From positions 744,001-808,000 of the forward strand of contig NZ_FNKQ01000002.1 in the NCBI RefSeq assembly GCF_900100875.1: DNA of 64,000 nt, in the 5' to 3' direction. A program made the position numbers and the translations under genes. The notes beneath the pieces are model-generated. The model saw nothing but the letters and a program-made list of their open reading frames with translations. It made no database searches and had not been told where the DNA came from. Source of the DNA: Halopelagius longus. Lineage in GTDB: Archaea > Halobacteriota > Halobacteria > Halobacteriales > Haloferacaceae. Below are positions 1 to 64,000 of this stretch, one piece after another; within the stretch, counting starts at the first letter, position 1; every line of letters begins with the position of its first letter.

Positions 1-142
1 CCGGGAACTCCTCCATGACGACCGTGGGTATGCTGTTGAGACCGCTCCCGTATCGCCTCAGCATCCGGTACGAGACGACTTCGAGCGCGGCTATCGCGGC
101 GACGACGACGGCGGCCTTCGCTTTCGTTCGCCACCCGCTCAT
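1..142 (-). CDS. Partial N-terminus of an unrecognised membrane-anchored protein
   Basis: An open frame on the minus strand begins with ATG at 142 and runs off the left edge, giving 47 codons. It starts MSGWRTKAKA and continues with an Ala/Val-rich hydrophobic stretch (about residues 10-22) after two lysines, which looks like a membrane anchor or uncleaved signal. A weak A/T-rich stretch (around 160-175) lies upstream. The family cannot be recognised from this fragment. The codon use (GCC, GTC, GCG) is like that of the neighbours, which supports a real gene. Confidence 0.55.
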   Translation of the reverse strand, partial: MSGWRTKAKAAVVVAAIAALEVVSYRMLRRYGSGLNSIPTVVMEEFP

Positions 143-317
143 ACTCCGTCAGTAGGATTCTTGACGGTAAATAACTAGGTTCGTCGGGTTCGGCGCGAAG
201 GGCGGAGCGGGGACGGCGGGAGACTGCGGCGGTCGCTCCGTCTCGTTCGGAGCGCTCACGGAAGGGGCGGACGCCCGGCGGTCGAACCGGAGAGAAGAAA
301 TCGAAGGGAAGCGCCGC

Positions 318-1646
318 TTACGCGGTCGGCTTCTCGGTGCCCGTGGCGTCGGACTCGTCCGAGGAGAGCCACTCGGTGGCGATTTCGGCCTCGTTCTGGA
401 CGAGGAACGCGCGGTCGTCGGTGTACTCGGCGGCCGCCTGCAACGCCTCGTCGGTCCCGATTTGGCGAAGCGCCCACGCCGCGGCGGCGCGGACGTTGTT
501 GCTTCCGTCGTTTTCGAGGGAGTCGGTCAGCGGTTTCACCGCGCGCGTGTCGCCGATGAGGCCGAGGGCGCGCGCGGCCAACGGCCGCACGGTGTCGTTC
601 TCCATCTCGAGTTTGTCGGCGAGCGCCTGCGTCGCCTCCGGCGAGCCGATTTCGCCGAGGGCCTTGAACGTCACCTTCTGAAGCTGAGGGTCGGAGTCGG
701 CGTCGACGTACTCCACGAGGGTTTCGACGGCCTCCTCCGCGCCGCTCCCCATCTTTCCGAGCGCTTTGATGGCGTCTTTGTCGCGGCGTTGGGCGAGTTG
801 GTGCATCTCGTCGAACGCCTCGGGGTCGCCGAGTCGGATGAGCGCCTCCATGCAGTGTCTCTCCATGAAGTCCGACTGGAGGCTGTCCTTCGCGAGCAGA
901 ATCATGTCCACGCGGCCGCGCTTCTCCCACTCCTTGAGTGCGGCCCACTCCGGCGGGTAGTCCTTGTAGTGGCCGAGAACGTCGTAGTAGCCCTGCGCTT
1001 CGAGCTTCTCGTTCGTCTCTAAGTCGTCCCACTCCTGGGACTCTTCGAGGCCGGATTCGAGTTCGTCGGTCGCCTCGAGAAGCGACGCGATGGTCTCCTC
1101 GTCGTCGTCGGCGTCGAGGTTCGCGCCTTCGACGGCGGCGATGGCCTCGTCTAAGGCCGCGGTGAGGTCCTCCTCGTCGGTTCCGTCGACGGAGACGGAC
1201 GCGCCGAGAATCTCGTTGACGTCGGCGGCGAACGACTCGACGGGACCGACGATTTCGTCCGCGCCGCGTTCAGTCCAGCGGGTGTCGGAAATCTTCGACT
1301 GCGCGGACTCGATATCCTCGACGACGTCTTCGCCGTAGGGGCCGCGCTTCTCCTCAAGTTCGTCGCGAAGGTCCGAGAGGGTCGACTCCAGTTCCTCGCG
1401 GGGGTCTTCGGCGTCCTCGTCGTCTTCGCCGGGTTCCGGGAACTCGGCCGCATCGAAGTCGGACTCGATGTCGTCGAGTCTCGCCTCCACGTCGTCGAGG
1501 TCGGACTCGGTTTCGGCGGCTTCGAGTTCCACGCGCGCCTCTTCGAGGCGCGTCTCCAGAGACTCGGGCGTGATGGCTACCGACTCGTCGGTATCTTCCG
1601 CTCCGGACGATTCTTCGGCGGGCGTCTCGTCGTCCCCGTCGCTCAT
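318..1646 (-). CDS. HEAT-repeat protein with acidic coiled-coil N-terminal half
   Basis: The protein has 442 residues. Residues 1 to about 220 are extremely acidic and helical, with runs of Glu and Asp and heptad-like spacing, so they probably form a coiled coil or flexible region. From about residue 285 to 425 there are four or more HEAT-like helical repeats with the recurring pattern A-L-G-x-I-G, as in PBS-lyase HEAT-like proteins, which are protein-protein interaction scaffolds. The ATG at 1646 (MSDGDDE) was preferred over an upstream in-frame ATG at 1700 because the extra 18 residues are basic and unlike the acidic start. The partner is unknown. It is monocistronic as far as can be seen. 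Confidence 0.85.
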   Translation of the reverse strand: MSDGDDETPAEESSGAEDTDESVAITPESLETRLEEARVELEAAETESDLDDVEARLDDIESDFDAAEFPEPGEDDEDAEDPREELESTLSDLRDELEEKRGPYGEDVVEDIESAQSKISDTRWTERGADEIVGPVESFAADVNEILGASVSVDGTDEEDLTAALDEAIAAVEGANLDADDDEETIASLLEATDELESGLEESQEWDDLETNEKLEAQGYYDVLGHYKDYPPEWAALKEWEKRGRVDMILLAKDSLQSDFMERHCMEALIRLGDPEAFDEMHQLAQRRDKDAIKALGKMGSGAEEAVETLVEYVDADSDPQLQKVTFKALGEIGSPEATQALADKLEMENDTVRPLAARALGLIGDTRAVKPLTDSLENDGSNNVRAAAAWALRQIGTDEALQAAAEYTDDRAFLVQNEAEIATEWLSSDESDATGTEKPTA

Positions 1647-2001
1647 ATGCGAGAACTCGGAGCGTGTACGAAAAGAGCGTTTCCCTTCGGATTTCGTCAC
1701 CGGCCCGAAGGCGAAGACGCTCAGGGGGCTGTGCCGACCGACGCCCTACCCATCGCCGCGGGCCATGACACGGTCCCGCGACGGACGCAATCGGTCGTAC
1801 GCTGGCGGTGAGTACTGTGACGGATGCTGACAGCCAGCGGTCTCGCTTGGTCGAGGACGCACTTGACGCTACCGCGGCGCTTCAGCGGATGCGGCGATAC
1901 GTCACGAAGTGAGAGTGTGTCCTCAGCGTACGAAAGTTCGCACGTCCGGCCGAGAACGTCCGCTCGGCGTCGTTACGACGCGGTTCGCCCGGCGCGCCTC
2001 G
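1647..2001. other. Intergenic stretch with no recognised gene
   Basis: This stretch of about 355 bases separates the divergently placed HEAT gene from a small minus-strand gene. Apart from a weak 31-codon candidate at 1817-1912, I see no protein with a recognisable family. Longer open frames here have arginine-rich shadow composition. Confidence 0.5.
1817..1912 (+). CDS. Possible 31-residue acidic small protein
   Basis: A GTG-initiated frame encodes 31 residues (starting TDADSQRSRL after the initiator and ending RRYVTK) before TGA. The composition (Asp/Glu early, amphipathic helix, few Arg/Pro) is more like a haloarchaeal protein than the shadow frames around it. No clear TATA box sits at the expected distance. 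It has no recognisable family and may be chance. Confidence 0.2.
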   Translation: MTDADSQRSRLVEDALDATAALQRMRRYVTK

Positions 2002-2169
2002 CTACCGTTCGATGGAGGTGACGGCGTCCGCGGAGATTGCTATCCACCCGTCCGCGTTCCCCCGTTCGGAGAAGACAGTCCGGTCCGGAGACGTCTGGTG
2101 CGCGAAGACGGTGGCGTTCGATTCGTCGGGACCGCTGGCGCCCGAGTCCCGAGCGTCCGTAGGTTCCAT
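2002..2169 (-). CDS. Small haloarchaeal protein, DUF7331-like (55 aa)
   Basis: The minus-strand frame from ATG 2169 to TAG 2002 gives 55 residues, acidic at the N-terminus and ending with a pattern of aromatic/hydrophobic residues around G-W-I-A-I-S-A-D-A-V. Small proteins with a terminal W-[IL]-x-S-D-x-x-V motif are widespread in haloarchaea (DUF7331 type as I remember it), so this is likely the same kind. The function is unknown. The sequence TAAATCAATACG, an A/T-rich patch on the minus strand at about 2203-2214, lies at a distance that could hold the promoter. It is shorter than usual ORF-calling limits. Confidence 0.5.
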   Translation of the reverse strand: MEPTDARDSGASGPDESNATVFAHQTSPDRTVFSERGNADGWIAISADAVTSIER

Positions 2170-2303
2170 GAGGGAGCGATACGGACGCGCCGGTATGAGC
2201 GTATTGATTTAGAAACGGTCGCGGAATCTGTCGAGTACCCGTCAACACCACGCGAAGTTCCGGGTTCGGTAGGGGTTTTGGCCCGCCGCCCGAACGACCG
2301 ACG

Positions 2304-3392
2304 ATGACCGATTCGCTGTTCACGCCGTTGACGCTCCGAGGGACGGAACTGCCGAACCGGGTGATGGTGTCTCCGATGTGTCAGTACTCCGCGGAAGACG
2401 GACTGGTGAGCGACTGGCACCTCGTCCACCTCGGCAGTCGCGCCGTCGGCGGCGCGGGCGTCGTGATGACGGAGGCCACCGCGGTGTCGCCGCGCGGCCG
2501 CATCTCGCCCGGCGACGTGGGTATCTGGTCCGACGAACACGCCGACGAACTCGCGCGCATCGCGGACTTCGTGCGGTCGCAGGGGAGCGTTCCCGCGATT
2601 CAACTCGCGCACGCCGGCCGCAAAGCCAGCAAGCGACCGCCGTGGGAGGGGTCGGCCCCGATTCCGGAGGAGGAAGGCGGGTGGGAGGTCCTCGCGCCGA
2701 GCGACGATCCCTACCCCTACGAGGAGGGTGAGGCCCCCGAGACGCGGGCGATGACCGAAGGCGACATCGACGCCGTACTCGACCAGTTCCGCGCGGCGGC
2801 CGAACGCGCACTCGACGCCGGATTCGAGATAGCCGAGGTGCACGCCGCCCACGGCTACCTCCTCCACGAGTTCCTCTCGCCGGTGACGAACCACCGCGAC
2901 GACGAGTACGGCGGGTCGTTCGAGAACCGCACCCGCCTCGTCCGCGAGGTGACCGAAACCGTCCGCGACGTCTGGCCGGACGAAAAACCCGTCTTCGTGC
3001 GCATCTCCGCGACGGACTGGTTGCCGGACCGCGACTCCTGGGACCTCGAACAGTCGGCGCGCCTCGCTCCCCTCCTCGCGGAGGCGGGCGCGGACCTCAT
3101 CGACGTGAGTTCCGGCGGCACCCACCCCGACCAGCAGATTCCGCACGCGGGGCCGGGTTATCAGGTGCCCTACGCCGAACGCGTCAAGGAGGCGACGGAC
3201 GCCGCCGTCGGTGCCGTCGGCGGCATCACCGAACCCGAACACGCCGACGCGATAGTTCGGAACGGGCGCGCCGACCTCGCCATCGTCGGGCGGGAACACC
3301 TCCGGAACCCCTACTTCACGCTGGAGGCGGCCCACGAACTCGGCGAGGATATCGAGTGGCCCGTGCAGTACCACCGCGGCACGTTCGACTGA
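2304..3392 (+). CDS. NADH:flavin oxidoreductase, old yellow enzyme (YqjM class)
   Basis: An FMN-dependent ene-reductase of 362 residues, the normal length. The N-terminus has N-R-V-M-V-S-P-M-C-Q-Y-S, in which the Cys aligns with the redox-tuning Cys of YqjM-type enzymes. The substrate- and FMN-binding H-A-A-H-G-Y-L-L-H-E-F-L-S-P motif follows at about residues 180-195, then the conserved D-E-Y-G-G-S-x-E-N-R. The protein reduces activated C=C bonds of enals, enones or quinones with NAD(P)H. The physiological substrate is unknown. It stands alone, with the next gene on the same strand 76 bases away. Confidence 0.93.
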   Translation: MTDSLFTPLTLRGTELPNRVMVSPMCQYSAEDGLVSDWHLVHLGSRAVGGAGVVMTEATAVSPRGRISPGDVGIWSDEHADELARIADFVRSQGSVPAIQLAHAGRKASKRPPWEGSAPIPEEEGGWEVLAPSDDPYPYEEGEAPETRAMTEGDIDAVLDQFRAAAERALDAGFEIAEVHAAHGYLLHEFLSPVTNHRDDEYGGSFENRTRLVREVTETVRDVWPDEKPVFVRISATDWLPDRDSWDLEQSARLAPLLAEAGADLIDVSSGGTHPDQQIPHAGPGYQVPYAERVKEATDAAVGAVGGITEPEHADAIVRNGRADLAIVGREHLRNPYFTLEAAHELGEDIEWPVQYHRGTFD

Positions 3393-3468
3393 CCGGCGGT
3401 ATCCACGGGCGGGTCGAGACCGCCCGACCGGGCACCCCTTTTTCTCCGTCCGCGCCGAAGGGCGAACC

Positions 3469-4545
3469 ATGAGTCCACGACGCGACGACCGCGACGACGG
3501 CCGCGACGACGAGCAACTCGCGGACCTCCTCTCGGACCTCGAATCGACGCTCGGGGACCTCCGCCGGGAACTCGACGCGCGGGACGGGCGAGGACCGACA
3601 GACCGCGAACGCGACCGGTACGGCTACCGGCCGCCGGAACGGGGCGAGGAAGCCCAAGACGGCGAGCGACGACCCGAGAGTCCCCGGCGCGGACGGCGCG
3701 GGCGGCGCAGGGAGTCGCCGCTTCCGCGCCCGCCGAGCGTCGGCGAACTCCTGCGCTTCACCGAGGAGTACACCATCCCCACGGTCATCGCCACCTTGGA
3801 GGCGACGATTCGGTCGCTCGAACTCCTGCGGCGCGCCCTCAGACTCGCGGACCCGGGGCGGTCGGCGTTCGGCGACGCCGACGGACGGGGTCCGTCGGGC
3901 CGCCGAGGTTTCCTCGGCGACGCCCGCGAGGGCGACCGGACGACGGTGGACAGACTCGCGCGGAGTCGGATGGGTCGGGACGCCCTCGACGGCCTGGACG
4001 CCGCGCTCTCGGAGATGCGAACCGCGCTCTCGGAGGCCGACCTCCCCGAGGACGAGGAGTCCCGCTCCGTGCTCGAAGACGCGCGCGGACTCGTCGCCGA
4101 GATAGAGGCGCGCATCGACGAGGCGGAACGGCGGCGACGCGACGCCGACGGGGAAGACGGACGCGACGCGACCCGTCGGGACGCCAGAGAGGACCGAGGG
4201 GACCGAACGCGCGGGCGGAGCGAGTCGGTGACCATAGACGTGACCGACGCCGAGGCGGACGACGGCGAGACGGACGACGAGGACGCGGCGGGCGCGGAAC
4301 CCGAAGACGACACGCCGCAGGTGGACGTGGAGGCGGAACTGGAGTCGATAAAGCGGGAGGTTCGCGGCGGGGCGGCCTCGCCCGAGGCGTCGGACGCGGA
4401 ACCGCCGAGAGGCGACGAGGACGGGGAAGCGGACGCCGACGCGGAAGGCGAGGCGTCCGCCGGAGACGCCACGGAGGACGGCGACGACAGCAACGGCGAC
4501 GACGACAACACCGCCGATAGCGACGACGGCGACGAGAAGCGGTGA
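3469..4545 (+). CDS. Haloarchaeal acidic protein of unknown function (DUF7547-like)
   Basis: The protein has 358 residues with three parts. An N-terminal helical segment (about 15-40, ADLLSDLESTLGDLRREL) is followed by an Arg-rich linker. A conserved core (about 85-130) includes a mostly hydrophobic helix pair around F-T-E-E-Y-T-I-P-T-V-I-A and L-E-L-L-R-R-A-L-R. A very acidic, low-complexity C-terminus runs from about 230. This organisation matches a conserved haloarchaeal family (DUF7547 from memory, not checked). No catalytic motif is visible. A short T-rich stretch (CCTTTTTC, 3436-3443) about 30 bases upstream could be the TATA element. Confidence 0.75.
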   Translation: MSPRRDDRDDGRDDEQLADLLSDLESTLGDLRRELDARDGRGPTDRERDRYGYRPPERGEEAQDGERRPESPRRGRRGRRRESPLPRPPSVGELLRFTEEYTIPTVIATLEATIRSLELLRRALRLADPGRSAFGDADGRGPSGRRGFLGDAREGDRTTVDRLARSRMGRDALDGLDAALSEMRTALSEADLPEDEESRSVLEDARGLVAEIEARIDEAERRRRDADGEDGRDATRRDAREDRGDRTRGRSESVTIDVTDAEADDGETDDEDAAGAEPEDDTPQVDVEAELESIKREVRGGAASPEASDAEPPRGDEDGEADADAEGEASAGDATEDGDDSNGDDDNTADSDDGDEKR

Positions 4546-4633
4546 AGACGCTCGACCCGTCCCGTCGCGGCGGCAGTTTCTCGGGAGAAACCGCCCGCGC
4601 GGATTTAGGTTCGCGGCCCGCCTCTCTTCGTCC

Positions 4634-5098
4634 ATGACCGAGACGCGACCCGACGACGAGGCGCGGCGGCGACGGTGGCACGAACTCCACGACGCCCTCT
4701 CGGGGAAGTGGACGTTCCACGTGCTCCGACTCCTCGACGAGGAGGACGCGGGGTTCAACGAACTGAAGCGCCGCCTCGGGGGGAGCACCGAGGGAACCTC
4801 GGCGGGTTGCCGGACGCGGTCCGGCGGTATCACGGCGAAGACGCTCTCGGAGCGACTGCGCGAACTCCGCCGCCTCGGGGCCGTCGAACGCGAGGTTCGA
4901 CCCACCTCGCCGCCGACGACGACGTACTCGCTGACCCCTCGGGGACGGCGGTTCGCCGGCCTCCTCCGGGAGATGGAGTCGATGGTCGATATCGTCCCGT
5001 GCGACCCCTGCGGAGGCGGCCCCTGCGAGGGCGAGGAGTGCGACGTGGCGACGGTGGACGAACGGGCGACGGCGGCGGCCCTCGGCGACCTCTGTTAG
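4634..5098 (+). CDS. HxlR-type winged-helix transcriptional regulator with Cys cluster
   Basis: A 154-residue DNA-binding protein. Residues 15-105 form an HxlR-like winged helix: L-S-G-K-W-T-F-H-V-L-R-L-L, then F-N-E-L-K-R-R-L-G-G, then the recognition helix after an extra glycine/arginine-rich insert (S-A-G-C-R-T-R-S-G-G), and T-A-K-T-L-S-E-R-L-R-E-L. The C-terminus carries four cysteines (C-D-P-C, then C-E-G-E-E-C), a plausible metal or redox site, and there is another Cys in the insert. HxlR proteins usually respond to redox or aldehyde stress. The gene is convergent with the TenA-like gene and their stop codons overlap. Confidence 0.85.
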   Translation: MTETRPDDEARRRRWHELHDALSGKWTFHVLRLLDEEDAGFNELKRRLGGSTEGTSAGCRTRSGGITAKTLSERLRELRRLGAVEREVRPTSPPTTTYSLTPRGRRFAGLLREMESMVDIVPCDPCGGGPCEGEECDVATVDERATAAALGDLC

Positions 5099-5820
5099 TA
5101 CTGGGCGGTCCCGTCGTCGTACGCCGACTCGAAGAACGCGACTTCTAACTCGACGGTTCGGCGGAAGAGGCGTTCGAGTCGCCGCCGACGGCGGGACGAG
5201 GCGGCCTCGCCCTCCCGGTCGAGTTCCGCGCGCAACCACGCGACGAACGCCTCGAACTCCTCGTTCGCGTGGAGGTCGATCCACTCCGCGAGGTAGAACC
5301 GCGAGGGCGACTCGTCGCGGACGGCGTCGGCCCACGCCAGATACACCCACTCGGCGGGCACGAGGACGGCGAGGGCCTCCGCGTACCCGCCTTCCGTCCC
5401 GGCCCGGCGCAACAGGTCCTCGAAGGCCCGCGTCGTCTTCGTCGTCGTCGGGTCGGCGTACGCCGACTCGGGGACGCCGAGGGCCTCGAAGGACCGCTCG
5501 AAGTAGTCGTTCTCCTCGGCGGTGAGCGTCCCGAGGAACTCCGCGAGTCGTCCCTTCGACGCCATCGTCGGCGCGTCGCCGACTGCGTGGCCGAACGTAC
5601 CGACGAGCGTTTCGAGGAAGGCGTAGTCCTGCAGCAAGTACCGCCGAAACGCGTCGTCGTCGAGTTCGTCGCTTCCCAGTTCTCGCGTGAACCGGTGCCC
5701 CGTCGCGTCCGACCACGCCGGTTCCGCGCGTTCGCGGAGCCAATCGGTGAACCGTGCCTCTTCGCGCGCCTCGGCGTACGCGTCGTAGGTGTCGGGGACG
5801 TTTCCGCCGTCGGTGTACAT
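5095..5820 (-). CDS. tenA: TenA/thiaminase II-like protein (TenA_E type)
   Basis: A 241-residue all-helical TenA-family protein. Thiaminase II and TenA-like enzymes salvage the pyrimidine moiety of degraded thiamin (thiazole and pyrimidine precursors) in the cytosol. The conserved F-x-R-Y-L-L-Q-D-Y-x-F-L motif is at about residues 62-73, and Y-A-E-A-L-A-V-L-V-P-A-E-W-V-Y-L-x-W-A is at about 147-165. The position of the catalytic Cys of the TenA_C class is not Cys here, and no Cys occurs in the protein, which fits the TenA_E class that uses a Glu. ATG 5820 was chosen because a TATA-like element lies 30 bases upstream. Confidence 0.85.
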   Translation of the reverse strand: MYTDGGNVPDTYDAYAEAREEARFTDWLRERAEPAWSDATGHRFTRELGSDELDDDAFRRYLLQDYAFLETLVGTFGHAVGDAPTMASKGRLAEFLGTLTAEENDYFERSFEALGVPESAYADPTTTKTTRAFEDLLRRAGTEGGYAEALAVLVPAEWVYLAWADAVRDESPSRFYLAEWIDLHANEEFEAFVAWLRAELDREGEAASSRRRRRLERLFRRTVELEVAFFESAYDDGTAQY

Positions 5821-5848
5821 CACGTTCTCCCGTGGGCGCTTCGGGAAG

Positions 5849-5856
5849 GTATAAGT
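5849..5856 (-). promoter_or_regulatory. TATA box of the tenA-like gene
   Basis: The minus strand reads CTTATACC here, about 30 bases before the ATG at 5820. This spacing is usual for a leaderless haloarchaeal transcript. Confidence 0.55.
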
Positions 5857-5891
5857 TGGTGGTACTACCAGATTGTCGGCCCTCGCTCCGC

Positions 5892-6785
5892 CTACTGTAC
5901 CTCCGAACTCGACGCGCTGTTGAGGAAGTAGACTGCGACGGCGCCGAGAACCACGTCGAGGGCGGACAGAACGGCGAGGGCGGGGACGAGCGTGTTCCAC
6001 ATGCCGCCGAAGGCGGTCACCTCGATAACGGTCATCACGTCCTGTCCGAGCATCAGTGCGCGCGCGGCGTCCACGCCGTAGGTGATGGGGTTGAGGGCGG
6101 CGAACGTCTGGACCCATCCCGGAAGGATTTCGAGGGGGAGGAAGGCGCTCGAGAGGAACAGAAGCGGGAACTGAAGCAGGTTCACGCCGATGATTGTGGA
6201 CTCTTGGTCGCGCGTGACGAGCGCCATGACGTTCGAGAACGCCGTGAACCACACGGAGAAGACGATGCCGACGCCGACGATGCCGACTGCGCCGAGGACG
6301 CCCGTGGCGACGTACTCGCCGGGCGACGCGCCCGTGTCGAGAAAGAGGAGGACGTACCCGAGGACGAGGATGATGGACGTTTGGACGACGATGCGGAGCA
6401 CCTCCGAGAGCGACTTCCCGAGGAACACCGCCGCGCGGTGCATCGGCGAGACGAGCACCTTCTCGAACATGCCGTTCTCGATGTCCTCGACGAGGCCGAT
6501 TCCGGACGTGGTGGCGGCGATGAGCGACGTCTGGACGACGATGGCCGGCACGAGGTAGGTGACGTAACTCACCTCCGTCCCGACGCTCTGGCTTATCGCT
6601 CCGCCCGTAATCTGCCCGAACACTTGGGTGAAGAGCACGAGGAAGATTATCGGGTTCAGAAGGGAGACGGTCATCACGAACGGGTTGCGGGTGGTCTTCA
6701 GCACCCACCGCTTCAGATTTATCCACGTGTCCCGGAGGAAGCCGTTTCCGGTCGCTTTCCGCCGCGTCCCCGCGTCGGCGCTCAT
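5892..6785 (-). CDS. ABC-2 type transport permease (DrrB-like)
   Basis: A 297-residue inner-membrane permease with about six transmembrane helices, the first at roughly residues 45-65 after a short cytoplasmic start. It has the ABC-2 signature region with F-L-S-S-A-F-L-P-L-E-x-L-P-x-W-V and N-P-I-T-Y-G-V-D-A-A-R typical of DrrB/ABC2 membrane proteins. ATG 6785 overlaps the stop of the ATPase gene by four bases (ATGA), so the pair is translationally coupled and forms an exporter. The substrate (a drug, lipid or polysaccharide) cannot be told from sequence. Confidence 0.9.
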   Translation of the reverse strand: MSADAGTRRKATGNGFLRDTWINLKRWVLKTTRNPFVMTVSLLNPIIFLVLFTQVFGQITGGAISQSVGTEVSYVTYLVPAIVVQTSLIAATTSGIGLVEDIENGMFEKVLVSPMHRAAVFLGKSLSEVLRIVVQTSIILVLGYVLLFLDTGASPGEYVATGVLGAVGIVGVGIVFSVWFTAFSNVMALVTRDQESTIIGVNLLQFPLLFLSSAFLPLEILPGWVQTFAALNPITYGVDAARALMLGQDVMTVIEVTAFGGMWNTLVPALAVLSALDVVLGAVAVYFLNSASSSEVQ

Positions 6786-7780
6786 TCGACCACCTCCGCC
6801 ACCGCGGCGTCCTCCTCGCCGTCGTCCGCCTCGTCGAGGCCTTCGCCGGTGATTTCGAGGAACACGTCGTCCAGCGTCGGGTCGCGGACGTTGAATCCGA
6901 CGACGGTGAACCCCGCTTCGCTCAACGCGACGAGGAGGTCGGTCCCGCGGCGTCGGGCCTCCGCCGACCGGACGGTGATTCCTTCCTCGGTGGTTTCGAC
7001 GGGCGCGTCGTCGAATATCTCCGACTCGACCGCCACCTCGCGGGCGCGTTCGAGGGTGTCGGCGTCGGGATCCTCGAACTCGATTTCGAGCACCGCGCCG
7101 CCGACGCGGGACTTGAGTTCGGCGGGCGACCCCGAGGCGACGATGGTCCCGCCCCGGATGACGCTGATTCGCTCGCACAGTTGGTCGGCCTCTTCGAGGT
7201 ACTGGGTCGTGAGGAAGACGGTCGTCCCGCGGTCGTTTATCCGGCGGAAGTAGTCCCACAGGCGGTTGCGCGCCTTCGGGTCCAGTCCCGTCGTCGGTTC
7301 GTCCAAGAAGACGATGGGCGGTTCGTGGACGAGTGCGGTGGCGACGTCGAGACGCTTCTTCATCCCGCCGGAGAAGTCCTTCGCGCGCTTGTCCGCCACG
7401 TCCGCGAGGTCGACGAGTTCGAGCAGGTCGTCGATTCGGTCGCCGCGGTCGTTCGGCGAGACGCCGTACGCCTCGCAGGCGAAGCGGATGTTCTCCCGCG
7501 GCGTCAGTTCGGGGTCGATGCTCGTCTCTTGGGCCATGTAGCCGATGGACTCCCGCACCGCGCGCGACTCCGTCTCGACGTCGTACCCGTTGACGGTGAC
7601 GCTCCCGCCCGTCGGTTTCAGGAGCGTCGACAGCACCTTGATGGTCGTCGTCTTCCCGGCCCCGTTCGCGCCGAGGAAGCCGAAGAACTCCCCCTCCGGG
7701 ATTTCGAGCGTCACGTCCCGAACGGCCTCCGTCCCGTCTGCGTACGTCAACTGGACGTGTTGCGCGTCGATTGCGTTCAC
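6782..7780 (-). CDS. ABC transporter ATP-binding protein (DrrA-like)
   Basis: A 332-residue ATPase of the DrrA/daunorubicin-resistance type. Walker A (G-A-N-G-A-G-K-T-T-T) is at about residues 40-48, the signature F-S-G-G-M-K-K-R is at about 136, and Walker B (I-V-F-L-D-E-P-T-T-G-L-D) is at about 155. The C-terminal extension (about 220-332) is usual for exporter ATPases of this class. The frame is open to an ATG at 7807, but the GTG at 7780 (start V-N-A-I-D-A) sits about 26-38 bases after an AT-rich TATA-like run at 7806-7818 and matches the usual family start, so it is preferred. It is the first gene of a two-gene operon. Confidence 0.9.
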   Translation of the reverse strand: MNAIDAQHVQLTYADGTEAVRDVTLEIPEGEFFGFLGANGAGKTTTIKVLSTLLKPTGGSVTVNGYDVETESRAVRESIGYMAQETSIDPELTPRENIRFACEAYGVSPNDRGDRIDDLLELVDLADVADKRAKDFSGGMKKRLDVATALVHEPPIVFLDEPTTGLDPKARNRLWDYFRRINDRGTTVFLTTQYLEEADQLCERISVIRGGTIVASGSPAELKSRVGGAVLEIEFEDPDADTLERAREVAVESEIFDDAPVETTEEGITVRSAEARRRGTDLLVALSEAGFTVVGFNVRDPTLDDVFLEITGEGLDEADDGEEDAAVAEVVE

Positions 7781-8137
7781 GGGTTCGAAGAGGAAGTGAC
7801 AACGCATATACCTTATTTCGACGTGGCGGCGACTCGGCCCGGACTCGACGAGTACCGTCGCTCGCGTCTCAGCGTCGAGATTCTCGGGGGGCGACCGACC
7901 CGGTCACTCGCGGAGTTTCCGTCCGGTCCCGTCTATCGCCAGCGTGAGGACGAAAAACAGAACGCGACGACGAGGGGATTTTGCCACGACTCGATGCCCC
8001 GGACGTACTGCCACCGGAACAGGACGAGAAAGACGAGGAGGGCCTGTCCGACCCGCACTTTCGCGGAACGGCCGTCGGTTCCCTGCGCGGTTGGGGACTT
8101 CGGGCGTATCGAGTCCCCGGTTCGGTCGGCGGAGCGG
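7781..8137. other. Intergenic stretch holding a TATA-like run and a broken small gene
   Basis: This region of about 357 bases lies between the ABC ATPase and the DUF35 gene. It contains the A/T-rich promoter element of the ABC operon (around 7806-7818) and the frameshifted small membrane-protein reading frame described separately. I see nothing else that looks coding. Confidence 0.6.
7904..8058 (-). pseudogene. Small membrane protein gene interrupted by a one-base frameshift
   Basis: On the minus strand a frame starting at GTG 8058 encodes a strongly hydrophobic helix with G-Q-A-L-L-V-F-L-V-L-F-R-W-Q-Y-V-R-G and then W-Q-N-P-L-V-V-A-F-C-F. It then stops early in a run of five T. If one more T were present in that run (7953-7957), the frame would continue as F-V-L-T-L-A-I-D-G-T-G-R-K-L-R-E and end in TGA at 7904, giving a 51-residue protein with two hydrophobic segments. 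The continuation looks coding by its composition. This may be a true pseudogene, a sequencing error, or slippage. The GTG start is the least certain part. Confidence 0.5.
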
Positions 8138-8530
8138 TCAGACCGGTTCGAACCGGTAGCCGTCCCACTCCTGACTCTCCGCCTCGCGGATGCCCGCCTC
8201 GGGGTCGCGGAGTTCCTCGCAGTAGACGGGGCGGACCTCGTCTCCGATTTCGACCGCGCCTTCGTCGGCGGCGTTCGCGACGGTGAGTTGGCCGATGGCG
8301 CGGACGGGTTCGCCCTCGACGTCGAACTCCACGACGGCGAGCGAGTTCGGTTCGCGGACGCCCGGCGGCGTCGCCGTCGAGGTGGTCCACGTGACTATCT
8401 CGGCGGTGTACTCGCTCAGGTCGACGGTTCCGACGGGTTCCTCGCCGTCGGGGCCGACCGGGTGGCCGGGGTAGGTGATGCTGCCGTCGGGGTAGCGGTA
8501 CGCCTCCATCGGGGGAGTCTCGTCGCTCAT
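8138..8530 (-). CDS. Zn-ribbon/OB-fold protein (DUF35) partner of thiolase
   Basis: A 130-residue protein of the DUF35 OB-fold type. The OB-fold core (about 45-105) has the hydrophobic strand pattern I-V-T-W-T-T-S-T and L-A-V-V-E-F. The four Cys of the rubredoxin-like zinc ribbon found in longer relatives are absent, with only one Cys (Y-C-E-E-L). These proteins form complexes with archaeal thiolase or HMG-CoA synthase and channel acyl-CoA intermediates. The ATG at 8530 overlaps the stop of the thiolase gene by four bases. The gene order thiolase then DUF35 is the usual one. Confidence 0.85.
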   Translation of the reverse strand: MSDETPPMEAYRYPDGSITYPGHPVGPDGEEPVGTVDLSEYTAEIVTWTTSTATPPGVREPNSLAVVEFDVEGEPVRAIGQLTVANAADEGAVEIGDEVRPVYCEELRDPEAGIREAESQEWDGYRFEPV

Positions 8531-9681
8531 CGTCGTGCCTCCATGATGGTCGTGGTGACGCAGTTACCGAATCCGCCGACGTTGCAGGCCAGACCGACGT
8601 CCGCCTCGACCTGTCTGTCGCCCGCCTCGCCGACCAGTTGCTTGTAAATCTCGTACGCCTGTGCGACGCCCGAGGCGCCGAGGGGGTGACCCTTCGACTT
8701 CAGGCCGCCGGAGGTGTTGATGGGCAACTCGCCGTCGCGGTCGGTGACGCCCTCCTCGACGGCCTTCCAACCCTCGCCCTTCTCGAAGAAGCCGAGGTCC
8801 TCGGATTGGAGGAACTCGAGGATGGTGAACATGTCGTGCAGTTCCGCCACGTCCACGTCCTCGGGGCCGATGTCGGCCATCTCGTAGGCGATTTCCGAGG
8901 AGTTGACGACGCCGCCCATCGTCGTCGGGTCGGCGCGTTCGTGGACGACGTGGGTGTCCGTCGCGCCGCCGATGCCGGAGATGACGGCGTAGTCGTCGGT
9001 GTACTCGCGGGCGACGGACTCGGGGCAGAACATGAGGGCCGCCGACCCGTCGGTGATGGGGCAGAAGTCGTAGAGGCGGAGGGGGTCCGCCACGACGGGC
9101 GACTCCAGCACCGTCTCTAAATCGACTTCCTTCCGGAACTGCGCGTGGGGGTTGTCCACGCCGTTCTCGTGGTTCTTGACGGCCACCTTCGCGAGGGCTT
9201 CCCGCGGCGCGTCGTACGTGTCGAGGTAGAGGCGCGCGGTCATACCCGCGAAGGAGGGCAGGGTGACGCCGTGTTTGTACTCGACGGGGTGGGTGATGGA
9301 GGCGATGACGTCCGTCGCCTCCGCCGTCGAACAGTGGGTCATCTTCTCGCCGCCGACGAGCATCGTCATCTCCGAGGCTCCGGAGGCGACGGACTGCCAC
9401 GCCGCGTAGACGCCCGCCCCGCCCGAGGAGGACGTCTGGTCGATGCGGGCGGTGTAGGCGGGGACCGCCGCCAAGTCCTGCGCGAGGGCGTTCGGGACGC
9501 CCGTCTGTCCTTCGAACTCTCCGCTCGCCATGTTGGAGACGTAGAGGTGTTCTACCTCGTCCGGCGCGACGCCCGCGTCGTCGAGACAGGCTTGTCCGGC
9601 CTCCGCGAGTAACTCGCGTATCCACGCGTCGCGTTGCCCGAACTGGGTCATCGACGCGCCGATGACTGCTACGCGTTCCAT
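8527..9681 (-). CDS. Thiolase-family protein with Ser in place of active-site Cys
   Basis: A 384-residue thiolase-fold protein. The GHP active-site motif (S-K-G-H-P-L-G-A-S-G, about 329-338) and the C-terminal C-N-V-G-G-F-G-N-C-V-T-T-T segment are present. The nucleophile loop reads D-Q-T-S-S-S-G-G-A-G (about 82-91), where ordinary thiolases have a Cys in A-C-A-S-G-G, so the acyl-accepting Cys is missing. A single start is clear (ATG 9681). It is coupled to the DUF35 gene downstream, suggesting an acyl-CoA complex. It could be a ligand-binding or a non-canonical acyltransferase. The substrate is unknown. Confidence 0.85.
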   Translation of the reverse strand: MERVAVIGASMTQFGQRDAWIRELLAEAGQACLDDAGVAPDEVEHLYVSNMASGEFEGQTGVPNALAQDLAAVPAYTARIDQTSSSGGAGVYAAWQSVASGASEMTMLVGGEKMTHCSTAEATDVIASITHPVEYKHGVTLPSFAGMTARLYLDTYDAPREALAKVAVKNHENGVDNPHAQFRKEVDLETVLESPVVADPLRLYDFCPITDGSAALMFCPESVAREYTDDYAVISGIGGATDTHVVHERADPTTMGGVVNSSEIAYEMADIGPEDVDVAELHDMFTILEFLQSEDLGFFEKGEGWKAVEEGVTDRDGELPINTSGGLKSKGHPLGASGVAQAYEIYKQLVGEAGDRQVEADVGLACNVGGFGNCVTTTIMEARR

Positions 9682-9769
9682 ACTCGGAAACTACCGGCCA
9701 CCCGTTTACCGATTTCCCTTCCAATCGCGTGTCGAATTCTTTAACAAAACAGCGTTCCGACGGCCCGGT

Positions 9770-10186
9770 ATGAACACCGAGTCCGTCGCCTCGGCCGTCG
9801 GCGCCGTCGCCTGCCTCCTTCTGGCCGCCCTCGTGTTCGCTCCGGCGCTTCTCGTCACGCAGTCGGGCGTCGGCGTGGCCGCCTACTACGCCGCCGGCCC
9901 GGTGGGTATCTCCGTCGTCGGTTTCCTCGGGTTGCTCGGCGTCGTCGTCTTCCTCGCCGGCAGAGGGGGCCGAACCGACCCCGTCACCGTCGCCGGACTC
10001 GTCGTCGTCGTCGGCCTCGCCATGCTCGGATTCGCCCTGCTTTGGGCGGTGTCGATAGACTCGACCCTCGTGTTCAGTTTCCCCCCGGAGTACGCGTGGA
10101 TAGAGAACCACCGCTGGGCCGTCGTCGCCGTCGCCGCCGTCGTCGCCGTTTCCGCCGCCGCGTACGCGCGCGGGACCCTCAAGTGA
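9770..10186 (+). CDS. Haloarchaeal integral membrane protein (DUF7548-like)
   Basis: A 138-residue protein made of four hydrophobic helices at about residues 8-28, 40-62, 68-92 and 110-132, with a short loop containing F-P-P-E-Y-A-W-I-E-N-H-R-W between helices three and four. Such short four-helix proteins are a conserved haloarchaeal family with no assigned function (DUF7548 from memory). ATG 9770 follows a T/A-rich patch, TTCTTTAACA at 9737-9746, about 27 bases upstream, supporting leaderless transcription. Confidence 0.75.
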   Translation: MNTESVASAVGAVACLLLAALVFAPALLVTQSGVGVAAYYAAGPVGISVVGFLGLLGVVVFLAGRGGRTDPVTVAGLVVVVGLAMLGFALLWAVSIDSTLVFSFPPEYAWIENHRWAVVAVAAVVAVSAAAYARGTLK

Positions 10187-10254
10187 CGCACCGACGGCCG
10201 CGCTCTCCCGTCTGCCCGCCGTCCGCCGATTGGACCGACCCCGAGTCGAAAGCC

Positions 10255-10260
10255 CCTTAT
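10255..10260 (+). promoter_or_regulatory. TATA box of the SRP RNA gene
   Basis: The hexamer CCTTAT/CTTATG is centred here, about 25-28 bases before the predicted 5' end of the SRP RNA, which is the normal archaeal spacing. Confidence 0.55.
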
Positions 10261-10283
10261 GTGCCGACCGGGTAGGTGAGAAT

Positions 10284-10586
10284 GGACTAGGTCGGGCAGC
10301 CAGGCCCTGCCCACTTCCCGCAATTTCGGCCTTCAGCGGGGACCGAAACCGGGGGCGTCCGGTCAGACCGGCGCGGGCCCCGGGAGCCAACTTAGAAGCC
10401 TCGTCCCTCGGGGACAGCGGACCGCGGAAACCGACCGCAGGGTCGGTTGTACGCGGTTTACCGGTGATACCCCGCCAGGCGCGGAAGCGAGCAACGGACC
10501 GCCGGACGTGCGTCGCTCGAGGGATCGCGGGGTGGAGGAGGCAACCGGGACTACCCGTGCCGGAACGCCGGGCAAACCCGTCGTCC
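10284..10586 (+). ncRNA. ffs: 7S signal recognition particle RNA
   Basis: The RNA subunit of the signal recognition particle, which scaffolds SRP54 and SRP19 for co-translational membrane targeting. The helix 8 SRP54 site is visible at about 10472-10502, with the G-C-G-G-A-A-G-C-G tetraloop, C-C-A-G-G on the 5' side and G-A-G-C-A on the 3' side. The two ends can pair (GGAC at 10284-10287 with GUCC at 10583-10586), and the length of about 303 nt fits haloarchaeal 7S RNA. Long GC-rich pairing halves flank the helix 6-8 region. The ends are approximate by a few bases. No protein frame fits. Confidence 0.88.
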
Positions 10587-10709
10587 GCCACTCATACCTC
10601 ATCGACACTACCGCCCCGAGCGACGGGTCTCTCGCGACGAAACACCGCGTACACTTCCCGTATGGTGTGATTTATACCGGACAACTCCGTTTCGATTCGA
10701 ATACCGACG

Positions 10710-12005
10710 ATGGGTTCGCGAGGCGGCGGCACCGTGGCGCTCTTTCGTGACCGGGAGTTCGCGGCACTCGCGGGAACGGCGTTCGCGCGGAGTCAGGCGT
10801 ACTCGACGATACTCATCGCACTCGCGCTCTACGCCGAGCAGTTCGGGACGACGGGGTTCGTCGAGGGACTGTTCGGAACCGCCTTCGCCGTCGTCCAACT
10901 GCTCATCGTCCTCCCCCTCGGGCGGAAGGTGGACACGGGCAACGCCAAGCGCTACCTGCTCGCCGGCCTCGCTCTCAACGTCGTCGTCTTCTTCGGCTTC
11001 ACGCTGGTGCAGAACTCGATGCACGTCGTCCTCGTGCGGATGGTGCAGGGCCTCGGCGCGAGCATGCTCTGGATAACCGGCTCGACGGTCGTCGGCGAGA
11101 TAAGCCCCGACGACGCCAGCGGTCGGTGGCTCGGCGGGTACAATCAGGTGGCGGCGTTCTCCAGTCTCGCGGGCGACGTGGTGGGCGGCTACCTGCTGTA
11201 CGCCTACGACTTCGCGCTGACGTACGCCGTCCTCAGCGCCGTCACCGTCGTCGCGTTCCTCCTCGTGTGGCGCTACCTCCGGTCGAACCCCGGCGGGATG
11301 AAAGACCCCGAGGAGGCGACGGGCGTCGAGACGCTCCGCGCTCTGCTCGACCGGCCGATGATTCGCTCGCTCGTCTTCTTCCGCCTCGCGTTCAGCGTCG
11401 GCAAGATGGCCGTCATCATCTTCCTCCCCATCTTCGCCCGCGTGGAGTTCGGCATCAACGCCTTCGCCATCGGCTGGATTCTCGCGGGCGGAAAACTGAC
11501 GAAGACGCTCGCGCAGGGGTACATGGGCGATTTGACCGACCGGCTCGGCGGGAGACATCGGTTCGTCGCCGCCGGCGCATTTCTCTACGGTGTCGGGACG
11601 GCGCTCATCCCCCTGGCGTTGTTCTTCGAGGGGGTCGTCGACCCCATCGCGTTCTCGGCGTTCGGCGACACCCAACGGCTGGGCGGCGCGTTCTTCGCGC
11701 TGTTCGGCGCGTACGGCCTCCTCGGCGTCGCGGACAGCATCCGCCTGCCCGCGAGCATGGCGCTGTTCGTCGAGGAGGGCGAGCGGTTCGACTCCGTGGC
11801 TTCGAGCATGTCGCTTCGCTCCACCTCCTGGAAAATCGGGCAGGTGGCCGGGCCGGTTCTCGTCGGCACCATCAAGGACTTCGTCTCCACGACGGCGGCG
11901 TTCCTCACCGCCGCCGGCTTCATCCTCGTGGCGACGGGCGTGTTCGTCGCGACGTACTACCGGTTGGAGAACGCGGAGGCGGTGTCGCCGACGCCGGGCG
12001 ACTGA
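10710..12005 (+). CDS. Major facilitator superfamily transporter
   Basis: A 431-residue membrane protein with 12 predicted transmembrane helices, starting MGSRGGG and with the MFS loop L-G-R-K-V-D between helices two and three (about residues 70-75). The second half contains the related A-Q-G-Y-M-G-D-L-T-D-R-L-G-G loop (about 268-281). It is likely an exporter or proton-coupled antiporter, with substrate unknown. A TATA-like GATTTATACC lies about 38 bases upstream. It is a single gene between the SRP RNA and tatA. Confidence 0.9.
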   Translation: MGSRGGGTVALFRDREFAALAGTAFARSQAYSTILIALALYAEQFGTTGFVEGLFGTAFAVVQLLIVLPLGRKVDTGNAKRYLLAGLALNVVVFFGFTLVQNSMHVVLVRMVQGLGASMLWITGSTVVGEISPDDASGRWLGGYNQVAAFSSLAGDVVGGYLLYAYDFALTYAVLSAVTVVAFLLVWRYLRSNPGGMKDPEEATGVETLRALLDRPMIRSLVFFRLAFSVGKMAVIIFLPIFARVEFGINAFAIGWILAGGKLTKTLAQGYMGDLTDRLGGRHRFVAAGAFLYGVGTALIPLALFFEGVVDPIAFSAFGDTQRLGGAFFALFGAYGLLGVADSIRLPASMALFVEEGERFDSVASSMSLRSTSWKIGQVAGPVLVGTIKDFVSTTAAFLTAAGFILVATGVFVATYYRLENAEAVSPTPGD

Positions 12006-12131
12006 CGCGGCGACGGACCGTCACACGCCCGGACGCACCGCGACTCAGCCGGCGTACGCGCGAAGCCGTCGGCTCGCGGGTGTGATTCGGCGGTCGAAAA
12101 ACGTGTCGCGGCGCTTTCGGTGTGACCGTGT

Positions 12132-12404
12132 TCAGGCCGCGGTGGTTCGGTCGGTGTCGTCCGTCTCGGTCTCCGTTTCGGTCTCCACGTCGCTCTCGGC
12201 GTCGTCCGACGTCGCCGTCGCTTCGCGGAGTTCCGTCTCGATGTCTTCGCGGCCGCGCTTGAACTCGCCCATCGCCTGTCCGGTCGAACGCGCGAGTTTC
12301 GGCAGTTTGTTCGCGCCGAACAGCAGGACGACGATGAGGAGCACTATGAGCATCTCCGGTCCACCGGGGATACCGGGGAACAAGGGCACGAGGCTGTATG
12401 TCAT
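12132..12404 (-). CDS. tatA: Sec-independent translocase subunit TatA/TatE
   Basis: A 90-residue single-span protein. The transmembrane helix is at about residues 14-32 (E-M-L-I-V-L-L-I-V-V-L-L-F-G), with the F-G hinge, then the amphipathic helix with K-L-P-K-L-A-R-S-T-G, and an acidic Thr/Glu/Asp-rich tail. This pattern is that of the pore-forming Tat subunit, which exports folded, twin-arginine proteins and is heavily used in haloarchaea (see the Tat lipoproteins at 30.9 kb and 57.8 kb). The ATG at 12404 was chosen over an upstream in-frame ATG at 12434. No other tat gene is nearby. Confidence 0.92.
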   Translation of the reverse strand: MTYSLVPLFPGIPGGPEMLIVLLIVVLLFGANKLPKLARSTGQAMGEFKRGREDIETELREATATSDDAESDVETETETETDDTDRTTAA

Positions 12405-12537
12405 CGAGCGTTCTACGAGCCGAGGCGTTATCAACTTGTCAGCCGCATCTCGCCACCCGAGAAACGGGTGAGACGAGGGCGACGGGACTTGTACGCCGCG
12501 ATTTCGGCGTTTGAGTCTCTCGGACGCGGTGGCGGCG

Positions 12538-15159
12538 TCACTGACTCGTCACGGGTCGCTCCGCGAGCAACCGTCGGAACAGCGTCTTCTCCGCTTTTCG
12601 AAGGTGTTGGTGGAACGTCGGGGCACTCACGCCCAACGACTCGGCGACCGCTTCGCCCGAACTCTCCCGCGGCCACTCGAAGAACCCCGAGTAGTACGCC
12701 GTCTCCAAGGCGTTGCGCTGTCGCTCCGTCAGCACGTCCGCGAACTCCTGTTGCAGGCGCTCTCGGAACGCGCCGTCGACGGAGACCATCCGGCGGGCGA
12801 CCAGTTCGGCGTCCGGGTACGTCTCCTGAACGATGTCGATGACGCGCCTGACGTCCGTCGAGACGGAGAGGTGCACGGTCAACTCGAAGTGGCCCTCGAC
12901 CATCTCGGCGGACTCGACGTACCCGCCGAGGGAGGCGACGGCCGACTGGGTGGGCTGTTCCGAGAGGTACAGCTCGAACCGGTCGGGCGCGGAGTCGCGT
13001 TCGAACGTCGTCAGCGACTCCCAGTGGGGCACTTCCGCGACGAGCGACTCCAGTACGTCGAGGACGTTCGCGCTGGCGACCCCGTACTCCAGATACGTCC
13101 CGTCGTCGAGGGGGATGGTCCGGTCGATACGGAACACGCCGTCGGAGGGGAGCGTCGCGTCGTACCCGCCGAACGGGTCCGGGACGCGGAACTCGACTTC
13201 GACCGCTTCGTCGCTCATGAGCGCCTGTTTGCGCTCGTTGGCCGCGATTGCGTGACCGACGATTTCGCCCACCGGGCCGAGCGCGTGCCGTTCCTCCTCC
13301 TCGAAGGCGTTCTCGCGGTCGGCGTACACCCCGATGAGTCCGTACGTCGTTCCCTCGTACTCGATGGGGACGGCCGCGACCGACCGGTAGCCGTACTCGC
13401 GCGCGAGGTGACGCCACGGTTCGAAATCTTCGTCGGTGAAAGCGTCGTTGACGACCTGAATCTCGCCGGTCCGGACGGCCCGACTGGCGGGACCGCTCTC
13501 CTCCAACGTGTTCAAAGACCGGGCATCGGAGAGGTCTATCTCGTCGACGTAGCCCTCGACGCCGACTTCGACGCGGGGGGTGAGCTTCCCCCGCCTCGGG
13601 TCCACGCCCGCTATCCACGCGAACAGGTACGACTCCGAGGACGCGAGCGATTCACAGACCGCGTGCTCTATCTCCTCGCGCGTCGAGCGACTGATTATCG
13701 CGTCGGATATCTCCCTGACGACGGCGTTGACGCTGTTGAGGGCGGTGAGTCGCTCCCGTTGGCGTTCGTACCGCCGTAACTGCTCTTTCTGTGCGGTCAC
13801 GTCGCGGACGACCGCTATCCACCGGTGGGAGTTCTCGCAGGGGAAGTACCGCGTGATTCGGGCCTCGATGGGGACGCGTTCGTCCGCCTTCGTCACCACC
13901 TCGGCGTCGACGCTCACCACGTCTCGACCCTCCTCGAACTCCTCTCGGCAGTACTCGAGGGCGCTCTCTAACATGTCCTCGGCGATCACCTCCGTCGGCA
14001 TCTCGCCGACGAACTCGTCCGGCGGGTACCCCGTCAACGTCTCGAAGGCGTCGTTCGCCTCCACGAGGCGTCCGTCTTCGTCGAAGACGCAGACGGCGTC
14101 GTCGATGGTGTCGAAAATCGTCTCGTAGCGTTCCAGTTCGCGTTCGCGCCGCTTTCGGTCGTGAACGTCCCGGAGGTACACCGACGTGCCCGTCTCCGAG
14201 GGGTGGACGCGCCCTTCGACCCACTGCTCTAACGGTTCGAAGTAATCCTCGAACGTCACCGCCGACTGCGTCTTCGCCGCCCGACGAATCGCCTCACATC
14301 CCTCCGACAGCTCTTTTTGGGGGAACACCACGTCGATGGGCCGGCCGACCACCTCCGAGGCGTCGCGGTCGAACAGTTGTTCGGCGCGCGGGTTGAGGTA
14401 GGCGAACCGCCCCTCCTCGTCGAGAGAGAACACCGCGTCGTCGATTCGCTCGAACGCCTCGTCGAGTTCCCGTTCGAGGGCCGCGTGAGAGCGCTTCAAT
14501 CGCCGTACCAGACGCTTCGACTCGGTGACGTCGTAGTAGTGTTCGACGCGTCCGCCCGCGAACCGCCCCGACTCGATGGGTCGGCTTCGGTGCTCCAACC
14601 ATCGCTCGGCGCGACCCTCACCGGGCGTCACCCGACACTCGAACTCCTCGGCGTACGTGTTGTCCTCGTACGTCGAGAGCACCGTCTCGGCGAACGTCTC
14701 CGGGTCCGCCACGGCGTCGAGAATCTCCTCGTCCAAGAGTCGGCGCTTGTCGCGCCCGACGACCGTCTCGCAGTCGAGGCCGAAGTACCGTTCGACGCCC
14801 TCGTTGGCCCAGACGACCTCGAAGTCGTCGTTCAGGACGAAGACGCCCGCGTCCGCGCCGTCGAGAACGTCGAGCAACAGCGATTCGTACCCCTCGCTCG
14901 GAGTCGAATCCGACTCCGCCGCACTCCCCGCCGACGACTGCGGTGCGCGCCACCACACTCGCCCGCGCGCACCCACCTTCTTCGTCTCGACGTACCCCTC
15001 GTCGGCGAGTCGGTTCAGTCGGTCGTACGCCGTCCGACGGGTGCAGGCCAACGCCTCGGAGACTTCGCTCGTCGTAAGCGGAACGTGGGGCGATTCCCTC
15101 CCGTCGAAGACCGCGAGCGTCTCCGCGAGGGAGTCCGAGAGTGAATCCTCGAGGCTCAT
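12538..15159 (-). CDS. Multi-PAS, GAF, HTH-10 regulator (bacterio-opsin activator-like)
   Basis: An 873-residue cytosolic sensor-regulator. The N-terminal winged helix (about 20-75, with L-T-T-S-E-V-S-E-A-L-A-C-T-R-R-T-A-Y) is followed by three PAS domains (about 90-205, 220-330 and 335-450), with F-V-L-N-D-D-F and F-D-E-D-G-R-L-V-E-A-N-D-A-F signatures. Next come a GAF domain (about 470-650), the Bat-type region (about 665-810) and a C-terminal HTH_10 (about 815-870, L-E-T-A-Y-Y-S-G-F-F-E-W-P-R). The family is bacterio-opsin activator (Bat), which reads redox or light cues in other haloarchaea. The in-frame ATG at 15213 was rejected in favour of 15159, which lies 26 bases after a TATA element. 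Confidence 0.9.
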   Translation of the reverse strand: MSLEDSLSDSLAETLAVFDGRESPHVPLTTSEVSEALACTRRTAYDRLNRLADEGYVETKKVGARGRVWWRAPQSSAGSAAESDSTPSEGYESLLLDVLDGADAGVFVLNDDFEVVWANEGVERYFGLDCETVVGRDKRRLLDEEILDAVADPETFAETVLSTYEDNTYAEEFECRVTPGEGRAERWLEHRSRPIESGRFAGGRVEHYYDVTESKRLVRRLKRSHAALERELDEAFERIDDAVFSLDEEGRFAYLNPRAEQLFDRDASEVVGRPIDVVFPQKELSEGCEAIRRAAKTQSAVTFEDYFEPLEQWVEGRVHPSETGTSVYLRDVHDRKRRERELERYETIFDTIDDAVCVFDEDGRLVEANDAFETLTGYPPDEFVGEMPTEVIAEDMLESALEYCREEFEEGRDVVSVDAEVVTKADERVPIEARITRYFPCENSHRWIAVVRDVTAQKEQLRRYERQRERLTALNSVNAVVREISDAIISRSTREEIEHAVCESLASSESYLFAWIAGVDPRRGKLTPRVEVGVEGYVDEIDLSDARSLNTLEESGPASRAVRTGEIQVVNDAFTDEDFEPWRHLAREYGYRSVAAVPIEYEGTTYGLIGVYADRENAFEEEERHALGPVGEIVGHAIAANERKQALMSDEAVEVEFRVPDPFGGYDATLPSDGVFRIDRTIPLDDGTYLEYGVASANVLDVLESLVAEVPHWESLTTFERDSAPDRFELYLSEQPTQSAVASLGGYVESAEMVEGHFELTVHLSVSTDVRRVIDIVQETYPDAELVARRMVSVDGAFRERLQQEFADVLTERQRNALETAYYSGFFEWPRESSGEAVAESLGVSAPTFHQHLRKAEKTLFRRLLAERPVTSQ

Positions 15160-15181
15160 TGTCGGCTCAAAGCGACGACAG

Positions 15182-15189
15182 TTAATAAA
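15182..15189 (-). promoter_or_regulatory. TATA box of the Bat-like regulator gene
   Basis: TTTATTAA on the minus strand lies about 26 bases upstream of ATG 15159, fixing that start as leaderless. Confidence 0.6.
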
Positions 15190-15425
15190 TCTCCGTTGAC
15201 GGAATACGGACATTCTGACCCAATCACACGTGCGTTCTGTCGCGATTAGCCGTCTGAATGCCTCCCCGAATCAGGGGTATATTCGTGAGTTGTACAATCC
15301 AGTTGTCACACGGAGCGGCCGCCGCGAAAATGGAGCCTATGATTTTAACCCCACACGCTATTGGCCGTCTTCGTCATTGTTCGGACAAGCAGCACCGGAC
15401 ACCGGTGACTGACCCGAGTAGATAG

Positions 15426-15770
15426 ATGAGCAATCACATTCCCCCCCTACCACCCGACTCGCTGGCGGAGACGAGTCACGTCTCGCGTGACGACCTCTTC
15501 GAGGCTCTCGCCAACAGCAGACGCCGTACCGTGCTGTCAAAGATTGCCGACTCAGGGACGCCCGTCGAACTCCGAACGCTCGCGCGCGCCGTCGCCCGCG
15601 AGGAGGCGGAGCCGGACGACGAGGTTTCCGAGGAGACGTTCGAGAGCGTCTCGCTCACGCTCTATCACACGCACCTGCCGAAACTCGCGCACCTCGGCCT
15701 CATCGAGTTCGACGCCCGGCGGCGGGTCGTCGAGTCCGCGATAGACGGCATCGAGTCGCTGCCCGTGTAG
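15426..15770 (+). CDS. DUF7344-type winged-helix protein
   Basis: A 114-residue small regulator. Residues 20-105 form the haloarchaeal winged-helix domain often named DUF7344: D-L-F-E-A-L-A-N-S-R-R-R-T-V-L near residue 22, then an acidic loop (E-E-A-E-P-D-D-E-V), L-T-L-Y-H-T-H-L-P-K-L near 78, and the wing I-E-F-D. It is divergent from the Bat-like gene and lies just before the acidic operon, so it may control that operon or the Bat gene, which is only inference. The ATG at 15426 is the only reasonable start. Confidence 0.8.
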   Translation: MSNHIPPLPPDSLAETSHVSRDDLFEALANSRRRTVLSKIADSGTPVELRTLARAVAREEAEPDDEVSEETFESVSLTLYHTHLPKLAHLGLIEFDARRRVVESAIDGIESLPV

Positions 15771-15920
15771 GCGGTTCGCAGAACGGAGTCCCCCTTCTCG
15801 CGCAGCCTCTCTCGATTCGTCCAGTCCGGAGCGGTGCGGCCGTCAGCCGCCCCGGTTCCGTCGGGCTTGCAAGTACAGGCTAAACCGGCTTGCTCGATGG
15901 AGGCGTGTTGTCATAAGCAC
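15771..15920. other. Leader of the acidic operon
   Basis: About 150 bases. It carries A/T-rich short patches (ACAGGCTAAA at 15875-15884 and CATAAGCACA at 15912-15921) that are possible promoter elements. No RNA or protein is recognised here. Confidence 0.35.
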
Positions 15921-16835
15921 ATGATTTCTGACTCGTCGAACGCCGACCGGCGACGCCGAACCGGGAACGTCAACCGTTGTCTGCTGACCGACGGCGGCCA
16001 AGAACAAGCGGAAACCGACGACGCGGAGGGCGAAGAGAACCAAGAACAGGGGTCGGAGGCGGACGAGCAGAGCGACCAAGAGCAGACCGCCGACGAGGGA
16101 GAGGGGCAAGGCGAGGAAGAAGAAGAGGCGAGCGAAGGCGAAGAAGAGGCGGGCGAAGACGAAGAGCAAGGCGAAGGAGCAGACGAGGAAGGAGGAGAGG
16201 CTAGCGAAGGCGAAGAAGGCGAGGAGGACGAGTTCAAGGAAGCGACGGCCAAGAGCAAAGAGGAGGAGGCCGACGAGAAGCAGGAGAGCCTCGAAGGCGA
16301 AGACGAGACCAGCGTCCTGTTTCTGGACCTCGAAGGACTGCACCTGGACCTCCTCGGACTGGAGGTCGACCTCAACGAAGTCGTCCTCGACGTCTCCGCC
16401 GAGAAGGGCGACGGCAACTTGGTCGGGAACCTCCTGTCGGCCGTCGCCGGCCTCCTCGACAAGCCCGGCGAGTTGATGGGCGGTCTCTCCGATATGCTCC
16501 CGTCGCTGAAGGACATGCTCCCCGAAGCGCCGGAGATGGGCGAGAAGATTCGCAGCATGGCGAAGAACGTGGCCGACGAACTCCCCCTGCAGGACGTGCT
16601 GACGCAGGTCATCGTCGGCCTCGTCGACCAACTGTTCGGCACCGACGTCGGCGAGGAAGAACAGCAGGAAGCGTCTGAAGACCAAGCGGAGGAAGGCGCA
16701 GACGAACAGGAACAAGCCGAGCAGGAGGGTGAGGAGGCGCAGGAAGGCGAGGAGTCGGAGGCCGAAGAGGGGGAGTCCGAAGAGGGCGAGGACTACTCCG
16801 AGGCCGGACAGGAGGACCAAGGGGCCGAAGCATGA
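15921..16835 (+). CDS. Very acidic protein with 'DLLGL...NLLGNLL' core (operon gene 1)
   Basis: About 304 residues, first of three coupled genes. Residues 30-120 are almost only Glu, Gln, Asp, Gly and Ala. Residues about 134-190 hold a hydrophobic core with L-D-L-L-G-L-E-V-D-L-N-E-V-V-L-D-V and N-L-V-G-N-L-L-S-A-V-A-G-L-L-D. This pattern is known to me from many uncharacterised actinobacterial and some other bacterial proteins, but the function is unknown. Residues 190-240 form an amphipathic segment (D-M-L-P-S-L-K-D-M-L-P), and the tail is acidic again. There is no signal peptide or catalytic motif. The start is unsure: ATG at 15897 is in frame too, and the first 20 residues are oddly basic. 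Confidence 0.75.
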   Translation: MISDSSNADRRRRTGNVNRCLLTDGGQEQAETDDAEGEENQEQGSEADEQSDQEQTADEGEGQGEEEEEASEGEEEAGEDEEQGEGADEEGGEASEGEEGEEDEFKEATAKSKEEEADEKQESLEGEDETSVLFLDLEGLHLDLLGLEVDLNEVVLDVSAEKGDGNLVGNLLSAVAGLLDKPGELMGGLSDMLPSLKDMLPEAPEMGEKIRSMAKNVADELPLQDVLTQVIVGLVDQLFGTDVGEEEQQEASEDQAEEGADEQEQAEQEGEEAQEGEESEAEEGESEEGEDYSEAGQEDQGAEA

Positions 16836-17122
16836 GCGGGTCGATACTCGGCCGCATCGACGTGATGGAACTCCTCAGCGACGTCGACTACGAGGAGGCC
16901 CTCGAAGGAACTCAGTGGGAGGGCGTCACGGAGGAAGACGGCCTCGGCGAACGCCTCGGCGCGCGCGCCGGCGAGTGGTTGGGAGGTGCCCTCGGCGCTC
17001 TCTTCGGAGAAGTCGCGGGCGATATGCTCGTCGGCGAGATGCTCGATAAGGTCGGCGGCGACGCGCAGTTGTCGGGGAGCGGTGACGGCGGAAGCGACTC
17101 GACGCAGGAGGCGAATGCATGA
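16832..17122 (+). CDS. Small Gly-rich protein, operon gene 2
   Basis: A 96-residue protein whose ATG overlaps the previous stop (ATGA), so it is translationally coupled. Residues 39-55 fit G-x-x-[LF]-G-x-R-A-G-x-x-L-G-x-x-L-G, followed by L-F-G-E-V-A-G-D-M-L-V-G-E-M-L. Its small-residue spacing (G every 3-4 positions) suggests a glycine-zipper helix packing within or on a membrane or in an assembly. The same motif recurs in gene 3. The C-terminus is Ser/Gly/Asp-rich. No family recognised. Confidence 0.75.
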   Translation: MSGSILGRIDVMELLSDVDYEEALEGTQWEGVTEEDGLGERLGARAGEWLGGALGALFGEVAGDMLVGEMLDKVGGDAQLSGSGDGGSDSTQEANA

Positions 17123-18006
17123 GTAGCGACTCCGCCGACGATAACACGGGGCTGAAGAGCGTCATCGCCGACGAAATCGAATCGCAGATAGACAGCCAGA
17201 AGATGGGCAAGAAAGTCGGCAGGGAGTTCGGCTCTCGCGCGGGGCGCGTCCTCGGCGCGCGCCTCGGCGCGACGGTGGACGAAACCGTCCGCGAGGGCGT
17301 CGAGCAAGGGAAGCGACCGGCGGAGATCGCCGGCGAACTCAAGCGGACGCTCGCGGCGTCGATACACGACTCTCTCGGCGACCCGGAGTCGGTCAAGCGG
17401 ACATTCGCCGACCTGCAGGAGTCGATTCGCGACGCCGAGAGCGACGCCGCGGAGTCGGCGACGGACGCCGCGGACGAGACGAAAGAGAGCGCCGAAGCGG
17501 TCGTCGAGGAAGCGACGGACGCCGGTGAGGAGGCCAAGGAGAAAGCCGAAGACACCGGTGAGGAAGCCAAGGAGAAAGCCGAAGACGCCGGCGAGGAGGC
17601 CAAAGAGCAGGCCGAAGATGCGGGCGAACGAGTGCAGGAGGTCGTCTCGGAGGCGGCGAGCACCGTCGAGGATACGCTCGAACGCGCCGACGAGACGGAC
17701 GAGGAGACGGAGTCGGAGGTCGAATCCGAGGCCGAGGCGGCCGAGTCGGAGGCCGAAGAGACCGAAGTGGAGAGTCCGGACTCGGTGGACCCCGGCGAAG
17801 TCCGCCGCGAGACGTACCGCGAACTGCTCGAAAACATCTCCTACCGCGAACTGCAGTCGATGGCGAAGGAGGCCGACATCAAGGCGAACCAGAGTCGGGA
17901 GGACCTCGTCGATGCCCTCGTCGAACAGTTCGACTCGAAGAACGCCGGAGACGACGGCGACGACGGCGACGGCGACGATGGCGACGGCGACGATGGCGAC
18001 GACTGA
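17119..18006 (+). CDS. Acidic helical protein with 11-residue repeats and Rho_N/SAP-like tail, operon gene 3
   Basis: A 295-residue protein, coupled by ATGA to gene 2. Residues 34-50 repeat the motif of gene 2 (G-R-E-F-G-S-R-A-G-R-V-L-G-A-R-L-G), and the first 110 residues form a helix-rich domain. Residues 136-168 contain three tandem 11-residue units of the type G-E-E-A-K-E-K-A-E-D-x, similar to LEA-type helical repeats. Residues about 215-275 hold a helix-extended-helix segment (Y-R-E-L-Q-S-M-A-K-E-A-D-I-K-A-N then R-E-D-L-V-D-A-L-V-E-Q-F), reminiscent of Rho_N or SAP nucleic-acid-binding folds. It ends in a Gly/Asp tract. No function assigned. Confidence 0.75.
   Translation: MSSDSADDNTGLKSVIADEIESQIDSQKMGKKVGREFGSRAGRVLGARLGATVDETVREGVEQGKRPAEIAGELKRTLAASIHDSLGDPESVKRTFADLQESIRDAESDAAESATDAADETKESAEAVVEEATDAGEEAKEKAEDTGEEAKEKAEDAGEEAKEQAEDAGERVQEVVSEAASTVEDTLERADETDEETESEVESEAEAAESEAEETEVESPDSVDPGEVRRETYRELLENISYRELQSMAKEADIKANQSREDLVDALVEQFDSKNAGDDGDDGDGDDGDGDDGDD
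17524..17622 (+). repeat. Three tandem 33-bp units (11-residue helical repeats)
   Basis: Three adjacent in-frame 33-base units differ by a few third-position or single-residue changes and encode G-E-E-A-K-E-K-A-E-D-x-like repeats inside the acidic operon gene 3. Confidence 0.8.
17947..18003 (+). repeat. GAC/GGC low-complexity tract at the end of operon gene 3
   Basis: A run of GAC and GGC codons (G-D-D-G-D-D-G-D repeats) directly precedes the stop codon. It is a short slippery tract and could change the frame by expansion or slippage. Confidence 0.7.
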
Positions 18007-18263
18007 CCGTCGACGCGGAGGCCGCGGTTCCCACCGCGGGGAGTCGACTCGCCTCGTCGTTCGGCGACAGCCGTCGCAGTACTCTCCTCACGAACCAACT
18101 GAACCTCGGGTTCGCGCTGATCGGCGGACTCGTCCTCATCCTGATCGTCGTCGAGTTGCGTCTCGCGCACGCCCGAGTGCGCCCACCTTACGCACCCGGA
18201 GGCGAACGCGGTGACGTCGGGGGTAGTGCTACACACCTCGAACGAGTCCGCTCGGTACGATGA
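18003..18263 (+). other. Stop-free frame encoding a predicted membrane helix after operon gene 3
   Basis: In the -1 frame relative to gene 3 a stop-free frame runs from before 18003 to TGA at 18261. It has no ATG or GTG start of its own. It encodes a clear hydrophobic segment (N-Q-L-N-L-G-F-A-L-I-G-G-L-V-L-I-L-I-V-V-E-L). The rest of the stretch 18007-18361 up to the next gene shows no other gene, only scattered T/A-rich patches. It may be a decayed gene, a frameshifted tail of gene 3, or chance. Confidence 0.25.
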
Positions 18264-18361
18264 CGGCGCTACCGAACTCTGTGACCGAGCGAGGCGTTCT
18301 ACGGCCGGAGGAGACGCTGCCACAACTATTTCGGAAATGAGGTCCCTATCCGTACACAAAC

Positions 18362-19552
18362 ATGTCAGTAATCGGAGTAAAACCCCCGGAGGACCGGGCT
18401 CGCATCGGCTGGTGGGCGTTCATTCTCGTACTCGCGGCGGCGGCGGCGTACATCGCCTACTCGTTCGTCGGAATGTTCGTGTTGGGCGTCTTCGGCTACT
18501 ACGCGACCCGTCCGATATATCAACGCCTCAAAGGGACCGTCGGATCGGACAGTATCTCGGCCGCACTGACGCTCCTCCTCGTACTGCTCCCGATTTTCGC
18601 GATCGTGTCCTTCGCCGGGTTTCAGCTGTTCCAACAGGTCCAGCAGTCGCTCGGCGGTACCACCGGACCGATCGCACTCGTCGAGCAGTACTTCGGCATC
18701 GGATCGTTGGGAAGCGAGCAGCGCCAGATGCTCGCGTCGGTCCTTCAGAACCCCCAGCAGGTCGTCACGAACCCCCAACAGACGTTTCGGAAGGTCCTTC
18801 AGGCGGGTCTGACGGTGATGTCGGCGATAGTCAGCACGCTGTTACTCTTGGCGCTGGCGGTGACGCTCTCGTACTTCCTCCTGAAGAACGACGAAGAACT
18901 CTCCGACGGCCTCCGGGAACTGTTCGGCGGTGGTGACACCACGGCCTACGCGTACGCCTCGGCCGTCGACGAGGACATCGAGTCCGTCTTCTTCGGGAAC
19001 TTCCTCTTCGTCGTCGTCATGGCAGTCGTCGCGGCGGCCGCCTACTGGGGGACGAACCTCCTCGCGCCGTCGGGACTCACCGTCCCCATGGTCTTCGTGC
19101 TCGCGTTTCTCACCGGCGTCGCCAGCCTGATTCCCATCGTCGTCGGCAAAGTCGTCTACCTCCCGGTGGTCGGCTACCTCGGCTTGCAGGCGATTCGCCT
19201 CGGCGGAAACCAACTCGTGTTCGTCGCCGGGGTGCTCGTCGCTTACTTCCTCCTCCTCGATATTCTCCCGCAGACGTTCCTTCAGCCGTACATCACGGGC
19301 CGCCAACTCGACATGGTGATGATGATGTTCGCCTACCTGCTCGGCCCGGTGCTGTTCGGCTGGTACGGCTTCTTCCTCCTTCCCATCGTGTTCATCCTGA
19401 TGCTCGAAGCGATTCGCATCGTCCTCCCCGAACTCCTCCACGGCGAGGCGCTCACGCCGACGGCGACGATAGGCGAGTCGGTCGGAAGCGACCCCGTGTC
19501 GGCGCGGGAGGAATCGCTCGACGACGACGCCTCCGAGGCGGGCGGCGAGTGA
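18362..19552 (+). CDS. AI-2E family permease
   Basis: A 396-residue membrane protein of the AI-2E/UPF0118 type. Hydrophobic helices are at about residues 17-40, 60-80, 140-165 and several between 195 and 350. Typical family signatures are seen: a Y-F-L-L-K-N-D-E-E-L segment near residue 177, and L-Q-P-Y-I-T-G-R-Q-L-D near 306. Relatives export small organic molecules or act in ion homeostasis, so the substrate is not known. The C-terminus is an acidic cytoplasmic tail (S-A-R-E-E-S-L-D-D-D). The start ATG 18362 follows closely a T/A-rich patch. Confidence 0.88.
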   Translation: MSVIGVKPPEDRARIGWWAFILVLAAAAAYIAYSFVGMFVLGVFGYYATRPIYQRLKGTVGSDSISAALTLLLVLLPIFAIVSFAGFQLFQQVQQSLGGTTGPIALVEQYFGIGSLGSEQRQMLASVLQNPQQVVTNPQQTFRKVLQAGLTVMSAIVSTLLLLALAVTLSYFLLKNDEELSDGLRELFGGGDTTAYAYASAVDEDIESVFFGNFLFVVVMAVVAAAAYWGTNLLAPSGLTVPMVFVLAFLTGVASLIPIVVGKVVYLPVVGYLGLQAIRLGGNQLVFVAGVLVAYFLLLDILPQTFLQPYITGRQLDMVMMMFAYLLGPVLFGWYGFFLLPIVFILMLEAIRIVLPELLHGEALTPTATIGESVGSDPVSAREESLDDDASEAGGE

Positions 19553-19663
19553 CGGCTAGGCCCGTGCGCGTCGGTCGGAGGCTCCGTTCGTCCCCGTCGG
19601 TCACCCGGAGGAGCGAAGACGCCGCACTCGAACCGACGAACCGAACCGCCGTTCGGCGGTCGG

Positions 19664-20497
19664 TCACTCCTCGGCGGTCCCGATTCGACCCCCGAGGACC
19701 GCGTTGACGACGGCGCCGCCCAACAGCAACAGTCCCGCGAGGTAGAGCCACAGAGCGAGGAGGATGAATCCGCCGAATACGCCGTACGTCCGGTACTCGC
19801 CCGTCAGTTCGAGGTAGAACTCGAAGATGCGCTGGAGGAACGCCCACCCGACGCCCGCGACCACCGCCCCGGGAATCGCCTCCGCGACGGAGACGTCCAC
19901 GTCGGGAAACAGGAGGTACAGGGGGAGGAACGCCACCGTCGCTCCGAGGACCACCAACAGCGAACGGACGTACTCCAACCCCGGAAAGCCGCGAACGTCT
20001 CCGAGTCCGACGGTCGCGCCGTAGAACGCCAGCACCGCGAACACCACCGCGAAGAACGCCACCGCCCCGTCGTGAACCCGGTCGACCAGCGAGTCCTCGC
20101 CCGTCGTCCCGTAGACGGCTGAGAACGCCGTATCGAGCCGCCTGAATACCTTGAGCGTGCTCCACAACAACACCCCGACGCTCAGTACCGACGCGCGGAA
20201 GCGGTTCTGGTCGTCGGTGATGACGTCCGCGACGAGGAGCGTCTCGCCCGGCGTCAGGTAGCGCTCGGTGCTCTCGACGACGAACACGGCCAGCGGTTCG
20301 TCCACGACGAACCCCGTCACGACGAACAGCAGAAAGAGGAGCGGGAGAAGCGACACGAGAGCGTGGTACGCGAAGCTTCCGGCGAGCAACGGGATGTTCT
20401 GCTCGCGAATCTCCCGGCGGACGGTTCCGACCACGACGACGACCCGGTTCGTGCGAACCCGTCGCCGGAGCGACTCGATTCCGCGCACGAGTCGCAT
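19664..20497 (-). CDS. YihY/BrkB family membrane protein
   Basis: A 277-residue protein with about six transmembrane helices. It opens with the family's R-E-x-N-I-P-L-L-A-G-S-F-A-Y-H-A-L-V-S-L-L-P pattern at about residues 31-52, an A-x-Y-G-T-T-G-x-x-S segment near 130, and the C-terminal E-Y-R-T-Y-G-V-F-G-G-F-I-L-L-A-L-W-L-Y region near 237-255. The protein is a membrane factor of uncertain function (older name: ribonuclease BN-like). The ATG at 20497 is the only good start. Confidence 0.88.
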   Translation of the reverse strand: MRLVRGIESLRRRVRTNRVVVVVGTVRREIREQNIPLLAGSFAYHALVSLLPLLFLLFVVTGFVVDEPLAVFVVESTERYLTPGETLLVADVITDDQNRFRASVLSVGVLLWSTLKVFRRLDTAFSAVYGTTGEDSLVDRVHDGAVAFFAVVFAVLAFYGATVGLGDVRGFPGLEYVRSLLVVLGATVAFLPLYLLFPDVDVSVAEAIPGAVVAGVGWAFLQRIFEFYLELTGEYRTYGVFGGFILLALWLYLAGLLLLGGAVVNAVLGGRIGTAEE

Positions 20498-20576
20498 CCA
20501 CGGGACGCGGGGGTTTGTAAAACTCGGCCGGAAGAGCGACAGCGGATGTCTCTCTGCGCACGATTCGTCGCGAAAA

Positions 20577-20590
20577 TGCGCCGGCCGGGA
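20577..20590. repeat. Short copy of the tRNA-Gly 3' end (14 bp)
   Basis: The 14 bases TGCGCCGGCCGGGA match the 3' acceptor/T-arm sequence of the tRNA-Gly gene at 20744. This is the furthest of two partial copies and stops after GGGA. Confidence 0.6.
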
Positions 20591-20641
20591 GTACCACGAG
20601 CAACGCGAGTGGTACGTCGGGCGGCGTACGACCGCAGGGAG

Positions 20642-20663
20642 TGCGCCGGCCGGGATTTGAACC
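20642..20663. repeat. 22-bp copy of the tRNA-Gly 3' end
   Basis: Bases 20642-20663 (TGCGCCGGCCGGGATTTGAACC) match 20744-20765, the acceptor and T-arm of tRNA-Gly. A partial anticodon-arm-like stretch (GATTCAGAATCCC) follows at about 20691-20703. Such 3'-half copies are typical att-site remnants of integrases or of broken tRNA genes. Confidence 0.65.
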
Positions 20664-20743
20664 GCGGTCGCTCGCTGATGCTCGCTCCCTGATTCAGAAT
20701 CCCGTCGTAACGCATTCGCTCGTCACGTTCGTTCCTCGCAGAA

Positions 20744-20814
20744 TGCGCCGGCCGGGATTTGAACCCGGGCCATGAGCTTGGAAGGCTCAGGTCCTACCAC
20801 TAGACCACCGGCGC
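20744..20814 (-). tRNA. tRNA-Gly (TCC anticodon)
   Basis: A 71-nt tRNA on the minus strand without intron. The acceptor stem is seven perfect base pairs (GCGCCGG with CCGGCGC) and the discriminator is A. The D-arm contains GTCTAGTGGTAGGAC. The anticodon loop reads CTTCCAA, giving anticodon TCC for GGA codons. The T-loop region is GGTTCAAATCC. No CCA is encoded, normal for archaea. The nearest clear promoter is about 170 bases upstream (at 20987), with a structured leader between. Confidence 0.95.
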
Positions 20815-20822
20815 TCACTCAC
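20811..20822. repeat. 12-bp direct repeat, copy 1 (tRNA 5' end)
   Basis: GCGCTCACTCAC here spans the tRNA 5' end and leader, and is repeated exactly at 20960-20971. Confidence 0.75.
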
Positions 20823-20842
20823 GCTGTTCGTTCGCGCCGAGC

Positions 20843-20952
20843 CTCCACCTCGTGACACTCGGTGGAGACACCGGCGCACTCGTCTCGAACGTCGAGACGT
20901 TGACGAGACGCTTCGCGTCTCGTCCGCCAACCAGAGCGCTTCGCGCTCTGGT
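20843..20952. repeat. Four consecutive hairpins upstream of tRNA-Gly
   Basis: Four perfect inverted repeats follow each other: CTCCACC/GGTGGAG (20843-20867), CGTCTCGA/TCGAGACG (20881-20899), GACGAGACG/CGTCTCGTC (20902-20924) and ACCAGAGCG/CGCTCTGGT (20930-20952). The last two have the same CTTCG loop. They lie in the predicted leader transcript of tRNA-Gly and are non-coding. The role is unknown. Confidence 0.7.
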
Positions 20953-20959
20953 GACGCCA

Positions 20960-20971
20960 GCGCTCACTCAC
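20960..20971. repeat. 12-bp direct repeat, copy 2
   Basis: An exact second copy of GCGCTCACTCAC. With the copy at 20811-20822 it brackets about 137 bases holding the four hairpins, as if an insertion duplicated the tRNA leader. Confidence 0.75.
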
Positions 20972-20986
20972 CTCTTTTCGACGCCA

Positions 20987-20993
20987 CAATAAG
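20987..20993 (-). promoter_or_regulatory. Likely TATA box of the tRNA-Gly transcript
   Basis: CTTATTG on the minus strand is the only TATA-like element between the tRNA and the next gene. Transcription would begin near 20962, inside repeat copy 2. Confidence 0.45.
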
Positions 20994-21068
20994 GGTGTTA
21001 CTCTTCGCGTTCGTCGTCCGACGGTAGTTGACACGACCCGCACCGACGGACGGCGGTCGAACCGCGAC

Positions 21069-22622
21069 TCACTCGCCGGTCGAACAGGTTCGGTGCACGA
21101 GTTCGACGCGCCGGGTCGGTTCCGGGCCGTCGAACCGGGTCGGCTGTTCCACGTAGTAGACGGTGACGTTGGTCAAGGCGTCCTCGTGACTGCCGTTCCA
21201 GCGCCGACAGAGGTAGTCGCCGAACGCCGCTTGGAGTGTCTCGTGTCCGGGGCTGACCGCGCCGACGAGGTACTTCCGCCAGCGCGCACTCGGATACATC
21301 GCCAGCGTGGCCGGGCGTTCGTCGCCGACGACCGACGACTCGCGGAAGGCGTCCACTCGCTCGCCGGATTCGAGCGTTCCGGGCGCGGCGTACCAGCCGT
21401 CGACCGTCGGGGGGTTCGGCGCGAACATCGTCCACGTGTGGTCCGTCGGACTCAACCGCGAGTCCGTCACCGGAGCGGCGACCAATCCGACCGCGATGGC
21501 GTTCCAGACGAGCATCACCGCCAGCAACGCGGCGACGACGGCGGGAGCGACGCGCCCCGCGTACCGACGGCCCGCCGCCGCCGCCGATGCGAGCGACGCG
21601 AGCGAGGACGCCCCGAATGACGACGACTCGGCCGACGACGACTGCGCTCGGGAGCGACATCCGTCGAGTGCGGCATCGATGCCGACCCGCCGCGCCGACC
21701 GTTCGACCGGGTTCGACAGTCGGGCGACCAGTCGGTCCCACGCCGAGGCGGGAAGGAACACGAGAAGGGCGGTGAGCGTGACGAGCGGAAACAGCCCGAG
21801 GCGGAGCGTAAGCAGCATCCCGAGGTGCATCCCGACGAAGAGCGAGACGAACGCCGTCCGCAGTCGGTCCCGGAGGAGGATCAAAAACACAGACGAGAGG
21901 ACCATCCCCATCCACGCCGTGTCGACGGCGTGGAGGAGCGTCGGAAACTCGGCCAGCGAGTCCCCGATCAGGACGGTGAACTGCTGGAGGCTCAGGACGT
22001 ACCGTACCGCGTCGCCGCCGACCCAGAGATCGCTTCGGAGTTTGAACGCGGCGTTGACGGTGTACATGACGACGACTTGGAGCAACAGCGCGGCGGACGC
22101 GAGGCTCGCCACGCGCCGCCTCGGCGCGCCGTCGCGCCGAAGCGCGTCGAGCGACCACCGCTCCTCCAACGGGAGAAAGAGGCTCCAGAGGAGGAGTCGC
22201 CACAGGAGGGAGTCGCCGCCGTTCAACACGCCGGGATTGCGGGCGTACAGCGAGGTGAGGAGGACGAACGACGAAAGCGTCGCTATCCGGGTTCGGTATC
22301 CCACGAGTAGCGATAGCGCACACGCCCCGGCGAGGACGAAGAGCAGGGCTTGAAACCACGCGTCGCCCGACAACGCGTGAATCGAGAACCGCGAGAGCGT
22401 CGGGTACTGTTCGGAGAGCGCCGCCCGCGGGAGGACGCCGGCGTCGGTGTAGAACGCGGCGAGGTTGCGCGAACGGAGCAGCAAGTCGACGACCAAAAGC
22501 AGACCGAGCGAGACGCGAAACGCCGCCAGTGCGCGCGTGTCGATGCCGAGTCGGACCGCGAGGGCGGAGGAGAGACGAGCGCGGGCGCTCGTCGCGGATG
22601 GAGGGGAGTCCGTGCTTCCCAT
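21069..22622 (-). CDS. HTTM (vitamin-K-carboxylase-like) membrane protein
   Basis: A 517-residue integral membrane protein with about eight or more helices. The N-terminus has R-L-G-I-D-T-R-A-L-A-A-F-R-V-S-L-G-L-L-L (about 24-43), and N-P-G-V-L-N-G-G-D-S-L-L-W-R-L-L-L is at about residues 128-144. This is the HTTM domain of the gamma-carboxylase-like family. The C-terminal 120 residues are a soluble, probably extracellular segment (T-D-H-T-W-T-M-F-A-P-N-P). Its substrate in archaea is unknown. No partner gene is nearby. The start ATG 22622 is well placed. Confidence 0.88.
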   Translation of the reverse strand: MGSTDSPPSATSARARLSSALAVRLGIDTRALAAFRVSLGLLLVVDLLLRSRNLAAFYTDAGVLPRAALSEQYPTLSRFSIHALSGDAWFQALLFVLAGACALSLLVGYRTRIATLSSFVLLTSLYARNPGVLNGGDSLLWRLLLWSLFLPLEERWSLDALRRDGAPRRRVASLASAALLLQVVVMYTVNAAFKLRSDLWVGGDAVRYVLSLQQFTVLIGDSLAEFPTLLHAVDTAWMGMVLSSVFLILLRDRLRTAFVSLFVGMHLGMLLTLRLGLFPLVTLTALLVFLPASAWDRLVARLSNPVERSARRVGIDAALDGCRSRAQSSSAESSSFGASSLASLASAAAAGRRYAGRVAPAVVAALLAVMLVWNAIAVGLVAAPVTDSRLSPTDHTWTMFAPNPPTVDGWYAAPGTLESGERVDAFRESSVVGDERPATLAMYPSARWRKYLVGAVSPGHETLQAAFGDYLCRRWNGSHEDALTNVTVYYVEQPTRFDGPEPTRRVELVHRTCSTGE

Positions 22623-22714
22623 TAGTAAGGGACGACGACAGGTAAGACTATTGAATCATTCTATCGTGTCCGCTCGGAAGAGAGAACGACGCCGAAGGCG
22701 AGAGAATCGGGCGG

Positions 22715-23785
22715 TCAGTCGTCGTCCGCCGCCGGTTCCGCACCCGCGTTCGATTCGATGGGCGGCGCGCGCGCCTCCTCGAACTCGGCGGCGGCCTCGC
22801 GGACGCGACTCCCGAGTCCGGGGAGTTCGTCCGGCGAGACGGGTCCGTTCGCCTCGATGTCGTCGAGCGAACGAGGGAACTCTCGGAGTTCCATGTGGAG
22901 TGCGATGCCGGCCTTCGCGCCCTCGCCCATCGCGACCGGAACCTGATTGTGGCCGGGGGTGAAGTCGCCGACCGCGAACACGCCGTCGACGCTCGTTCGG
23001 CCGTGGTCGTCCACGACGACGGTGCCGTCGTCGTTCAGGTCCGCGCCGAGTTGCTCCGCGAGTCCGGAGTTGTACTCCGACCCGTACATCGGGAACCCGC
23101 CGCGGTACTGCCGGACCGACCCGTCTTCGAACTCGAACGCCTCCAACCACCCGTCGTCGGACTTGCGCATCCCCGAGATGTCCGACTCGACGACGTCGAC
23201 GGGGTGCGCGCGGAGGCGTTCGTCCGTCTCGTCGCTCCACTGCGGTTCCTCGCCGCGGAGCAGGATGTCCACGTCGTCGGTGAAGTTGAGCATGATCATG
23301 GCGACGAAGGCGGCGCTGTCGCCGTGGCCCATCACGTACACCGGCCGGTCGACGAACATGTACGCGTCGCAGTGCAGGCAGTAGTGCAGGCCCTTCCCCG
23401 TGCGCGGAAGCGGCGGGTCCGGGCGCACGTCGTTGAACCCGACGGCGAGGACGACTCGCTCTCCGACGTACGTTTCCCCGTCGGCGACGACGCGGAACCG
23501 ACCGTCGTCCCGGCGTTCGGCGTCGGTCACCGTGGCGCGAACGTAGTCTGCCCCGTAGGACTGAATCTGGTCGCGGCCCGTCTGGAGGAACTCCTTGCCG
23601 GAGATATCCTCGGTGACGCCGACGACGTTGTGGGTGTCGAGCATCATCGCCGCGCGCCCGCCCCCGCGGTCGATGATCGCGGTGTCGTGGCCCAAGCGCG
23701 TCGTGTACAACGCGGTCTGCAGTCCGGCGGGTCCGCCGCCGACGACGATTACCTCGTACTCTCGTGCGTCGCCCGTCTCACTCAT
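22715..23785 (-). CDS. Thioredoxin-reductase-like FAD/NAD(P) oxidoreductase
   Basis: A 356-residue flavoprotein. The FAD-binding G-G-G-P-A-G-L-Q-T-A is at residues 16-25, the redox-active C-L-H-C is near 145, and the C-terminal FAD motif T-S-V-D-G-V-F-A-V-G-D-F is near 275-290. It reduces a thioredoxin-like or unknown partner. The start is one of two adjacent ATGs (23785 or 23788), both about 26-28 bases from a TATA-like element. A 38-residue acidic tail follows the fold. It shares no operon with the neighbours. Confidence 0.88.
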   Translation of the reverse strand: MSETGDAREYEVIVVGGGPAGLQTALYTTRLGHDTAIIDRGGGRAAMMLDTHNVVGVTEDISGKEFLQTGRDQIQSYGADYVRATVTDAERRDDGRFRVVADGETYVGERVVLAVGFNDVRPDPPLPRTGKGLHYCLHCDAYMFVDRPVYVMGHGDSAAFVAMIMLNFTDDVDILLRGEEPQWSDETDERLRAHPVDVVESDISGMRKSDDGWLEAFEFEDGSVRQYRGGFPMYGSEYNSGLAEQLGADLNDDGTVVVDDHGRTSVDGVFAVGDFTPGHNQVPVAMGEGAKAGIALHMELREFPRSLDDIEANGPVSPDELPGLGSRVREAAAEFEEARAPPIESNAGAEPAADDD

Positions 23786-23810
23786 CATCCGTGAGTTACT
23801 CTTCCCCGAA

Positions 23811-23816
23811 CTTAAA
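23811..23816 (-). promoter_or_regulatory. TATA box of the thioredoxin-reductase-like gene
   Basis: GTTTAAG on the minus strand is 26-28 bases upstream of the paired ATGs, which suits a leaderless mRNA. Confidence 0.5.
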
Positions 23817-23871
23817 CGCAAAGCACGAGTGCGACGGGGGCGACCATCCGCGAAACCGCACCGCACGCGAC

Positions 23872-24567
23872 CTACGCTGGCGAAACGACGGCGTAGCAGT
23901 TCCCGCTGGAGACGAACGCCTCGCGCACGCGCAGGTCGCTCTCGCCGAGGTCGGACTCGAACTCCTCGGGGGCGTAGATGTGGTAGAACCGCGGGACGCG
24001 TTCGCCGCCGGGGAGCGTCCAATCGACGGTGGTGTCGAACCCTTCCTCCGCATCGAACCGGTCGTGTTCCGTGGACCAGACGCTGACCAGCGCCCGACCC
24101 TCCGGGCGGAGGACGCGCGCTAGCTCCGACAGACTCCGCACGCGGGCCTCGCGCGTCCCGAGGTGGTGAAGCGTCGCCACGTACACGGCGATATCGAACT
24201 CGCCGTCGCGGAACGGGAGTTCGGCGGCGTCGCCTTGGACGAGTTCGACGCCGAACCCTCGCTCCGTCGCCCGTTCGACCGCCTGTTCGAGTAACCCGCG
24301 ACTCGCGTCGAAGCCGACGACGGCGGCGACGCTCTCGGCCATCGCCTCCGCGTGGCGGCCGTTGCCGCACCCGAGGTCCAGCCCTCGTTGCGCGCCGGAG
24401 GCGTGGTCGTCGAGGAACGACGACACCTCCGGCCACGGGTACTCGCGGGTCGACGCGAAGTGCTCGGCGATTCGGTCGTACGTCTCGCGCGGCGCCTCCG
24501 CGTCCGTCTGGCGGTTCCCGTCCGGGGTGCCGCCGTCCGGGCCGCGTCCGTCGTCCTCGCCGTCCAT
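23872..24567 (-). CDS. Class I SAM methyltransferase, Trm9-like
   Basis: A 231-residue Rossmann-fold methyltransferase. Motif I is L-D-L-G-C-G-N-G-R-H at about residues 63-72, and the acidic end of beta-2 is F-D-A-S at about 86-89. The N-terminal Y-D-R-I-A-E-H-F-A-S-T-R-E-Y-P-W-P is very like the Trm9/ALKBH8 class, as is V-S-V-W-S-T-E-H-D. In eukaryotes these methylate the wobble uridine side chain in tRNA. The archaeal substrate is unproven. It is followed at 24615 by the pilus gene on the same strand, 47 bases away, without overlap. Confidence 0.85.
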   Translation of the reverse strand: MDGEDDGRGPDGGTPDGNRQTDAEAPRETYDRIAEHFASTREYPWPEVSSFLDDHASGAQRGLDLGCGNGRHAEAMAESVAAVVGFDASRGLLEQAVERATERGFGVELVQGDAAELPFRDGEFDIAVYVATLHHLGTREARVRSLSELARVLRPEGRALVSVWSTEHDRFDAEEGFDTTVDWTLPGGERVPRFYHIYAPEEFESDLGESDLRVREAFVSSGNCYAVVSPA

Positions 24568-24614
24568 ACCTCCCGGTTGCCGTCGGCGTACAAAGGCGCG
24601 ACGACCCGCGGTCG

Positions 24615-26783
24615 CTACAGGAAGGCAAAGAGCAGGTACGCGGCGGCGAGCAGTACGGTGGCGTGCTTGACGCCGTCGTAGAGGCTCCCCTCGCCGAGTT
24701 GTCCGGCGACGAGGCCGGAGCAGACGCCCTGTATGGCCGCGACGTGGAAGAACAGCAGTTCGTACGCCGCCGTATCGACGGTCCGCAGGCCGGAGAAGAG
24801 GCCGGTGGAGACGCCGCCGACCTCCCCGCTCCCGATGGCGGGCGAACTACCCGCGGCTTCGACGGCCGGGATGAACGCGACGGTCAGCGCCGCGATGATG
24901 CCGAGGAAGACGAGAAACGAGATGTAGATGACGACGAGGTAGGTGAGCATCTCCTGTCGTCGCTCCTCGCGGAGTCTACGACTGTCCTGCGCCTCGTCGG
25001 CCGCGATGCGGAGGACGGGCGCGATGTCGCCGCTGGCGACCATCGCGTTCGTGATGAGCGTCACCGCCCGCGAGACGAGGGGCGTCCGAACGCGCTCCTC
25101 CATCCGGCGAAGCGCCGTCTGCACGTCCGCGCCCCAGCGGATGTCCCGCCACGTGCGCTCCAGTTCCGCCGAGAGCGGCCCGAGGTCGGTCCGCGCGAGG
25201 CGTTCGATGCTCCCGACCACCGTCGCGCCCGCCTCGTTGACGCTCGCCATCCGGTCGAGGAAGTCCGGAATCTCGTCTTCGATGCGCCGGAGGCGGCGCT
25301 TCTCCACCTCGTGGGAGAGTGCGACGCCGCCGAGGACGAGTACGGCCGCCACGACGAGGGGTCCGTCCACCGCCGCGACGAGTGTCATCACGGCATCGGA
25401 GGACGCGCCGGGGACCGGACCCGCCGTCACCGTCTCCAGCGCCGCCGACACCTCGGCCGACCGGCCGACCGAGAGGGCGAACCAGACGAACGCCGCGGGG
25501 AGCGTGACGAACAGCGTGTTCGCCGGGCGTTCGAGGAACGTCCGCCCGGGTCGCTCGAACGCGGTTCGTACCCCCTTCAGCCGGTCGTAGACGGCGAGTC
25601 GCTCCCGGTTCGGCGAGTCGGCCGCCTCGAATCCGCCGTCCGAGACGGTGGCCGGCGACTCCGGGCGGGGAGCGCCGCCGGTTCGCGCCGTCACCTCGAC
25701 GCCCGTCTCGAACGAGTCCGCCCCGTCGCCCCGGCCGGGGGTGCGAATCGACTCGGTCATGCTGTCGATGTAGACGGCGAACCCGAACGTCGCGAGGGGG
25801 ACGCCGACGTAACCGACGACGGCGAGGAGGCCCAGCGTGTCCTGCATGACGAGTCCGACGACGACCAAGACGGTGATGAAGAACAACGGCCCGGCGACGA
25901 GGACGGTGACGTAAATCTCCGCGAACGCCGAGAGCAGTTCGAGATACTGCTTCTGTTGGGCTTCGGCCTCGTCTTGGAACCGCTCGTACTGCTCGCTGAG
26001 GAACGACGCGAGGTTCCGCCCGCTTCCGAGGACGCTCGCGAGGTTCTCGGCGAACTCCTCGGCGTTGTCGCTCGGCGTACGCTCGGCGGTGCGCTGAAGC
26101 GCGGTTATCACGTCGGTGCCGAAGGCGTTCACGTCGCGGACGGCGATGCCGAGTTCGCGCGCCGCCTCCCCGTAGACGTCTCGGTTCCGCGTGAGCGTGT
26201 CCAGCACCTTCGGGAACGGCATCCCGGAACGAGAGAGGGCGTAGACGAACGCGACGGTCCGCGGTAGCGTCGCGTCTACCTTCACGCCGCGGGCGCGCGC
26301 CATCGAGTCGAGGTACTGCCACCGCGCCCAGTACGTCCCCGCCGCCAGCGTCGCGCCGAGGGTGGCGCTCGACACCAACAGCAGCACGAACAGTTCGCCG
26401 GGGGTGAGGTTCGGCACCCGAACGACGGCCGCGAGGAACTCCACCGCCTCGGGGAGTCTCGCCCGGAGGGACTCCTCGGAGACGGCGAGGAGTCGCAGCA
26501 CGCCCGCCGCGAGGTAGACGCCGAAGACGCTCCCCGCGACGCCGAACGCCCCCGCCATCAGGAGCGTCTGGGAGGCGTAGACGCGGTGGGTCTCCCCCGA
26601 GAACGCCGCGCGGAGGCGGGTGAGTTGGTCCCGTCGGTGCGGGTTCTCGTTCGCCACGTACCGGCCGAACAGGGGAAGCGAGACGCGGGAGACCAGCAGG
26701 TGCGCCCGCGCGCTGAACGGGACGCAGGCGAACGGGACGCAGACCAACGTCGCCGCGAGGAGCGGCAGGTAGCCGACGAGCAT
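24615..26783 (-). CDS. Type II/IV secretion-like F protein (PilC/TadC-like)
   Basis: A 722-residue membrane protein with two T2SSF domains (about 160-340 and 520-690), each with the E-x-A-x-x-x-A-x-x-L and hydrophobic segment pattern. About eight to ten transmembrane helices are seen, the last ones at the C-terminus. It is the platform of an archaeal type IV pilus. It is one base downstream of the ATPase stop and thus co-transcribed. No pilin genes are within the window. Confidence 0.9.
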   Translation of the reverse strand: MLVGYLPLLAATLVCVPFACVPFSARAHLLVSRVSLPLFGRYVANENPHRRDQLTRLRAAFSGETHRVYASQTLLMAGAFGVAGSVFGVYLAAGVLRLLAVSEESLRARLPEAVEFLAAVVRVPNLTPGELFVLLLVSSATLGATLAAGTYWARWQYLDSMARARGVKVDATLPRTVAFVYALSRSGMPFPKVLDTLTRNRDVYGEAARELGIAVRDVNAFGTDVITALQRTAERTPSDNAEEFAENLASVLGSGRNLASFLSEQYERFQDEAEAQQKQYLELLSAFAEIYVTVLVAGPLFFITVLVVVGLVMQDTLGLLAVVGYVGVPLATFGFAVYIDSMTESIRTPGRGDGADSFETGVEVTARTGGAPRPESPATVSDGGFEAADSPNRERLAVYDRLKGVRTAFERPGRTFLERPANTLFVTLPAAFVWFALSVGRSAEVSAALETVTAGPVPGASSDAVMTLVAAVDGPLVVAAVLVLGGVALSHEVEKRRLRRIEDEIPDFLDRMASVNEAGATVVGSIERLARTDLGPLSAELERTWRDIRWGADVQTALRRMEERVRTPLVSRAVTLITNAMVASGDIAPVLRIAADEAQDSRRLREERRQEMLTYLVVIYISFLVFLGIIAALTVAFIPAVEAAGSSPAIGSGEVGGVSTGLFSGLRTVDTAAYELLFFHVAAIQGVCSGLVAGQLGEGSLYDGVKHATVLLAAAYLLFAFL

Positions 26784-26784
26784 G

Positions 26785-28611
26785 TCAGTCGGCCGCGCCC
26801 GCCTCCGTTTCCTCGTCGTCGCCGTCCGCGTCGTCGCCGTCGTTCGCGCGCGCCGCCCCGCCTCCGTCGGGGGCGTCGTCGTCGCCGTCGGGGCCGCCCG
26901 CCTCCTCGCGGCGGACGCCGACCGAATCCGCGGCGTCGCCCGCCACGGCCACCTCGTCGGCGTCCGCTCGCTCCGTCAACCGCCGCATCGCCCGTTCGGG
27001 GTCGGCGTAGTACTCGTTGACCAGCGCCGTGAAGCGTCGGTAGTCGGCGACGTCCATCTCGGCCAGAAGGCGGAGGAACCGCTCGCGCCGGCGAACCTCC
27101 CGGCGGAGTTCGGTCCTGCTCCACCCGCGTTCGCGCTGTATCTCGTCGACGAGGACGGAGTCGGACTGCCGGAAGGTGTCCGCGTCGGCGTTCCACCGGA
27201 ACGCCCGCGAGTAGTCGAGTTCGCCCGTCCGCTGGTCGATGCCGCCGATTTCCCCGATGGCCTTCGACCGGCGGACGCGTTCGCCCTCGAATCGGGTGAG
27301 CGTCTGCACGCACAGCAGGTCGAGCGACTGGACCATCGCCCGCGGCACGTTGATGGGTTCGTTCTCCAGTCGGTTGATGACCGTCTCGATGCTGTCGGCG
27401 TGCATCGTCGAGAACGTCGTGTGGCCGGTGTTCATCGCCTGAAACAGCGTGACGGCCTCCTCGCCGCGCACCTCCCCGACGACGATGAACTCGGGGCGGT
27501 GACGGAGGGCCGACCGAAGGAGGTCGTACATGTCGATATCCGACCCCTCGCCGAGTCGTTCCCGCGTCACCGAGGAGAGCCAGTTGTCGTGGTACAGAGA
27601 CAGTTCGCGCGTGTCCTCGATGGTCAGCACCTTCGAGCGCGGCGGGATGAACATCGAGACGGCGTTCATCGAGGTGGTCTTCCCCGACGCCGTCCCCCCG
27701 GCGAAGATGAGGCTCTTGTTGTTCTCGATGCAGAGCCACAGGTACGCCATCTGCTCGACGGAGAACGTGCCGTTCCGTATCAGGTCGACGGGCGTGAACG
27801 GTTCGTCGGCGTACATGCGGATGGTGAACGCCGACCCGCGTGGCGTCACCTCCTCGCCGAGGGCGAGTTCCGCGCGCGACCCGTCCGGGAGCGTCGTCCC
27901 GAGAACCGGGTCGCCGACGCTGACGTGTCGGCCGGACCGTTGCGCGAGGCGGATGACGAAACTGTCCAGTTCCTCGCTTCCGAACGAGACGTTCGTCTCG
28001 ATGTCGGTGTAGTCGTCGTGGTACGCGAAGATGGGCAGGTCGTACCCGTCGCAGGAGATGTCCTCGATGCGGGGGTCCCGCATCAGGGGGTCGATGCGGC
28101 CGTACCCGCGGAAGTCCCGGTGCAGGTAGTACAAAAGCGCGTGGAACTGCCGCATCTCGATATCGACGCCGTACTGTTCGAGGAGCAATCGGAGTTCCTT
28201 CCGAAGCGTCTCCTCCTCGTTCGGTTCCGCGCTCGTCCGGTAGAGCAACGGGTCGCGGATGTCCTCCCGGACCCGATCCAACAGGTCGCGTTGGAACTCG
28301 TCTAAATCCGGCTCGACCGCGTAGTAGCGGTGTTCGCTCGCCTCGTCGTCGTAGGTGACGACGACGTGGGCGTACGGCGCGTTCACCCAGTAGCGGTCAA
28401 CGACGGACTCGGAGTCCGGGGGGTCGAACGTCCCGAACGCGCCGTCGTCGGGACGGTACGGCCGAACCTCGACGTGCGACCCGCGGAGAACCTCCGCGGC
28501 CCGCTTGAACCGCCGTTTGACGTCCGCGAACGCGGAGTCGAACCCCCATCCGTCCGCGGGGCTATCCGTCGCGTCCCCGCCGTCACCCCTCTCGTTGTTC
28601 GGTTCTGACAT
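26785..28611 (-). CDS. Type II/IV secretion system ATPase (PilB/TadA-like)
   Basis: A 608-residue hexameric pilus motor ATPase. Walker A is G-G-T-A-S-G-K-T-T at about residues 305-313, the Asp box is D-T-R-E-L-S, and Walker B lies at about 370 with F-I-V-V-G-E-V-R-G-E. The His box is M-H-A-D-S near 401. An N-terminal domain with D-V-E-residue-rich start (residues 1-220) is normal for archaea, and the C-terminal 70 residues are an acidic low-complexity tail. It powers the T2SSF protein encoded downstream (24615-26783). The ATG is at 28611. Confidence 0.92.
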   Translation of the reverse strand: MSEPNNERGDGGDATDSPADGWGFDSAFADVKRRFKRAAEVLRGSHVEVRPYRPDDGAFGTFDPPDSESVVDRYWVNAPYAHVVVTYDDEASEHRYYAVEPDLDEFQRDLLDRVREDIRDPLLYRTSAEPNEEETLRKELRLLLEQYGVDIEMRQFHALLYYLHRDFRGYGRIDPLMRDPRIEDISCDGYDLPIFAYHDDYTDIETNVSFGSEELDSFVIRLAQRSGRHVSVGDPVLGTTLPDGSRAELALGEEVTPRGSAFTIRMYADEPFTPVDLIRNGTFSVEQMAYLWLCIENNKSLIFAGGTASGKTTSMNAVSMFIPPRSKVLTIEDTRELSLYHDNWLSSVTRERLGEGSDIDMYDLLRSALRHRPEFIVVGEVRGEEAVTLFQAMNTGHTTFSTMHADSIETVINRLENEPINVPRAMVQSLDLLCVQTLTRFEGERVRRSKAIGEIGGIDQRTGELDYSRAFRWNADADTFRQSDSVLVDEIQRERGWSRTELRREVRRRERFLRLLAEMDVADYRRFTALVNEYYADPERAMRRLTERADADEVAVAGDAADSVGVRREEAGGPDGDDDAPDGGGAARANDGDDADGDDEETEAGAAD

Positions 28612-28673
28612 GCGTCCCCCTTCCGAAGGTCACCGGCCGTTTCGGTCGGAGTGACTTAAATTCGTGCGGACGT

Positions 28674-29177
28674 TCATGTTCTGTCCACCGACAGGAGGAT
28701 GCCGGCGAAGACGAAGCAGAAGACGACGCCGAGGGGTATCGGGACGCCGGGGAACCCCCGCGTCCACAGGAGGACGGTGGCGACGGAGAGGACGACGCCC
28801 GTCAGACCGAGGAGTCCGCCGAGGAGGCGAACCGGGTCGACCGGCCCCGCCTCGACGGCGTCCTCGCGGGCGTAGTAGAGTGCGGCGAACCCGACGGCCG
28901 CCGCGAGAACGGCGGCGCCGACGGCCCACGCCTGATAGGCGACTGCTATCGTCTGTCCCGACTGGAACGCGACGGCCGAGAGGGGGTCCGAAATCCTGAC
29001 CGCGTCGGCGAACGGGACGCCGAAGGCGTACCGAATCTGAAAGAACGGGAATCGAACGAACAGGACGGACCCGCCGGAGACGGCGGACGAATACGTCACG
29101 TTCCACGGGATGAGCGCCGTCAACCACGCGGATACGACTGCGAGTGCTCCGGCGTGTTCGGAGCGTACCCAGACCAT
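28674..29177 (-). CDS. Haloarchaeal integral membrane protein (DUF7549-like)
   Basis: A 167-residue protein with four hydrophobic helices (about 12-30, 75-100, 115-135 and 140-160). It resembles a small conserved haloarchaeal family (DUF7549 from memory). The start ATG at 29177 has no neighbouring Shine-Dalgarno. It follows the pilus genes but is 62 bases away from the ATPase start. Role unknown. Confidence 0.7.
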   Translation of the reverse strand: MVWVRSEHAGALAVVSAWLTALIPWNVTYSSAVSGGSVLFVRFPFFQIRYAFGVPFADAVRISDPLSAVAFQSGQTIAVAYQAWAVGAAVLAAAVGFAALYYAREDAVEAGPVDPVRLLGGLLGLTGVVLSVATVLLWTRGFPGVPIPLGVVFCFVFAGILLSVDRT

Positions 29178-29307
29178 ACCCGAGGCGAACAGTCGAAGGG
29201 GTAAAACCTACCGACTGTCGTCGCCCGCAACGCGTGCCGACCGTCGGCCCAGAAACGTGGATAGGCGTTACGTTCATACGCGGTGGCACCCAACTTCTAG
29301 TAACGGA

Positions 29308-29784
29308 ATGAGGCGTGATTACTTCCAGTTGGACGTCGAAAACATCGACTGGGTCGAGACGGACGGGGACGCCGAAAAGCCGCTTGTGCGAATCGACTTC
29401 CGGGGTCCGGAAGGGTCGCTTCGGGAGCGTCTGACCGGGACCGAGGAGTCGGTGCTCGAAGCCGAGGAGACGGACGTGGCCTACCGCCTTCAAGACGGTA
29501 TCGACGACCCGTCGGCGACGGGCGTCGTGAGCGTCACGAACCGAATCACCGGGGATTTCGTGCTCGAACTGAACGAAGACGCCGACGACGTACTCCGGTT
29601 CATCCGCGCGGCGCGGGAGTACGGCCAGTACGCCGCCGACCCAGACGAGGGACGCTATCGGGTCGAAATCAGCGTCGAGGGTGAACACCTCGTCTCCTAC
29701 GAGAAACAGACGTTTCTGGTGTACGACAAAGAGGGGAACCTCCTCCGCGGCCAGAGTCTCATCCCCTCCGGCGTCGAACTCTGA
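29308..29784 (+). CDS. DUF5793 family protein
   Basis: A 158-residue soluble acidic protein. The fold begins R-R-D-Y-F-Q-L-D-V-E-N-I-D-W, with L-V-R-I-D-F-R-G-P at about residue 26 and an L-V-Y-D-K-E-G-N-L-L-R-G-Q near the end. It matches the haloarchaeal DUF5793 family, whose function is unassigned. ATG 29308 was chosen rather than the distant in-frame ATG at 29110, because the region between has Arg/Pro shadow composition. It precedes a UDG-like gene on the same strand. Confidence 0.8.
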   Translation: MRRDYFQLDVENIDWVETDGDAEKPLVRIDFRGPEGSLRERLTGTEESVLEAEETDVAYRLQDGIDDPSATGVVSVTNRITGDFVLELNEDADDVLRFIRAAREYGQYAADPDEGRYRVEISVEGEHLVSYEKQTFLVYDKEGNLLRGQSLIPSGVEL

Positions 29785-29870
29785 GGGCGACGCCGCCGGG
29801 TGGCGGACCGACGGGGGTCTCTCGACGGCCGACCGAACCGCATTCGGCAGTATCGCGAGGAATCACACGA

Positions 29871-29878
29871 CCTATTAC
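29871..29878 (+). promoter_or_regulatory. TATA box of the UDG-family gene
   Basis: CCTATTAC lies about 27 bases before the GTG at 29902, which is a usual leaderless distance and decides the start. Confidence 0.5.
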
Positions 29879-29901
29879 GCCGCCGTCGCTACGTCTGCTT
29901 C

Positions 29902-30528
29902 GTGGAGAACGTAACCGACCGCACGAGCAACCCCTTCGGCATGCGACCGGCGTGCGACCGGTTCGTTCCGGGGTACGGAGACGCGAACGCGAACTTCCAC
30001 GTCGTCGGCGACCATCCCGGCGTCCACGGCGGAGAGGTCACGGGCGTCCCGTTCACCAACGAACCCGGGATACGACTGCAGGCCGCACTCGCGGAGGCGG
30101 GACTCCTCGATTCGACCGGCGACGAACCGGACGTTCGGGAGTCTTTCTTCTCGTATCTGCACATGTGCGTCGCCGACGGAACGCCGACGCAGGCGGAGTA
30201 CGACGACATGGAGCGATTCTTCGACGCCGAACTCCGCGCGATAGCCGCGCACGTCCTCCTGCCCGTGGGTGCCCGCGCGACGGCGCACGTCCTGCAGAAC
30301 TACACGGCGCAGGCGTGGAAGACCGAGATAGAGATGGAGGCGCTACACGGCGAGGAGATTCGCGGGAGCGGATTCCTCGTCTACCCCATCAAAGACCCCG
30401 CCGAGTGGGACGAGACGCACCACGACCGACTCGTCGACTCGCTTCTCGAACTCCAGTCGACCGACTACCGACGCGAGGCCGACCTCGGGCGGTTCGAGGC
30501 CGGCAACGACCCGTATCTCGTACGGTAA
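29902..30528 (+). CDS. Uracil-DNA glycosylase family protein
   Basis: A 208-residue protein of the UDG fold. A catalytic-loop-like H-V-V-G-D-H-P-G (about 32-39) is followed by G-V-P-F-T-N near 49-54, both in the arrangement of UDG superfamily motif A. The Cys residues are few and do not make the four-Cys Fe-S site of family 4. Hence it may be a family-5-like or atypical member that excises uracil or other damage, but activity is unproven. GTG 29902 is preferred since a TATA-like box is 27 bases upstream. Confidence 0.7.
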   Translation: MENVTDRTSNPFGMRPACDRFVPGYGDANANFHVVGDHPGVHGGEVTGVPFTNEPGIRLQAALAEAGLLDSTGDEPDVRESFFSYLHMCVADGTPTQAEYDDMERFFDAELRAIAAHVLLPVGARATAHVLQNYTAQAWKTEIEMEALHGEEIRGSGFLVYPIKDPAEWDETHHDRLVDSLLELQSTDYRREADLGRFEAGNDPYLVR

Positions 30529-30863
30529 TCACCCGCACGCTTCTCGAAATGGCGATTTCGGTCGATTTTCCCCGACGAATACGACAGCAACGACCATTAA
30601 GATTAAACGAATTTACGGTTCTGTGCCGATATCGGCTACAATTACCAACCATCCGTCCACTACTCGATGACGAGTTGGTCGTTATTGGCAGGAACAAAGG
30701 ACTTTTGACGACATGCGTCAAACAACGTACTGACGCGCGTGGTGTACTCCGGGCGCGTCAGGTAAGGAACTGCGAGACTGGTGCTCTTCGCAGTGGCTTG
30801 GTCAGTCCGGGGCCCGCGTTCGCGCGGACCCCGCTTCCTTCTCGTTGAACTCCCCGAGAAGCG
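30529..30863. other. Gap with AT-rich patch and hairpins, possible small RNA
   Basis: This 335-base interval contains no convincing protein frame. Its first half has AT-rich motifs (ATTAAGATTAAACG around 30596). In the second half two inverted repeats are visible: GACGCGC/GCGCGTC at about 30732-30760 and ACTGCGA/TCGCAGT at about 30769-30793. A GC-rich hairpin near GGGGCCC/GGACCCC follows at about 30810-30833. It may hold a small RNA gene or just a long terminator and promoter region. Confidence 0.4.
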
Positions 30864-31694
30864 TCAGGAGTCGAGCGACCGGACCTCGACACCGCCGTTG
30901 CCAGCCGAAATCGTCAGCGACGGCCCTCCGTCGCCGAGCGTTCCGGCGACGCGGGACGGCGACTTCGTCGCGTCGGCCAGTTCGATACCGCCGACGTCCA
31001 CGCCGCCGTTCGACGCTCTCACCTCGAACGCCGCGTCTACGTCCGGGCCGACGCGCGCCTCGACGCCGCCGTTGGTGGTCCGTATCTCGGTGTCGCCGCG
31101 GACGGCGGGGACGTCCACGCTCACGCCGCCGTTCTCGACCGTCGCGCCGTCGATTCCGCCCACGTCGCGGGCCTCGACGCCGCCGTTCGTGGCCTCAAGC
31201 GTCACGTATCCATCGACGCGGCGCGCGGTGACGCCGCCGTCGCCGGCCCGAAGCGTCGGGTCGCCGCCGACGCCGCGGGCTTCGATGCCGCCGGTTCGCG
31301 TCTCGGCCGCCGACAGCGACATCGACTGCGGCATCCGGACGTCGAGGCCCGTGGTGATTCGCGACGCTCCCTCGGGGTACGTCGCTTCGAGGACGAGGGT
31401 GCCGTCGGAGACGGAGCGTTCGACCGTCACGTCGGCGAGGAGGCTCTCGTCGACGCCGTACCCGCGCACCGTCATCTCGACGGCGACGGCGTCCCCGTCG
31501 CCCGACGTGACGGTCACCCCGCCGTTCGGGTTCCGGACGGCGAGCGAGTCGCTCCCGTCGGGCGAAAACTGGACGGAGTCCGTCCGTCGCGTCTCGATGG
31601 CGGGCGCGGAACACCCCGCGAGTGCGAGGACCGAACCGCTACCTGCAGTCGCGAGCAACCGACGCCGCGTGAGCGTGGAGGGCGAGTTTCGCAT
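30864..31694 (-). CDS. Tat-exported lipoprotein with DUF4097-like beta-sheet repeats
   Basis: A 276-residue exported protein. The N-terminus has a twin-Arg motif (T-R-R-R-L-L, about residues 9-14) and the lipobox L-A-G-C (about 25-28), so it is probably Tat-exported and lipid-anchored. The mature part (30-276) is built of repeating segments with G-G-V-x-x-x and N-G-G-V-E-A patterns, as in DUF4097 adhesin-like beta-helices. It is likely a cell-surface protein. It is convergent with the gap at 30.5-30.86 kb. Confidence 0.8.
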   Translation of the reverse strand: MRNSPSTLTRRRLLATAGSGSVLALAGCSAPAIETRRTDSVQFSPDGSDSLAVRNPNGGVTVTSGDGDAVAVEMTVRGYGVDESLLADVTVERSVSDGTLVLEATYPEGASRITTGLDVRMPQSMSLSAAETRTGGIEARGVGGDPTLRAGDGGVTARRVDGYVTLEATNGGVEARDVGGIDGATVENGGVSVDVPAVRGDTEIRTTNGGVEARVGPDVDAAFEVRASNGGVDVGGIELADATKSPSRVAGTLGDGGPSLTISAGNGGVEVRSLDS

Positions 31695-31738
31695 CGCCCC
31701 GTAGATACGTCGAACGGACTGAAAAACGCCGGTGGTCG

Positions 31739-32416
31739 TTACGCCAGTCTGTCCGCGAGGCGTCGAAGCGCCCCGTACCCGTCGCGGGGGAGGGGGTGGC
31801 CGTGTCCCACGCAGGCCGCCTCGAACGGGGGGACGCGCTCCGCGAACTCCCGGACGCTCTCCGCGTTCTGGTCGGTGTCGTAGTTCACGAACCGCGGAAG
31901 CAGTTCGAGGGCGCCGTCGGACTCCCGCACCAAGTCGCCGAGGAACGCCGCCTCGTGGGCGTCGTGGTGGTAGCAGACGTGGCCGGGCGTGTGTCCCGGC
32001 GTCCGGTACACGTCGAACTCGCCGACGGAGTCGCCGTCGGCGACCAGTCGCACCTCGTTCTCCGGCACCGTCGCGAACGGCGCGGTCAGTCGCTGGATGA
32101 CGCCCTTGGCGTTCGTCAGGAGGGGGACGACTTCGCCCTGCAGGTAGGCGGCGTCCGGTTCCGCGACGTATATCGGCGTCTCCTCGTCCAACCCGAGAGA
32201 ACCGAGGGCGCCGACGTGGTCCACGTCGTAGTGGGTCAAAAGCACGCGTTCGATGTCGCCCGGCGAGAGGCCCGCACGGTCGAGCATCGCGCGCATCCGG
32301 TCGCCGTCCAACGGCGTCCCGGCGTCCACAAGCGTCAACACCCCGTGGTCGTCCACGAGGTACGCGTTGACCCCTCGCAGTTCGAATCGTCTGACCGCCC
32401 CCGGTTCGAGACTCAT
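31739..32416 (-). CDS. Metallo-beta-lactamase fold hydrolase (H-x-D-x-D-H variant)
   Basis: A 225-residue MBL protein. The metal-binding motif reads T-H-Y-D-V-D-H-V-G (about 65-73), with Asp in place of the second His of the canonical H-x-H-x-D-H. Another metal ligand is in G-H-T-P-G-H (about 140-145), and the C-terminal H is in V-G-H-G-H (about 206). The variation may change the metal or substrate. ATG 32416 is the clear start. It is 44 bases from the next gene. The substrate is unknown. Confidence 0.85.
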   Translation of the reverse strand: MSLEPGAVRRFELRGVNAYLVDDHGVLTLVDAGTPLDGDRMRAMLDRAGLSPGDIERVLLTHYDVDHVGALGSLGLDEETPIYVAEPDAAYLQGEVVPLLTNAKGVIQRLTAPFATVPENEVRLVADGDSVGEFDVYRTPGHTPGHVCYHHDAHEAAFLGDLVRESDGALELLPRFVNYDTDQNAESVREFAERVPPFEAACVGHGHPLPRDGYGALRRLADRLA

Positions 32417-32463
32417 ACGTCGACGTTCGCGGCGAACCGGCAAAAGTGCCGTCCCCGAGGGGG

Positions 32464-33660
32464 TCAACGCTCCGAGAGCAGGAACTGCCCCACGTCGCCG
32501 AGGAAGACGAGAGTCGCCGCGAGGGGGAGGACGACGAGGAGTGCGAGCGTCGCGCCCGACGGTTCGACGGCCACCGCCGTCCCGAACGAGAACGCCCCGA
32601 GGGGGGCGAACGCGCCGACGAGGTAGAGGTACGCCGTCCCGCGGCCGAACTTCGCCACCGTCCCGACGAAGACGAGAGCGAGGAGGGCCGCGCCCGCCGG
32701 GAACGCCAGTCCGACCGAGGGCGGCGCGGAGACGGTCCCGAGGACGAACGCCCCGGGCGGCGTCAGCCCGTGACTCGCCGTCAACGCGGCGGCCGGGTCC
32801 GCCGTCGCCGCGGACGCGAGTGCGGAGAGCGCATCGAGGTTCGACCGCAGGTAGCCGGTGAGACCGGCGGCGTACCCGATGCCCGCGAGGAACACCGCGG
32901 TCCACGCGTACCAAAGCGGACTCCGCGTCGAACCCTCGTCGGTCGCCGCCTCGTCGGTTCCCGAGGCCGACGCGGAAGCAGACTCGTCTGCGCTTCGGTC
33001 GGTTCGACTCCGCGAGCGATTTCGGGAGGCCGACGTCCGGCCGCCGGACGGCCGGTCGGCGGACCGCCGCGACCGACCGCGCGACGACCGAGAGCCCCGA
33101 GTCCCCGTCGAAGACGAGGCGGAGGACGACGAAGACCGAGTAGAACTGGACGACGAAGACCGAGTAGAACCGGACGACGAAGACCGAGTAGAACCGGACG
33201 ACGAAGACCGAGTAGAACCGGACGACGTGGAAGACCGGCCGGAAGAAGACGCGGACCGCGACGACGACGACGACGACCCCGCCGTCGAAGCGTTCGACGA
33301 CGCGGCGGTTCCGCCGCCCGACCCCGACGATGACCGACCGCTACCCGTCGAACCGGACGACCGGGAGGCGGTCTGCCAGCGGTTCCCGCCGGCACTCGAC
33401 GGGCGCGTCATCCCCGCCGTCGGGAGGCCGTCGAGTCGCTTCGAGACGTAGTTCGCGTGTCCCATCCGGTCGTACGCGGACCGCTCCGTCTCGTCGGAGA
33501 GCACCTCGTACGCCTTCTTGAGCGTCTTGAACTGCGCCGTCGAGCGGTTGTCGTCGTTCACGTCCGGATGGTACTCTCTGGCCTTCTCCCGCCACGCCGC
33601 CTTTATGTCGTCGGAGGAGGCATTCTCCGGAACCTCCAGCAGGTCGTAGAAGTCGTCCAT
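32464..33660 (-). CDS. Membrane-anchored J-domain protein with Ser-rich repeat linker
   Basis: A 398-residue protein. Residues 1-65 form a J-domain (D-F-Y-D-L-L-E-V-P, then K-A-W-R-E-K-A-R-E-Y-H-P-D-V-N with the HPD motif at about 33-35). Residues about 85-220 are a Ser/Arg-rich low-complexity linker encoded by a 24-bp minisatellite. The C-terminal part (about 240-395) has about six hydrophobic helices. J-domains stimulate Hsp70; an Hsp70-recruiting membrane protein is inferred. ATG 33660 is preferred over the upstream 33687. Confidence 0.85.
   Translation of the reverse strand: MDDFYDLLEVPENASSDDIKAAWREKAREYHPDVNDDNRSTAQFKTLKKAYEVLSDETERSAYDRMGHANYVSKRLDGLPTAGMTRPSSAGGNRWQTASRSSGSTGSGRSSSGSGGGTAASSNASTAGSSSSSSRSASSSGRSSTSSGSTRSSSSGSTRSSSSGSTRSSSSSSTRSSSSSASSSTGTRGSRSSRGRSRRSADRPSGGRTSASRNRSRSRTDRSADESASASASGTDEAATDEGSTRSPLWYAWTAVFLAGIGYAAGLTGYLRSNLDALSALASAATADPAAALTASHGLTPPGAFVLGTVSAPPSVGLAFPAGAALLALVFVGTVAKFGRGTAYLYLVGAFAPLGAFSFGTAVAVEPSGATLALLVVLPLAATLVFLGDVGQFLLSER
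33124..33227. repeat. 24-bp minisatellite in the J-domain protein linker
   Basis: Four copies of a 24-base unit (GGACGACGAAGACCGAGTAG plus AACC) at 33124, 33148, 33172 and 33196, followed by an 8-base partial copy. It encodes the eight-residue unit S-T-R-S-S-S-S-G on the minus strand. The copies differ by at most one base, so a recent or slippage-prone array is likely. Confidence 0.85.
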
Positions 33661-33720
33661 TCCCGTCGCTACCGGGTACGAAATCACTTGCTTTGAATGT
33701 ACCGGCGTCGTACCAGTCAG

Positions 33721-34116
33721 TCAGTCGATATGTGCTAGGTAGGCGACGACGTAGAGGATCAGCGTCAGGACGACCGCGAGGGCCGCGGAGTAGGCGTGGA
33801 TCCGCCACGCCTGCCGCGCGTCCGCCCGGCGGTCCGCTTCCGACGGCACCTCGCGGCGGTCGTCACCCTCCGTGCTCACGTCGTAGATGCCGAGCGAGGC
33901 GAACAGCGGGCAGAACTCGAATCGCCCCTGAAAGAACCCCTCCGCCGCGCCGAACAGGGGGATCACGGAGAACCCGAGCACCCACATCGGACCGTCGGTG
34001 GCGAGCACCCACGTGATGAGGACGAGCGTCGCGACCGACGCGACGCCGCCCAACGCGTACCGTCGCCGTTGCTCGGCCTCGCCGATGTTGCACTCGCCGG
34101 CTTGATACTCCGACAT
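33721..34116 (-). CDS. Small haloarchaeal membrane protein
   Basis: A 131-residue protein with three hydrophobic segments (about 20-40, 45-60 and 110-128) and two Cys (residues 9 and about 69). The second hydrophobic part has M-W-V-L-G-F-S-V-I-P-L-F-G-A-A-E-G-F-F-Q-G-R-F. No family is recognised, but the conserved aromatic/Gly core suggests a real membrane protein. It lies in its own transcription unit. Confidence 0.7.
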   Translation of the reverse strand: MSEYQAGECNIGEAEQRRRYALGGVASVATLVLITWVLATDGPMWVLGFSVIPLFGAAEGFFQGRFEFCPLFASLGIYDVSTEGDDRREVPSEADRRADARQAWRIHAYSAALAVVLTLILYVVAYLAHID

Positions 34117-34211
34117 GCCCGTTCGTTCGTCCCGGAGGCCTGAAACGGTACGGTCCGCGGCGATTTGGGTGGATGAAAACCCTCATGGAGTCGCTTCGCG
34201 TCCGGCGAGAC

Positions 34212-35198
34212 ATGGACCTCCACCGCATCCGACTCGGCAACGCCGTCTTCGAGGGGCGCAACAACGCCTACCTCCTCCGCGGCGACCGGACGACGCTCGT
34301 GGACCCCGGCGCGTCGCTCGATTCGGTTCGAGACGACCTGCACGCCGGACTCGCGGCGGCGGGCGTCGAGGCGGCCGACGTGGACCAGATTCTTCTGACT
34401 CACTGGCACGCCGACCACGCCGGCCTCGCGGGCGAACTCGCCGCGGAAAGCGGTGCGACGGTTCGCGCACACGAGGCGGACGCGCCGCGCATCGCCGGCG
34501 ACGAGGACGCCCTCGCGGCCGAACGGGAGCGCAGGGAACGCCGCTTCGACGAGTGGGGGCTTCCGGCGGAGAAGCGCGCGGAGTTGGTCGCGTTTCTGGA
34601 CCGCCACGACGACCTGCAGGGGGAGGCCGTCGAGGTGGAGACGCTCTCGGACGGCGACCGGGTGGTCGCGGGCGACGCGGAACTCGAAGTCGTCCACCTG
34701 CCGGGTCACGCGGCCGGACTCGTCGGGTTCGCCGCCGAGACGGACGACGGCGAGGAGGCGTTCGTCGGCGACGCCATCCTCCCGAAGTACACCCCGAACG
34801 TCGGCGGGGCGGACCTCGCCGTGGACGCGCCCCTCGAACGGTACGTCGAGAGTCTGGTCCGCCTGATGGACCGTAACCTCGACCGGGCGTGGCCGGGCCA
34901 TCGCGACCCCATCGAGGACCCGACGGCGCGGGCCCGAACCATCCTCGAACACCACCGCGACCGAACGGAGCGAGTCGTGTCGGTGCTCCGGGAACGCGGG
35001 ACCGCGGACCCGTGGACCGTCAGCGCCGACCTCTTCGGCGAACTGGAGGAGATCCACATCCTCCACGGACCGGGCGAGGCGTTCGCCCACCTCGACCACC
35101 TCGTCCGGCGGGGGGTCGCCGAGCGAACGGGCGAGGAGTACCGGCTTTCGGAGTCGGACCCGAACGTCGCGGACCTGTTCCCGAATACGAAATACTGA
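34212..35198 (+). CDS. Metallo-beta-lactamase domain protein (two-domain MBL)
   Basis: A 328-residue MBL protein. The first 220 residues carry T-H-W-H-A-D-H-A-G (about 61-69), the canonical metal site, then H-L-P-G-H-A (about 165-170) and G-D-A-I-L. The C-terminal 100 residues include a winged-helix-like tail (D-L-F-G-E-L-E-E and H-L-D-H-L-V-R-R-G-V-A) common in haloarchaeal relatives. The substrate is unknown. Three ATGs are in frame (34173, 34185, 34212). The last was chosen because the family starts D-L-H-R-I. Confidence 0.87.
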   Translation: MDLHRIRLGNAVFEGRNNAYLLRGDRTTLVDPGASLDSVRDDLHAGLAAAGVEAADVDQILLTHWHADHAGLAGELAAESGATVRAHEADAPRIAGDEDALAAERERRERRFDEWGLPAEKRAELVAFLDRHDDLQGEAVEVETLSDGDRVVAGDAELEVVHLPGHAAGLVGFAAETDDGEEAFVGDAILPKYTPNVGGADLAVDAPLERYVESLVRLMDRNLDRAWPGHRDPIEDPTARARTILEHHRDRTERVVSVLRERGTADPWTVSADLFGELEEIHILHGPGEAFAHLDHLVRRGVAERTGEEYRLSESDPNVADLFPNTKY

Positions 35199-35224
35199 AA
35201 CGCCGCCGCCGGGAAAGGAGGGAC

Positions 35225-35509
35225 ATGGAACTGCGGGTCATCGACAAGACGGACGAGGAACTCCGCATGGAGATTGCGGGCGAAGACCACACGTTCATGA
35301 ACGTCATCAAGGGCGCTCTCCTGGAGACGGAGGGCGTCGCCGCCGCGACGTACGACGTGAACCCCGAGCAGTCGGGCGGTCAGACGGACCCCATCCTCTC
35401 TATCAAGACGGTGGACGGCACCGACCCCCTCGACGCCCTCGCGGACGCCTCCCGGCGCGTACAGAACATGACCGACGACTTCACGACGGCCTTCGAGGCC
35501 GCACTGTAG
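35225..35509 (+). CDS. rpoL: DNA-directed RNA polymerase subunit L
   Basis: A 94-residue archaeal RNA polymerase assembly subunit (Rpo11), homologous to eukaryotic Rpb11. It forms a heterodimer with subunit D in the enzyme core. Residues D-H-T-F-M-N-V-I-K-G-A-L-L (about 21-33) are the signature of the L subunit. It is 26 bases after the MBL gene and likely in the same transcript. The start at 35225 is the usual length for the family. Confidence 0.95.
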   Translation: MELRVIDKTDEELRMEIAGEDHTFMNVIKGALLETEGVAAATYDVNPEQSGGQTDPILSIKTVDGTDPLDALADASRRVQNMTDDFTTAFEAAL

Positions 35510-35631
35510 ACGCGGACCGTCCTTCCGTCCGTTCTTCCGACGAACACCGGCGAGAGGCGTCGCCGTCGCGACGCTGAACATACGCGTTATCCGACCGGTC
35601 AGTATAACTGGTAGTAGTTCGACAGCGGGAT

Positions 35632-36489
35632 GTGACGAGAGATCGACTGGTGGGGGCGGGCGTCGTCGCGTTCGCCGTCGTCGGCGCGGCGGCGTCCGTC
35701 AGCGTCTTCGTCGGCGGGTCCGGACTCGCCGTCCGCGCGTTCCTCCTCCTCTTCGGCGTCGGATTCTTCGCCGCCGGCGTTCTGGGCGCCGCCGAGGCGG
35801 TACAGCGCGGACACCAAGCGCTCCGGTTCGTCCTCACGCCCGTTCGCTCCGCCGAAGACTCGCCGTCCGACACGTCGTGGGTCCGGTTGACCGGGACGGC
35901 GTCGATGGGGAACCGAACGGTCCGAACCGCGTTCGGCGAGGACGCCCTCGCGGCGACAACGAACGTGGCAAAGCGGGAACGGTTCACGGGGGTTCCGCGG
36001 CCGTCGGCGAAAATCGGAATCGACTTCGAGGACACCGAGAGCGCGGCGTTCGAGATCGACCGCGGGACGACGCTCGCACTCGGCGGCGACTGTCGGGTCG
36101 TCGGCGGTCGGACGGAGACGCTGACCGCCGGCGACGACTCGGCGCGAGAAATCGACGCGGTCCAGTCGTTCCTGCGAGCGCGCGACGCGGAGTCGGACGC
36201 CGAACCGTCTCGCGGACCCGTCTTCGAACACGTCCTGAACGTGAGCGAATCGACGGTCCGTCCCGGCGACACCGTCTCGGTGTTCGGCCGCGTCCGCGTC
36301 GAACCCGACGGGCGGGGGTCGGTCGTTCGCCCCGCCGGGCGGTTCGAGAATCGCCCGCTGCTGTCGACGACGGGGTGGCGTCCCGTCGTCAGACGGGTCG
36401 TCCGGCGACTCCTCGTCACCGCCGCGCTTTCGGTGCTGTTCCTCGCGGCGGGGGCGTACCTCCTGTGGATGGGAGGCGTCGGGTACTGA
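35632..36489 (+). CDS. Membrane protein, GIDE-like domain
   Basis: A 285-residue protein that starts at GTG 35632, 27 bases after a TATA-like GTATAAC (about 35601). Two N-terminal helices (about residues 8-30 and 35-55) are followed by a soluble domain (about 75-245), with V-R-L-T-G-T-A and R-G-P-V-F-E-H-V-L resembling the GIDE-like domain of membrane ubiquitin-ligase relatives. A C-terminal helix (about 262-282) closes it. The function in archaea is unknown. No RING domain is present. Confidence 0.7.
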   Translation: MTRDRLVGAGVVAFAVVGAAASVSVFVGGSGLAVRAFLLLFGVGFFAAGVLGAAEAVQRGHQALRFVLTPVRSAEDSPSDTSWVRLTGTASMGNRTVRTAFGEDALAATTNVAKRERFTGVPRPSAKIGIDFEDTESAAFEIDRGTTLALGGDCRVVGGRTETLTAGDDSAREIDAVQSFLRARDAESDAEPSRGPVFEHVLNVSESTVRPGDTVSVFGRVRVEPDGRGSVVRPAGRFENRPLLSTTGWRPVVRRVVRRLLVTAALSVLFLAAGAYLLWMGGVGY

Positions 36490-36519
36490 AATGCCGGCGG
36501 CGTCCCGTCGGCCGCCGTC

Positions 36520-37332
36520 TCAGAAGCGAATCGGAATATCCCTGTCGGCGAGGTACCGCTTCGTCTCCTCTATCGAGTAGTCCCCGAAGTGGAAGATGGA
36601 GGCCGCGAGTCCGGCGTCCGCGCCCGCCTCGGTGAACACTTCGTACATGTCCTCGGGGCCGCCGCACCCCGAGGAGGCGATGACGGGCGTCGAGACGTTC
36701 TCGCAGACGGCCCGCGTCAGGGGGATGTCGTACCCGTCCTTCGTACCGTCGGCGTCGATGGAGTTGACGAACAGTTCGCCCGCGCCGCGGGACGCCGCCT
36801 CCCGGGCCCACTCCACCACGTCCACGCCGGTTCCCTCGCGGCCGCCCTTGACGGTGCACTCGAACCAACAGGACTCGCCGTCGACCCGTTCGTAGTGCTC
36901 GCCCTCCTCGTCGAACCGGCGGCGGGCGTCCACGGAGATGACGATGCACTGACTGCCGAACGCCCGCGCGCCCTCGTTCACGAGCGAGGGGTTCTGGAGC
37001 GCCGCGGTGTTGATAGACACCTTGTCCGCCCCGGCGCGGAGCGTCTCTTTGATGTCCTCGCGGGTGCGGATGCCGCCGCCGACGGTCAGGGGGATGAACA
37101 CCTCGTCGGCCACCTGCGAGACGGTGTCGAGCATCGTCTCGCGACCCTCCGAGGAGGCGGTGATGTCGAGGAAGACGAACTCGTCGGCCCCGGCGCGGTT
37201 GTACGCCTTCGCCATCTCCACCGGGTCGCCGGTGTACTCCAAGTCCTCGAAGTTGACGCCGGTGTACACCGCGGGCTCGCCGTCTTCGTCCAAATCGACG
37301 TCGATGCAGGGGATGATTCGCTTCGTGAGCAT
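36520..37332 (-). CDS. hisF: Imidazole glycerol phosphate synthase subunit HisF
   Basis: A 270-residue (beta-alpha)8 barrel cyclase of histidine biosynthesis. It converts PRFAR and ammonia (from HisH) to imidazole glycerol phosphate and AICAR. The active-site Asp is in R-I-I-P-C-I-D-V-D (about 5-13) and in I-S-V-D-A-R (about 135-140). The phosphate-binding sites A-G-G-x-x (e.g. G-C-G-G-P) and I-F-H-F are also visible. HisH is not in the window; haloarchaeal his genes are often scattered. Confidence 0.95.
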   Translation of the reverse strand: MLTKRIIPCIDVDLDEDGEPAVYTGVNFEDLEYTGDPVEMAKAYNRAGADEFVFLDITASSEGRETMLDTVSQVADEVFIPLTVGGGIRTREDIKETLRAGADKVSINTAALQNPSLVNEGARAFGSQCIVISVDARRRFDEEGEHYERVDGESCWFECTVKGGREGTGVDVVEWAREAASRGAGELFVNSIDADGTKDGYDIPLTRAVCENVSTPVIASSGCGGPEDMYEVFTEAGADAGLAASIFHFGDYSIEETKRYLADRDIPIRF

Positions 37333-37388
37333 TCGCTACCCGAACGTTCGTCGAACGACCGTTTGACGGTTTCGACTACGGGAGCTGT

Positions 37389-39152
37389 TCACACCGTCAC
37401 CGGGTCGTCGAGGAGGTACACCCGCGCCTCCCACGGACGCATGTCGAGCGTGTCGTTTATCCGTCCGATGGGGTTGTCGTAGTTGCCGACGAGCAGTTCC
37501 GCCTCGCCGACCACGTTGGCTGGCGGGACGTACGTCGTCGCCGCGCTCGAAAAGTTGAGGACGACGAACAGTTCCGCGTCGGGCGCGACCCGAGAGTACG
37601 CCCACACTCGGTCGTGGTCCGTCGGGTGGAGGACGTAGTCGCCGTAGACGAACACGTCGTGTTCGTCGCGCACGGAGAGGAGATGTCGGTAGTACCGCCG
37701 GACCGACTCCTCGTCGCGTCGCGCCGCGGCGACGTTGACCTCCGTGTAGTTCGGGTTCACCGGCATCCACGGGTCGCCGTCGGTGAACCCCGCGTGTTCG
37801 TCGTCGTGCCACTGCATCGGCGTCCGCGCGTTGTCGCGGGAGCGGTACTGGACGAGGTCCAGAATCTCCTCCTCGGATTCGAGGCGGCCGCGCTGGCGGG
37901 CCACCCGGACGTTGTTCAGGGTGTCGACGTCGCGCACCTCCGTCAGCGACTCGAAGGGGTAGTTCTGCATCCCGATCTCTTCGCCTTGGTACATGAACGG
38001 GGTCCCCTTCAGCGTCAGAAGGAGGGTCGCGAGGAGCTTCGCCGACTCGCGGCGGTACTCCTCGTCGTCGCCGAACCGAGAGACCATCCGCGGTTCGTCG
38101 TGGTTGTTGAAGTGAAGCGAGTTCCACCCGTCGCCTTCGAGTCCCTCCTGCCACTCCGTCAGCGTCTCGCGGAGGCCGTCTACGGTCCACTCGCCCCTCG
38201 ACCACCGGTCGCCCTCGGGGCCGAAGTCGAGTCGGAGGTGGTCGAAGTTGAACACCATGCTCATGCCGTCCTCGTTGAACTTCTTGGCCTCCTCGACGGA
38301 GACTTCGGCCATCTCGCCGACGGTCATCGCGTCGTAGTTCGAGATGACCCGGTCGTGCATCTCCGCGACGTAGTCGTGGACGTTCGGTCCGTTGACGAAC
38401 TGATCCGCGCCGCGGACGATGGCGTCCGAGTCCTCGCCGTTCGGGAGGCCCTCGGGCTTGGAGATGAGGTTGATGACGTCCATCCGGAAGCCGTCGATAC
38501 CCTTCTGCAACCACCACTCCATCATCTCGTAGATCGTCTCGCGCACCGCCTCGTTCTGCCAGTTGAGGTCCGGTTGCTTCTCGTCGAACAGGTGGAGGTA
38601 CCACTCGCCCGTCTCCTCGTCGTACGTCCACGCCGACCCGCCGAAGAACGACTCCCAGTCGTTCGGCGGCAGTTCGTACACCCCCCGCGGGAGGTGGTAG
38701 TCGGCGGGGTCGAACTCGGCGGCGGAGACGCCCGCCTCTTCGAGCGACCGCCCCTCCCGCCAGATGTAGTAGTCGCGGTACTCGGAATCCGTCGAGGACC
38801 GGGAGCGCTGGAACCACTCGTGTTCGTCGGAGGTGTGGTTCACCACGAGGTCCATGATGAGGCGCATGCCGCGTTCGTGGAGGCCGGCCAGCAGTTCCTC
38901 CCAGTCGGCCATCGTGCCGTACCGTTCGTTGATGGAGCGATAGTCGGCGATGTCGTACCCGTTATCGACGCCGGGGGACTCATAGACGGGGTTGAGCCAG
39001 ATTACGTCGACGCCCAACTCCTCGAGGTAGTCGAGTTTCTCGACGATGCCGGGGATGTCCCCGACGCCGTCCCCGTTCGAATCGTTGAAACTCCGCGGGT
39101 ATATCTGGTAGACGACCGCCTCCTTCCACCACGCGCGGTCGTACTGCGGCAT
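37389..39152 (-). CDS. GH13 alpha-glucosidase, copy 1
   Basis: A 587-residue alpha-amylase family enzyme of oligo-1,6-glucosidase/alpha-glucosidase type. The catalytic nucleophile is D225 in G-F-R-M-D-V-I-N, the acid/base is E280 in A-M-T-V-G-E-M, and F-N-N-H-D is at about 340. It hydrolyses alpha-glucosides in the cytosol, since no signal peptide is seen. It starts at ATG 39152; an in-frame ATG at 39176 is possible. It is 91 bases downstream of a closely similar paralogue. Confidence 0.92.
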   Translation of the reverse strand: MPQYDRAWWKEAVVYQIYPRSFNDSNGDGVGDIPGIVEKLDYLEELGVDVIWLNPVYESPGVDNGYDIADYRSINERYGTMADWEELLAGLHERGMRLIMDLVVNHTSDEHEWFQRSRSSTDSEYRDYYIWREGRSLEEAGVSAAEFDPADYHLPRGVYELPPNDWESFFGGSAWTYDEETGEWYLHLFDEKQPDLNWQNEAVRETIYEMMEWWLQKGIDGFRMDVINLISKPEGLPNGEDSDAIVRGADQFVNGPNVHDYVAEMHDRVISNYDAMTVGEMAEVSVEEAKKFNEDGMSMVFNFDHLRLDFGPEGDRWSRGEWTVDGLRETLTEWQEGLEGDGWNSLHFNNHDEPRMVSRFGDDEEYRRESAKLLATLLLTLKGTPFMYQGEEIGMQNYPFESLTEVRDVDTLNNVRVARQRGRLESEEEILDLVQYRSRDNARTPMQWHDDEHAGFTDGDPWMPVNPNYTEVNVAAARRDEESVRRYYRHLLSVRDEHDVFVYGDYVLHPTDHDRVWAYSRVAPDAELFVVLNFSSAATTYVPPANVVGEAELLVGNYDNPIGRINDTLDMRPWEARVYLLDDPVTV

Positions 39153-39243
39153 AGTCGAAATTCCTAACTGTCTCATGTTCACTCCATCGGTTCGGTCCCT
39201 CGTTCGTGCGATGCGATACGTTCCGTCGGTCCGGGGAGGGGAC

Positions 39244-41070
39244 TCAGAGCCGGTACACACGCGCCTCCCACGGACGGAGTTCGACCGACCCCTCGGTGAT
39301 GGAGTCGGCCTGCGCCTCCGAAACGTCGTAGTTGGCCAAGAGCACGTCCGGGTTCGCCCCCGTCGCCTCCGCCTCCCCCATCCCGGCGCGTCCGACTGCG
39401 TCGGCGACGGCGTCGGGTACCTCGAACGCGGTCGGTTCGCTGGCGAAGTTGAGCGTCACGAACAGCGTCTCCGCCCCGAGCGACCGGGTGTAGAGCCACA
39501 GTCGTTCGTGGTCCCGCAAGTACGGTTCGTAATCCCCGTAGGCGACGACGTCGTGTTCGTCCCTGAGTTCGAACAGTCGCCGGTAGTAGTGCCACACCGA
39601 CTCCGAGTCGCGCTGTTCGTCTTCCACGTTGACGTGCGAGTAGTTAGAGTTCACGGCTATCCACGGGTCGCCGTCGGTGAACCCCGCGTGGCGGTCGTCG
39701 CTCCACTGCATCGGCGTCCGGGCGTTGTCGCGACTGTTGTTCCGCAGGCCGCGTTTCACCTCCTCGAAGGACGCTATCTCGCCCGTCTTCTGGGCGCGGC
39801 GGACGCGGTTGAGCGTCGCCACGTCGCGGAACTCGTCGAACGAGGAGAACGGGTAGTTGGTCATCCCCAACTCCTCGCCCTGATAGACGTACGGCGTCCC
39901 CTGAAGCGTGTGCAGGAGCGTCCCGAGGAGTTTCGCCGACTCGCGGCGGTACTCCCCGTCGTTTCCGAACCGCGACACCATCCGCGGTTGGTCGTGGTTG
40001 TTGAGGTACAGCGCGTTCCACCCCTCCGATTCGAGCCCCTCCTGCCACCGGTCGAAGACGCGTTTCAGGTCGGTGAGGCTCCACTCTTCTACGTCCCACA
40101 TCAACTCGCCCCTATCGAGGACGACGTGCTCGAAGTGAAACAGCATCGAGAGGCCGTCGCCCTCGGGGCCGGGGGTGACGTACCGCCGCGCCTCCTCCAT
40201 CGGCATCTCCGGGCCGACCATCTCGCCGACGGTGAGGTGGTCGCGGTCCAAGACGGCGTCGCGCATCTCCGAGATGTACTCGTGGACGTTCGGCCCGTTC
40301 GCCACCAGTTCGACCGTCGTCGTCTCCGACCCGACGTTCGGGAGGCCCTCGGGCTTGGAGATGAGGTTGATGACGTCCATCCGGAAGCCGTCGATACCCT
40401 TCCGCAACCACCACTCCATCATCTCGTAGATGTCCTCGCGCACCGCCTCGTTGCGCCAGTTGAGGTCCGGTTGCTTGGGGTCGAACAGGTGGAGGTACCA
40501 CTCGCCGGTCTTCTCGTCGTACGCCCACGCGGGGCCGCCGAACAGCGACCGCCAGTCGTTCGGCGGCGCTTCGCCCTCGGGGCCGATTGCGGGGACGGGG
40601 CCGTCTACGTCCTCCGCGTTTCGCCCTTCGCGCCAGATGTAGTAGTCGCGGTACTCCGAATCCTTCGAAGACCGGGAGCGTTCGAACCACTCGTGTTCGT
40701 CGGAGGTGTGGTTCACCACGAGGTCCATGATGAGACGCATGTCGCGTTCGTGGAGTCCCGAAAGGAGTTCCTCCCAGTCGGCCATCGTGCCGTACTGTTC
40801 GTTGATGGAGCGGTAGTCGGCGATGTCGTACCCGTTGTCGGCGTGCGGCGACTCGTAGACGGGGTTGAGCCAGATTACGTCCACCCCGAGTTCCTCGAGG
40901 TAGTCGAGTTTCTCGACGATACCGGGGATGTCCCCGACGCCGTCCCCGTTCGAATCGTTGAAACTCCGCGGATAAATCTGGTAGACGACCGCCTCCTTCC
41001 ACCACCGCCTCTGTTCGCCGTTCGGGAGGACGCCGTCGCCCCCCTCGCGGGCGTGGTTGGCGTCGGTCAC
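39244..41070 (-). CDS. GH13 alpha-glucosidase, copy 2
   Basis: A 608-residue paralogue of the preceding enzyme, with the same catalytic residues in G-F-R-M-D-V-I-N, L-T-V-G-E-M and L-N-N-H-D. It starts at GTG 41070, about 25 bases from a TATA-like CTAAGTG. The N-terminus has a short extra segment (T-D-A-N-H-A-R-E-G-G-D-G-V), and the C-terminal domain has an extra G-R-A-G-M-G-E insert near 573. Tandem copies suggest a maltose or isomaltose utilisation locus in which no transporter is seen. Confidence 0.92.
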   Translation of the reverse strand: MTDANHAREGGDGVLPNGEQRRWWKEAVVYQIYPRSFNDSNGDGVGDIPGIVEKLDYLEELGVDVIWLNPVYESPHADNGYDIADYRSINEQYGTMADWEELLSGLHERDMRLIMDLVVNHTSDEHEWFERSRSSKDSEYRDYYIWREGRNAEDVDGPVPAIGPEGEAPPNDWRSLFGGPAWAYDEKTGEWYLHLFDPKQPDLNWRNEAVREDIYEMMEWWLRKGIDGFRMDVINLISKPEGLPNVGSETTTVELVANGPNVHEYISEMRDAVLDRDHLTVGEMVGPEMPMEEARRYVTPGPEGDGLSMLFHFEHVVLDRGELMWDVEEWSLTDLKRVFDRWQEGLESEGWNALYLNNHDQPRMVSRFGNDGEYRRESAKLLGTLLHTLQGTPYVYQGEELGMTNYPFSSFDEFRDVATLNRVRRAQKTGEIASFEEVKRGLRNNSRDNARTPMQWSDDRHAGFTDGDPWIAVNSNYSHVNVEDEQRDSESVWHYYRRLFELRDEHDVVAYGDYEPYLRDHERLWLYTRSLGAETLFVTLNFASEPTAFEVPDAVADAVGRAGMGEAEATGANPDVLLANYDVSEAQADSITEGSVELRPWEARVYRL

Positions 41071-41197
41071 GTCTAGTGTTCAGGCCGGACGACACTTAGC
41101 CCCGGTGGGTGTTTGCGTCGGCGTCGTCCACCTGCGCCCTCCCGGCGCGCCGTCGGCGTTAGGTGGGCTTTTGTACGGGGGGTTCGTGCCCCCGAGT

Positions 41198-41359
41198 ATG
41201 ACCGACCACGGCCACGCGCCCGCCGAACACGACGAGGGAGAGGAACCGGGACGTACGACCGCGCCGATGCAGGCGTTCTCGATGGGACAGGTCACCACCG
41301 GCTTCCTCGTCCTCGCCGTCGGCCTCGCGGTCGTCTTCGGCCTCCCCCTTCTCCTGTAG
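41198..41359 (+). CDS. Small single-span membrane protein (DUF7550-like)
   Basis: A 53-residue protein: acidic N-terminus (T-D-H-G-H-A-P-A-E-H-D-E-G-E-E), A-P-M-Q-A-F-S-M-G-Q-V-T-T-G, and one C-terminal helix (F-L-V-L-A-V-G-L-A-V-V-F-G-L-P-L-L-L). Such tail-anchored small proteins are conserved in haloarchaea (DUF7550 from memory). The upstream T-rich stretch (CTTTTGT) could be the promoter. The ATG at 41198 was chosen over the distant in-frame one at 41057. Confidence 0.65.
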   Translation: MTDHGHAPAEHDEGEEPGRTTAPMQAFSMGQVTTGFLVLAVGLAVVFGLPLLL

Positions 41360-41485
41360 GCGACGACGGCGGCGGACCTCTGCCGTCCGCCGATTTTCCG
41401 CCCGCGTCGAAAGTCCGCGAGCGGCGAGAAACGCGCGTCCCGACGGCTCCAGAGAGTTATTGGCGCAGTCGGCCACTGTTAGTAC

Positions 41486-41998
41486 ATGCCGACGACCACC
41501 TTCGAGGTCGGAGAGTACGACCTCGCGGTCGAACCGTGGGGTCCGATAAAGCGCCGCGTCGTCGTTCGCGGCCCGGAACGGGAGGGGGGCGGACGCGACG
41601 AGGCGACGCTACTGTTCGCCGCCGACCGGTCGGAGACGGGCGTCGCGTACCACGTAGACGAGGAGGACCGCGGTGCCGCAGTCTGGGCGTACTTCGACGC
41701 CGAGGACTACGAGGACGTGGTGCACGTCTTAGAGGCGGGGACGCCGCCGTACCTCCACTACGGGTACACGAGCGGAACGGGAACGACGCGGACGCTGTAC
41801 TTCGTCTCCGTCGAGACGTCCGCGAGAGCACCGGGCACCGGCGACGACCCGGACGGCGACGGGGAGAGCGAGAACGTCGAACGGTCGCTTCCGATGGGCG
41901 CGTACGACCCCGAGGAGTCGATGGACCTCGCGGGCGAGGGGTCGTCGAACGCGGAGACGTTCGACAGGATGGACCGCCGAAACGCGAACCCGAAGTAA
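41486..41998 (+). CDS. Haloarchaeal protein of unknown function
   Basis: A 170-residue soluble protein. It starts M-P-T-T-T-F-E-V-G-E-Y-D-L-A-V-E-P-W-G-P-I, with beta-rich hydrophobic patterning (R-R-V-V-V-R-G, T-L-L-F-A-A, T-L-Y-F-V-S-V-E-T). The C-terminal 50 residues are acidic and low-complexity. No family was recognised. It ends one base before the stop of purL on the opposite strand. Confidence 0.65.
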   Translation: MPTTTFEVGEYDLAVEPWGPIKRRVVVRGPEREGGGRDEATLLFAADRSETGVAYHVDEEDRGAAVWAYFDAEDYEDVVHVLEAGTPPYLHYGYTSGTGTTRTLYFVSVETSARAPGTGDDPDGDGESENVERSLPMGAYDPEESMDLAGEGSSNAETFDRMDRRNANPK

Positions 41999-41999
41999 C

Positions 42000-44186
42000 T
42001 CAGTCGAGTTCGCGGGCCAGAACGTCCCGCAGGTCGGCTATCTCTCCGGCGTCGTACGTCAGCGTCTCGTCGCCGACGGTCAGGGAGAGGCGGCCGTCGT
42101 CGGTCGCCTCGCCCAGCGTTTCGACCGGCGCGACGCCGTCGAACGCCTCGCGGACGGCCTCTCCGTCGGTCGTCTCTACCACGGCGCGGCCGGGCGTCTC
42201 GTCGAACAGTGCGAGGAGGGAATCGACGGACACGTCCGCGCCCGCTTCCGCGGTGACCATCTCGGCCACGGAGACGGCGAGACCCCCGTGGCTCACGTCG
42301 TGGACCGCGAGCGTCGAGTCGAAGTCGGCGACGGTGGCGAGTGCGGCGACGGCGTCGAAGCCGTTCTCCGGAAGCGACGGGAAGGCGTCCGAGCCTCCCA
42401 GTTGCGCGAGGTACTCCGACCCGCCGAGTGCGCCGCCCGCCTCGCCGACGACGAGGAGTTCGCCCTCGCCGGAAAGCGAGAGGGGCGGGGCGTCGTACCC
42501 CGCCTTCGTCCCGACCATCGCCAGCGTCGGCGTCGGCGGAATCGGGCCGGAGACGGAGTCGTTGTACAGCGAGACGTTGCCGCCGACGACCGGCACCGAG
42601 AGGTCCCGGCACATGTCGGCGAGGCCGTCCACGATACCTTTGAACCCGCCGTACACGTCGGGCTTCTCGGGGTTCCCGCCGTTCAGGCAGTCCACCGCGG
42701 CGAGGGGGGTCGCCCCCTTCGCGGCGAGGTTCGCGGCGTTCTCCAACGCGACGGCGCGCGCGCCCTCGTACGGCGCACACGTCGTCCAGTTGGGGTTCGC
42801 GCCCGAGGAGACGGCGACGCCCGTGCCGGACTCGCGGACGGCGACGACGGCGGCGTCGTCGCCCGGTCGGACGGTCGTCCGCAGACCGACCTCGTGGTCG
42901 TACTGGCGGTACACCCACCGCTTCGACGCCGTGTTCGGACTGGCGACGACGGACTCGAACGCCTCCCGCAGGTCGGCGTCCGGCAGGTTCCGTTCGGGCG
43001 TCTCCGGTTCGACCGAGTCCAAGTCGTTCATCGGCGCGCCCTCAGCGAGGAACTCCGGCGGCACGTCCACGACGGTCTCTCGCCCCCGCGGTTCGCTCCG
43101 CTCACCGCTCGGGTCGTCCGAGTCGCTACGCGCCTCGCTCTCGTCGAACGTGCAGACGTAGTTGCCCTCCGCGACTTCGCCGATGACCGAACAGCCGAGG
43201 TCGTACTTCTCGGCTACCTCCTCGACGCCCTCGACGTCCTCGGGGCGCACCTCGTACACCATGCGCTCTTGGGACTCCGCGAGCAGGATTTCGAGCGCGC
43301 TCATGTTCGGTTCGCGCTGGTGGACCCGGTTCAGGTCGATTCGCGCGCCGAACCCGCCCTTCGCGACGAGTTCGGAGGACGCGCCGCCGAGTCCCGCCGC
43401 GCCCAAGTCGCGGGCCGACTGGACGAGGTTCGCCTCGACGAGTTCCTCGTTGGCCTCGATGAGGAGTTTCTCCGTGTAGGGGTCGCCGACCTGCACCGCG
43501 GGGCGGTCCTCGGTTTCGGCGTCCTCCGCGAGGTCCTCGCTGGCGAACGACGCGCCGCCGAGGCCGTCTCGGCCCGTCGAGTTGCCGACGAGGACGAGTT
43601 TGTTCCCCGCCGCCTGCGCTTCGGCGGTGACGAGGCGGTCGGGGTCCAACAGGCCGACGCAGGCGACGTTCACGAGGGGGTTGCCCTCGTAGTTCTCGTG
43701 GAACTCCACGCTCCCGGCGACGGTGGGGACGCCGATCGCGTTGCCGTAGTCGGAGATGCCCTCGACGACGCCCTCCAACAGGTACTGGGAGTGCTCGCGG
43801 TCGAACGCGCCGAAGTAGAGGCTGTCCGCGAGGGCGATTGGGTACGCGCCCATCGAGAGGGTGTCGCGGACGATGCCGCCGACGCCCGTCGCCGCGCCGT
43901 CGTAGGGGTCCACGTACGAGGGGTGGTTGTGGCTCTCGATGCCCATCGTGATGTACATCTCCTCGCCGTCCTCGCCGTGGACGGGGAGGGATACCACGGC
44001 GGCGTCGTCGCCGGGGCCGACGACGACTCGCTCGCCGTCCGACGAGAAGGCCGAGAGCAGGGGCCGCGACGAACGGTACGCGCAGTGCTCGCTCCAGAGG
44101 TTCTCGAAGAGTTCCGCTTCCGCCGCCGTCGGGTCGCGCCCGAGTTCCGACGTGATGCGGTCGTAGTCCGAATCCGGCAGGCTCAT
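42000..44186 (-). CDS. purL: Phosphoribosylformylglycinamidine synthase subunit PurL
   Basis: A 728-residue AIR-synthase-fold enzyme that makes FGAM from FGAR and glutamine-derived ammonia in purine biosynthesis, acting with PurQ and PurS. The N-terminal [11 protein letters not shown] (about 30-40), G-P-G-D-D-A-A-V (about 57-64), [10 protein letters not shown] (about 80-89) and the duplicated nucleotide site in the second half (R-P-G-D-D-A-A-V) mark it clearly. A 21-residue insert (about 349-369) is rich in Ser, Glu and Arg. The subunits purQ/purS are not in the window. Confidence 0.95.
43080..43142 (-). other. Low-complexity insertion inside purL
   Basis: The 63-base stretch encodes [10 protein letters not shown] followed by [11 protein letters not shown], lying in a loop between conserved PurL segments (C-T-F-D and E-T-V-V-D-V-P). 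It is absent from standard PurL sequences and similar in style to Ser/Glu/Arg peptides that are recurrent in haloarchaeal proteins. Confidence 0.5.
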
Positions 44187-44314
44187 TCACTTCCCTGTTT
44201 AAATTGACCGGGTTAATGCTTTTCTGTGTGCACGGACGTGCATCACACCGCGGAGGGCGGCCGCGACCGGCGCGGACCGGGTGGCTTTTTTAGACCGGGG
44301 GAGTACGACCGGGC

Positions 44315-44998
44315 GTGTTACGGGTCGAGTTGCACGCGCATTCGTCGCTCTCGTACGACGGGCGCGACCCCGTCGAACTCCTCTTAGAGCAAGCGAGGGC
44401 GGTCGGGTTGGACGCTCTCGCCGTCACCGACCACGACGAGATAGACGCGAGTCTGAAAGCCGCCGACGTCGCCGAGGAGTACGGCCTCGTCGGCATCCCC
44501 GGCGCGGAGATAACCTCCGCGGCCGGGCACGTCCTCGCGTTGGGCATCGAGGAGTTGATTCCCGCCGGTCTCTCCTTCGACGAGACGCTCGACCGAATCC
44601 GACAGCAGGGCGGCACCGCCGTCGTTCCGCACCCGTTTCAGTCCTCGCGGCACGGCGTCGCGCCGCACGTCACCCGCGCGCAACTGGCCTCGGCGGACGC
44701 CATCGAGATATACAACTCGCGGCTGTTCACCGGGCTGGCGAACCGGCAGGCCGAACGGTTCGCCACGGCCCGCGGACTGCCGATGACCGCCGGGAGCGAC
44801 GCGCACATAAGCGAGATGGTCGGGCAAGCGGTGACCGAAGTGGGGACCGACACGCGCACCGCCGACGCCATCTTGGACGCCATCGAAGCCGGACGGACGA
44901 GCGTCATCGGCAAGAAGACGCCGTGGCGCATCTCGCTCCAACAGTTCGGCGGCGGCGTCAAGCGGCGCATCGTCCGCGGCGTCGCCGACTTCCTCTGA
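44315..44998 (+). CDS. PHP domain phosphoesterase
   Basis: A 227-residue metal-dependent phosphoesterase of the PHP type. It begins V-L-R-V-E-L-H-A-H-S-S-L-S-Y-D-G-R with metal-binding His residues at about 7 and 9, then V-T-D-H-D-E-I (about 34-40), V-V-P-H-P-F (about 106-111) and G-S-D-A-H (about 150-154). It starts at GTG 44315, 27 bases after the TATA-like CTTTTTTAG. The stop shares a base with the next start (TGATG). Confidence 0.88.
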   Translation: MLRVELHAHSSLSYDGRDPVELLLEQARAVGLDALAVTDHDEIDASLKAADVAEEYGLVGIPGAEITSAAGHVLALGIEELIPAGLSFDETLDRIRQQGGTAVVPHPFQSSRHGVAPHVTRAQLASADAIEIYNSRLFTGLANRQAERFATARGLPMTAGSDAHISEMVGQAVTEVGTDTRTADAILDAIEAGRTSVIGKKTPWRISLQQFGGGVKRRIVRGVADFL

Positions 44999-46134
44999 TG
45001 TCCCGACTCCGCGGCGCGGACGAACGGACCGTCGGAGACGCGATAGCGACGGGCGACCCCCTCCCCGGAACCGCCGGGTTCGCGGGCGAGGTGGACGGCC
45101 GCCTCGTTCGGGACGTTCTGGGCCGCCAACCGCTCTTCTACGAGGCCTCCGAGCCCGCGACGTGGAGTTTCGACCGCCGGGACCTGACGGACCCCGTCTC
45201 CCTCCCGGCGGGCGTCGTCCGTCCGGTAGACGCGGGCGCCGACGCCGACTCGCCGGAAAACGGCGGAGACGAACCGACGTGGACGCTCCCGAACCCGGAC
45301 CCCTACGAGGACCGCGAGGCGGGACTCGACGCGGTTCGGGCGGCCGTCACCGAGTCCGTCGAGTCAGTCGATTCGGCGGGACTGGCCGTCGCCTTCTCCG
45401 GCGGCGTCGACTCCGCCGTCGTCGCCGCGGGCGTCCCCGACGCGCCGTGTTACGTCGCCGGGTTCGAGGGGAGTCACGACGTGACCGCCGCCCGCGAGGC
45501 GGCCGCGGCGATGGACCGCGACCTGCGCGTCGTCGAACTGACCCACGACGACCTGCGGGAGGCGGTGCCCGAACTCGTCTCCGTCCTCGGGCGGACGAAC
45601 CCGATGGACCTCCAAATCGTCCTGCCCCTCTACCTCGTCGCGCGGCGCGCCGCCGAGGACGGCTTCGACCGACTCGCGGTCGGTCAGGGCGCGGACGAAC
45701 TGTTCGGCGGGTACGCGAAGGTGCAGAAGGCCCCCGAAGACCCGCGGGTCGAGGCCGACACCGTCCGCGGCGCGGCCCGCGAGATGGTGCTGACGCTCCC
45801 CGAGCAGTTGGAACGCGACGTTCTGGCCCTCCGGGCCGCGGGCGTCGAACCCGTCGCGCCCCTCCTCCACGACCGGGTGATCGAGGCGGCGCTTCCGCTC
45901 CCGGGCGAGTTACTGGTCGACGGCGAGACGCGGAAAGTCGCGCTCCGCGAGACGGCGCGGACGCTAGTTCCGGCGTCCGTCGCCGCGGCCGACAAGAAGG
46001 CCGTCCAGTACGGGACGTACGCCGCGCGGGAACTCGACCGCCTCGCGCGGCGGGCGGGGTTCAAGCGGCGGATGGACGACCACGTCGAGAAGTACGTGAC
46101 GTCGCTCGTCGGCGACGGCGACGACGAACGGTAG
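44998..46134 (+). CDS. Asparagine-synthase-like amidotransferase without N-terminal Cys
   Basis: A 378-residue ATP-pyrophosphatase protein, homologous to the C-terminal half of AsnB. The PP-loop S-G-G-V-D-S is at about residues 132-137, and the synthetase motif G-Q-G-A-D-E-L-F-G-G-Y is near 229-239. The N-terminal 85 residues hold only a degraded Ntn-hydrolase-like piece (V-R-D-V-L-G-R-Q-P-L-F-Y-E), with no Cys at position 2, so the glutaminase activity is absent. It may use free ammonia or adenylate another acid. Overlaps the PHP gene. Confidence 0.82.
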   Translation: MSRLRGADERTVGDAIATGDPLPGTAGFAGEVDGRLVRDVLGRQPLFYEASEPATWSFDRRDLTDPVSLPAGVVRPVDAGADADSPENGGDEPTWTLPNPDPYEDREAGLDAVRAAVTESVESVDSAGLAVAFSGGVDSAVVAAGVPDAPCYVAGFEGSHDVTAAREAAAAMDRDLRVVELTHDDLREAVPELVSVLGRTNPMDLQIVLPLYLVARRAAEDGFDRLAVGQGADELFGGYAKVQKAPEDPRVEADTVRGAAREMVLTLPEQLERDVLALRAAGVEPVAPLLHDRVIEAALPLPGELLVDGETRKVALRETARTLVPASVAAADKKAVQYGTYAARELDRLARRAGFKRRMDDHVEKYVTSLVGDGDDER

Positions 46135-46614
46135 CTACGGTTTCTCCGCCGCGTCGACCGTTTCGATGGCTTCGAGCCCTATCTGTACCGTGTCGGCGTC
46201 GAGGTCGCTCTCTTTGAGGTCCGAGGCGGTGTACCAGTCCCACCGCTCCGGGGGTGCCTCGCCGTCGGCGGGAGCTATCTCCCGGGAGTCGGCGCGCGCG
46301 AAGTAGACGTGGTCGATGTGCTGGTGGCCGACGCGGCCGTCCTCGTGGACGTTCACGTCGTACAGCATCGTGTACGCCGGTTCGGGGAGCGCCCGACCGC
46401 CGGGGGCGTCGATTTCGGGCGTCTCCGCGACGAGCGTCGCGTCCAGTCCCGTCTCCTCTCTGACTTCGCGGAGACCCGCCTCGTGGGGGAGTTCGTCCCT
46501 GTCGACGTGCCCGCCCGGCGGGACGCGGATGCCCAGCCTGTCGTGGCGGTGGAGGGCGGTAGCGCCGTCCGCGACGACGTACACCGTCGCGGTGAAGTGT
46601 CGAGTCGTCTCCAT
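46135..46614 (-). CDS. NUDIX hydrolase
   Basis: A 159-residue protein with the NUDIX box G-G-H-V-D-R-D-E-L at about residues 33-41 and L-R-E-V-R-E-E-T-G-L at about 48-57, satisfying GX5EX7REUXEEXGU. It hydrolyses nucleoside diphosphates linked to other moieties. It converges with the gene to the left (46134/46135) and its ATG at 46614 lies beside a hairpin cluster. The substrate is unknown. Confidence 0.9.
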   Translation of the reverse strand: METTRHFTATVYVVADGATALHRHDRLGIRVPPGGHVDRDELPHEAGLREVREETGLDATLVAETPEIDAPGGRALPEPAYTMLYDVNVHEDGRVGHQHIDHVYFARADSREIAPADGEAPPERWDWYTASDLKESDLDADTVQIGLEAIETVDAAEKP

Positions 46615-46654
46615 GCCCGTCCGTTCGCCCGCCGGAAAGTGGGTCTTGCGGAAC

Positions 46655-46705
46655 GTCGTCGCTCCGGGGGACGGCGGAGCGACGACTGCGCCGAACGGCG
46701 CAGTC
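46655..46705. terminator. Two overlapping perfect hairpins after tfb
   Basis: A 12-bp perfect stem (GTCGTCGCTCCG at 46655-46666 with CGGAGCGACGAC at 46675-46686) overlaps by three bases a second stem (GACTGCGCC at 46684-46692 with GGCGCAGTC at 46697-46705). They sit about 40 bases downstream of the tfb stop, so they may stabilise or end its transcript, or be a repeat element. Confidence 0.5.
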
Positions 46706-46743
46706 GCTCGGGGCGCGACGAGCGGAAAAGAACAGCCGACGGT

Positions 46744-47739
46744 CTACGGCATCGAGAGCTGTTCTTCGGCTTCGAGAAGCTCGTGGTAGCGGTTGCGGAT
46801 GGTGACCTCCGAGATGCTCGCCACGTCGCTGACCTGACTCTGCGTCACCTTCTCGTTCGTCAGAAGCGACGCGGCGTAGACGGCGGCGGCCGCGAGGCCG
46901 ACCGGCGACTTGCCCGAGTGGACGCCCTTCTGCTTTGCGTTCTTCAGCAACTGCCGCGCGCGGCGTTCGGACTCGTCCGAGAGGTCGAGTTCCGAGGCGA
47001 ACCGCGGGACGTACTGCTCCGGGTCGGCGGGCTTTATCTGCAACTTCAGTTCGCGGACGACGTAGCGGTACGTCCGCGCGATTTCGTCTTTGCCGACGCG
47101 GGAGACGTTGGTAATCTCGTCGAGCGAGCGCGGGGTGCCCGCCTGCCGCGCCGCGGCGTACAGCGCCGCCGTCGCGACGCCCTCGATGGAACGTCCCGGT
47201 AGCAGGTCGTCGTTGAGCGCGCGGCGGTAGATGACCGAGGCGGTCTCGCGGACGTTCTCGGGCAGGCCGAGCGCCGAGGCCATGCGGTCTATCTCGCCGA
47301 GCGCCTGCTTCAGGTTGCGCTCCTTGGAGTCGCGGGTGCGGAACCGCTCGTTCCACGTCCGGAGGCGCTGCATCTTCTCGCGCTGGCGCGAGGACAGCGA
47401 CTTCCCGTAGGCGTCTTTGTTCTGCCACCCGATGTTGGTCGAGAGCCCCTTGTCGTGCATCATGTTCGTCGTCGGCGCGCCGACGCGGGACTTCTCGTCT
47501 TTCTCCCGGGAATCGAAGGCGCGCCACTCGGGGCCGTGGTCTATCTCGTCTTCTTCGACGACGAGGCCGCACTCGTCACAGACAGTCTCTCCGTGTTCGT
47601 TGTCCGTGACGAGGTTCTCCGAACCGCACTCGGGGCAGCGCAGTTGCTCGTCGTCGCCCTCTTGCGTCTCCTCCGTCTCGTTGTCACGCTCGCGCGCGCG
47701 TGCGCGCTCAGACGTGAAGCTTCGGACGCTGTCAGTCAT
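46744..47739 (-). CDS. tfb: Transcription initiation factor IIB
   Basis: A 331-residue TFB. The N-terminal zinc ribbon has C-P-E-C (about residues 35-38) and C-D-E-C (about 54-57). The B-finger reads G-P-E-W-R-A-F-D (about 69-76), and two cyclin repeats (about 135-225 and 230-320) contain the R-S-I-E-G-V-A-T-A-A-L-Y and S-P-V-G-L-A-A-A-A-V-Y signatures. TFB bridges TBP on the promoter and RNA polymerase. Haloarchaea have several TFB paralogues. ATG 47739 fits the usual start, and a strong TATA lies at 47791-47803. Confidence 0.95.
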   Translation of the reverse strand: MTDSVRSFTSERARARERDNETEETQEGDDEQLRCPECGSENLVTDNEHGETVCDECGLVVEEDEIDHGPEWRAFDSREKDEKSRVGAPTTNMMHDKGLSTNIGWQNKDAYGKSLSSRQREKMQRLRTWNERFRTRDSKERNLKQALGEIDRMASALGLPENVRETASVIYRRALNDDLLPGRSIEGVATAALYAAARQAGTPRSLDEITNVSRVGKDEIARTYRYVVRELKLQIKPADPEQYVPRFASELDLSDESERRARQLLKNAKQKGVHSGKSPVGLAAAAVYAASLLTNEKVTQSQVSDVASISEVTIRNRYHELLEAEEQLSMP

Positions 47740-48118
47740 AGTTGGGCAGAGAAACGGGCTGGAGCGTTCTCCGGTTACGACTACCCGCGGGTTTTACTTA
47801 TATGTGTCGGCAGAATCCGTTCGCGACTCGGCCGAAAATTACATGGCGTCGGTACGACGGCGGGAATCAGTCGGTTTGGATACAGAACAACCAGTGTTTC
47901 ACTCGGGTGAACGAAGGAAATATTTACCAGTTCCGTCGATTCGCGCCTCTCGCATCTCCGTCGCAGTCGCCGTCACCGCCGTCGTAGTAACACCGGAGGC
48001 ATCTAACTTGGGTGTCACGGCCGACCCCTCGCTTCGATGGGGACGCCGACCGGTCGGGGTCGGACCCCGACTCCCGCACACCGAAACCCTTACTCCCGGC
48101 CCCCGGTTTCGCAGATAC
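47740..48118. promoter_or_regulatory. Divergent promoter region of tfb and gatC
   Basis: About 380 bases without a recognised gene. It has a strong TATA for tfb on the minus strand (TATAAGTAAAA, 47791-47803) and other A/T-rich patches (AAATATTTAC at 47930-47939). CCCTTACTC at about 48088 is 30 bases before the gatC ATG. No RNA or protein was identified. Confidence 0.5.
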
Positions 48119-48397
48119 ATGAGCGATACGCCCGTCGACGCCGAGGAAGTGCGGCACGTCGCCGAACTGGCGCGGGTGAACCTCGACGAGGAGGAAGTCG
48201 AGGAGTTCTCCGCGCAGTTCGCCGACATCCTCGAATACTTCGACGCTCTCGACGAGGTTCCCGAAGTCGACGCCGACTCGGACCTCGTGAACGTGATGCG
48301 GCCCGACGAAGTGCAGGACAGCCTCGACCAGGAGGAGGCGCTGGAAAACGCCCCCGAGACGGAAGACGGCTTCTTCAAAGGACCGCGGGTGTCGTAG
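48119..48397 (+). CDS. gatC: Asp-tRNA(Asn)/Glu-tRNA(Gln) amidotransferase subunit GatC
   Basis: A 92-residue small subunit of the GatCAB transamidase, which amidates misacylated Asp-tRNA(Asn) (and Glu-tRNA(Gln)). The sequence begins D-A-E-E-V-R-H-V-A-E-L-A-R-V-N-L (about 7-22) and ends in D-G-F-F-K-G-P-R-V, as in GatC. The ATG at 48119 is the proper start, with the in-frame upstream ORF being a shadow. It abuts gatA without a gap. GatB is elsewhere. Confidence 0.93.
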   Translation: MSDTPVDAEEVRHVAELARVNLDEEEVEEFSAQFADILEYFDALDEVPEVDADSDLVNVMRPDEVQDSLDQEEALENAPETEDGFFKGPRVS

Positions 48398-49693
48398 ATG
48401 AGCGCGAACATCTTCATCACCGAAGAGACTATCGAGGGAGCCGACGACGGCCCCCTTTCTGACCTCACCGTCGCCGTCAAAGACAACATCAGCACCGAGG
48501 GCGTCCGGACGACGTGCGGGTCGGCGATGCTCGAGGAGTACGTCCCGCCGTACGACGCGACGGTCGTCGAACGCCTGAAGGAGGCCGGCGCGACCATCGT
48601 CGGGAAGGCCAATATGGACGAGTTCGGGATGGGCGGGACGACGGAGACGTCCGCCTACGGCCCGACGAAGAACCCGGTCGACGAGGAACGCGTCCCCGGC
48701 GGGTCCTCCGGAGGGTCCGCCGCCGCCGTCGCCGCCGGCGAGGCGGACGTGGCGCTCGGATCCGACACCGGCGGGTCGGTCCGCAACCCCGCCGCCTTCT
48801 GCGGCGTCGTCGGCCTCAAGCCGACGTACGGCCTCGTCTCGCGGTACGGCCTCGTCGCGTACGCGAACTCCTTAGAGCAGATCGGCCCCATCGCCTCGAA
48901 CGTCGAGGACGCCGCGAGACTGCTCGACGTCATCTCCGGGCCCGACCCGCGGGACGGGACGACGCGGTACGACGAGAACGGCGGCCACCCCGCCGAGAAC
49001 TCCGAGTACGCCGCCGCCGCGGACGGCGACGTCGAGGGGATGACCGTCGGCGTCATCACGGACCTGCTCGAAGGCGCGGACGAGGGAGTCGTCGAGACGT
49101 TCGAGGCGTCGCTCTCGGACCTCGAATCGCGCGGCGCGGAACTCGTGGACGTGAGCCTCGAATCGCTCGAACACGCGGTGCAGGCGTACTACGTCATCGC
49201 GATGTCCGAGGCGTCCTCGAACCTCGCGCGCTTCGACGGCGTCCGCTACGGCGTCTCCGGCGGGTACGAGGGCAACTGGAACGACGCCTTCGCCCGCGCC
49301 CGCGAGGAGGGCTTCGGCGAGGAGGTCAAGCGCCGCATCCTGCTCGGGACGTACGCGCTGTCTGCGGGCTACCACGACAAGTACTACAAGAAGGCCCAAG
49401 ACGCCCGCGCGTGGATAAAGCGGGACTTCGACGCCGCGTTCGAGGAGGCGGACGTGCTGGCGACGCCGACGATGCCGGTGGTGCCGCCGCGACTCGGCGA
49501 GAGCCTCTCGGACCCGCTTCAGTTGTACCTGATGGACGCGAACACCGTCCCGGTGAACCTCGCGAACCTCCCCGCCGTCTCCGTGCCCGCGGGCGAATCG
49601 GAGGGCCTGCCGGTCGGCCTGCAACTCGTCGGCCCGAAGTTCGGCGAGGAGACCATCCTCCGGGCCGCCTCGGCCGTCGAGGACGCGCAGTAG
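48398..49693 (+). CDS. gatA: Asp-tRNA(Asn)/Glu-tRNA(Gln) amidotransferase subunit GatA
   Basis: A 431-residue amidase-signature glutaminase that makes ammonia for tRNA amidation. Catalytic residues appear in A-V-K-D-N-I (Lys, about 27), S-S-G-G-S-A-A-A-V (cis-Ser, about 107-115) and S-D-T-G-G-S-V-R (nucleophile Ser, about 131). The gene begins directly after the gatC stop (TAG ATG). It ends 118 bases before a TrkA-like gene. Confidence 0.95.
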   Translation: MSANIFITEETIEGADDGPLSDLTVAVKDNISTEGVRTTCGSAMLEEYVPPYDATVVERLKEAGATIVGKANMDEFGMGGTTETSAYGPTKNPVDEERVPGGSSGGSAAAVAAGEADVALGSDTGGSVRNPAAFCGVVGLKPTYGLVSRYGLVAYANSLEQIGPIASNVEDAARLLDVISGPDPRDGTTRYDENGGHPAENSEYAAAADGDVEGMTVGVITDLLEGADEGVVETFEASLSDLESRGAELVDVSLESLEHAVQAYYVIAMSEASSNLARFDGVRYGVSGGYEGNWNDAFARAREEGFGEEVKRRILLGTYALSAGYHDKYYKKAQDARAWIKRDFDAAFEEADVLATPTMPVVPPRLGESLSDPLQLYLMDANTVPVNLANLPAVSVPAGESEGLPVGLQLVGPKFGEETILRAASAVEDAQ

Positions 49694-49811
49694 TTCGGTC
49701 GCCGCTCTCGTTCTCGATTCTCGGTTCCCGCGCCCGTCCGACGCGTCGCACTCACGTCGGCGGAACGGTACGTTTTCAACGCGCCGCCCCGAGCGAATCG
49801 TACGAGTCGCT

Positions 49812-50492
49812 ATGTATCTCATCATCGTCGGAGCGGGCAACATCGGCTCTCCGCTCATCGAAATCGCCACGCAGGGCGGTAACGAAGTCGTCGTCGTGGA
49901 GAACGACGAGGAGAAAGCCGAGGAAGCCGCCTCGGAGTACGACTGTCTCGTTCTCAACGACGACGCGACGGAGAAGGAGACGCTCGTCGACGCGGGGGCC
50001 GACCGGGCCGACGCCCTCATCACGACGACGGACAAAGACGCGACGAACATCATGGTCTGTCTCCTCTCGCGGGAGTTGGAGATTCCCGACGTGGTGTCGG
50101 TCGTCCACAACGCCGAGCACATGGACATCTACAGTCGCATCGGCGTGAACACGATGGAGAACCCCCAGCGCCTCATCGCCGAGTATCTCTACCGGGCGGT
50201 CAAGCGCCCCTCCATCGTCGATTACATGCGCATCGGCGAGGAGGCGGAGGTGTTCGAGATTCGCGTCAACGAGGACGCGCCCATCGCCGGACGGACGCTC
50301 GAAGAGGCCGCCTCCAACGGTCTGCTCGGCGGCGACGTTCTCATCGTCGCCATCGAACGCGACGGCACGGGCGACCCCATCACCCCCCGCGGCGAGACCG
50401 TTATCGAGGGCGGTGACCTTCTCACCGTCTACTCCGCCACCGGCGCGACGGCCGAGGTGACGGACGTGTTCGGCCACTTCGAGGACCACTGA
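49812..50492 (+). CDS. trkA: TrkA-family K+ channel regulator
   Basis: A 226-residue cytosolic regulator with an NAD-binding RCK_N (Y-L-I-I-V-G-A-G-N-I-G-S, about 2-13, ending Val/Asp at about 30) and a C-terminal RCK_C domain (about 140-220, F-E-I-R-V-N-E-D-A-P-I-A-G). It gates a Trk K+ uptake subunit. The stop overlaps the next ATG (TGATG), so trkA and trkH are coupled. Confidence 0.9.
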   Translation: MYLIIVGAGNIGSPLIEIATQGGNEVVVVENDEEKAEEAASEYDCLVLNDDATEKETLVDAGADRADALITTTDKDATNIMVCLLSRELEIPDVVSVVHNAEHMDIYSRIGVNTMENPQRLIAEYLYRAVKRPSIVDYMRIGEEAEVFEIRVNEDAPIAGRTLEEAASNGLLGGDVLIVAIERDGTGDPITPRGETVIEGGDLLTVYSATGATAEVTDVFGHFEDH

Positions 50493-52153
50493 TGTCGCAG
50501 TCCCGACGCCGCACCGTCGCGGGGTGGCCGGCGGACCTCGCCACCATCGCCCGCGACGTCGGGTCGCTGTTGGCGATGCAGGCGACGATGATGGCGGCGA
50601 CGGTTATCGTAGCGCTCGCCTTCCGCGAGTGGTACCCGGCCGTTTCGTTCCTCATCTCGGCGGCCGTCACCGCCGTCGTCGGACTCGGGGCGCGCCGGGC
50701 GTTCGCGGAGGCCCCCAACCCGCGGATGAAACACGGCATGATAATCGCCGCCAGCGGATGGCTGATGACGGCGCTGTTCGGGTCGCTGCCGTTCCTGCTG
50801 ACGGCGCACCTCACGCCGCCGGAGGTGGCTTCGACGTACGTGCCCTCGGGCGTCGAGTACGCGGAGTCGAGTATCGTCTACTTCACGAACCCGCTTCACG
50901 CCCTCTTCGAGAGCATGAGCGGGTGGACCGGGAGCGGACTGACGATGGCGGTCCACGAACCGTCGCTGCCGCGGACCATCCAGTGGTGGCGGTCGTTCAT
51001 CCAGTGGGTCGGCGGCGTGGGCGTCATCGTCCTCACGACGGCCATCCTCGCGCGGCCCGGGAGCGGGAGTTACACGCTCTATCGCTCGGAGGCCCGCGAG
51101 GAGCGGATTCACCCGAGCATCATCTCCACCGTCCGCGAGGTGTGGAAGATATTCCTCCTCTACACGCTGCTCTCCATCGCGGCGCTGTTCGTCGCCATCC
51201 GCCTCTCGGAGTACGGCGCGACGCTCCCCCTCTGGGAGGCGGCGTGGCAGGCGCTCAACCACGCCATGACGGGCCTCTCGACGGGCGGGTTCTCGGTTAC
51301 GGACAACTCCATCGCAACCTACGACTCCCCGCTCATCGAAACCGTCCTCCTGCCCATCATGACGCTCGGCGCTATCGCGTTCCCCATCCACTACGCGGTT
51401 CTCCGGGACCACGACTACGGCCAACTCGTCTCGGACTTACAGACGCGGTGGCTGTTCGTCGGCTTCGCACTCGGCGTCGTCATCCTCTCGTTGCAGAACG
51501 TCACCTCGGTCGGCGAACAAGTAGACGCGTTCACCGGCACGAAGAACTGGTTCGGGGTCGCGCCCCTGCTTGGGTTCCCGACGGCCGACGCCCTCCGGGA
51601 CTCGGTGTTCCAGTTCATCAGCGCGCTCACCTGCACCGGCTTCCAGTCCGCGCCCATCGGACGGTGGGCCCCGGGCGGGAAACTCATCGTCTCGGTCGCG
51701 ATGGTCATCGGCGGTGCGGCCGGTTCGACCGTCGGCGGCATCAAGATAGTCCGCGCGTACACCATCGGCCGCGGCATCAAGTGGCAGTTCTCCCGTGTGT
51801 TCCTCCCCGAGAGCGCCGTCGTCAGCATCAGGATGAACGGCCGGCGACTCGACCGCTCGGATATGGATCGCGAGTTCAGCGAGGCGGCCATCGTCTCGCT
51901 GCTTTGGATCGGCCTGCTGATCGTCTCCAGTCTCGTCCTCGTCAATCTCACCCCCTCTGACTTCACGTACGCCGACGTGCTGTTCGAGGTGGCGTCGGCG
52001 CAAGGAAACGTCGGCCTCTCCTCGGGTATCACCGGTCCCGGGATGCATCCCCTCGGCGAGGCGATGTTCCTGCTCAACATGTGGATCGGCCGGCTGGAGA
52101 TTATCCCGGTCCTCGTGTTCCTGCGCTCGGCGCTGTACGGCCTCGAACCGTAG
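50492..52153 (+). CDS. trkH: TrkH-type K+ transporter subunit
   Basis: A 553-residue membrane protein made of four M1-P-M2 units. The four pore loops read S-G-W-T-G-S-G-L-T, L-S-T-G-G-F-S, T-C-T-G-F-Q-S and A-Q-G-N-V-G-L-S, with the Gly of each selectivity filter in place. It takes up K+ driven by ions across the membrane, needed to balance the high external NaCl. Overlaps trkA. It converges with the second trkH at 52181. Confidence 0.93.
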   Translation: MSQSRRRTVAGWPADLATIARDVGSLLAMQATMMAATVIVALAFREWYPAVSFLISAAVTAVVGLGARRAFAEAPNPRMKHGMIIAASGWLMTALFGSLPFLLTAHLTPPEVASTYVPSGVEYAESSIVYFTNPLHALFESMSGWTGSGLTMAVHEPSLPRTIQWWRSFIQWVGGVGVIVLTTAILARPGSGSYTLYRSEAREERIHPSIISTVREVWKIFLLYTLLSIAALFVAIRLSEYGATLPLWEAAWQALNHAMTGLSTGGFSVTDNSIATYDSPLIETVLLPIMTLGAIAFPIHYAVLRDHDYGQLVSDLQTRWLFVGFALGVVILSLQNVTSVGEQVDAFTGTKNWFGVAPLLGFPTADALRDSVFQFISALTCTGFQSAPIGRWAPGGKLIVSVAMVIGGAAGSTVGGIKIVRAYTIGRGIKWQFSRVFLPESAVVSIRMNGRRLDRSDMDREFSEAAIVSLLWIGLLIVSSLVLVNLTPSDFTYADVLFEVASAQGNVGLSSGITGPGMHPLGEAMFLLNMWIGRLEIIPVLVFLRSALYGLEP

Positions 52154-52180
52154 CGAACTTCGAAATCCCCGCTTTTGCGG

Positions 52181-53782
52181 CTACCGCCGCCAGTACTCCG
52201 GCGTCAGGAGGACGAGGACCGGCAGGATCTCCAACCGTCCGATCCACATCAAGGCGACCATGAACAGTTTCGCGGCGTTCGAGAAGCCGAGGTAACTCCC
52301 CATCGGGCCGACGACGCCGAAGCCCGGACCGACGTTTCCGAGCGTCGCCGCGACGGCGCTCATCGTCTCGAGGACCGAGAGCGGTTGGCCGTACCGTGTC
52401 GCCTCCAAGAACAGCAGTCCGACGGAGACGAAGAATATGACGAAGTACAGCAGGGTGAACGCGTAGATGCCGCGGATGGTGCGTTCGTCCAGCACCTGCC
52501 CGGCCAGACGGACGGGGCGAACCGCCTCGGGGTGCGCCGTGGTGAACAGTTCCCGGCGGACGGACTTGACGATGACGTACCAGCGGACGATTTTCACCGA
52601 CCCGCCGGTCGAACCCGCCGACCCGCCGATGAACATCGCAAAGAGGAGGAGGTACTGCGCGGCCGGTCCCCACGTGTTGAAGTCCGTGCTCGCGTACCCC
52701 GTCGTCGTCACGATGGAGACGACCTGAAAGGCCGCGTGCCGGACCGCAGGTTCGACGTTCCCGATGATCGTCTGCCGAACGCCCTCCAGGTACGCCGCGT
52801 CGAACGTCTCGCCCGCGGGCACGACGGAGACGATGCTCCCGGTGAAAAGGAGGATCGAGACGACCGCCGTGAAGGCGGCCATGATGCCGACGTAGAAGCG
52901 AAACTCCGAGTCCTCGCCGATTCGCCCCGGATTGCCGGTGAGCGCGTGCCAGAACAGCGCGAAGTTGGTGCCGGCGGCGATCATGAAGGGGATGATTATC
53001 CACTGGGCCGCCGCCGAGAGCGCTTCGATGCTGCGGGCCTCCGGCGAGAACCCGCCCGTCGGCATCGTCGTGAACGCGTGGGCGACGCTGTTGTAGAACG
53101 TCAACTGCGGGTCGATGCCGAGGAGATACAGCGAGTACAGCAAGATGATCTCGAGGACGGTGAAGCCGAGGTACGCTCCCCAGAGGGCGCGGGCCGTCTC
53201 GGCGATGCGCGGCGAGAGCTTCTCGATACCCGGGCCGGGGGCTTCGGCGTCCATCAACTGCGCGCCGCCGACGGACAGTTCCGGTAGGATGGCGACGGCG
53301 AGGACGACGATACCCATCCCGCCGAGCCACTGGGTCAGCTGTCGCCACATCATCACGCCGCGGGTGTGCGCGTCGAAGGAGATCTCGCCGAGGACCGTCG
53401 CTCCGGTGGTGGTGAACCCGCTCATCGTCTCGAACAGCGCGTTCACGGGGTTGCCGAGCGTCGATTCGGGGTTGATGGGCGGGAACACCGGCGGCAGGCC
53501 GTGGGCCTCCACGAGGTACGGGACGGAGCCGACGAGCGTCACCGCCAACCACGTCACCGCGACCATCAGGAACCCCTCCCGCGCCCTGAGGTCCGGGTCG
53601 GGGTCGAGTCGTTCCAGTCCCGCGCCCACCGCGACGGTGACCGCGATGGTCACGACGAACGGGAGCACCGTCTCCTCGTAGACGAGAGCGACGACGAGGG
53701 GGAGACAGAGCGGGACGGCGAGATACTTGAGAACGGTCCCGACGAGGCTGAGACTGGCTCTGTAATCGACACGTAGTTTCAT
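52181..53782 (-). CDS. trkH: TrkH-type K+ transporter subunit, second copy
   Basis: A 533-residue paralogue of the preceding TrkH. Pore loops are S-G-F-T-T-T-G-A-T, M-P-T-G-G-F-S, T-T-T-G-Y-A-S and T-L-G-N-V-G-P. The filters contain the usual Gly residues. The gene is downstream of the two-domain TrkA gene on the same strand with a 78-base gap. The ATG at 53782 is well placed. It is probably the membrane part of the second Trk system. Confidence 0.93.
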   Translation of the reverse strand: MKLRVDYRASLSLVGTVLKYLAVPLCLPLVVALVYEETVLPFVVTIAVTVAVGAGLERLDPDPDLRAREGFLMVAVTWLAVTLVGSVPYLVEAHGLPPVFPPINPESTLGNPVNALFETMSGFTTTGATVLGEISFDAHTRGVMMWRQLTQWLGGMGIVVLAVAILPELSVGGAQLMDAEAPGPGIEKLSPRIAETARALWGAYLGFTVLEIILLYSLYLLGIDPQLTFYNSVAHAFTTMPTGGFSPEARSIEALSAAAQWIIIPFMIAAGTNFALFWHALTGNPGRIGEDSEFRFYVGIMAAFTAVVSILLFTGSIVSVVPAGETFDAAYLEGVRQTIIGNVEPAVRHAAFQVVSIVTTTGYASTDFNTWGPAAQYLLLFAMFIGGSAGSTGGSVKIVRWYVIVKSVRRELFTTAHPEAVRPVRLAGQVLDERTIRGIYAFTLLYFVIFFVSVGLLFLEATRYGQPLSVLETMSAVAATLGNVGPGFGVVGPMGSYLGFSNAAKLFMVALMWIGRLEILPVLVLLTPEYWRR

Positions 53783-53860
53783 CAGATAGTCACCGAAGGT
53801 GCCTTCGGGTTACTCGCACCGCCTGCGGCTTTAGTGTACGGAATTCCGGGCGGCGAATGG

Positions 53861-55207
53861 TTACAGTTTCGGCGCGATGGCGTCCACCACTTCGGTGGCG
53901 GCGAAGAGGACGACGTGGTCGCCGGGTTCGACGACGGTGTCCCCGCGCGGGGTGATGAACTCGCCGCGTCGGGTTATCGCGCCGATGACGACGCTGTCGG
54001 GGAGTTCCGCGACCGACTCCTTGATCGCTCGCCCCGCGAGGATGCTCTGTTCGTCCACCTCGATTTCGAGCACCTCGGCCTTGTTCGACTCGATGAGCGC
54101 GACGTTCTCCGCGCCGCCCTCGCGGGTGAACCGCGTTATCTCCTCGGCGACGACTTCGCGCGGACTGACGCCGATATCGACGCCGACGGCCTCGAAGAGG
54201 TCCACGTACTCGGTGGTGTCGATGACGGCGACGGTCCGTTCGACGCCGAGGCGACCGGCCAGAAGCGACACGAGGAGGTTCTTCTCGTCGGAGTCCAACG
54301 CCGCCACGAGTAGGTCGGCGTCGCCGACGTGCTCCCGTTCGAGGAAGTCCATGTCCGTCGCGTCGCTCTCCATGACGACGGTCCCGGGGAGGTCCTCGGC
54401 GAGTTTGCGCGCGCGCAGGTCGTCGCGTTCGATGAGGCGGGGGTTGAAGCCGCGCTCTTCGAGGAGGCGGGCGACGTGGTAGCCGATTTCGGACCCGCCG
54501 ACGATGACCACCTCCTCGGCGGTGCCGGGCGACTCGTCCGGCGCGACCGACCGGGCGAACTCCTGTACGCTCGGCGGCGTCCCGATGACGACGACGCGGT
54601 CGCCGGCCCGGATGACCGTCTCGCCGTGCGGAATCTCGACGCTCCCCTCCCGGAGGATGGCGGCGAACGTGAGTTCGTCGAAGCGGTCGGCCTCGCGGAT
54701 GGTGACGTTCGAGACGGGGCTGTCCTCGTCCACCTCGAACTCGGCCATCTGGACGCGCCCGCCCGCGAAGGGGTCGACGTCGCGCGCGGCGGGGAGGCCG
54801 ACGACGCGGACGATGGACTCGGCGGCCAGCAGGTTCGTACACACCATGAAGTCGATGCCGAACGCCTTCTTCGAGCGTTGCCACGTCCGCAGGTACTCCG
54901 TGTTCTTCACCCGAGCGATGGTGAACGCGTCGCTGATGGCCTTCACGGTCGAACAGACGACGATGTTCGTCTCGTCGTCGTCGGTCGACGCGATGACCAT
55001 GTCCGCGTTCTCGACGCCCGCATCTTCGAGCGTCGAGACGGCCGTCCCGTCGCCGGTCACGGCGAGGACGTCCAGCGTGTAGTTCAGATCCTCCGTTCTG
55101 TCGGGGTCGCTGTCGACGACGACCACCTCGTGCGTCTCGTCGAGGTCCGCGGCGATACTCGACCCGACTTGGCCGGCACCGACGATGACTACCCGCACGA
55201 GAGACAC
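53861..55207 (-). CDS. trkA: TrkA, two RCK units
   Basis: A 448-residue regulator with two consecutive RCK_N/RCK_C units (about 5-220 and 230-446). The first NAD site is V-I-V-G-A-G-Q-V-G-S-S (about 7-17) and the second V-I-V-G-G-S-E-I-G-Y-H (about 234-244, with altered Gly). It is the classical TrkA that assembles as a dimer with TrkH. ATG 55207 is preferred. It is upstream of the second trkH and likely co-transcribed. Confidence 0.93.
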   Translation of the reverse strand: MSLVRVVIVGAGQVGSSIAADLDETHEVVVVDSDPDRTEDLNYTLDVLAVTGDGTAVSTLEDAGVENADMVIASTDDDETNIVVCSTVKAISDAFTIARVKNTEYLRTWQRSKKAFGIDFMVCTNLLAAESIVRVVGLPAARDVDPFAGGRVQMAEFEVDEDSPVSNVTIREADRFDELTFAAILREGSVEIPHGETVIRAGDRVVVIGTPPSVQEFARSVAPDESPGTAEEVVIVGGSEIGYHVARLLEERGFNPRLIERDDLRARKLAEDLPGTVVMESDATDMDFLEREHVGDADLLVAALDSDEKNLLVSLLAGRLGVERTVAVIDTTEYVDLFEAVGVDIGVSPREVVAEEITRFTREGGAENVALIESNKAEVLEIEVDEQSILAGRAIKESVAELPDSVVIGAITRRGEFITPRGDTVVEPGDHVVLFAATEVVDAIAPKL

Positions 55208-55285
55208 CTCAGGTCGTGCATACGGTTCATGGTTCCGAGAGGGTGACTGATGTGCGTTTCTGTTCGCTGAGCGGTCGTTCGCGGC

Positions 55286-55819
55286 TCATACGTCCTGTCG
55301 TTCGACCGTCAACTGGACCGGTCGCCGTCGGCCTTCGAGGTCCTCGACGACGCGTTCGAGTATCTCCTCGGCCTCGGACTCTATCTTCGGCGACACCTTG
55401 TCTATGACCCACCCGAGGGAGACGAATCGCGGCAGGTCGACGTTCCCCTCGGCGCTCCGGGGGTCGTAGCTCACCTCGAAGTAGACCCGGCAGGCCGTCT
55501 CCGCGTCCTCCGGGGCGTCGGCCGGCAGTTCGTCCAACGGTTCGACGCGCCACCGACCCCGCGCGCGGAAGTTCTTCACTATCTTCCACTCGACCCGTTC
55601 GGGCGGGTCGAGCTCCGTCACCTCCGAGACGACGGTGTAGTCGAGCTTCCACCACGAGAACGTCAGGGCGTACCGGGTTCCCGCCGACCCGTCCCCGCGC
55701 CGCGTCTCCACGCGTTCGAGGTGTTCCGAGTAGTTCGCGTACCGCGGGAAATCGACGACGAACTCGTACGCCTCCTCGGGGGGTACGTAGACGACGGTGC
55801 TGACGACAATTTCGTCCAC
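55286..55819 (-). CDS. SRPBCC (START-like) family protein
   Basis: A 177-residue protein with the SRPBCC hydrophobic-ligand-binding helix-grip fold, resembling coenzyme Q-binding COQ10-like or polyketide-cyclase proteins. The pattern V-Y-V-P-P-E-E-A-Y-E-F-V-V-D-F-P-R-Y (about 11-28) is diagnostic. The GTG at 55819 was chosen as start. A longer frame from TTG 55846 exists. The ligand is unknown, possibly a lipid or quinone. Confidence 0.75.
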   Translation of the reverse strand: MDEIVVSTVVYVPPEEAYEFVVDFPRYANYSEHLERVETRRGDGSAGTRYALTFSWWKLDYTVVSEVTELDPPERVEWKIVKNFRARGRWRVEPLDELPADAPEDAETACRVYFEVSYDPRSAEGNVDLPRFVSLGWVIDKVSPKIESEAEEILERVVEDLEGRRRPVQLTVERQDV

Positions 55820-55930
55820 GACCCGCCGTTCGGCCCACGAAACCAAAGACCTGTGGGGCAGACAGTTCTATCGTCTGACGTATCCGAAGATACGAAAGTA
55901 TTTGGCAGAGACGTACAGAGGTGGCGGCAT

Positions 55931-56854
55931 ATGGTCGGCGGAACGCTCCAAGACATTCGCGAGCACGTCGAGACGTTATCCGTCGAAGACGGTCCGTACG
56001 CGGTTGTATGCGGTCGAACAGGGCGAGAGCCGGTGCCGGCGGCGGGCGTACGCTTCGACGACAGAGAGAGCGCCGCGGAAGCGGCGGAGGCGGCGTCCGA
56101 GTACCGGTCGGTTCTCCGGCGGTACGACCCGCAGGTGCAGTATCTCGAACCGTTGGTTCACGAGGTGTCCGACGGGCCGGTCGGCCCCCTCGCCTCGGAA
56201 CCCGAAGACGTGCGCGTGCGCTACCTCTCGTTCTGTCACGACGTCGCCGGAGCGGTGTTCGAGGCGCTATCGACGACGGGCCACCGCGAGGTGGAGTCCG
56301 CGACGATGGAGACGTATCTCACCCTCGCGGAGGTCGTGTCGGACCGCGACGATTTCTGTCTCACAATGCTGTGGAGCATGATGAGCGAACTCGACGTGCG
56401 CCTCGGCCCGCGCCGACAGGCGACGGTGGTCCGCGCCGCCGCCGAGAACCTCTCGGCGGCCCACGGGCCCCGGTCCGGCGACGCTCCCGAGGCGGTCGAG
56501 TCGCCCGCCGTCGAGTCGGCGGCGAACTCCCCCGTCGAAGCCACGATGCGCCGCCTCTCCTCGTCGTCGTTCGTCGGTGACTACCGCGTCGTCGCCTGCC
56601 CCGACGACGACGCGTGGGAGGTTTCGTTCGGCGACTACGCGCTCGCGGAGCGAACCGGGCGACTCCCCACGTTGCCGCTCGCGGTCGACCTCGTTCGCCG
56701 CGTCCCCGACCGCACCGTCCGCTTCACCGACGCGACGGCACTCTCCGACTGCCGGTGGCGCGTCCGCGTCGAGATGGACCGCGGTCCCGAGGGCCTCACC
56801 AGCCTCACCGCCTCCGACGACGGGTCCCTCAACGACCCCGACTACCGCCTGTAA
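55931..56854 (+). CDS. Haloarchaeal protein of unknown function (DUF7551-like)
   Basis: A 307-residue soluble protein. The N-terminal half (1-130) has E-H-V-E-T-L-S-V-E-D-G-P-Y-A-V-V-C-G-R-T-G and Y-D-P-Q-V-Q-Y-L-E-P-L-V. The second half is a separate beta-rich domain with Y-R-V-V-A-C-P-D-D-D-A-W-E-V-S-F-G near residue 215. Family name is from memory (DUF7551). ATG 55931 is supported by a TATA-like AGTATTTG (about 55895-55902) 29 bases upstream, while a longer ORF exists upstream. Confidence 0.7.
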   Translation: MVGGTLQDIREHVETLSVEDGPYAVVCGRTGREPVPAAGVRFDDRESAAEAAEAASEYRSVLRRYDPQVQYLEPLVHEVSDGPVGPLASEPEDVRVRYLSFCHDVAGAVFEALSTTGHREVESATMETYLTLAEVVSDRDDFCLTMLWSMMSELDVRLGPRRQATVVRAAAENLSAAHGPRSGDAPEAVESPAVESAANSPVEATMRRLSSSSFVGDYRVVACPDDDAWEVSFGDYALAERTGRLPTLPLAVDLVRRVPDRTVRFTDATALSDCRWRVRVEMDRGPEGLTSLTASDDGSLNDPDYRL

Positions 56855-56961
56855 CGGCCGGCCGTCCGCCGACACCCCGTCCGACCCGCCGTCCCGCCGG
56901 TCGCCGCGCGCCGCCGGACGCCGACCGACGAACTGATGCTGTCTTCTGAGGTACACGACCC

Positions 56962-57759
56962 ATGGACGAACACGGAGGCGACGGAACGGACGTCATCGTC
57001 GTCGGCGGCGGCGTCGCGGGACTGACCGCGGCGACGTTCACCGCCCGGGCGGGACTGGAGACGCTCGTCGTCACGACGGGCGAGAGCATCCTCGCGCGGA
57101 ACGCGCACTTGGAGAACGTCCCGGGCTTTCCCGCGGGCGTCAACTCCCGGCTCTTCTTGGAGATGCTGACCGACCAAGCCGAACGCAACGGCGTCGAGAT
57201 TCGGCGAGGGCGAGTGACCGCGGTCGAATTCGCCGACGGCGAGGAGGCTGTTCGCTTCCGCGTCCGCGCCGAGGCGGGCGACGAGGACGTTCGTCTCGGC
57301 GCGCGCTTCGTCGTCGCCGCCTCGTGGTCGGACGCCGACTACCTCGACGGACTCGGCGTGGAGATACGCGACGCGGGGAGCAAACGCTACGTGGAGACGG
57401 ACGACGACGGCCGGACGAACGTCGAGGGCGTCTACGCCGCCGGCCGCCTCTCGGAGACGTACCACCAGACCGTCGTCGCCGCCGGCAACGGCGCGGAGGT
57501 GGGTCTGACCCTCGTCCACGACTCCGACGCCGCGTACTACCACGACTGGGTGACGCCGGAAGGGTACTTCACCGACCGCGGGCGGGAGGTGCCGCCCGGG
57601 TGCGAGGAGATAGACGCCGAGGAACGCGCCCGCCGCGAGACGGAGTCCCGCGAGGTGATGCGCGAGTACTTCGCGGACCCGCACCCCGAACCCCAACGAA
57701 CGCATCCGAGTCTCGTCGAGGACGAACTCGGGCGACTGGACGAGAGCGCGGACGACTGA
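56962..57759 (+). CDS. FAD-dependent oxidoreductase, thioredoxin-reductase-like, no CxxC
   Basis: A 265-residue protein with the FAD-binding G-G-G-V-A-G-L-T-A-A at about residues 14-23 and a C-terminal T-N-V-E-G-V-Y-A-A-G-R-L near 153. There is no CxxC pair, so it is not a normal thioredoxin reductase, and the length is short. It may be a ferredoxin/flavin reductase or a truncated relative. The start at 56962 is clear. Function unknown. Confidence 0.8.
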   Translation: MDEHGGDGTDVIVVGGGVAGLTAATFTARAGLETLVVTTGESILARNAHLENVPGFPAGVNSRLFLEMLTDQAERNGVEIRRGRVTAVEFADGEEAVRFRVRAEAGDEDVRLGARFVVAASWSDADYLDGLGVEIRDAGSKRYVETDDDGRTNVEGVYAAGRLSETYHQTVVAAGNGAEVGLTLVHDSDAAYYHDWVTPEGYFTDRGREVPPGCEEIDAEERARRETESREVMREYFADPHPEPQRTHPSLVEDELGRLDESADD

Positions 57760-57783
57760 GCGCGGCGACCGAACGCGGACGGC

Positions 57784-59013
57784 TCACTCGAACGCGACGA
57801 GGTTCCCGAGCGTCGTGGCGGCGTAGACGCGCTCTCCCGCCGGGACGACGGACGTAACGTCCCCGTCGACGGTTCTGCGCCACTGCGTCTCGCCCGTAGC
57901 GGCATCGAGGGCGCGAATCGGGTTCGCCGACGCCTTCGAGAACCCCGCCACGAGGCAGGTATCTCCCGCGACGACGACGGACCCGCTGAAATCGTCTGTG
58001 ATGCCGATGTCGTCGCGTTCCCACGCCGTCTCGCCGGTGGCCGTCTCGACGGCGACGACGCGCCCCTCCTCGCTCGCGGCGTCGAACCGAACCGAGACGG
58101 CCAGCGACTCCTCCTCGGCGACGGCGAGTCCGACGACTGCCCCGGACGCCGACGCGCGCCACTCGACGCTCCCGTCGCGGGCGATGGCCAGAAGCGGTCG
58201 CGTACGGCCCGAGTCGCCCCGCCGGTCCCCATCGCCGACGAGAATCGGGCCGTCGGTCACGACGGGCCACGTCCCCGGCCCGGGCGAGGACTGTTCCCAC
58301 GCCGGCGACGGTCCGCCGCCGAACAGTGCGCCGAACGGGGAGGGGCGCGAGAGGGCGTACGTCGGCCCGGGAGAGCAGACGTACACCCGTTCGCCGGCCA
58401 CGGCGGGGTAGAACCCGCCCATGCCACCACGGCCGAACGTCCAGCGGTGCGTCCCGCCGCCGGCATCGAAGGCGGCGACGCCGTCGTGGGTGCCGCAGAG
58501 CACTCCGTCGTCGGTGACGACGAGGCCGTACACCCTGCCGGCGGCGCCGTCCGGAACGCCGGGGCGGCGCGTCTCCCAGCGCAGACTTCCGTCCGGGTCG
58601 AACGCCCGAACCGCGGCGCCGTCGGCGGTGTACAGCGAATCCTCGCCGACCGCCGCGACGCGGGTGGCTCCATCGCCCGGCGTCTGTCCCGCGCCGCCGG
58701 TCGTTCGTCTCGTCTCGCCGGTCTCCGAGTCGAGAATCGTCGTCTCCGTCGGTCTGACCGCGTAGACGTTTCCGCGGGCGACGAGTACCGATTCGACGCG
58801 CCCGTCCGAACCGAACGACCGCGTCCACGCGACGGCGGGGTCGGTCGGGGGTGTCGCGTCGGGCGCATACGCCGCGTTTCGGGCGTCGCGGCGGGCGGTC
58901 CGCCACTCGCCGGGCGGCGTCTCCGGGGCGTCGAACGCGCGGGCGACACAGCCGGATAGCGCGCCGAGACAGAGTGCGCCGCCGGCGCGGAGTACGTCGC
59001 GTCTGGAGGGCAT
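57784..59013 (-). CDS. PQQ-type beta-propeller lipoprotein
   Basis: A 409-residue exported protein with a twin-Arg signal (S-R-R-D-V-L-R) and a lipobox L-S-G-C (about 19-22), thus Tat-exported and lipid-anchored. The remainder has repeated beta-propeller blades with A-x-D-x-x-T-G-E and W-x-x-x-V patterns (e.g. L-D-S-E-T-G-E-T-R-R, V-E-T-A-T-G-E-T-A-W). Such proteins act as surface-binding or redox modules. No catalytic PQQ-binding residues are obvious. Function unknown. Confidence 0.85.
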   Translation of the reverse strand: MPSRRDVLRAGGALCLGALSGCVARAFDAPETPPGEWRTARRDARNAAYAPDATPPTDPAVAWTRSFGSDGRVESVLVARGNVYAVRPTETTILDSETGETRRTTGGAGQTPGDGATRVAAVGEDSLYTADGAAVRAFDPDGSLRWETRRPGVPDGAAGRVYGLVVTDDGVLCGTHDGVAAFDAGGGTHRWTFGRGGMGGFYPAVAGERVYVCSPGPTYALSRPSPFGALFGGGPSPAWEQSSPGPGTWPVVTDGPILVGDGDRRGDSGRTRPLLAIARDGSVEWRASASGAVVGLAVAEEESLAVSVRFDAASEEGRVVAVETATGETAWERDDIGITDDFSGSVVVAGDTCLVAGFSKASANPIRALDAATGETQWRRTVDGDVTSVVPAGERVYAATTLGNLVAFE

Positions 59014-59108
59014 CGAGTCAGTCTGACGGACGGTTCGGTATCAGTCTTCCCGTCTCCGTCGGGGGGGATGACGAGTCCTTTTACCCCCGCGCGGCGAACC
59101 GCACGACC

Positions 59109-60263
59109 ATGCTCGAAGGCGTCAACGTCGCGTTGGGGGTGTCGGGAAGCATCGCCGCCGTGAAGGTGGTCGAACTGGCCCACGAACTGCGGCGGCGCGG
59201 GGCGTCCGTCCGGGGCGTGATGACCGAGAGCGCGCAGGGGATAATCCACCCGTGGGCCGTCGAGTTCGCCACCGACGACGACGTTGTCACCGAACTCACC
59301 GGCCGCGTCGAACACGTCGAACTCTGCGGGCGCGAGGGGTGGGCGGACGTCCTCTTGTTAGCCCCGGCGACGGCGAACACCGTCGGCAAGATAGCCGCGG
59401 CGGTGGACGACACGCCGGTGACCACCTGCGCGACGACGGCACTCGGCGCGGGCGTCCCCGTCGTCGTCGCCCCCGCGATGCACGAACCGATGTACGACCA
59501 CCCCGGCGTCCTGCAGGCCATCGGCCGCGTCGAGTCGTGGGGCGTCGAGTTCGTCGACCCGAGAATCGAGGAGGGGAAGGCGAAGATAGCCGCCGAGGAG
59601 GCCATCGTCACCGGCGTCGCCCGCGCGACGACGGAGCCGACCCTCGACGGGAAAGACGTCGTCGTCACCTCCGGCGCGACGGCCGAACCCATCGACCCAG
59701 TGCGAGTCCTGACGAACCGCGCCTCGGGGCGGACCGGACGCGCCGTCGCGCGCGCCTGCGCGATTCGCGGCGCGGACGTGACTCTCGTCCACGACGGCGG
59801 CGACGTCCACTACGCCGACGCCGTCTCCGTCGAGACGAGCGCCGATATGTTAGATGCGGTTCTGGACGCCGCCGAGGACGCAGACGCCCTCGTCTCCGCG
59901 GCGGCCATCTCCGACTACACCGTCGAGGCGTCGGAGCAGAAACTCCGCTCCGGCGAACCCCGGACGCTGGACCTGGAACCGACGCCGAAACTCATCGACG
60001 CGGTGCGGGAGGAACGCCCCGAGATGCCCATCGCCGGCTTCAAGGCCGAAACGTCGGGCGACGACGAGTCGATGGTCGAGGCGGCGCGCGAGACGGCGGA
60101 GCGTGCGGGCCTTTCGTTCGTCGTCGCCAACGACGCCAGCGTGATGGGGAAAGAAGAGACGCGGACGCTGTTCGTCCGGTCTGACTCGACGAGCGAGTTC
60201 GCGGGCTCGAAGGACGAACTCGGCGCTCGCGTCGCCGAGGAGTTGGCCGGTGAACTGGCCTAG
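59109..60263 (+). CDS. coaBC: Bifunctional CoaBC (PPC synthetase/decarboxylase)
   Basis: A 384-residue flavoprotein that makes 4'-phosphopantetheine: CoaC is N-terminal (about 1-175) and CoaB C-terminal (about 180-384). Motifs are V-S-G-S-I-A-A-V-K (about 11-19), A-P-A-T-A-N-T-V-G-K (about 84-93) and N-R-A-S-G-R-T-G (about 204-211), with A-G-F-K-A-E-T near 312. ATG 59109 is the family start; the longer frame upstream is a shadow. A TATA-like CCTTTTAC lies about 33 bases upstream. Confidence 0.94.
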   Translation: MLEGVNVALGVSGSIAAVKVVELAHELRRRGASVRGVMTESAQGIIHPWAVEFATDDDVVTELTGRVEHVELCGREGWADVLLLAPATANTVGKIAAAVDDTPVTTCATTALGAGVPVVVAPAMHEPMYDHPGVLQAIGRVESWGVEFVDPRIEEGKAKIAAEEAIVTGVARATTEPTLDGKDVVVTSGATAEPIDPVRVLTNRASGRTGRAVARACAIRGADVTLVHDGGDVHYADAVSVETSADMLDAVLDAAEDADALVSAAAISDYTVEASEQKLRSGEPRTLDLEPTPKLIDAVREERPEMPIAGFKAETSGDDESMVEAARETAERAGLSFVVANDASVMGKEETRTLFVRSDSTSEFAGSKDELGARVAEELAGELA

Positions 60264-60293
60264 ATCGAAGAAAGAGATTCTACGCGGTGCGGT

Positions 60294-62081
60294 TCAGCCG
60301 AGGAGGCCGACGAGCGCCGCGGCCAACACCAACACGACGAGCAGGATGCTCGTGGCGATGGTCGCCCGGAGGGAACCGGGGCCGATGTCGTCGGCGCCGT
60401 CGCGGGAGAACGCCGAGGCGGTGCGCCGGAGCACCGGGTAGGGGTTCGACACCGCGCCGGCGACGGCGTAGGACCCGCCCGCGACGACGCGGTCCACGGC
60501 GGCGAAGAGGTCGGTGACGCCGCGGACGAGCGTCCGCGTGCCGTAGAACGCCGCCGGGTTCAGAAGCGAGTCCACGTCCGGCACCGCGCCGCCTATCTTC
60601 GAGAGCGGCTTCTTCAGGAGGGCGAAGCCGACGACGCCGAGGAGGGCGAGGACGAGGCCCTCGCCGATGTGACCCGGCGTGAACGGGTGCGCATCGTGGG
60701 CGTCGCCGGGGAGGATGGTGAACAGGGCGTCGGGGTAGAGCCCGAAGAGGACGCAGAGGCCCGCGACGCCCAGCATCGCGACGACCTGTCCGTTCGCGGC
60801 GCGTTCGACGGTGGTCCAGTTGCGCTCGGTGCCGCGGAAGAACGCGTAGTAGCCGAACTTGATGAACGACATGAACGTGCCGACGCCCGCCGCGAGCAGG
60901 ATGTAGTAGACGCCGTCTAAGTGCTCGTCGTGGGCGGCGGCGGTTATCATCCCCTTGCTGACGAAGCCGTTGAAGCCGGGGAAGCCGCTGATGGAGAGGG
61001 CGGCGATGGTGAACGCGAGTGCGGTCAGCGGAAGCGCACTGCGGAGGCCGCCGAGGTACTTCAGGTTCTCCTCGTCTACGCGCGCGACGACGACGCCCGC
61101 CGTCATGAACAGAAGCGCCTTGTAGAGGATGTGGTTGAATACGTGGGCGAACGCGCCGGCGGTGGCGAGTGCGGTGCCGATGCCGACGCCGGCGACCATG
61201 TACCCCACCTGCGATTGGATGTGGTACGCGAGGAGTCGCCGCATGTCGTTCTGAAGCAGGGCGTAGATGACGCCGACCATCGCCATCGCCGCGCCCATGT
61301 AGGCGATGAGCAGGTGGCCGTCGGGGAACGCCCGCGCCATCCCGTAGACGCCCGTCTTCGTCGTGTAGACGGAGAGGAAGACGCTGGCGGCGACGTGCGG
61401 TCGCGGGTAGGTGTCGGGGAGCCACGTGTGCAGGCCGACGAAGCCGACGTTGACGCCGATACCGACCGCCGCGAGTGCCGCGGGGATGCCGGGGACGATG
61501 CCCTCCGCCGCCGAGAAGAGGAACGACCCGACTTCGACGTACTGCCAGACGATGGCGGCCATGAACAGGCTGCCGCCGAGGGCGTGGTAGATGGCGTAGC
61601 GGAAGCCCGCGCGGACCGCTTCGCCGCCGTAGTCCCACACCAACAGGGTGCTGGTGACGGCCATCAGTTCCCAGAAGAATATCATCGTCAGCCAGTCGCC
61701 CGCGAAGACGGCTCCGAGACTCGTGCCGACGTAGCCGAGGGCGTACGCGGTCTGGGTGTTACTCGCCGCAGAGGAGTACGAGTAGAGGACGGCGGCGCAG
61801 GCGATGAGGCCGAAGATGATGCCCATCAGCCGGGAGAACGCGTCCACGTTGAACAGCACGGCGTCGAAGCCGAGGAACGTCACCGGCAGGTACGTCCCCG
61901 CCGGGACGACGTACGACCAGACGGCGACGCTGCCGGTGGCGACGACGCCGAGTCCGTGGCCGAGTCGCCGCGAGAGCACCGGCATCAGGAGCGCAACCGC
62001 GAGCACGACGAACGCCGGCGGAAGCATCCTCAACACGGGCCAGGACACGGACGGGGACGCCGATGCGGATTCGACCAGCAT
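60294..62081 (-). CDS. Mrp/Nuo-type antiporter subunit (MrpD-like)
   Basis: A 595-residue membrane protein with about 14-16 helices. The family core is near D-W-L-T-M-I-F-F-W-E-L-M-A (about 125-137, with the conserved Glu) and H-T-W-L-P-D-T-Y-P-R-P-H-V-A-A-S-V-F-L (about 225-243), as in NuoL/M/N and MrpA/D antiporter-like subunits. It transports Na+ or protons. The stop lies 30 bases from the coaBC end, convergent. Its ATG at 62081 shares a base with the upstream gene's stop. Confidence 0.88.
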   Translation of the reverse strand: MLVESASASPSVSWPVLRMLPPAFVVLAVALLMPVLSRRLGHGLGVVATGSVAVWSYVVPAGTYLPVTFLGFDAVLFNVDAFSRLMGIIFGLIACAAVLYSYSSAASNTQTAYALGYVGTSLGAVFAGDWLTMIFFWELMAVTSTLLVWDYGGEAVRAGFRYAIYHALGGSLFMAAIVWQYVEVGSFLFSAAEGIVPGIPAALAAVGIGVNVGFVGLHTWLPDTYPRPHVAASVFLSVYTTKTGVYGMARAFPDGHLLIAYMGAAMAMVGVIYALLQNDMRRLLAYHIQSQVGYMVAGVGIGTALATAGAFAHVFNHILYKALLFMTAGVVVARVDEENLKYLGGLRSALPLTALAFTIAALSISGFPGFNGFVSKGMITAAAHDEHLDGVYYILLAAGVGTFMSFIKFGYYAFFRGTERNWTTVERAANGQVVAMLGVAGLCVLFGLYPDALFTILPGDAHDAHPFTPGHIGEGLVLALLGVVGFALLKKPLSKIGGAVPDVDSLLNPAAFYGTRTLVRGVTDLFAAVDRVVAGGSYAVAGAVSNPYPVLRRTASAFSRDGADDIGPGSLRATIATSILLVVLVLAAALVGLLG

Positions 62082-63880
62082 CAGAACGTCACCCCCGTTG
62101 CGCCGGCGACGACGCGTTCGATGAGCGCGAGGAACACCATCGCGTACGGCGCGATGCCGAGCGCAATCGCGCCCGCCGCGGCGGTGGTTATCGGCCCGAG
62201 CATGAACCACGTGCTCTCCTTCCCGAGTCCGCGGCGCTCCCACCCGCCTTCCGGCGGGCCGCCGTGGTGGTGGTCGTCGTGTGCGCCGTGGGCCTCCTCG
62301 GTCGCGCCCTGACCGTGTACGTCCGGGTCGTCGGCGTCGTCGCGGACGTGGTCGCTCGGGTAGCGGTCGACGGCGTACTGCGAGTCGTCAGCGTCGTCCG
62401 TCGTCCCCTTCGGCTTCCCGCCGTCGGAGCGACGCTCCGACGAGGCTCGCCTCGCGTCGCTCGGCTCACCGCCGTCCGCCTTGGCGGCCGACGGCGACCC
62501 CGCGTGCGAGTGCCCGCCGAACGGCGACTCTATCACGGGTTTGGCGTCGGCGTCGTCGGGCGTCTGGAAGAACGCCTGATAGACGATGGGCCAGAAGTAC
62601 GCGATGTTCAGTAGGCCCGACAGCAGGAGCACGAACGCGAACACGACGTGTCCGGCGTCGATGCTTCCGATGAGGAGGTACCACTTGCTGACGAACCCCG
62701 AAACCAGCGGCAGGCCGGCCATCCCGAGGCTGGCCACCGCGAAGGCGGCCATCGTCACCGGCATGCGCCGTCCGATGCCCGCCATGTCGCTGATGTCGTC
62801 GGTGTGCGTCTCGACGTGGATGGCTCCCGCACAGAAGAACAGGGTGAGCTTCATGAACGCGTGGGCGGGGATGTGGAGCAGTCCGCCGATAAGCGCCGCG
62901 GGCTTGAGCAGTCCCAACCCGAGGACGATGTACGACAGTTGACTCACCGTCGAGTACGCGAGGCGGCGCTTCAGGTTGTCCTGTCGGAGCGCCATGATAC
63001 TCGCGGTCAGGATGGTGAACGCCGCGACGGCCGCAAGGGGCAGGCCGACGCCGAGGTCAGACACCGTCTGCGGGCCGTACACGTCGAGGACGACCCGAGA
63101 GATGCCGAAGACGCCGCTCTTGACGACGGCCACCGCGTGGAGCAGGCCCGAGACGGGCGTCGGCGCGACCATCGCGTCCGGGAGCCACGAGTGGACGGGC
63201 ATGAGCGCGGCTTTCACGCCGAACCCGGCCGTCAGAAGCGCGAACGCGGTGCGGGCGACCACCGGGTCGGCGTTCGCGAGCGCGGCGATGCCGCCCGACG
63301 CGAAGTCCACCGTGCCGGTGGACCAGAAGACGAGCGCCGTCCCCGCGAGGACGGCGACGCCGCCGCCGAACGTGTACAGGAGGTACTTCCGGCCGGCGCG
63401 GCGCGCCTCCTCGGTCTGGTCGTGGGTGACGAGCGGGTACGTCGCCACCGTCAGCAGTTCGTAGAACACGTAGAGGACGACGAGGTTCGACGCGAACGCG
63501 ATGCCGACGGCGGCGCTGACGCTGCCGGCGAAGGCGGCGAAGTAGCGCGTCTGGGCGTGTTCGTCCAGTCCGCGCATGTAGCCGACGCTGTAGAAACTGG
63601 TGATTATCCAGAGGAAACTCGCAAGCAGCGCGAAGATAGTTCCCAGCGGGTCCGCCCGGAGGACGAACTCCACGCCGGGGACGAACGTCCCGAGGTCGGT
63701 GACGTACACCGTGCCGTCGAGGACGCCCGGCACCATGCTGGCGACGAGGGCGAACGTCGAGAGCGCCGAGGCGACGGTGAAGCCCTCGCGGACGTTCGGT
63801 CTGCGGCGCGATGCGACGATTGCGACGATGCCGACGGCGGCGGCCAACACCGCGGCCATCGGTCTCAGTGACTCAGTCAT
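62081..63880 (-). CDS. Mrp/Nuo-type antiporter subunit with His/Asp-rich loop
   Basis: A 599-residue membrane protein with the core Y-V-F-Y-E-L-L-T-V-A (about 136-145, conserved Glu) and H-S-W-L-P-D-A-M-V-A-P-T-P-V-S-G-L-L-H-A (about 229-248), typical of proton-pumping MrpD/NuoM subunits. A hydrophilic insertion (about 445-550) is rich in His, Asp and Gly (D-D-H-H-H-G-G-P-P) and includes S-D-A-R-R-A-S-S-E-R-R-S-D-G-G. It is coupled to both neighbours, by ATGA on one side and TGATG on the other. Confidence 0.88.
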   Translation of the reverse strand: MTESLRPMAAVLAAAVGIVAIVASRRRPNVREGFTVASALSTFALVASMVPGVLDGTVYVTDLGTFVPGVEFVLRADPLGTIFALLASFLWIITSFYSVGYMRGLDEHAQTRYFAAFAGSVSAAVGIAFASNLVVLYVFYELLTVATYPLVTHDQTEEARRAGRKYLLYTFGGGVAVLAGTALVFWSTGTVDFASGGIAALANADPVVARTAFALLTAGFGVKAALMPVHSWLPDAMVAPTPVSGLLHAVAVVKSGVFGISRVVLDVYGPQTVSDLGVGLPLAAVAAFTILTASIMALRQDNLKRRLAYSTVSQLSYIVLGLGLLKPAALIGGLLHIPAHAFMKLTLFFCAGAIHVETHTDDISDMAGIGRRMPVTMAAFAVASLGMAGLPLVSGFVSKWYLLIGSIDAGHVVFAFVLLLSGLLNIAYFWPIVYQAFFQTPDDADAKPVIESPFGGHSHAGSPSAAKADGGEPSDARRASSERRSDGGKPKGTTDDADDSQYAVDRYPSDHVRDDADDPDVHGQGATEEAHGAHDDHHHGGPPEGGWERRGLGKESTWFMLGPITTAAAGAIALGIAPYAMVFLALIERVVAGATGVTF

Positions 63881-64000
63881 GCGAAGTACACCTCCAACAC
63901 CGGTCGGAAGATATCGACGAGGTCCGAGGCGACGAACCCGAGCAGAACGGCGGTCACGGCCGCCGCGACGACGACGACGCGCATCCCGAGGGAGACGGGC
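63877..64000 (-). CDS. Partial antiporter subunit (third in the run)
   Basis: The last 40 codons of a minus-strand gene leaving the right edge. It ends in A-V-T-A-V-L-L-G-F-V-A-S-D-L-V-D-I-F-R-P-V-L-E-V-Y-F-A (written with hydrophobic helix then short tail), stopping at TGA 63877 with a four-base overlap (ATGA) to the next gene. It is most likely another MrpD/NuoN-like subunit, which is inference from its context. Confidence 0.6.
   Translation of the reverse strand, partial: PVSLGMRVVVVAAAVTAVLLGFVASDLVDIFRPVLEVYFA

Follow-up and report, generated by a model that had tools for sequence, protein, structure and literature searches.

Three overlapping genes in Halopelagius longus encode extremely acidic proteins that the first-pass annotation considered unlike any recognised system, and the locus raises the question of which cellular structure, if any, these proteins serve. 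The window analysed here is a stretch of 64,000 nucleotides (contig NZ_FNKQ01000002.1, positions 744,001 to 808,000, forward strand).

Architecture of the acidic operon

All three genes lie on the forward strand of the window: gene 1 is an ORF of 304 aa (15921..16835), gene 2 encodes a glycine-zipper protein of 96 aa (16832..17122) and gene 3 is an ORF of 295 aa (17119..18006). They are joined by stop/start overlaps, GCATGA, at 16832 and 17119. The start of gene 1 at ATG 15921 is supported by its close relatives, which begin at a similar distance ahead of a conserved LxDGG motif. Both the single operon and the strong acidity claimed at first reading are borne out, the former by the ORFs, their overlaps and a gene order kept in relatives, the latter by composition: Asp and Glu make up 35, 22 and 32% of genes 1, 2 and 3, Lys and Arg 5, 4 and 11%, and the pI is ~4.05 for each. 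Genes 1 and 2 have no Pfam or NCBIfam match above cut-off, and the matches of gene 3 in these databases are weak and of low complexity, none of them significant.

Joint conservation of the three genes in other haloarchaea had been named as a check on the proposal that they are parts of one assembly, as they indeed appear to be. Gene 2 is found in 38 of the 146 sampled genomes of the order (E <= 0.01; the statistics on gene 2 use the 29 strongest genomes, E <= 1e-4), homologues of genes 1, 2 and 3 are consecutive around the gene 2 matches, usually with a fourth gene, and gene 1 homologues adjoin gene 2 at almost every locus. When named genomes were scanned separately, the four genes stood in a row at 51 of the 66 loci that could be read, in genera that include Haloprofundus, Halogranum, Halogeometricum, Haladaptatus, Natrinema, Natrialba, Natronococcus and Natronorubrum. 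Halalkalicoccus and a small number of others have genes 2 and 3 in fused or duplicated form; most gene 2 relatives have a long acidic tail, and in some families gene 2 is fused to the C-terminal domain of gene 3.

The fourth gene that the operon normally holds is shown by profile comparison to be related to GvpI, a gas vesicle protein. Its C-terminus carries the motif HSTxxxxxxRxDM...STMP, and the gene 4 and GvpI HMMs match the same GvpI-position proteins, as expected of homologous C-termini. Gene 4 is absent from the window, though usual in the operon of relatives.

Other neighbours vary. The protein at 15426 belongs to the DUF7344 family (E 1e-22), and the suggestion that it regulates the operon is unsupported because DUF7344 is absent from every other locus examined. 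Downstream in the window are an AI-2E family transporter (18362-19552, +) and a BrkB family protein (19664-20497, -); on a Haladaptatus plasmid (L151), members of both families separate the operon from the gvp cluster. As a general partner of the operon BrkB was rejected, since only close relatives (L031, L032, L084) have it next to the operon.

The motif G-x-x-[LF]-G-x-R-A-G-x-x-L-G-x-x-L-G, which the first-pass annotation saw in both genes 2 and 3, recurs in the homologues of each and proves to be a strict glycine zipper. G43, G47, G51 and G55 are invariant among 26 gene 2 sequences, as are G34, G38, G42, G46 and G50 among 15 gene 3 sequences, so that both proteins have a repeated, conserved GxxxG at i, i+4, i+8 and i+12 within one helix. 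Because the two profiles align (hhalign probability 97.7, E 1.7e-12) and gene 3 of the window matches the gene 2 HMM (E 1e-6), genes 2 and 3 are paralogous. The structure predicted for gene 2 is a single helix, residues 38-75, at moderate confidence (mean pLDDT 70), and a fold search with this model gave no match. It had been suggested that the zipper could be a membrane- or assembly-packing helix; a membrane assembly is not favoured, given that the zipper of most homologues contains charged residues and that the gene 2 model is a single long helix.

Zipper genes also occur inside gvp clusters (L069_16, L072_11). The gvp cluster of the window genome (G000:C1) ends with an acidic glycine-zipper protein of 390 aa (L069 11660-12832, -) that has a short DLQGLAQDL C-terminus, and similar genes are present in the clusters of L067, L072, L181 and L186. 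Some clusters contain two different GvpO-like genes, one of them adjoining a glycine-zipper gene (L072 5587-7044, L181 9437-11235, L186 9167-10593).

Gene 1 consists, in order, of a short N-terminus with LxDGG, an extremely acidic segment, the LLGL/NLLGNLL core, a C-terminal helical stretch and an acidic tail. The D-L-L-G-L...N-L-L-G-N-L-L core singled out at first reading (16314..16484, +; 57 aa, delimited by alignment) is indeed conserved, with 73% mean column identity over 19 sequences, and its HMM finds the gene in its own genome at E 8e-27. AlphaFold2 predicts two long strands followed by a helix at low confidence (pLDDT 51.5), and the fold search with this model, too weak for the purpose, returned two meaningless matches. 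A divergent GvpA hairpin was considered for the core and rejected (hhalign against GvpA/J/M, probability 0.1, E 0.43). Within the phylum, 17 of 17 matches to the core fall in the same order; the LLGL core may also be distributed more widely in bacteria. A tblastn search of plasmids with the core found nothing, probably because the Leu-rich core is lost when low-complexity sequence is masked: it is present on Haladaptatus plasmids (L105, L107). Tat-signal proteins with an LLGL/NLLGNLL core are encoded at L161 6749-7363 (+) and L162 7790-8401 (+) and in L170, L171, L172 and L173. The core may therefore be a general-purpose domain, as it is also present in these exported proteins, which are unrelated to gvp.

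In gene 3, an N-terminal glycine zipper is followed by acidic helical repeats, a C-terminal SAP-like segment and an acidic tail. The C-terminal domain (SYRELQSMAKEADIKANQSREDL...; 17791..17946, +; from the alignment and a Pfam scan) is SAP/Rho_N-like at a level under the Pfam cut-offs. Its segment SYRELQSLAKExxIKANxSREEL weakly resembles the SAP and Rho_N domains: 9 of the 17 members match SAP_new25 weakly (E 0.0099 for the best), and gene 3 of the window itself has weak matches to SAP (E 0.034) and Rho_N (E 0.07). A PDB profile search with this C-terminus gave chance-level matches and no PDB relative. These similarities hint that the C-terminus of gene 3 may be a DNA binder.

Distribution relative to gas vesicle genes

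The operon tracks gas vesicle genes across the order. GvpA (PF00741) is present in 63 of the 146 genomes, and GvpO likewise in 63. The gene 1 core is found in 47 genomes at E<1e-10, and 44 of these are of the operon type, the matches in the remaining three (G077, G089, G096) being Tat-signal secreted proteins rather than operon genes. All 44 genomes with an operon-type gene 1 are GvpA-positive; among the 102 others GvpA is present in 19, and 83 have neither (Fisher 1.3e-22, 146 genomes). The 29 genomes with strong gene 2 matches are likewise all GvpA-positive. The operon is thus present only where gvpA is, with one exception, in a Natrialbaceae genome (G187) judged on GvpK.

Of the 44 genomes, 19, from four families (f5, f12, f13, f14), also have the operon directly linked to gvp genes, as a neighbour of the gvp cluster or within it. 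Operon genes border gvp clusters, or are contained in them, in L046, L051, L053, L054, L067, L083, L164 and L165, and gene 1 is inserted in the gvp operon between gvpH and gvpI in L067, L082 and L083. The order in L054 is gene 2/3, gene 1, a Zn-finger protein, GvpO and GvpA / GvpF-G-H-I-J-K-L-M. The operon on a Haladaptatus halobius plasmid is ~11 kb from gvpO, its genes annotated as 'hypothetical protein'. The small, coiled CxxC Zn-finger protein beside gene 1 and near gvpO (L054 9209-9571, -; also L053, L055, L057, L059 and L051) has the pattern PWIDEPxxxxEAV...CPSC...HVCLDC and is found in Halalkalicoccus-type clusters.

It could be argued that the operon has no functional link to gas vesicles and that the co-occurrence reflects shared ancestry only, given that genomes within a clade are not independent and that no linkage between operon and gvp is seen in the Natrialbaceae loci read or in the window genome, where the cluster (GvpO-N-A / F-G-H-I-J-K-L-M, with a long acidic GvpI-position protein) is on another contig. 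To allow for this dependence, the comparison was made again within Natrialbaceae. Of 125 genomes of this family, 111 of which have GvpK, 106 carry gene 1 together with GvpK, one has gene 1 only (G187), five have GvpK only (G146, G157, G163, G200, G222) and 13 have neither; three of the co-absences (G055, G191, G204) are within one genus that is otherwise rich in both. Such repeated co-absence within one family and one genus, together with the direct linkage in four families and the homology of the gene 4 partner to GvpI, makes coincidence by descent barely credible. The association of genes 1 to 3 with gas vesicles is strong and, in our judgement, very probably genuine, and in this respect the relatives connect them to a system that the first-pass annotation did not recognise. 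Our literature search, which covered few subscription journals, found no paper linking the three genes to gas vesicles.

Possible roles next to GvpC-less clusters

The genomes that carry the operon differ from those with classical gas vesicle clusters in their GvpC content. Classical GvpC is found in seven sampled genomes, six of them without gene 1; the search combined PF05465, which by itself missed one of the seven (G024), with a GvpC profile built from five sequences. No GvpC was detected in the window genome with PF05465 or the full-length profile. Among the 63 GvpA-positive genomes, 43 have gene 1 only, six GvpC only, one both (G024) and 13 neither, an exclusion (p 0.002) drawn from only seven genomes with GvpC and perhaps owed in part to common ancestry. 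In operon-type clusters GvpC is almost always absent and GvpI is long and acidic. This GvpI matches the extended form, with an N-terminal extension, described in Natrialba magadii and Haloterrigena turkmenica (PMC3403918). A Natrialbaceae genome without the operon (G157) has a classical cluster with GvpC and a GvpI that is short and basic (pI 10.4), and both types are represented in one genus (g32), by one genome each (G056, G064). In addition to the operon, the genome with both gene 1 and GvpC, also of Natrialbaceae, contains two gvp clusters (L079, L074): a classical one that includes GvpC, and a second that lacks it and has a long acidic GvpI.

Loss of GvpC in H. salinarum results in fragile, misshapen vesicles (PMC4390858), which suggests that GvpC-less clusters may need another reinforcing part. 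We propose that genes 1 to 3 form an unannotated accessory gas vesicle module that occurs mainly with GvpC-less, long-acidic-GvpI clusters and acts at the vesicle surface, a reading to which we assign a probability of about 0.5. The 13 GvpA-positive genomes with neither GvpC nor gene 1, two of which (G090, G108) have a zipper gene among their clustered gvp genes, imply that gene 1 is not universally required and that the module is no obligatory GvpC substitute. Also weighing against the proposal are the missing profile similarity of gene 1 to GvpA/J/M, the SAP-like end of gene 3, the presence of the gene 1 core in Tat-signal proteins and the lack of vesicles in cultures of several species with gvpC-less clusters (PMC4390858).

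Glycine-zipper helices favour tight helix packing, and at high salt an exposed surface is well served by acidic tails. The products of genes 1 to 3 would accordingly act at the vesicle surface, where the zipper helices of genes 2 and 3 might pack against each other into rods or sheets, the gene 1 core might anchor the complex to the GvpA shell or to the GvpA assembly complex, and the acidic tails, in a salt-rich cytoplasm, could act as a hydrated, repulsive brush. In this way a module distinct from GvpC would strengthen, shape or passivate the shell. For this surface coat, doing GvpC-like work, we put the chance at slightly below even.

The acidic low-complexity proteins might instead organise vesicles in space, clustering or placing them as GvpU and GvpT cluster vesicles in Bacillus megaterium (PMC11445434), with the SAP-like end of gene 3 tethering the clusters to DNA. 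The acidic tails and the SAP/Rho_N-like C-terminus would suit such an organiser, as would a weak similarity of gene 3 to YtxH (PF12732; E 0.004, 17.9 bits against a family cut-off of 37.5). GvpT resembles YtxH. We nevertheless consider this role rather unlikely, given that genes 1 to 3 have no significant similarity to the GvpU, GvpT or SAP families and that conservation is far stronger in the zipper than in the tails, a sign of specific packing.

A further question is what the GvpC-less clusters build. Natrialba magadii, Natrinema pellirubrum, Halopiger xanaduensis, Haladaptatus paucihalophilus and Natronobacterium gregoryi are recorded as vesicle-free in culture, with clusters that lack gvpC and gvpDE (PMC4390858); the operon is found in other species of four of these five genera. 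Several gvpC-less species being vesicle-free, yet their clusters kept across most Natrialbaceae, the cluster and the module might produce a GvpA-based compartment other than a buoyant gas vesicle. This appears improbable: the core gvp genes, including GvpF/G/H/J/K/L/M and GvpO, often GvpN, are retained, and the absence of vesicles in the laboratory may only mean untried conditions. The reported absence of GvpD and GvpE from such clusters (PMC4390858, PMC3403918) could also be taken, together with the SAP-like end of gene 3, to suggest a regulator or chaperone of gvp expression or assembly, gene 3 acting for instance on gvp promoters and genes 1 and 2 keeping GvpA soluble. Large acidic proteins of a structural type, tandem zipper paralogues and extra zipper genes in gvp clusters look structural, and we regard such a role as highly improbable.

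More tentatively than the module itself, we suggest that haloarchaea possess two gas vesicle systems, a classical one with GvpC and basic GvpI and a more widespread one in which the acidic zipper operon, the LLGL-core protein and the acidic GvpI relative form the outer coat; the listed gvp sets would then be incomplete. Gas vesicles, which provide buoyancy, are studied as a model organelle and used in biomedicine as ultrasound reporters. Haloarchaeal gvp gene sets have been treated as complete, and a 'hypothetical' operon that tracks GvpA across many genera, outside the gvp cluster in Natrialbaceae, would be a missing part for most gvp-bearing haloarchaea. How, or whether, gvpC-less species build stable gas vesicles becomes testable, and the operon may offer a new, non-GvpC handle on the surface properties of vesicles.

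Comparison with known systems

Parts of the module resemble proteins from several settings. Haloarchaeal Tat-signal proteins (L161_6, L162_12, L171_1) share the core of roughly 50 residues with gene 1 and differ in being probably exported, encoded by single genes and unlinked to gvp. The GxxxGxxxGxxxG helix of Gly-zipper_Omp (PF13488) and its relatives is common to genes 2 and 3, whereas the match lies below the curated cut-off (13.9 against 25 bits) and the operon has no lipoprotein or outer-membrane context.

Among gas vesicle proteins, GvpU and GvpT of Bacillus megaterium are comparable as non-shell accessory proteins that could organise vesicles; genes 1 to 3 have no sequence similarity to them above cut-offs. 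Gene 4 is like GvpI in the common C-terminal motif STxxxxxxRxDM...STxP and the HMM matches. Classical GvpI is short and basic (pI 10.8, PMC9501494; 10.4 in the Natrialbaceae genome above), whereas gene 4 and the long GvpI, for example Nmag_0338, are acidic.

GvpC (PF05465), the outer scaffold protein of haloarchaeal gas vesicles, is similarly acidic, gas-vesicle associated and partly helical, and the module occurs mostly where GvpC is absent. Genes 1 to 3 have no Pfam GvpC match, and neither GvpC-type helical repeats (32-40 residues) nor the conserved C-terminal domain of GvpC were found in them. In contrast to GvpC, the module consists of three or four separate glycine-zipper proteins and, in Natrialbaceae and the family of the window genome, is encoded away from gvpA.

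Follow-up and report, generated by a model that had tools for sequence, protein, structure and literature searches.

The leader of ∼150 bases that separates a haloarchaeal tRNA-Gly gene from its promoter is a composite of a dispersed two-hairpin repeat and a tRNA leader module, and its tRNA-adjacent part (20815-20877) belongs to an undescribed family of leader modules at tRNA-Gly and tRNA-Gln. The window is the whole stretch of 64,000 nucleotides that was analysed (G000:C2:744001-808000, in genome G000), and all features described below lie on its minus strand.

A composite leader between promoter and tRNA

The tRNA-Gly gene (anticodon TCC; 20744-20814) was called by ARAGORN and matched Rfam RF00005 with 71 bits. 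Upstream of it are a linker, GAACGAACAGCGTGAGTGA (20815-20833), and the proximal module, a 44-nt hairpin (20834-20877; −31.1 kcal/mol) whose 5′ arm GCGCCGGTG is identical to tRNA nucleotides 1-9 and whose 3′ arm CGGCGC is the complement; the partner is exact at an offset of 38, within the 36-38 used to define a module. Beyond it lies a distal module-like stretch (20878-20963) that starts with the head GCGCTGG (20963-20957, read towards the tRNA) and continues with a copy of the dispersed repeat (20896-20958), arranged as GGCGTCACC-hairpin 1-TTGGCGG-hairpin 2-CAACGTC, and a third hairpin (20881-20899). The sequence GTGAGTGA ahead of the distal head (20964-20971) is repeated ahead of the tRNA, and a TATA-like CCTTAT (20989-20994) is located 31 nt upstream of the distal head.

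A first-pass annotation of this locus had described a 12-base repeat of the tRNA start, four perfect hairpins and a TATA-like element found only beyond the distal copy. The repeat is present (GCGCTCACTCAC at 20811-20822 and again at 20960-20971) and, when extended, is identical at 14 of 15 positions with a spacing of 149 nt. CCTTAT is the sole match to the promoter motif used within 330 nt upstream of the tRNA, and we agree that ∼150 nt of structured RNA were set between promoter and tRNA by the duplicated tRNA start. Three hairpins are indeed perfect, namely hairpin 1 (20930-20952) and hairpin 2 (20902-20924) of the dispersed repeat, each with 10 bp and a triloop, and the third hairpin, with 8 bp and a triloop; however, the fourth (20834-20877) is imperfect and contains a tandem GA/GA internal loop.

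The predicted fold of the 161-nt leader was more stable than that of shuffled sequences (−95.6 kcal/mol versus −67.7±4.4; z = −6.4), and none of 200 shuffles reached so low a value. Hairpins with a stem of at least 9 numbered 12 in the window, two of them in the leader, compared with a mean of 3.5 in eight first-order Markov sequences. Because exact direct repeats of 12 nt spaced by no more than 200 nt occur 151 times in the window (1-11 times in ten Markov sequences), the 12-nt near repeat by itself is weak evidence. The distal head, GCGCTGGCG, differs from the tRNA at two positions and was missed by our head-copy search, and no CGGCGC partner was seen in 20878-20963; this stretch would be a decayed or overwritten module. 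When Rfam covariance models were run on positions 20400-21200 of the window, only tRNA scored above the gathering score.

Modules that track the acceptor sequence of their own tRNA

A module of this family consists of a hairpin of 42-44 nt plus a linker. The hairpin opens with a copy of the first ∼11 nt of the tRNA that it precedes, continues into a capped apical stem and closes with a stretch complementary to the copied nucleotides. Two main types were distinguished, K (GGTGAG-stem-GA) and P (GTGTC-stem-GA-loop); both contain a single tandem GA/GA loop, and a triloop is usual. A kink-turn reading of the tandem GA loop was dropped on inspection, since the loop-adjacent pairing fits no clear C-stem.

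The tRNA-Gly set started from 100 loci, of which 30 came from a search with the leader in the query, with a possible bias to similar leaders, 29 were new loci from a search with the tRNA only, 40 were hand-picked from the list of that second search, with a preference for a single locus from each genus, and the remaining one was the G000 locus for tRNA-Gly(CCC) (L052). Once duplicates and short alignments were dropped, 95 distinct loci were left. Head copies, defined as 9 nt with at most one mismatch within 250 nt upstream, preceded the tRNA in 39 of these 95 loci. The corresponding numbers out of 95 were 5 on the downstream side, 7.7 with shuffled heads and 3.8 with heads taken from other tRNAs. 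Of 86 tRNAs other than tRNA-Gly in G000 and the congener G001, one, a tRNA-Gln, had a head copy before it. Altogether 58 candidate modules were found in 36 tRNA-Gly loci, and 22 of the 58 carried an exact complement of nucleotides 1-6, mostly at offset 36 or 38 (2.1% of shuffles). We retained 44 as strict modules, which precede tRNA-Gly in 34 of the 95 haloarchaeal loci.

Each module tracks the acceptor sequence of its own tRNA. Nucleotides 1-7 equalled those of the following tRNA in 40 of the 44 strict modules, a count that is biased by the selection of heads with at most one mismatch. The 3′ arm matched the head of its own tRNA at 244 of 264 positions in the strict modules, which none of 5000 permutations equalled, and the tRNA variants GTGCCGG, GCGGCGG, GCGCCGA and GCGGCGA reappear in their own modules. 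Covariation was strong in both types: 24 cells were changed on both sides in the K type (shuffled mean 7.0) and 30 in the P type (shuffled mean 8.3), with 0 of 500 shuffles reaching either value and both far above slid controls. The 3′ arms pair with tRNA nucleotides 1-11, including the TGGT that lies outside the acceptor stem.

An exact-pattern search of named genomes returned 58 matches, of which 40 lay directly before tRNA-Gly, 39 under haloarchaeal titles and one in a ‘Euryarchaeota archaeon’ MAG; the genera include Halorussus, Haloarcula, Natrinema and Halorhabdus, and Haloferax larsenii is also among them. Of the 18 matches without a recognised tRNA, 17 were bacterial and were attributed to chance, and the other was in a Euryarchaeota MAG. 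In the latter (L337, ∼5194-5258) the module is followed by a tRNA-Gly-like start with no tRNA called, perhaps an intron-containing or broken gene. We rejected the possibility that the K-type hairpin is itself a dispersed repeat, as one such hairpin sequence was present in 4 of 40 genomes, a single time in each and always before tRNA-Gly or tRNA-Gln. The tRNA-Gly(CCC) leader of G031 (L029, ∼1227-1501) contains four successive head copies in ∼275 nt. Rfam matched only the tRNA in eight loci, most of them with modules, and we did not find the family in Rfam or in the open-access literature, most subscription journals being outside the reach of the search.

We took 30 of the tRNA-Gln matches listed and judged the layout of copy and hairpin by eye. 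Copies of the Gln head with the same layout were found upstream in 11 of 30 loci and downstream in none. Insertion at tRNA-Gln, duplicating 12 nt of the tRNA start, is shown by empty and filled sites: G000 is empty and G001 filled, with nearly identical upstream flanks, and the 66 nt that are extra in G001 begin with 12 nt that copy the tRNA start exactly. A second set within one genus has G076 empty and G127, G132 and G160 filled. In G027 the tRNA-Gln leader (L384, 1372-1556) has two modules, one of them a P type with two further hairpins in its apex, a nested two-hairpin element that resembles the nesting proposed for the window.

The idea that modules occur at all tRNAs was rejected. We tested 161 tRNA genes: 45 from G000, 45 of the 46 from G001, and 71 of the 134 detected in G028, G036 and G120. 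Of the 34 that have TGGT at positions 8-11, 10 were preceded by a head copy, compared with 1 of the 127 that do not; two of these 11 copies, at a G120 tRNA-Asp and a G120 tRNA with TAGC, look like chance. The module-bearing tRNA families so far are two, both with TGGT at positions 8-11. Since no module was recognised at 61 of the 95 tRNA-Gly loci or at 19 of the 30 tRNA-Gln loci, the module is dispensable.

Promoter spacing, the dispersed repeat and the 3′ flanks

In the 61 tRNA-Gly loci without a strict module, the promoter motif lay 31 nt from the tRNA in 23, 32 nt in 3 and elsewhere in 9, and it was not found in 26. A distance of 31 nt also separates the promoter from the first head in the window, L004, L028, L145 and L158. 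As the promoter is as far from the distal head of the window as it is from the tRNA in module-free loci, transcription of the window's tRNA probably starts at the distal copy. The spacing to the topmost strict module was 30-38 nt in 7 of 34 loci (L003, L004, L028, L145, L151, L154 and L158), or 8 of 34 if the distal head of the window is counted, with the others longer or unassigned; in the named genomes it was 31-127 nt or no promoter was found. Longer spacings are perhaps due to less perfect copies lying in between.

A dRNA-seq study of H. volcanii (PMC4983044) reports that 39 of 52 tRNA genes have a proximal start, that the leader of tRNA-Gly(CCC) is exceptionally long at 300 nt and that tRNA-Gly(TCC) lacks a proximal start. 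In Haloferax larsenii we found a module at tRNA-Gly(TCC) and none at tRNA-Gly(CCC). Thus, modules do not explain the 300-nt CCC leader of H. volcanii, and agreement with that study, judged via H. larsenii, is confined to TCC.

The dispersed repeat was first noticed in a search of 40 genomes with the tRNA and its leader, in which a stretch of the leader (∼query 53-115) was found again at sites without a tRNA. A search across the family gave a match in 32 of 60 genomes, short matches counted, with 7 in G000, 15 in G003 and 17 in G046. An alignment of 18 copies, 17 of them distinct, had 97.3% pairing in the two helices and six pairs changed on both sides, which 0 of 500 shuffles reached. The one other member of the genus that was compared, the congener G001, has the same promoter and tRNA and lacks the repeat there; its leader contains a single 53-nt module. 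In G033 (L041/L098) we observed tandem arrays away from tRNA genes with the same two-hairpin layout, constant linkers and varying hairpins. A test for open frames in the dispersed copies was uninformative, the DNA being GC-rich.

The ends of the 63-nt repeat, GGCGTCACC and CAACGTC, are not inverted repeats of each other in the alignment, as the terminal inverted repeats of a MITE would be. Near-terminal palindromes, as in PATEs or IS605-derived elements, are present in the form of two 10-bp hairpins. An IS605 or RAYT origin was nevertheless unsupported: the Y1 transposase (PF01797) had no match in G000 or G001, and no convincing repeat match was found around the 13 Y1 loci of G003 and G046. 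As far as the accessible part of PMC3119063 describes them, the PATEs and small mobile repeats of Haloquadratum resemble the 63-nt repeat in being short, non-coding, dispersed palindromic repeats of haloarchaea; PATEs are related there to IS605-type transposons, the transposase family not found in G000 or G001, and unlike PATEs the leader modules are bound to tRNA-Gly and tRNA-Gln. CGTC-tagged REPs, in the passages of PMC3733652 consulted, are likewise dispersed palindromes, often dimeric, with a CGTC tag beside the stem. Their stems are 8-9 bp and their loops 4-5 nt, whereas the 63-nt repeat has 10-bp stems and triloops, and the hosts named in those passages are bacterial phyla only.

Copies of tRNA ends also occur on the other side of the gene. 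Downstream of the window's tRNA lie a copy of its last 20 nt (20642-20661) and a second, diverged copy (20577-20596). Copies of a tRNA's own last 20 nt (at most four mismatches, within 400 nt) were found downstream of 23 of 45 tRNAs in G000 and 16 of 45 in G001, part of these matches being a neighbouring tandem tRNA gene, and upstream of 2 and 1; in 1676 tests with the tails of other tRNAs there were 4 matches. By eye, the copies lie in hairpins with an inverted T-arm strand. In G000 such units, made of half the T arm and the acceptor strand, occur up to three in a row, for example at 20577-20661 of the window and at L065 (G000:C3:314970). The 3′ copies differ between the congeners, pointing to fast turnover within the genus, whereas the 5′ flanks are conserved. 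These 3′ copies look like a mirror image of the leader modules. Partial copies that integrating elements leave downstream of a tRNA gene are likewise copies of its 3′ end, and the copy at 20642-20661 resembles them. Unlike such remnants, the leader copies derive from the 5′ end and form a hairpin with their own complement. Two partial tRNAs at prophages are described in the accessible text of PMC3119063.

Origin and possible roles of the modules

We consider it likely that these are transcribed haloarchaeal leader modules at tRNA-Gly and tRNA-Gln, and that the distal module of the window was further occupied by the dispersed repeat. Modules would arise by repeated duplication of the tRNA 5′ end together with an inverted complement, for example by template switching at palindromes, and would be inserted between promoter and tRNA in a way that leaves the spacing from the promoter to the first copy roughly normal. 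This insertion step is based on the promoter spacing observed at some of the loci and on the empty and filled sites within genera. Since it starts with the tRNA's ∼11 nt and ends with their complement, the module imitates the acceptor stem of the downstream tRNA. In the window, a copy of the two-hairpin repeat would then have come to occupy the distal module. Transcription would begin near 20963-20968, a few nucleotides ahead of the distal copy; the hairpins would fold during synthesis, and RNase P would remove the leader, possibly cutting at each tRNA-like head. A regulatory role, with an effect on tRNA supply, may follow from this arrangement.

The first-pass annotation proposed instead that one small mobile palindromic element had landed downstream of the promoter, with duplication of a 12-15 bp target. 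In its favour, the palindromic repeat at 20896-20958 also occurs at unrelated places and is missing from the leader of G001, and the insert is bracketed by the 14/15 repeat. However, the repeat makes up only 63 of the 149 nt, and the tRNA-adjacent hairpin belongs to a different, old family that is bound to tRNA-Gly and tRNA-Gln in several haloarchaeal families; the hairpin block is not one element. The prospect that the block is an ancient leader of all tRNA-Gly loci holds in part for this last hairpin (34 of 95 loci) and is false for the first two hairpins. The 30-nt flanks of the dispersed copies listed show no constant target duplication, as sought for a MITE, by eye, and the duplicated tRNA head of the window has another explanation, as the module family itself copies the tRNA start and accounts for the repeat equally well. 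With PF01797 absent from G000 and G001 and no convincing copies at the Y1 genes of G003 or G046, we regard a single mobile element as improbable. It seems to us about equally improbable that the modules are relics of tandem tRNA genes, the first copy having collapsed to an acceptor-stem hairpin kept for processing by RNase P and tRNase Z. G000 does have tandem tRNA duplicates, both acceptor-stem arms are retained, and the promoter-to-head spacing equals the promoter-to-tRNA spacing in several loci. Against this, the interiors are a few conserved hairpin types common to tRNA-Gly and tRNA-Gln and unlike tRNA arms, the pairing of 3′ arms extends to the TGGT outside the acceptor stem, and no intermediate decayed tRNA was seen.

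T-box riboswitches and attenuators use leader strands that pair alternatively with tRNA sequence, and the modules share this potential but are archaeal and lie in the leader of the tRNA gene itself. In folding models the copied head and its complement could swap partners with the two acceptor strands of the tRNA, and natural leaders were predicted to disturb the tRNA at equilibrium: mean acceptor-stem pairing across 36 loci was 0.97 in the isolated tRNA and 0.05 when the natural leader was attached; it was 0.02 when the module bodies were shuffled and 0.42 when the whole leader was. A bistable leader might therefore control tRNA maturation by an attenuator-like four-strand exchange, in which the head pairs with the tRNA 3′ end and the module 3′ arm with the tRNA 5′ end. 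The native arrangement lay above the MFE by a mean of 2.9 kcal/mol (range −0.2 to 7.0; 36 loci), the MFE showed exchanged helices in four of five loci inspected, and both arms are conserved against their own tRNA. Yet any self-complementary copy of a tRNA head gives this exchange automatically, acceptor pairing did not differ between natural and body-shuffled leaders (Wilcoxon p = 0.75), and the conditions of ViennaRNA are not haloarchaeal, so that we give this switch very little credence. For the same reason, namely equal acceptor pairing with natural and body-shuffled leaders, the idea that the complement shields the tRNA from the copied head (decoy-proofing) was unsupported at equilibrium. 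Co-transcriptional folding would favour formation of the module hairpin first. A neutral by-product, in which palindromes at tRNA ends grow by template switching during replication and have no function, would agree with the patchy presence of modules, with rapid gain and loss that extends to the 3′ flanks and with the strong hairpin excess across the window. The covarying stems, the fixed size of 42-44 nt and the near-identical K-type hairpins across families point rather to constraint or transfer, and we think such neutrality rather unlikely.

Archaeal tRNA leaders are usually thought to be short and featureless. Leader modules of the kind that we favour, hairpins that copy the acceptor stem of their own tRNA, would open a testable question on tRNA processing or dosage, and they would also raise the question of how a sequence keeps duplicating itself at tRNA ends. 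A bolder possibility, offered tentatively, is that a self-copying RNA module of haloarchaea spreads along tRNA-Gly and tRNA-Gln leaders, each time doubling the 5′ end of the local tRNA together with its complement, so that tandem acceptor-stem mimics would serve as processing decoys or as a folding switch, with a mirror-image process at 3′ ends. For some isoacceptors, long unexplained tRNA-Gly leaders such as those in Haloferax may be owed to these modules.
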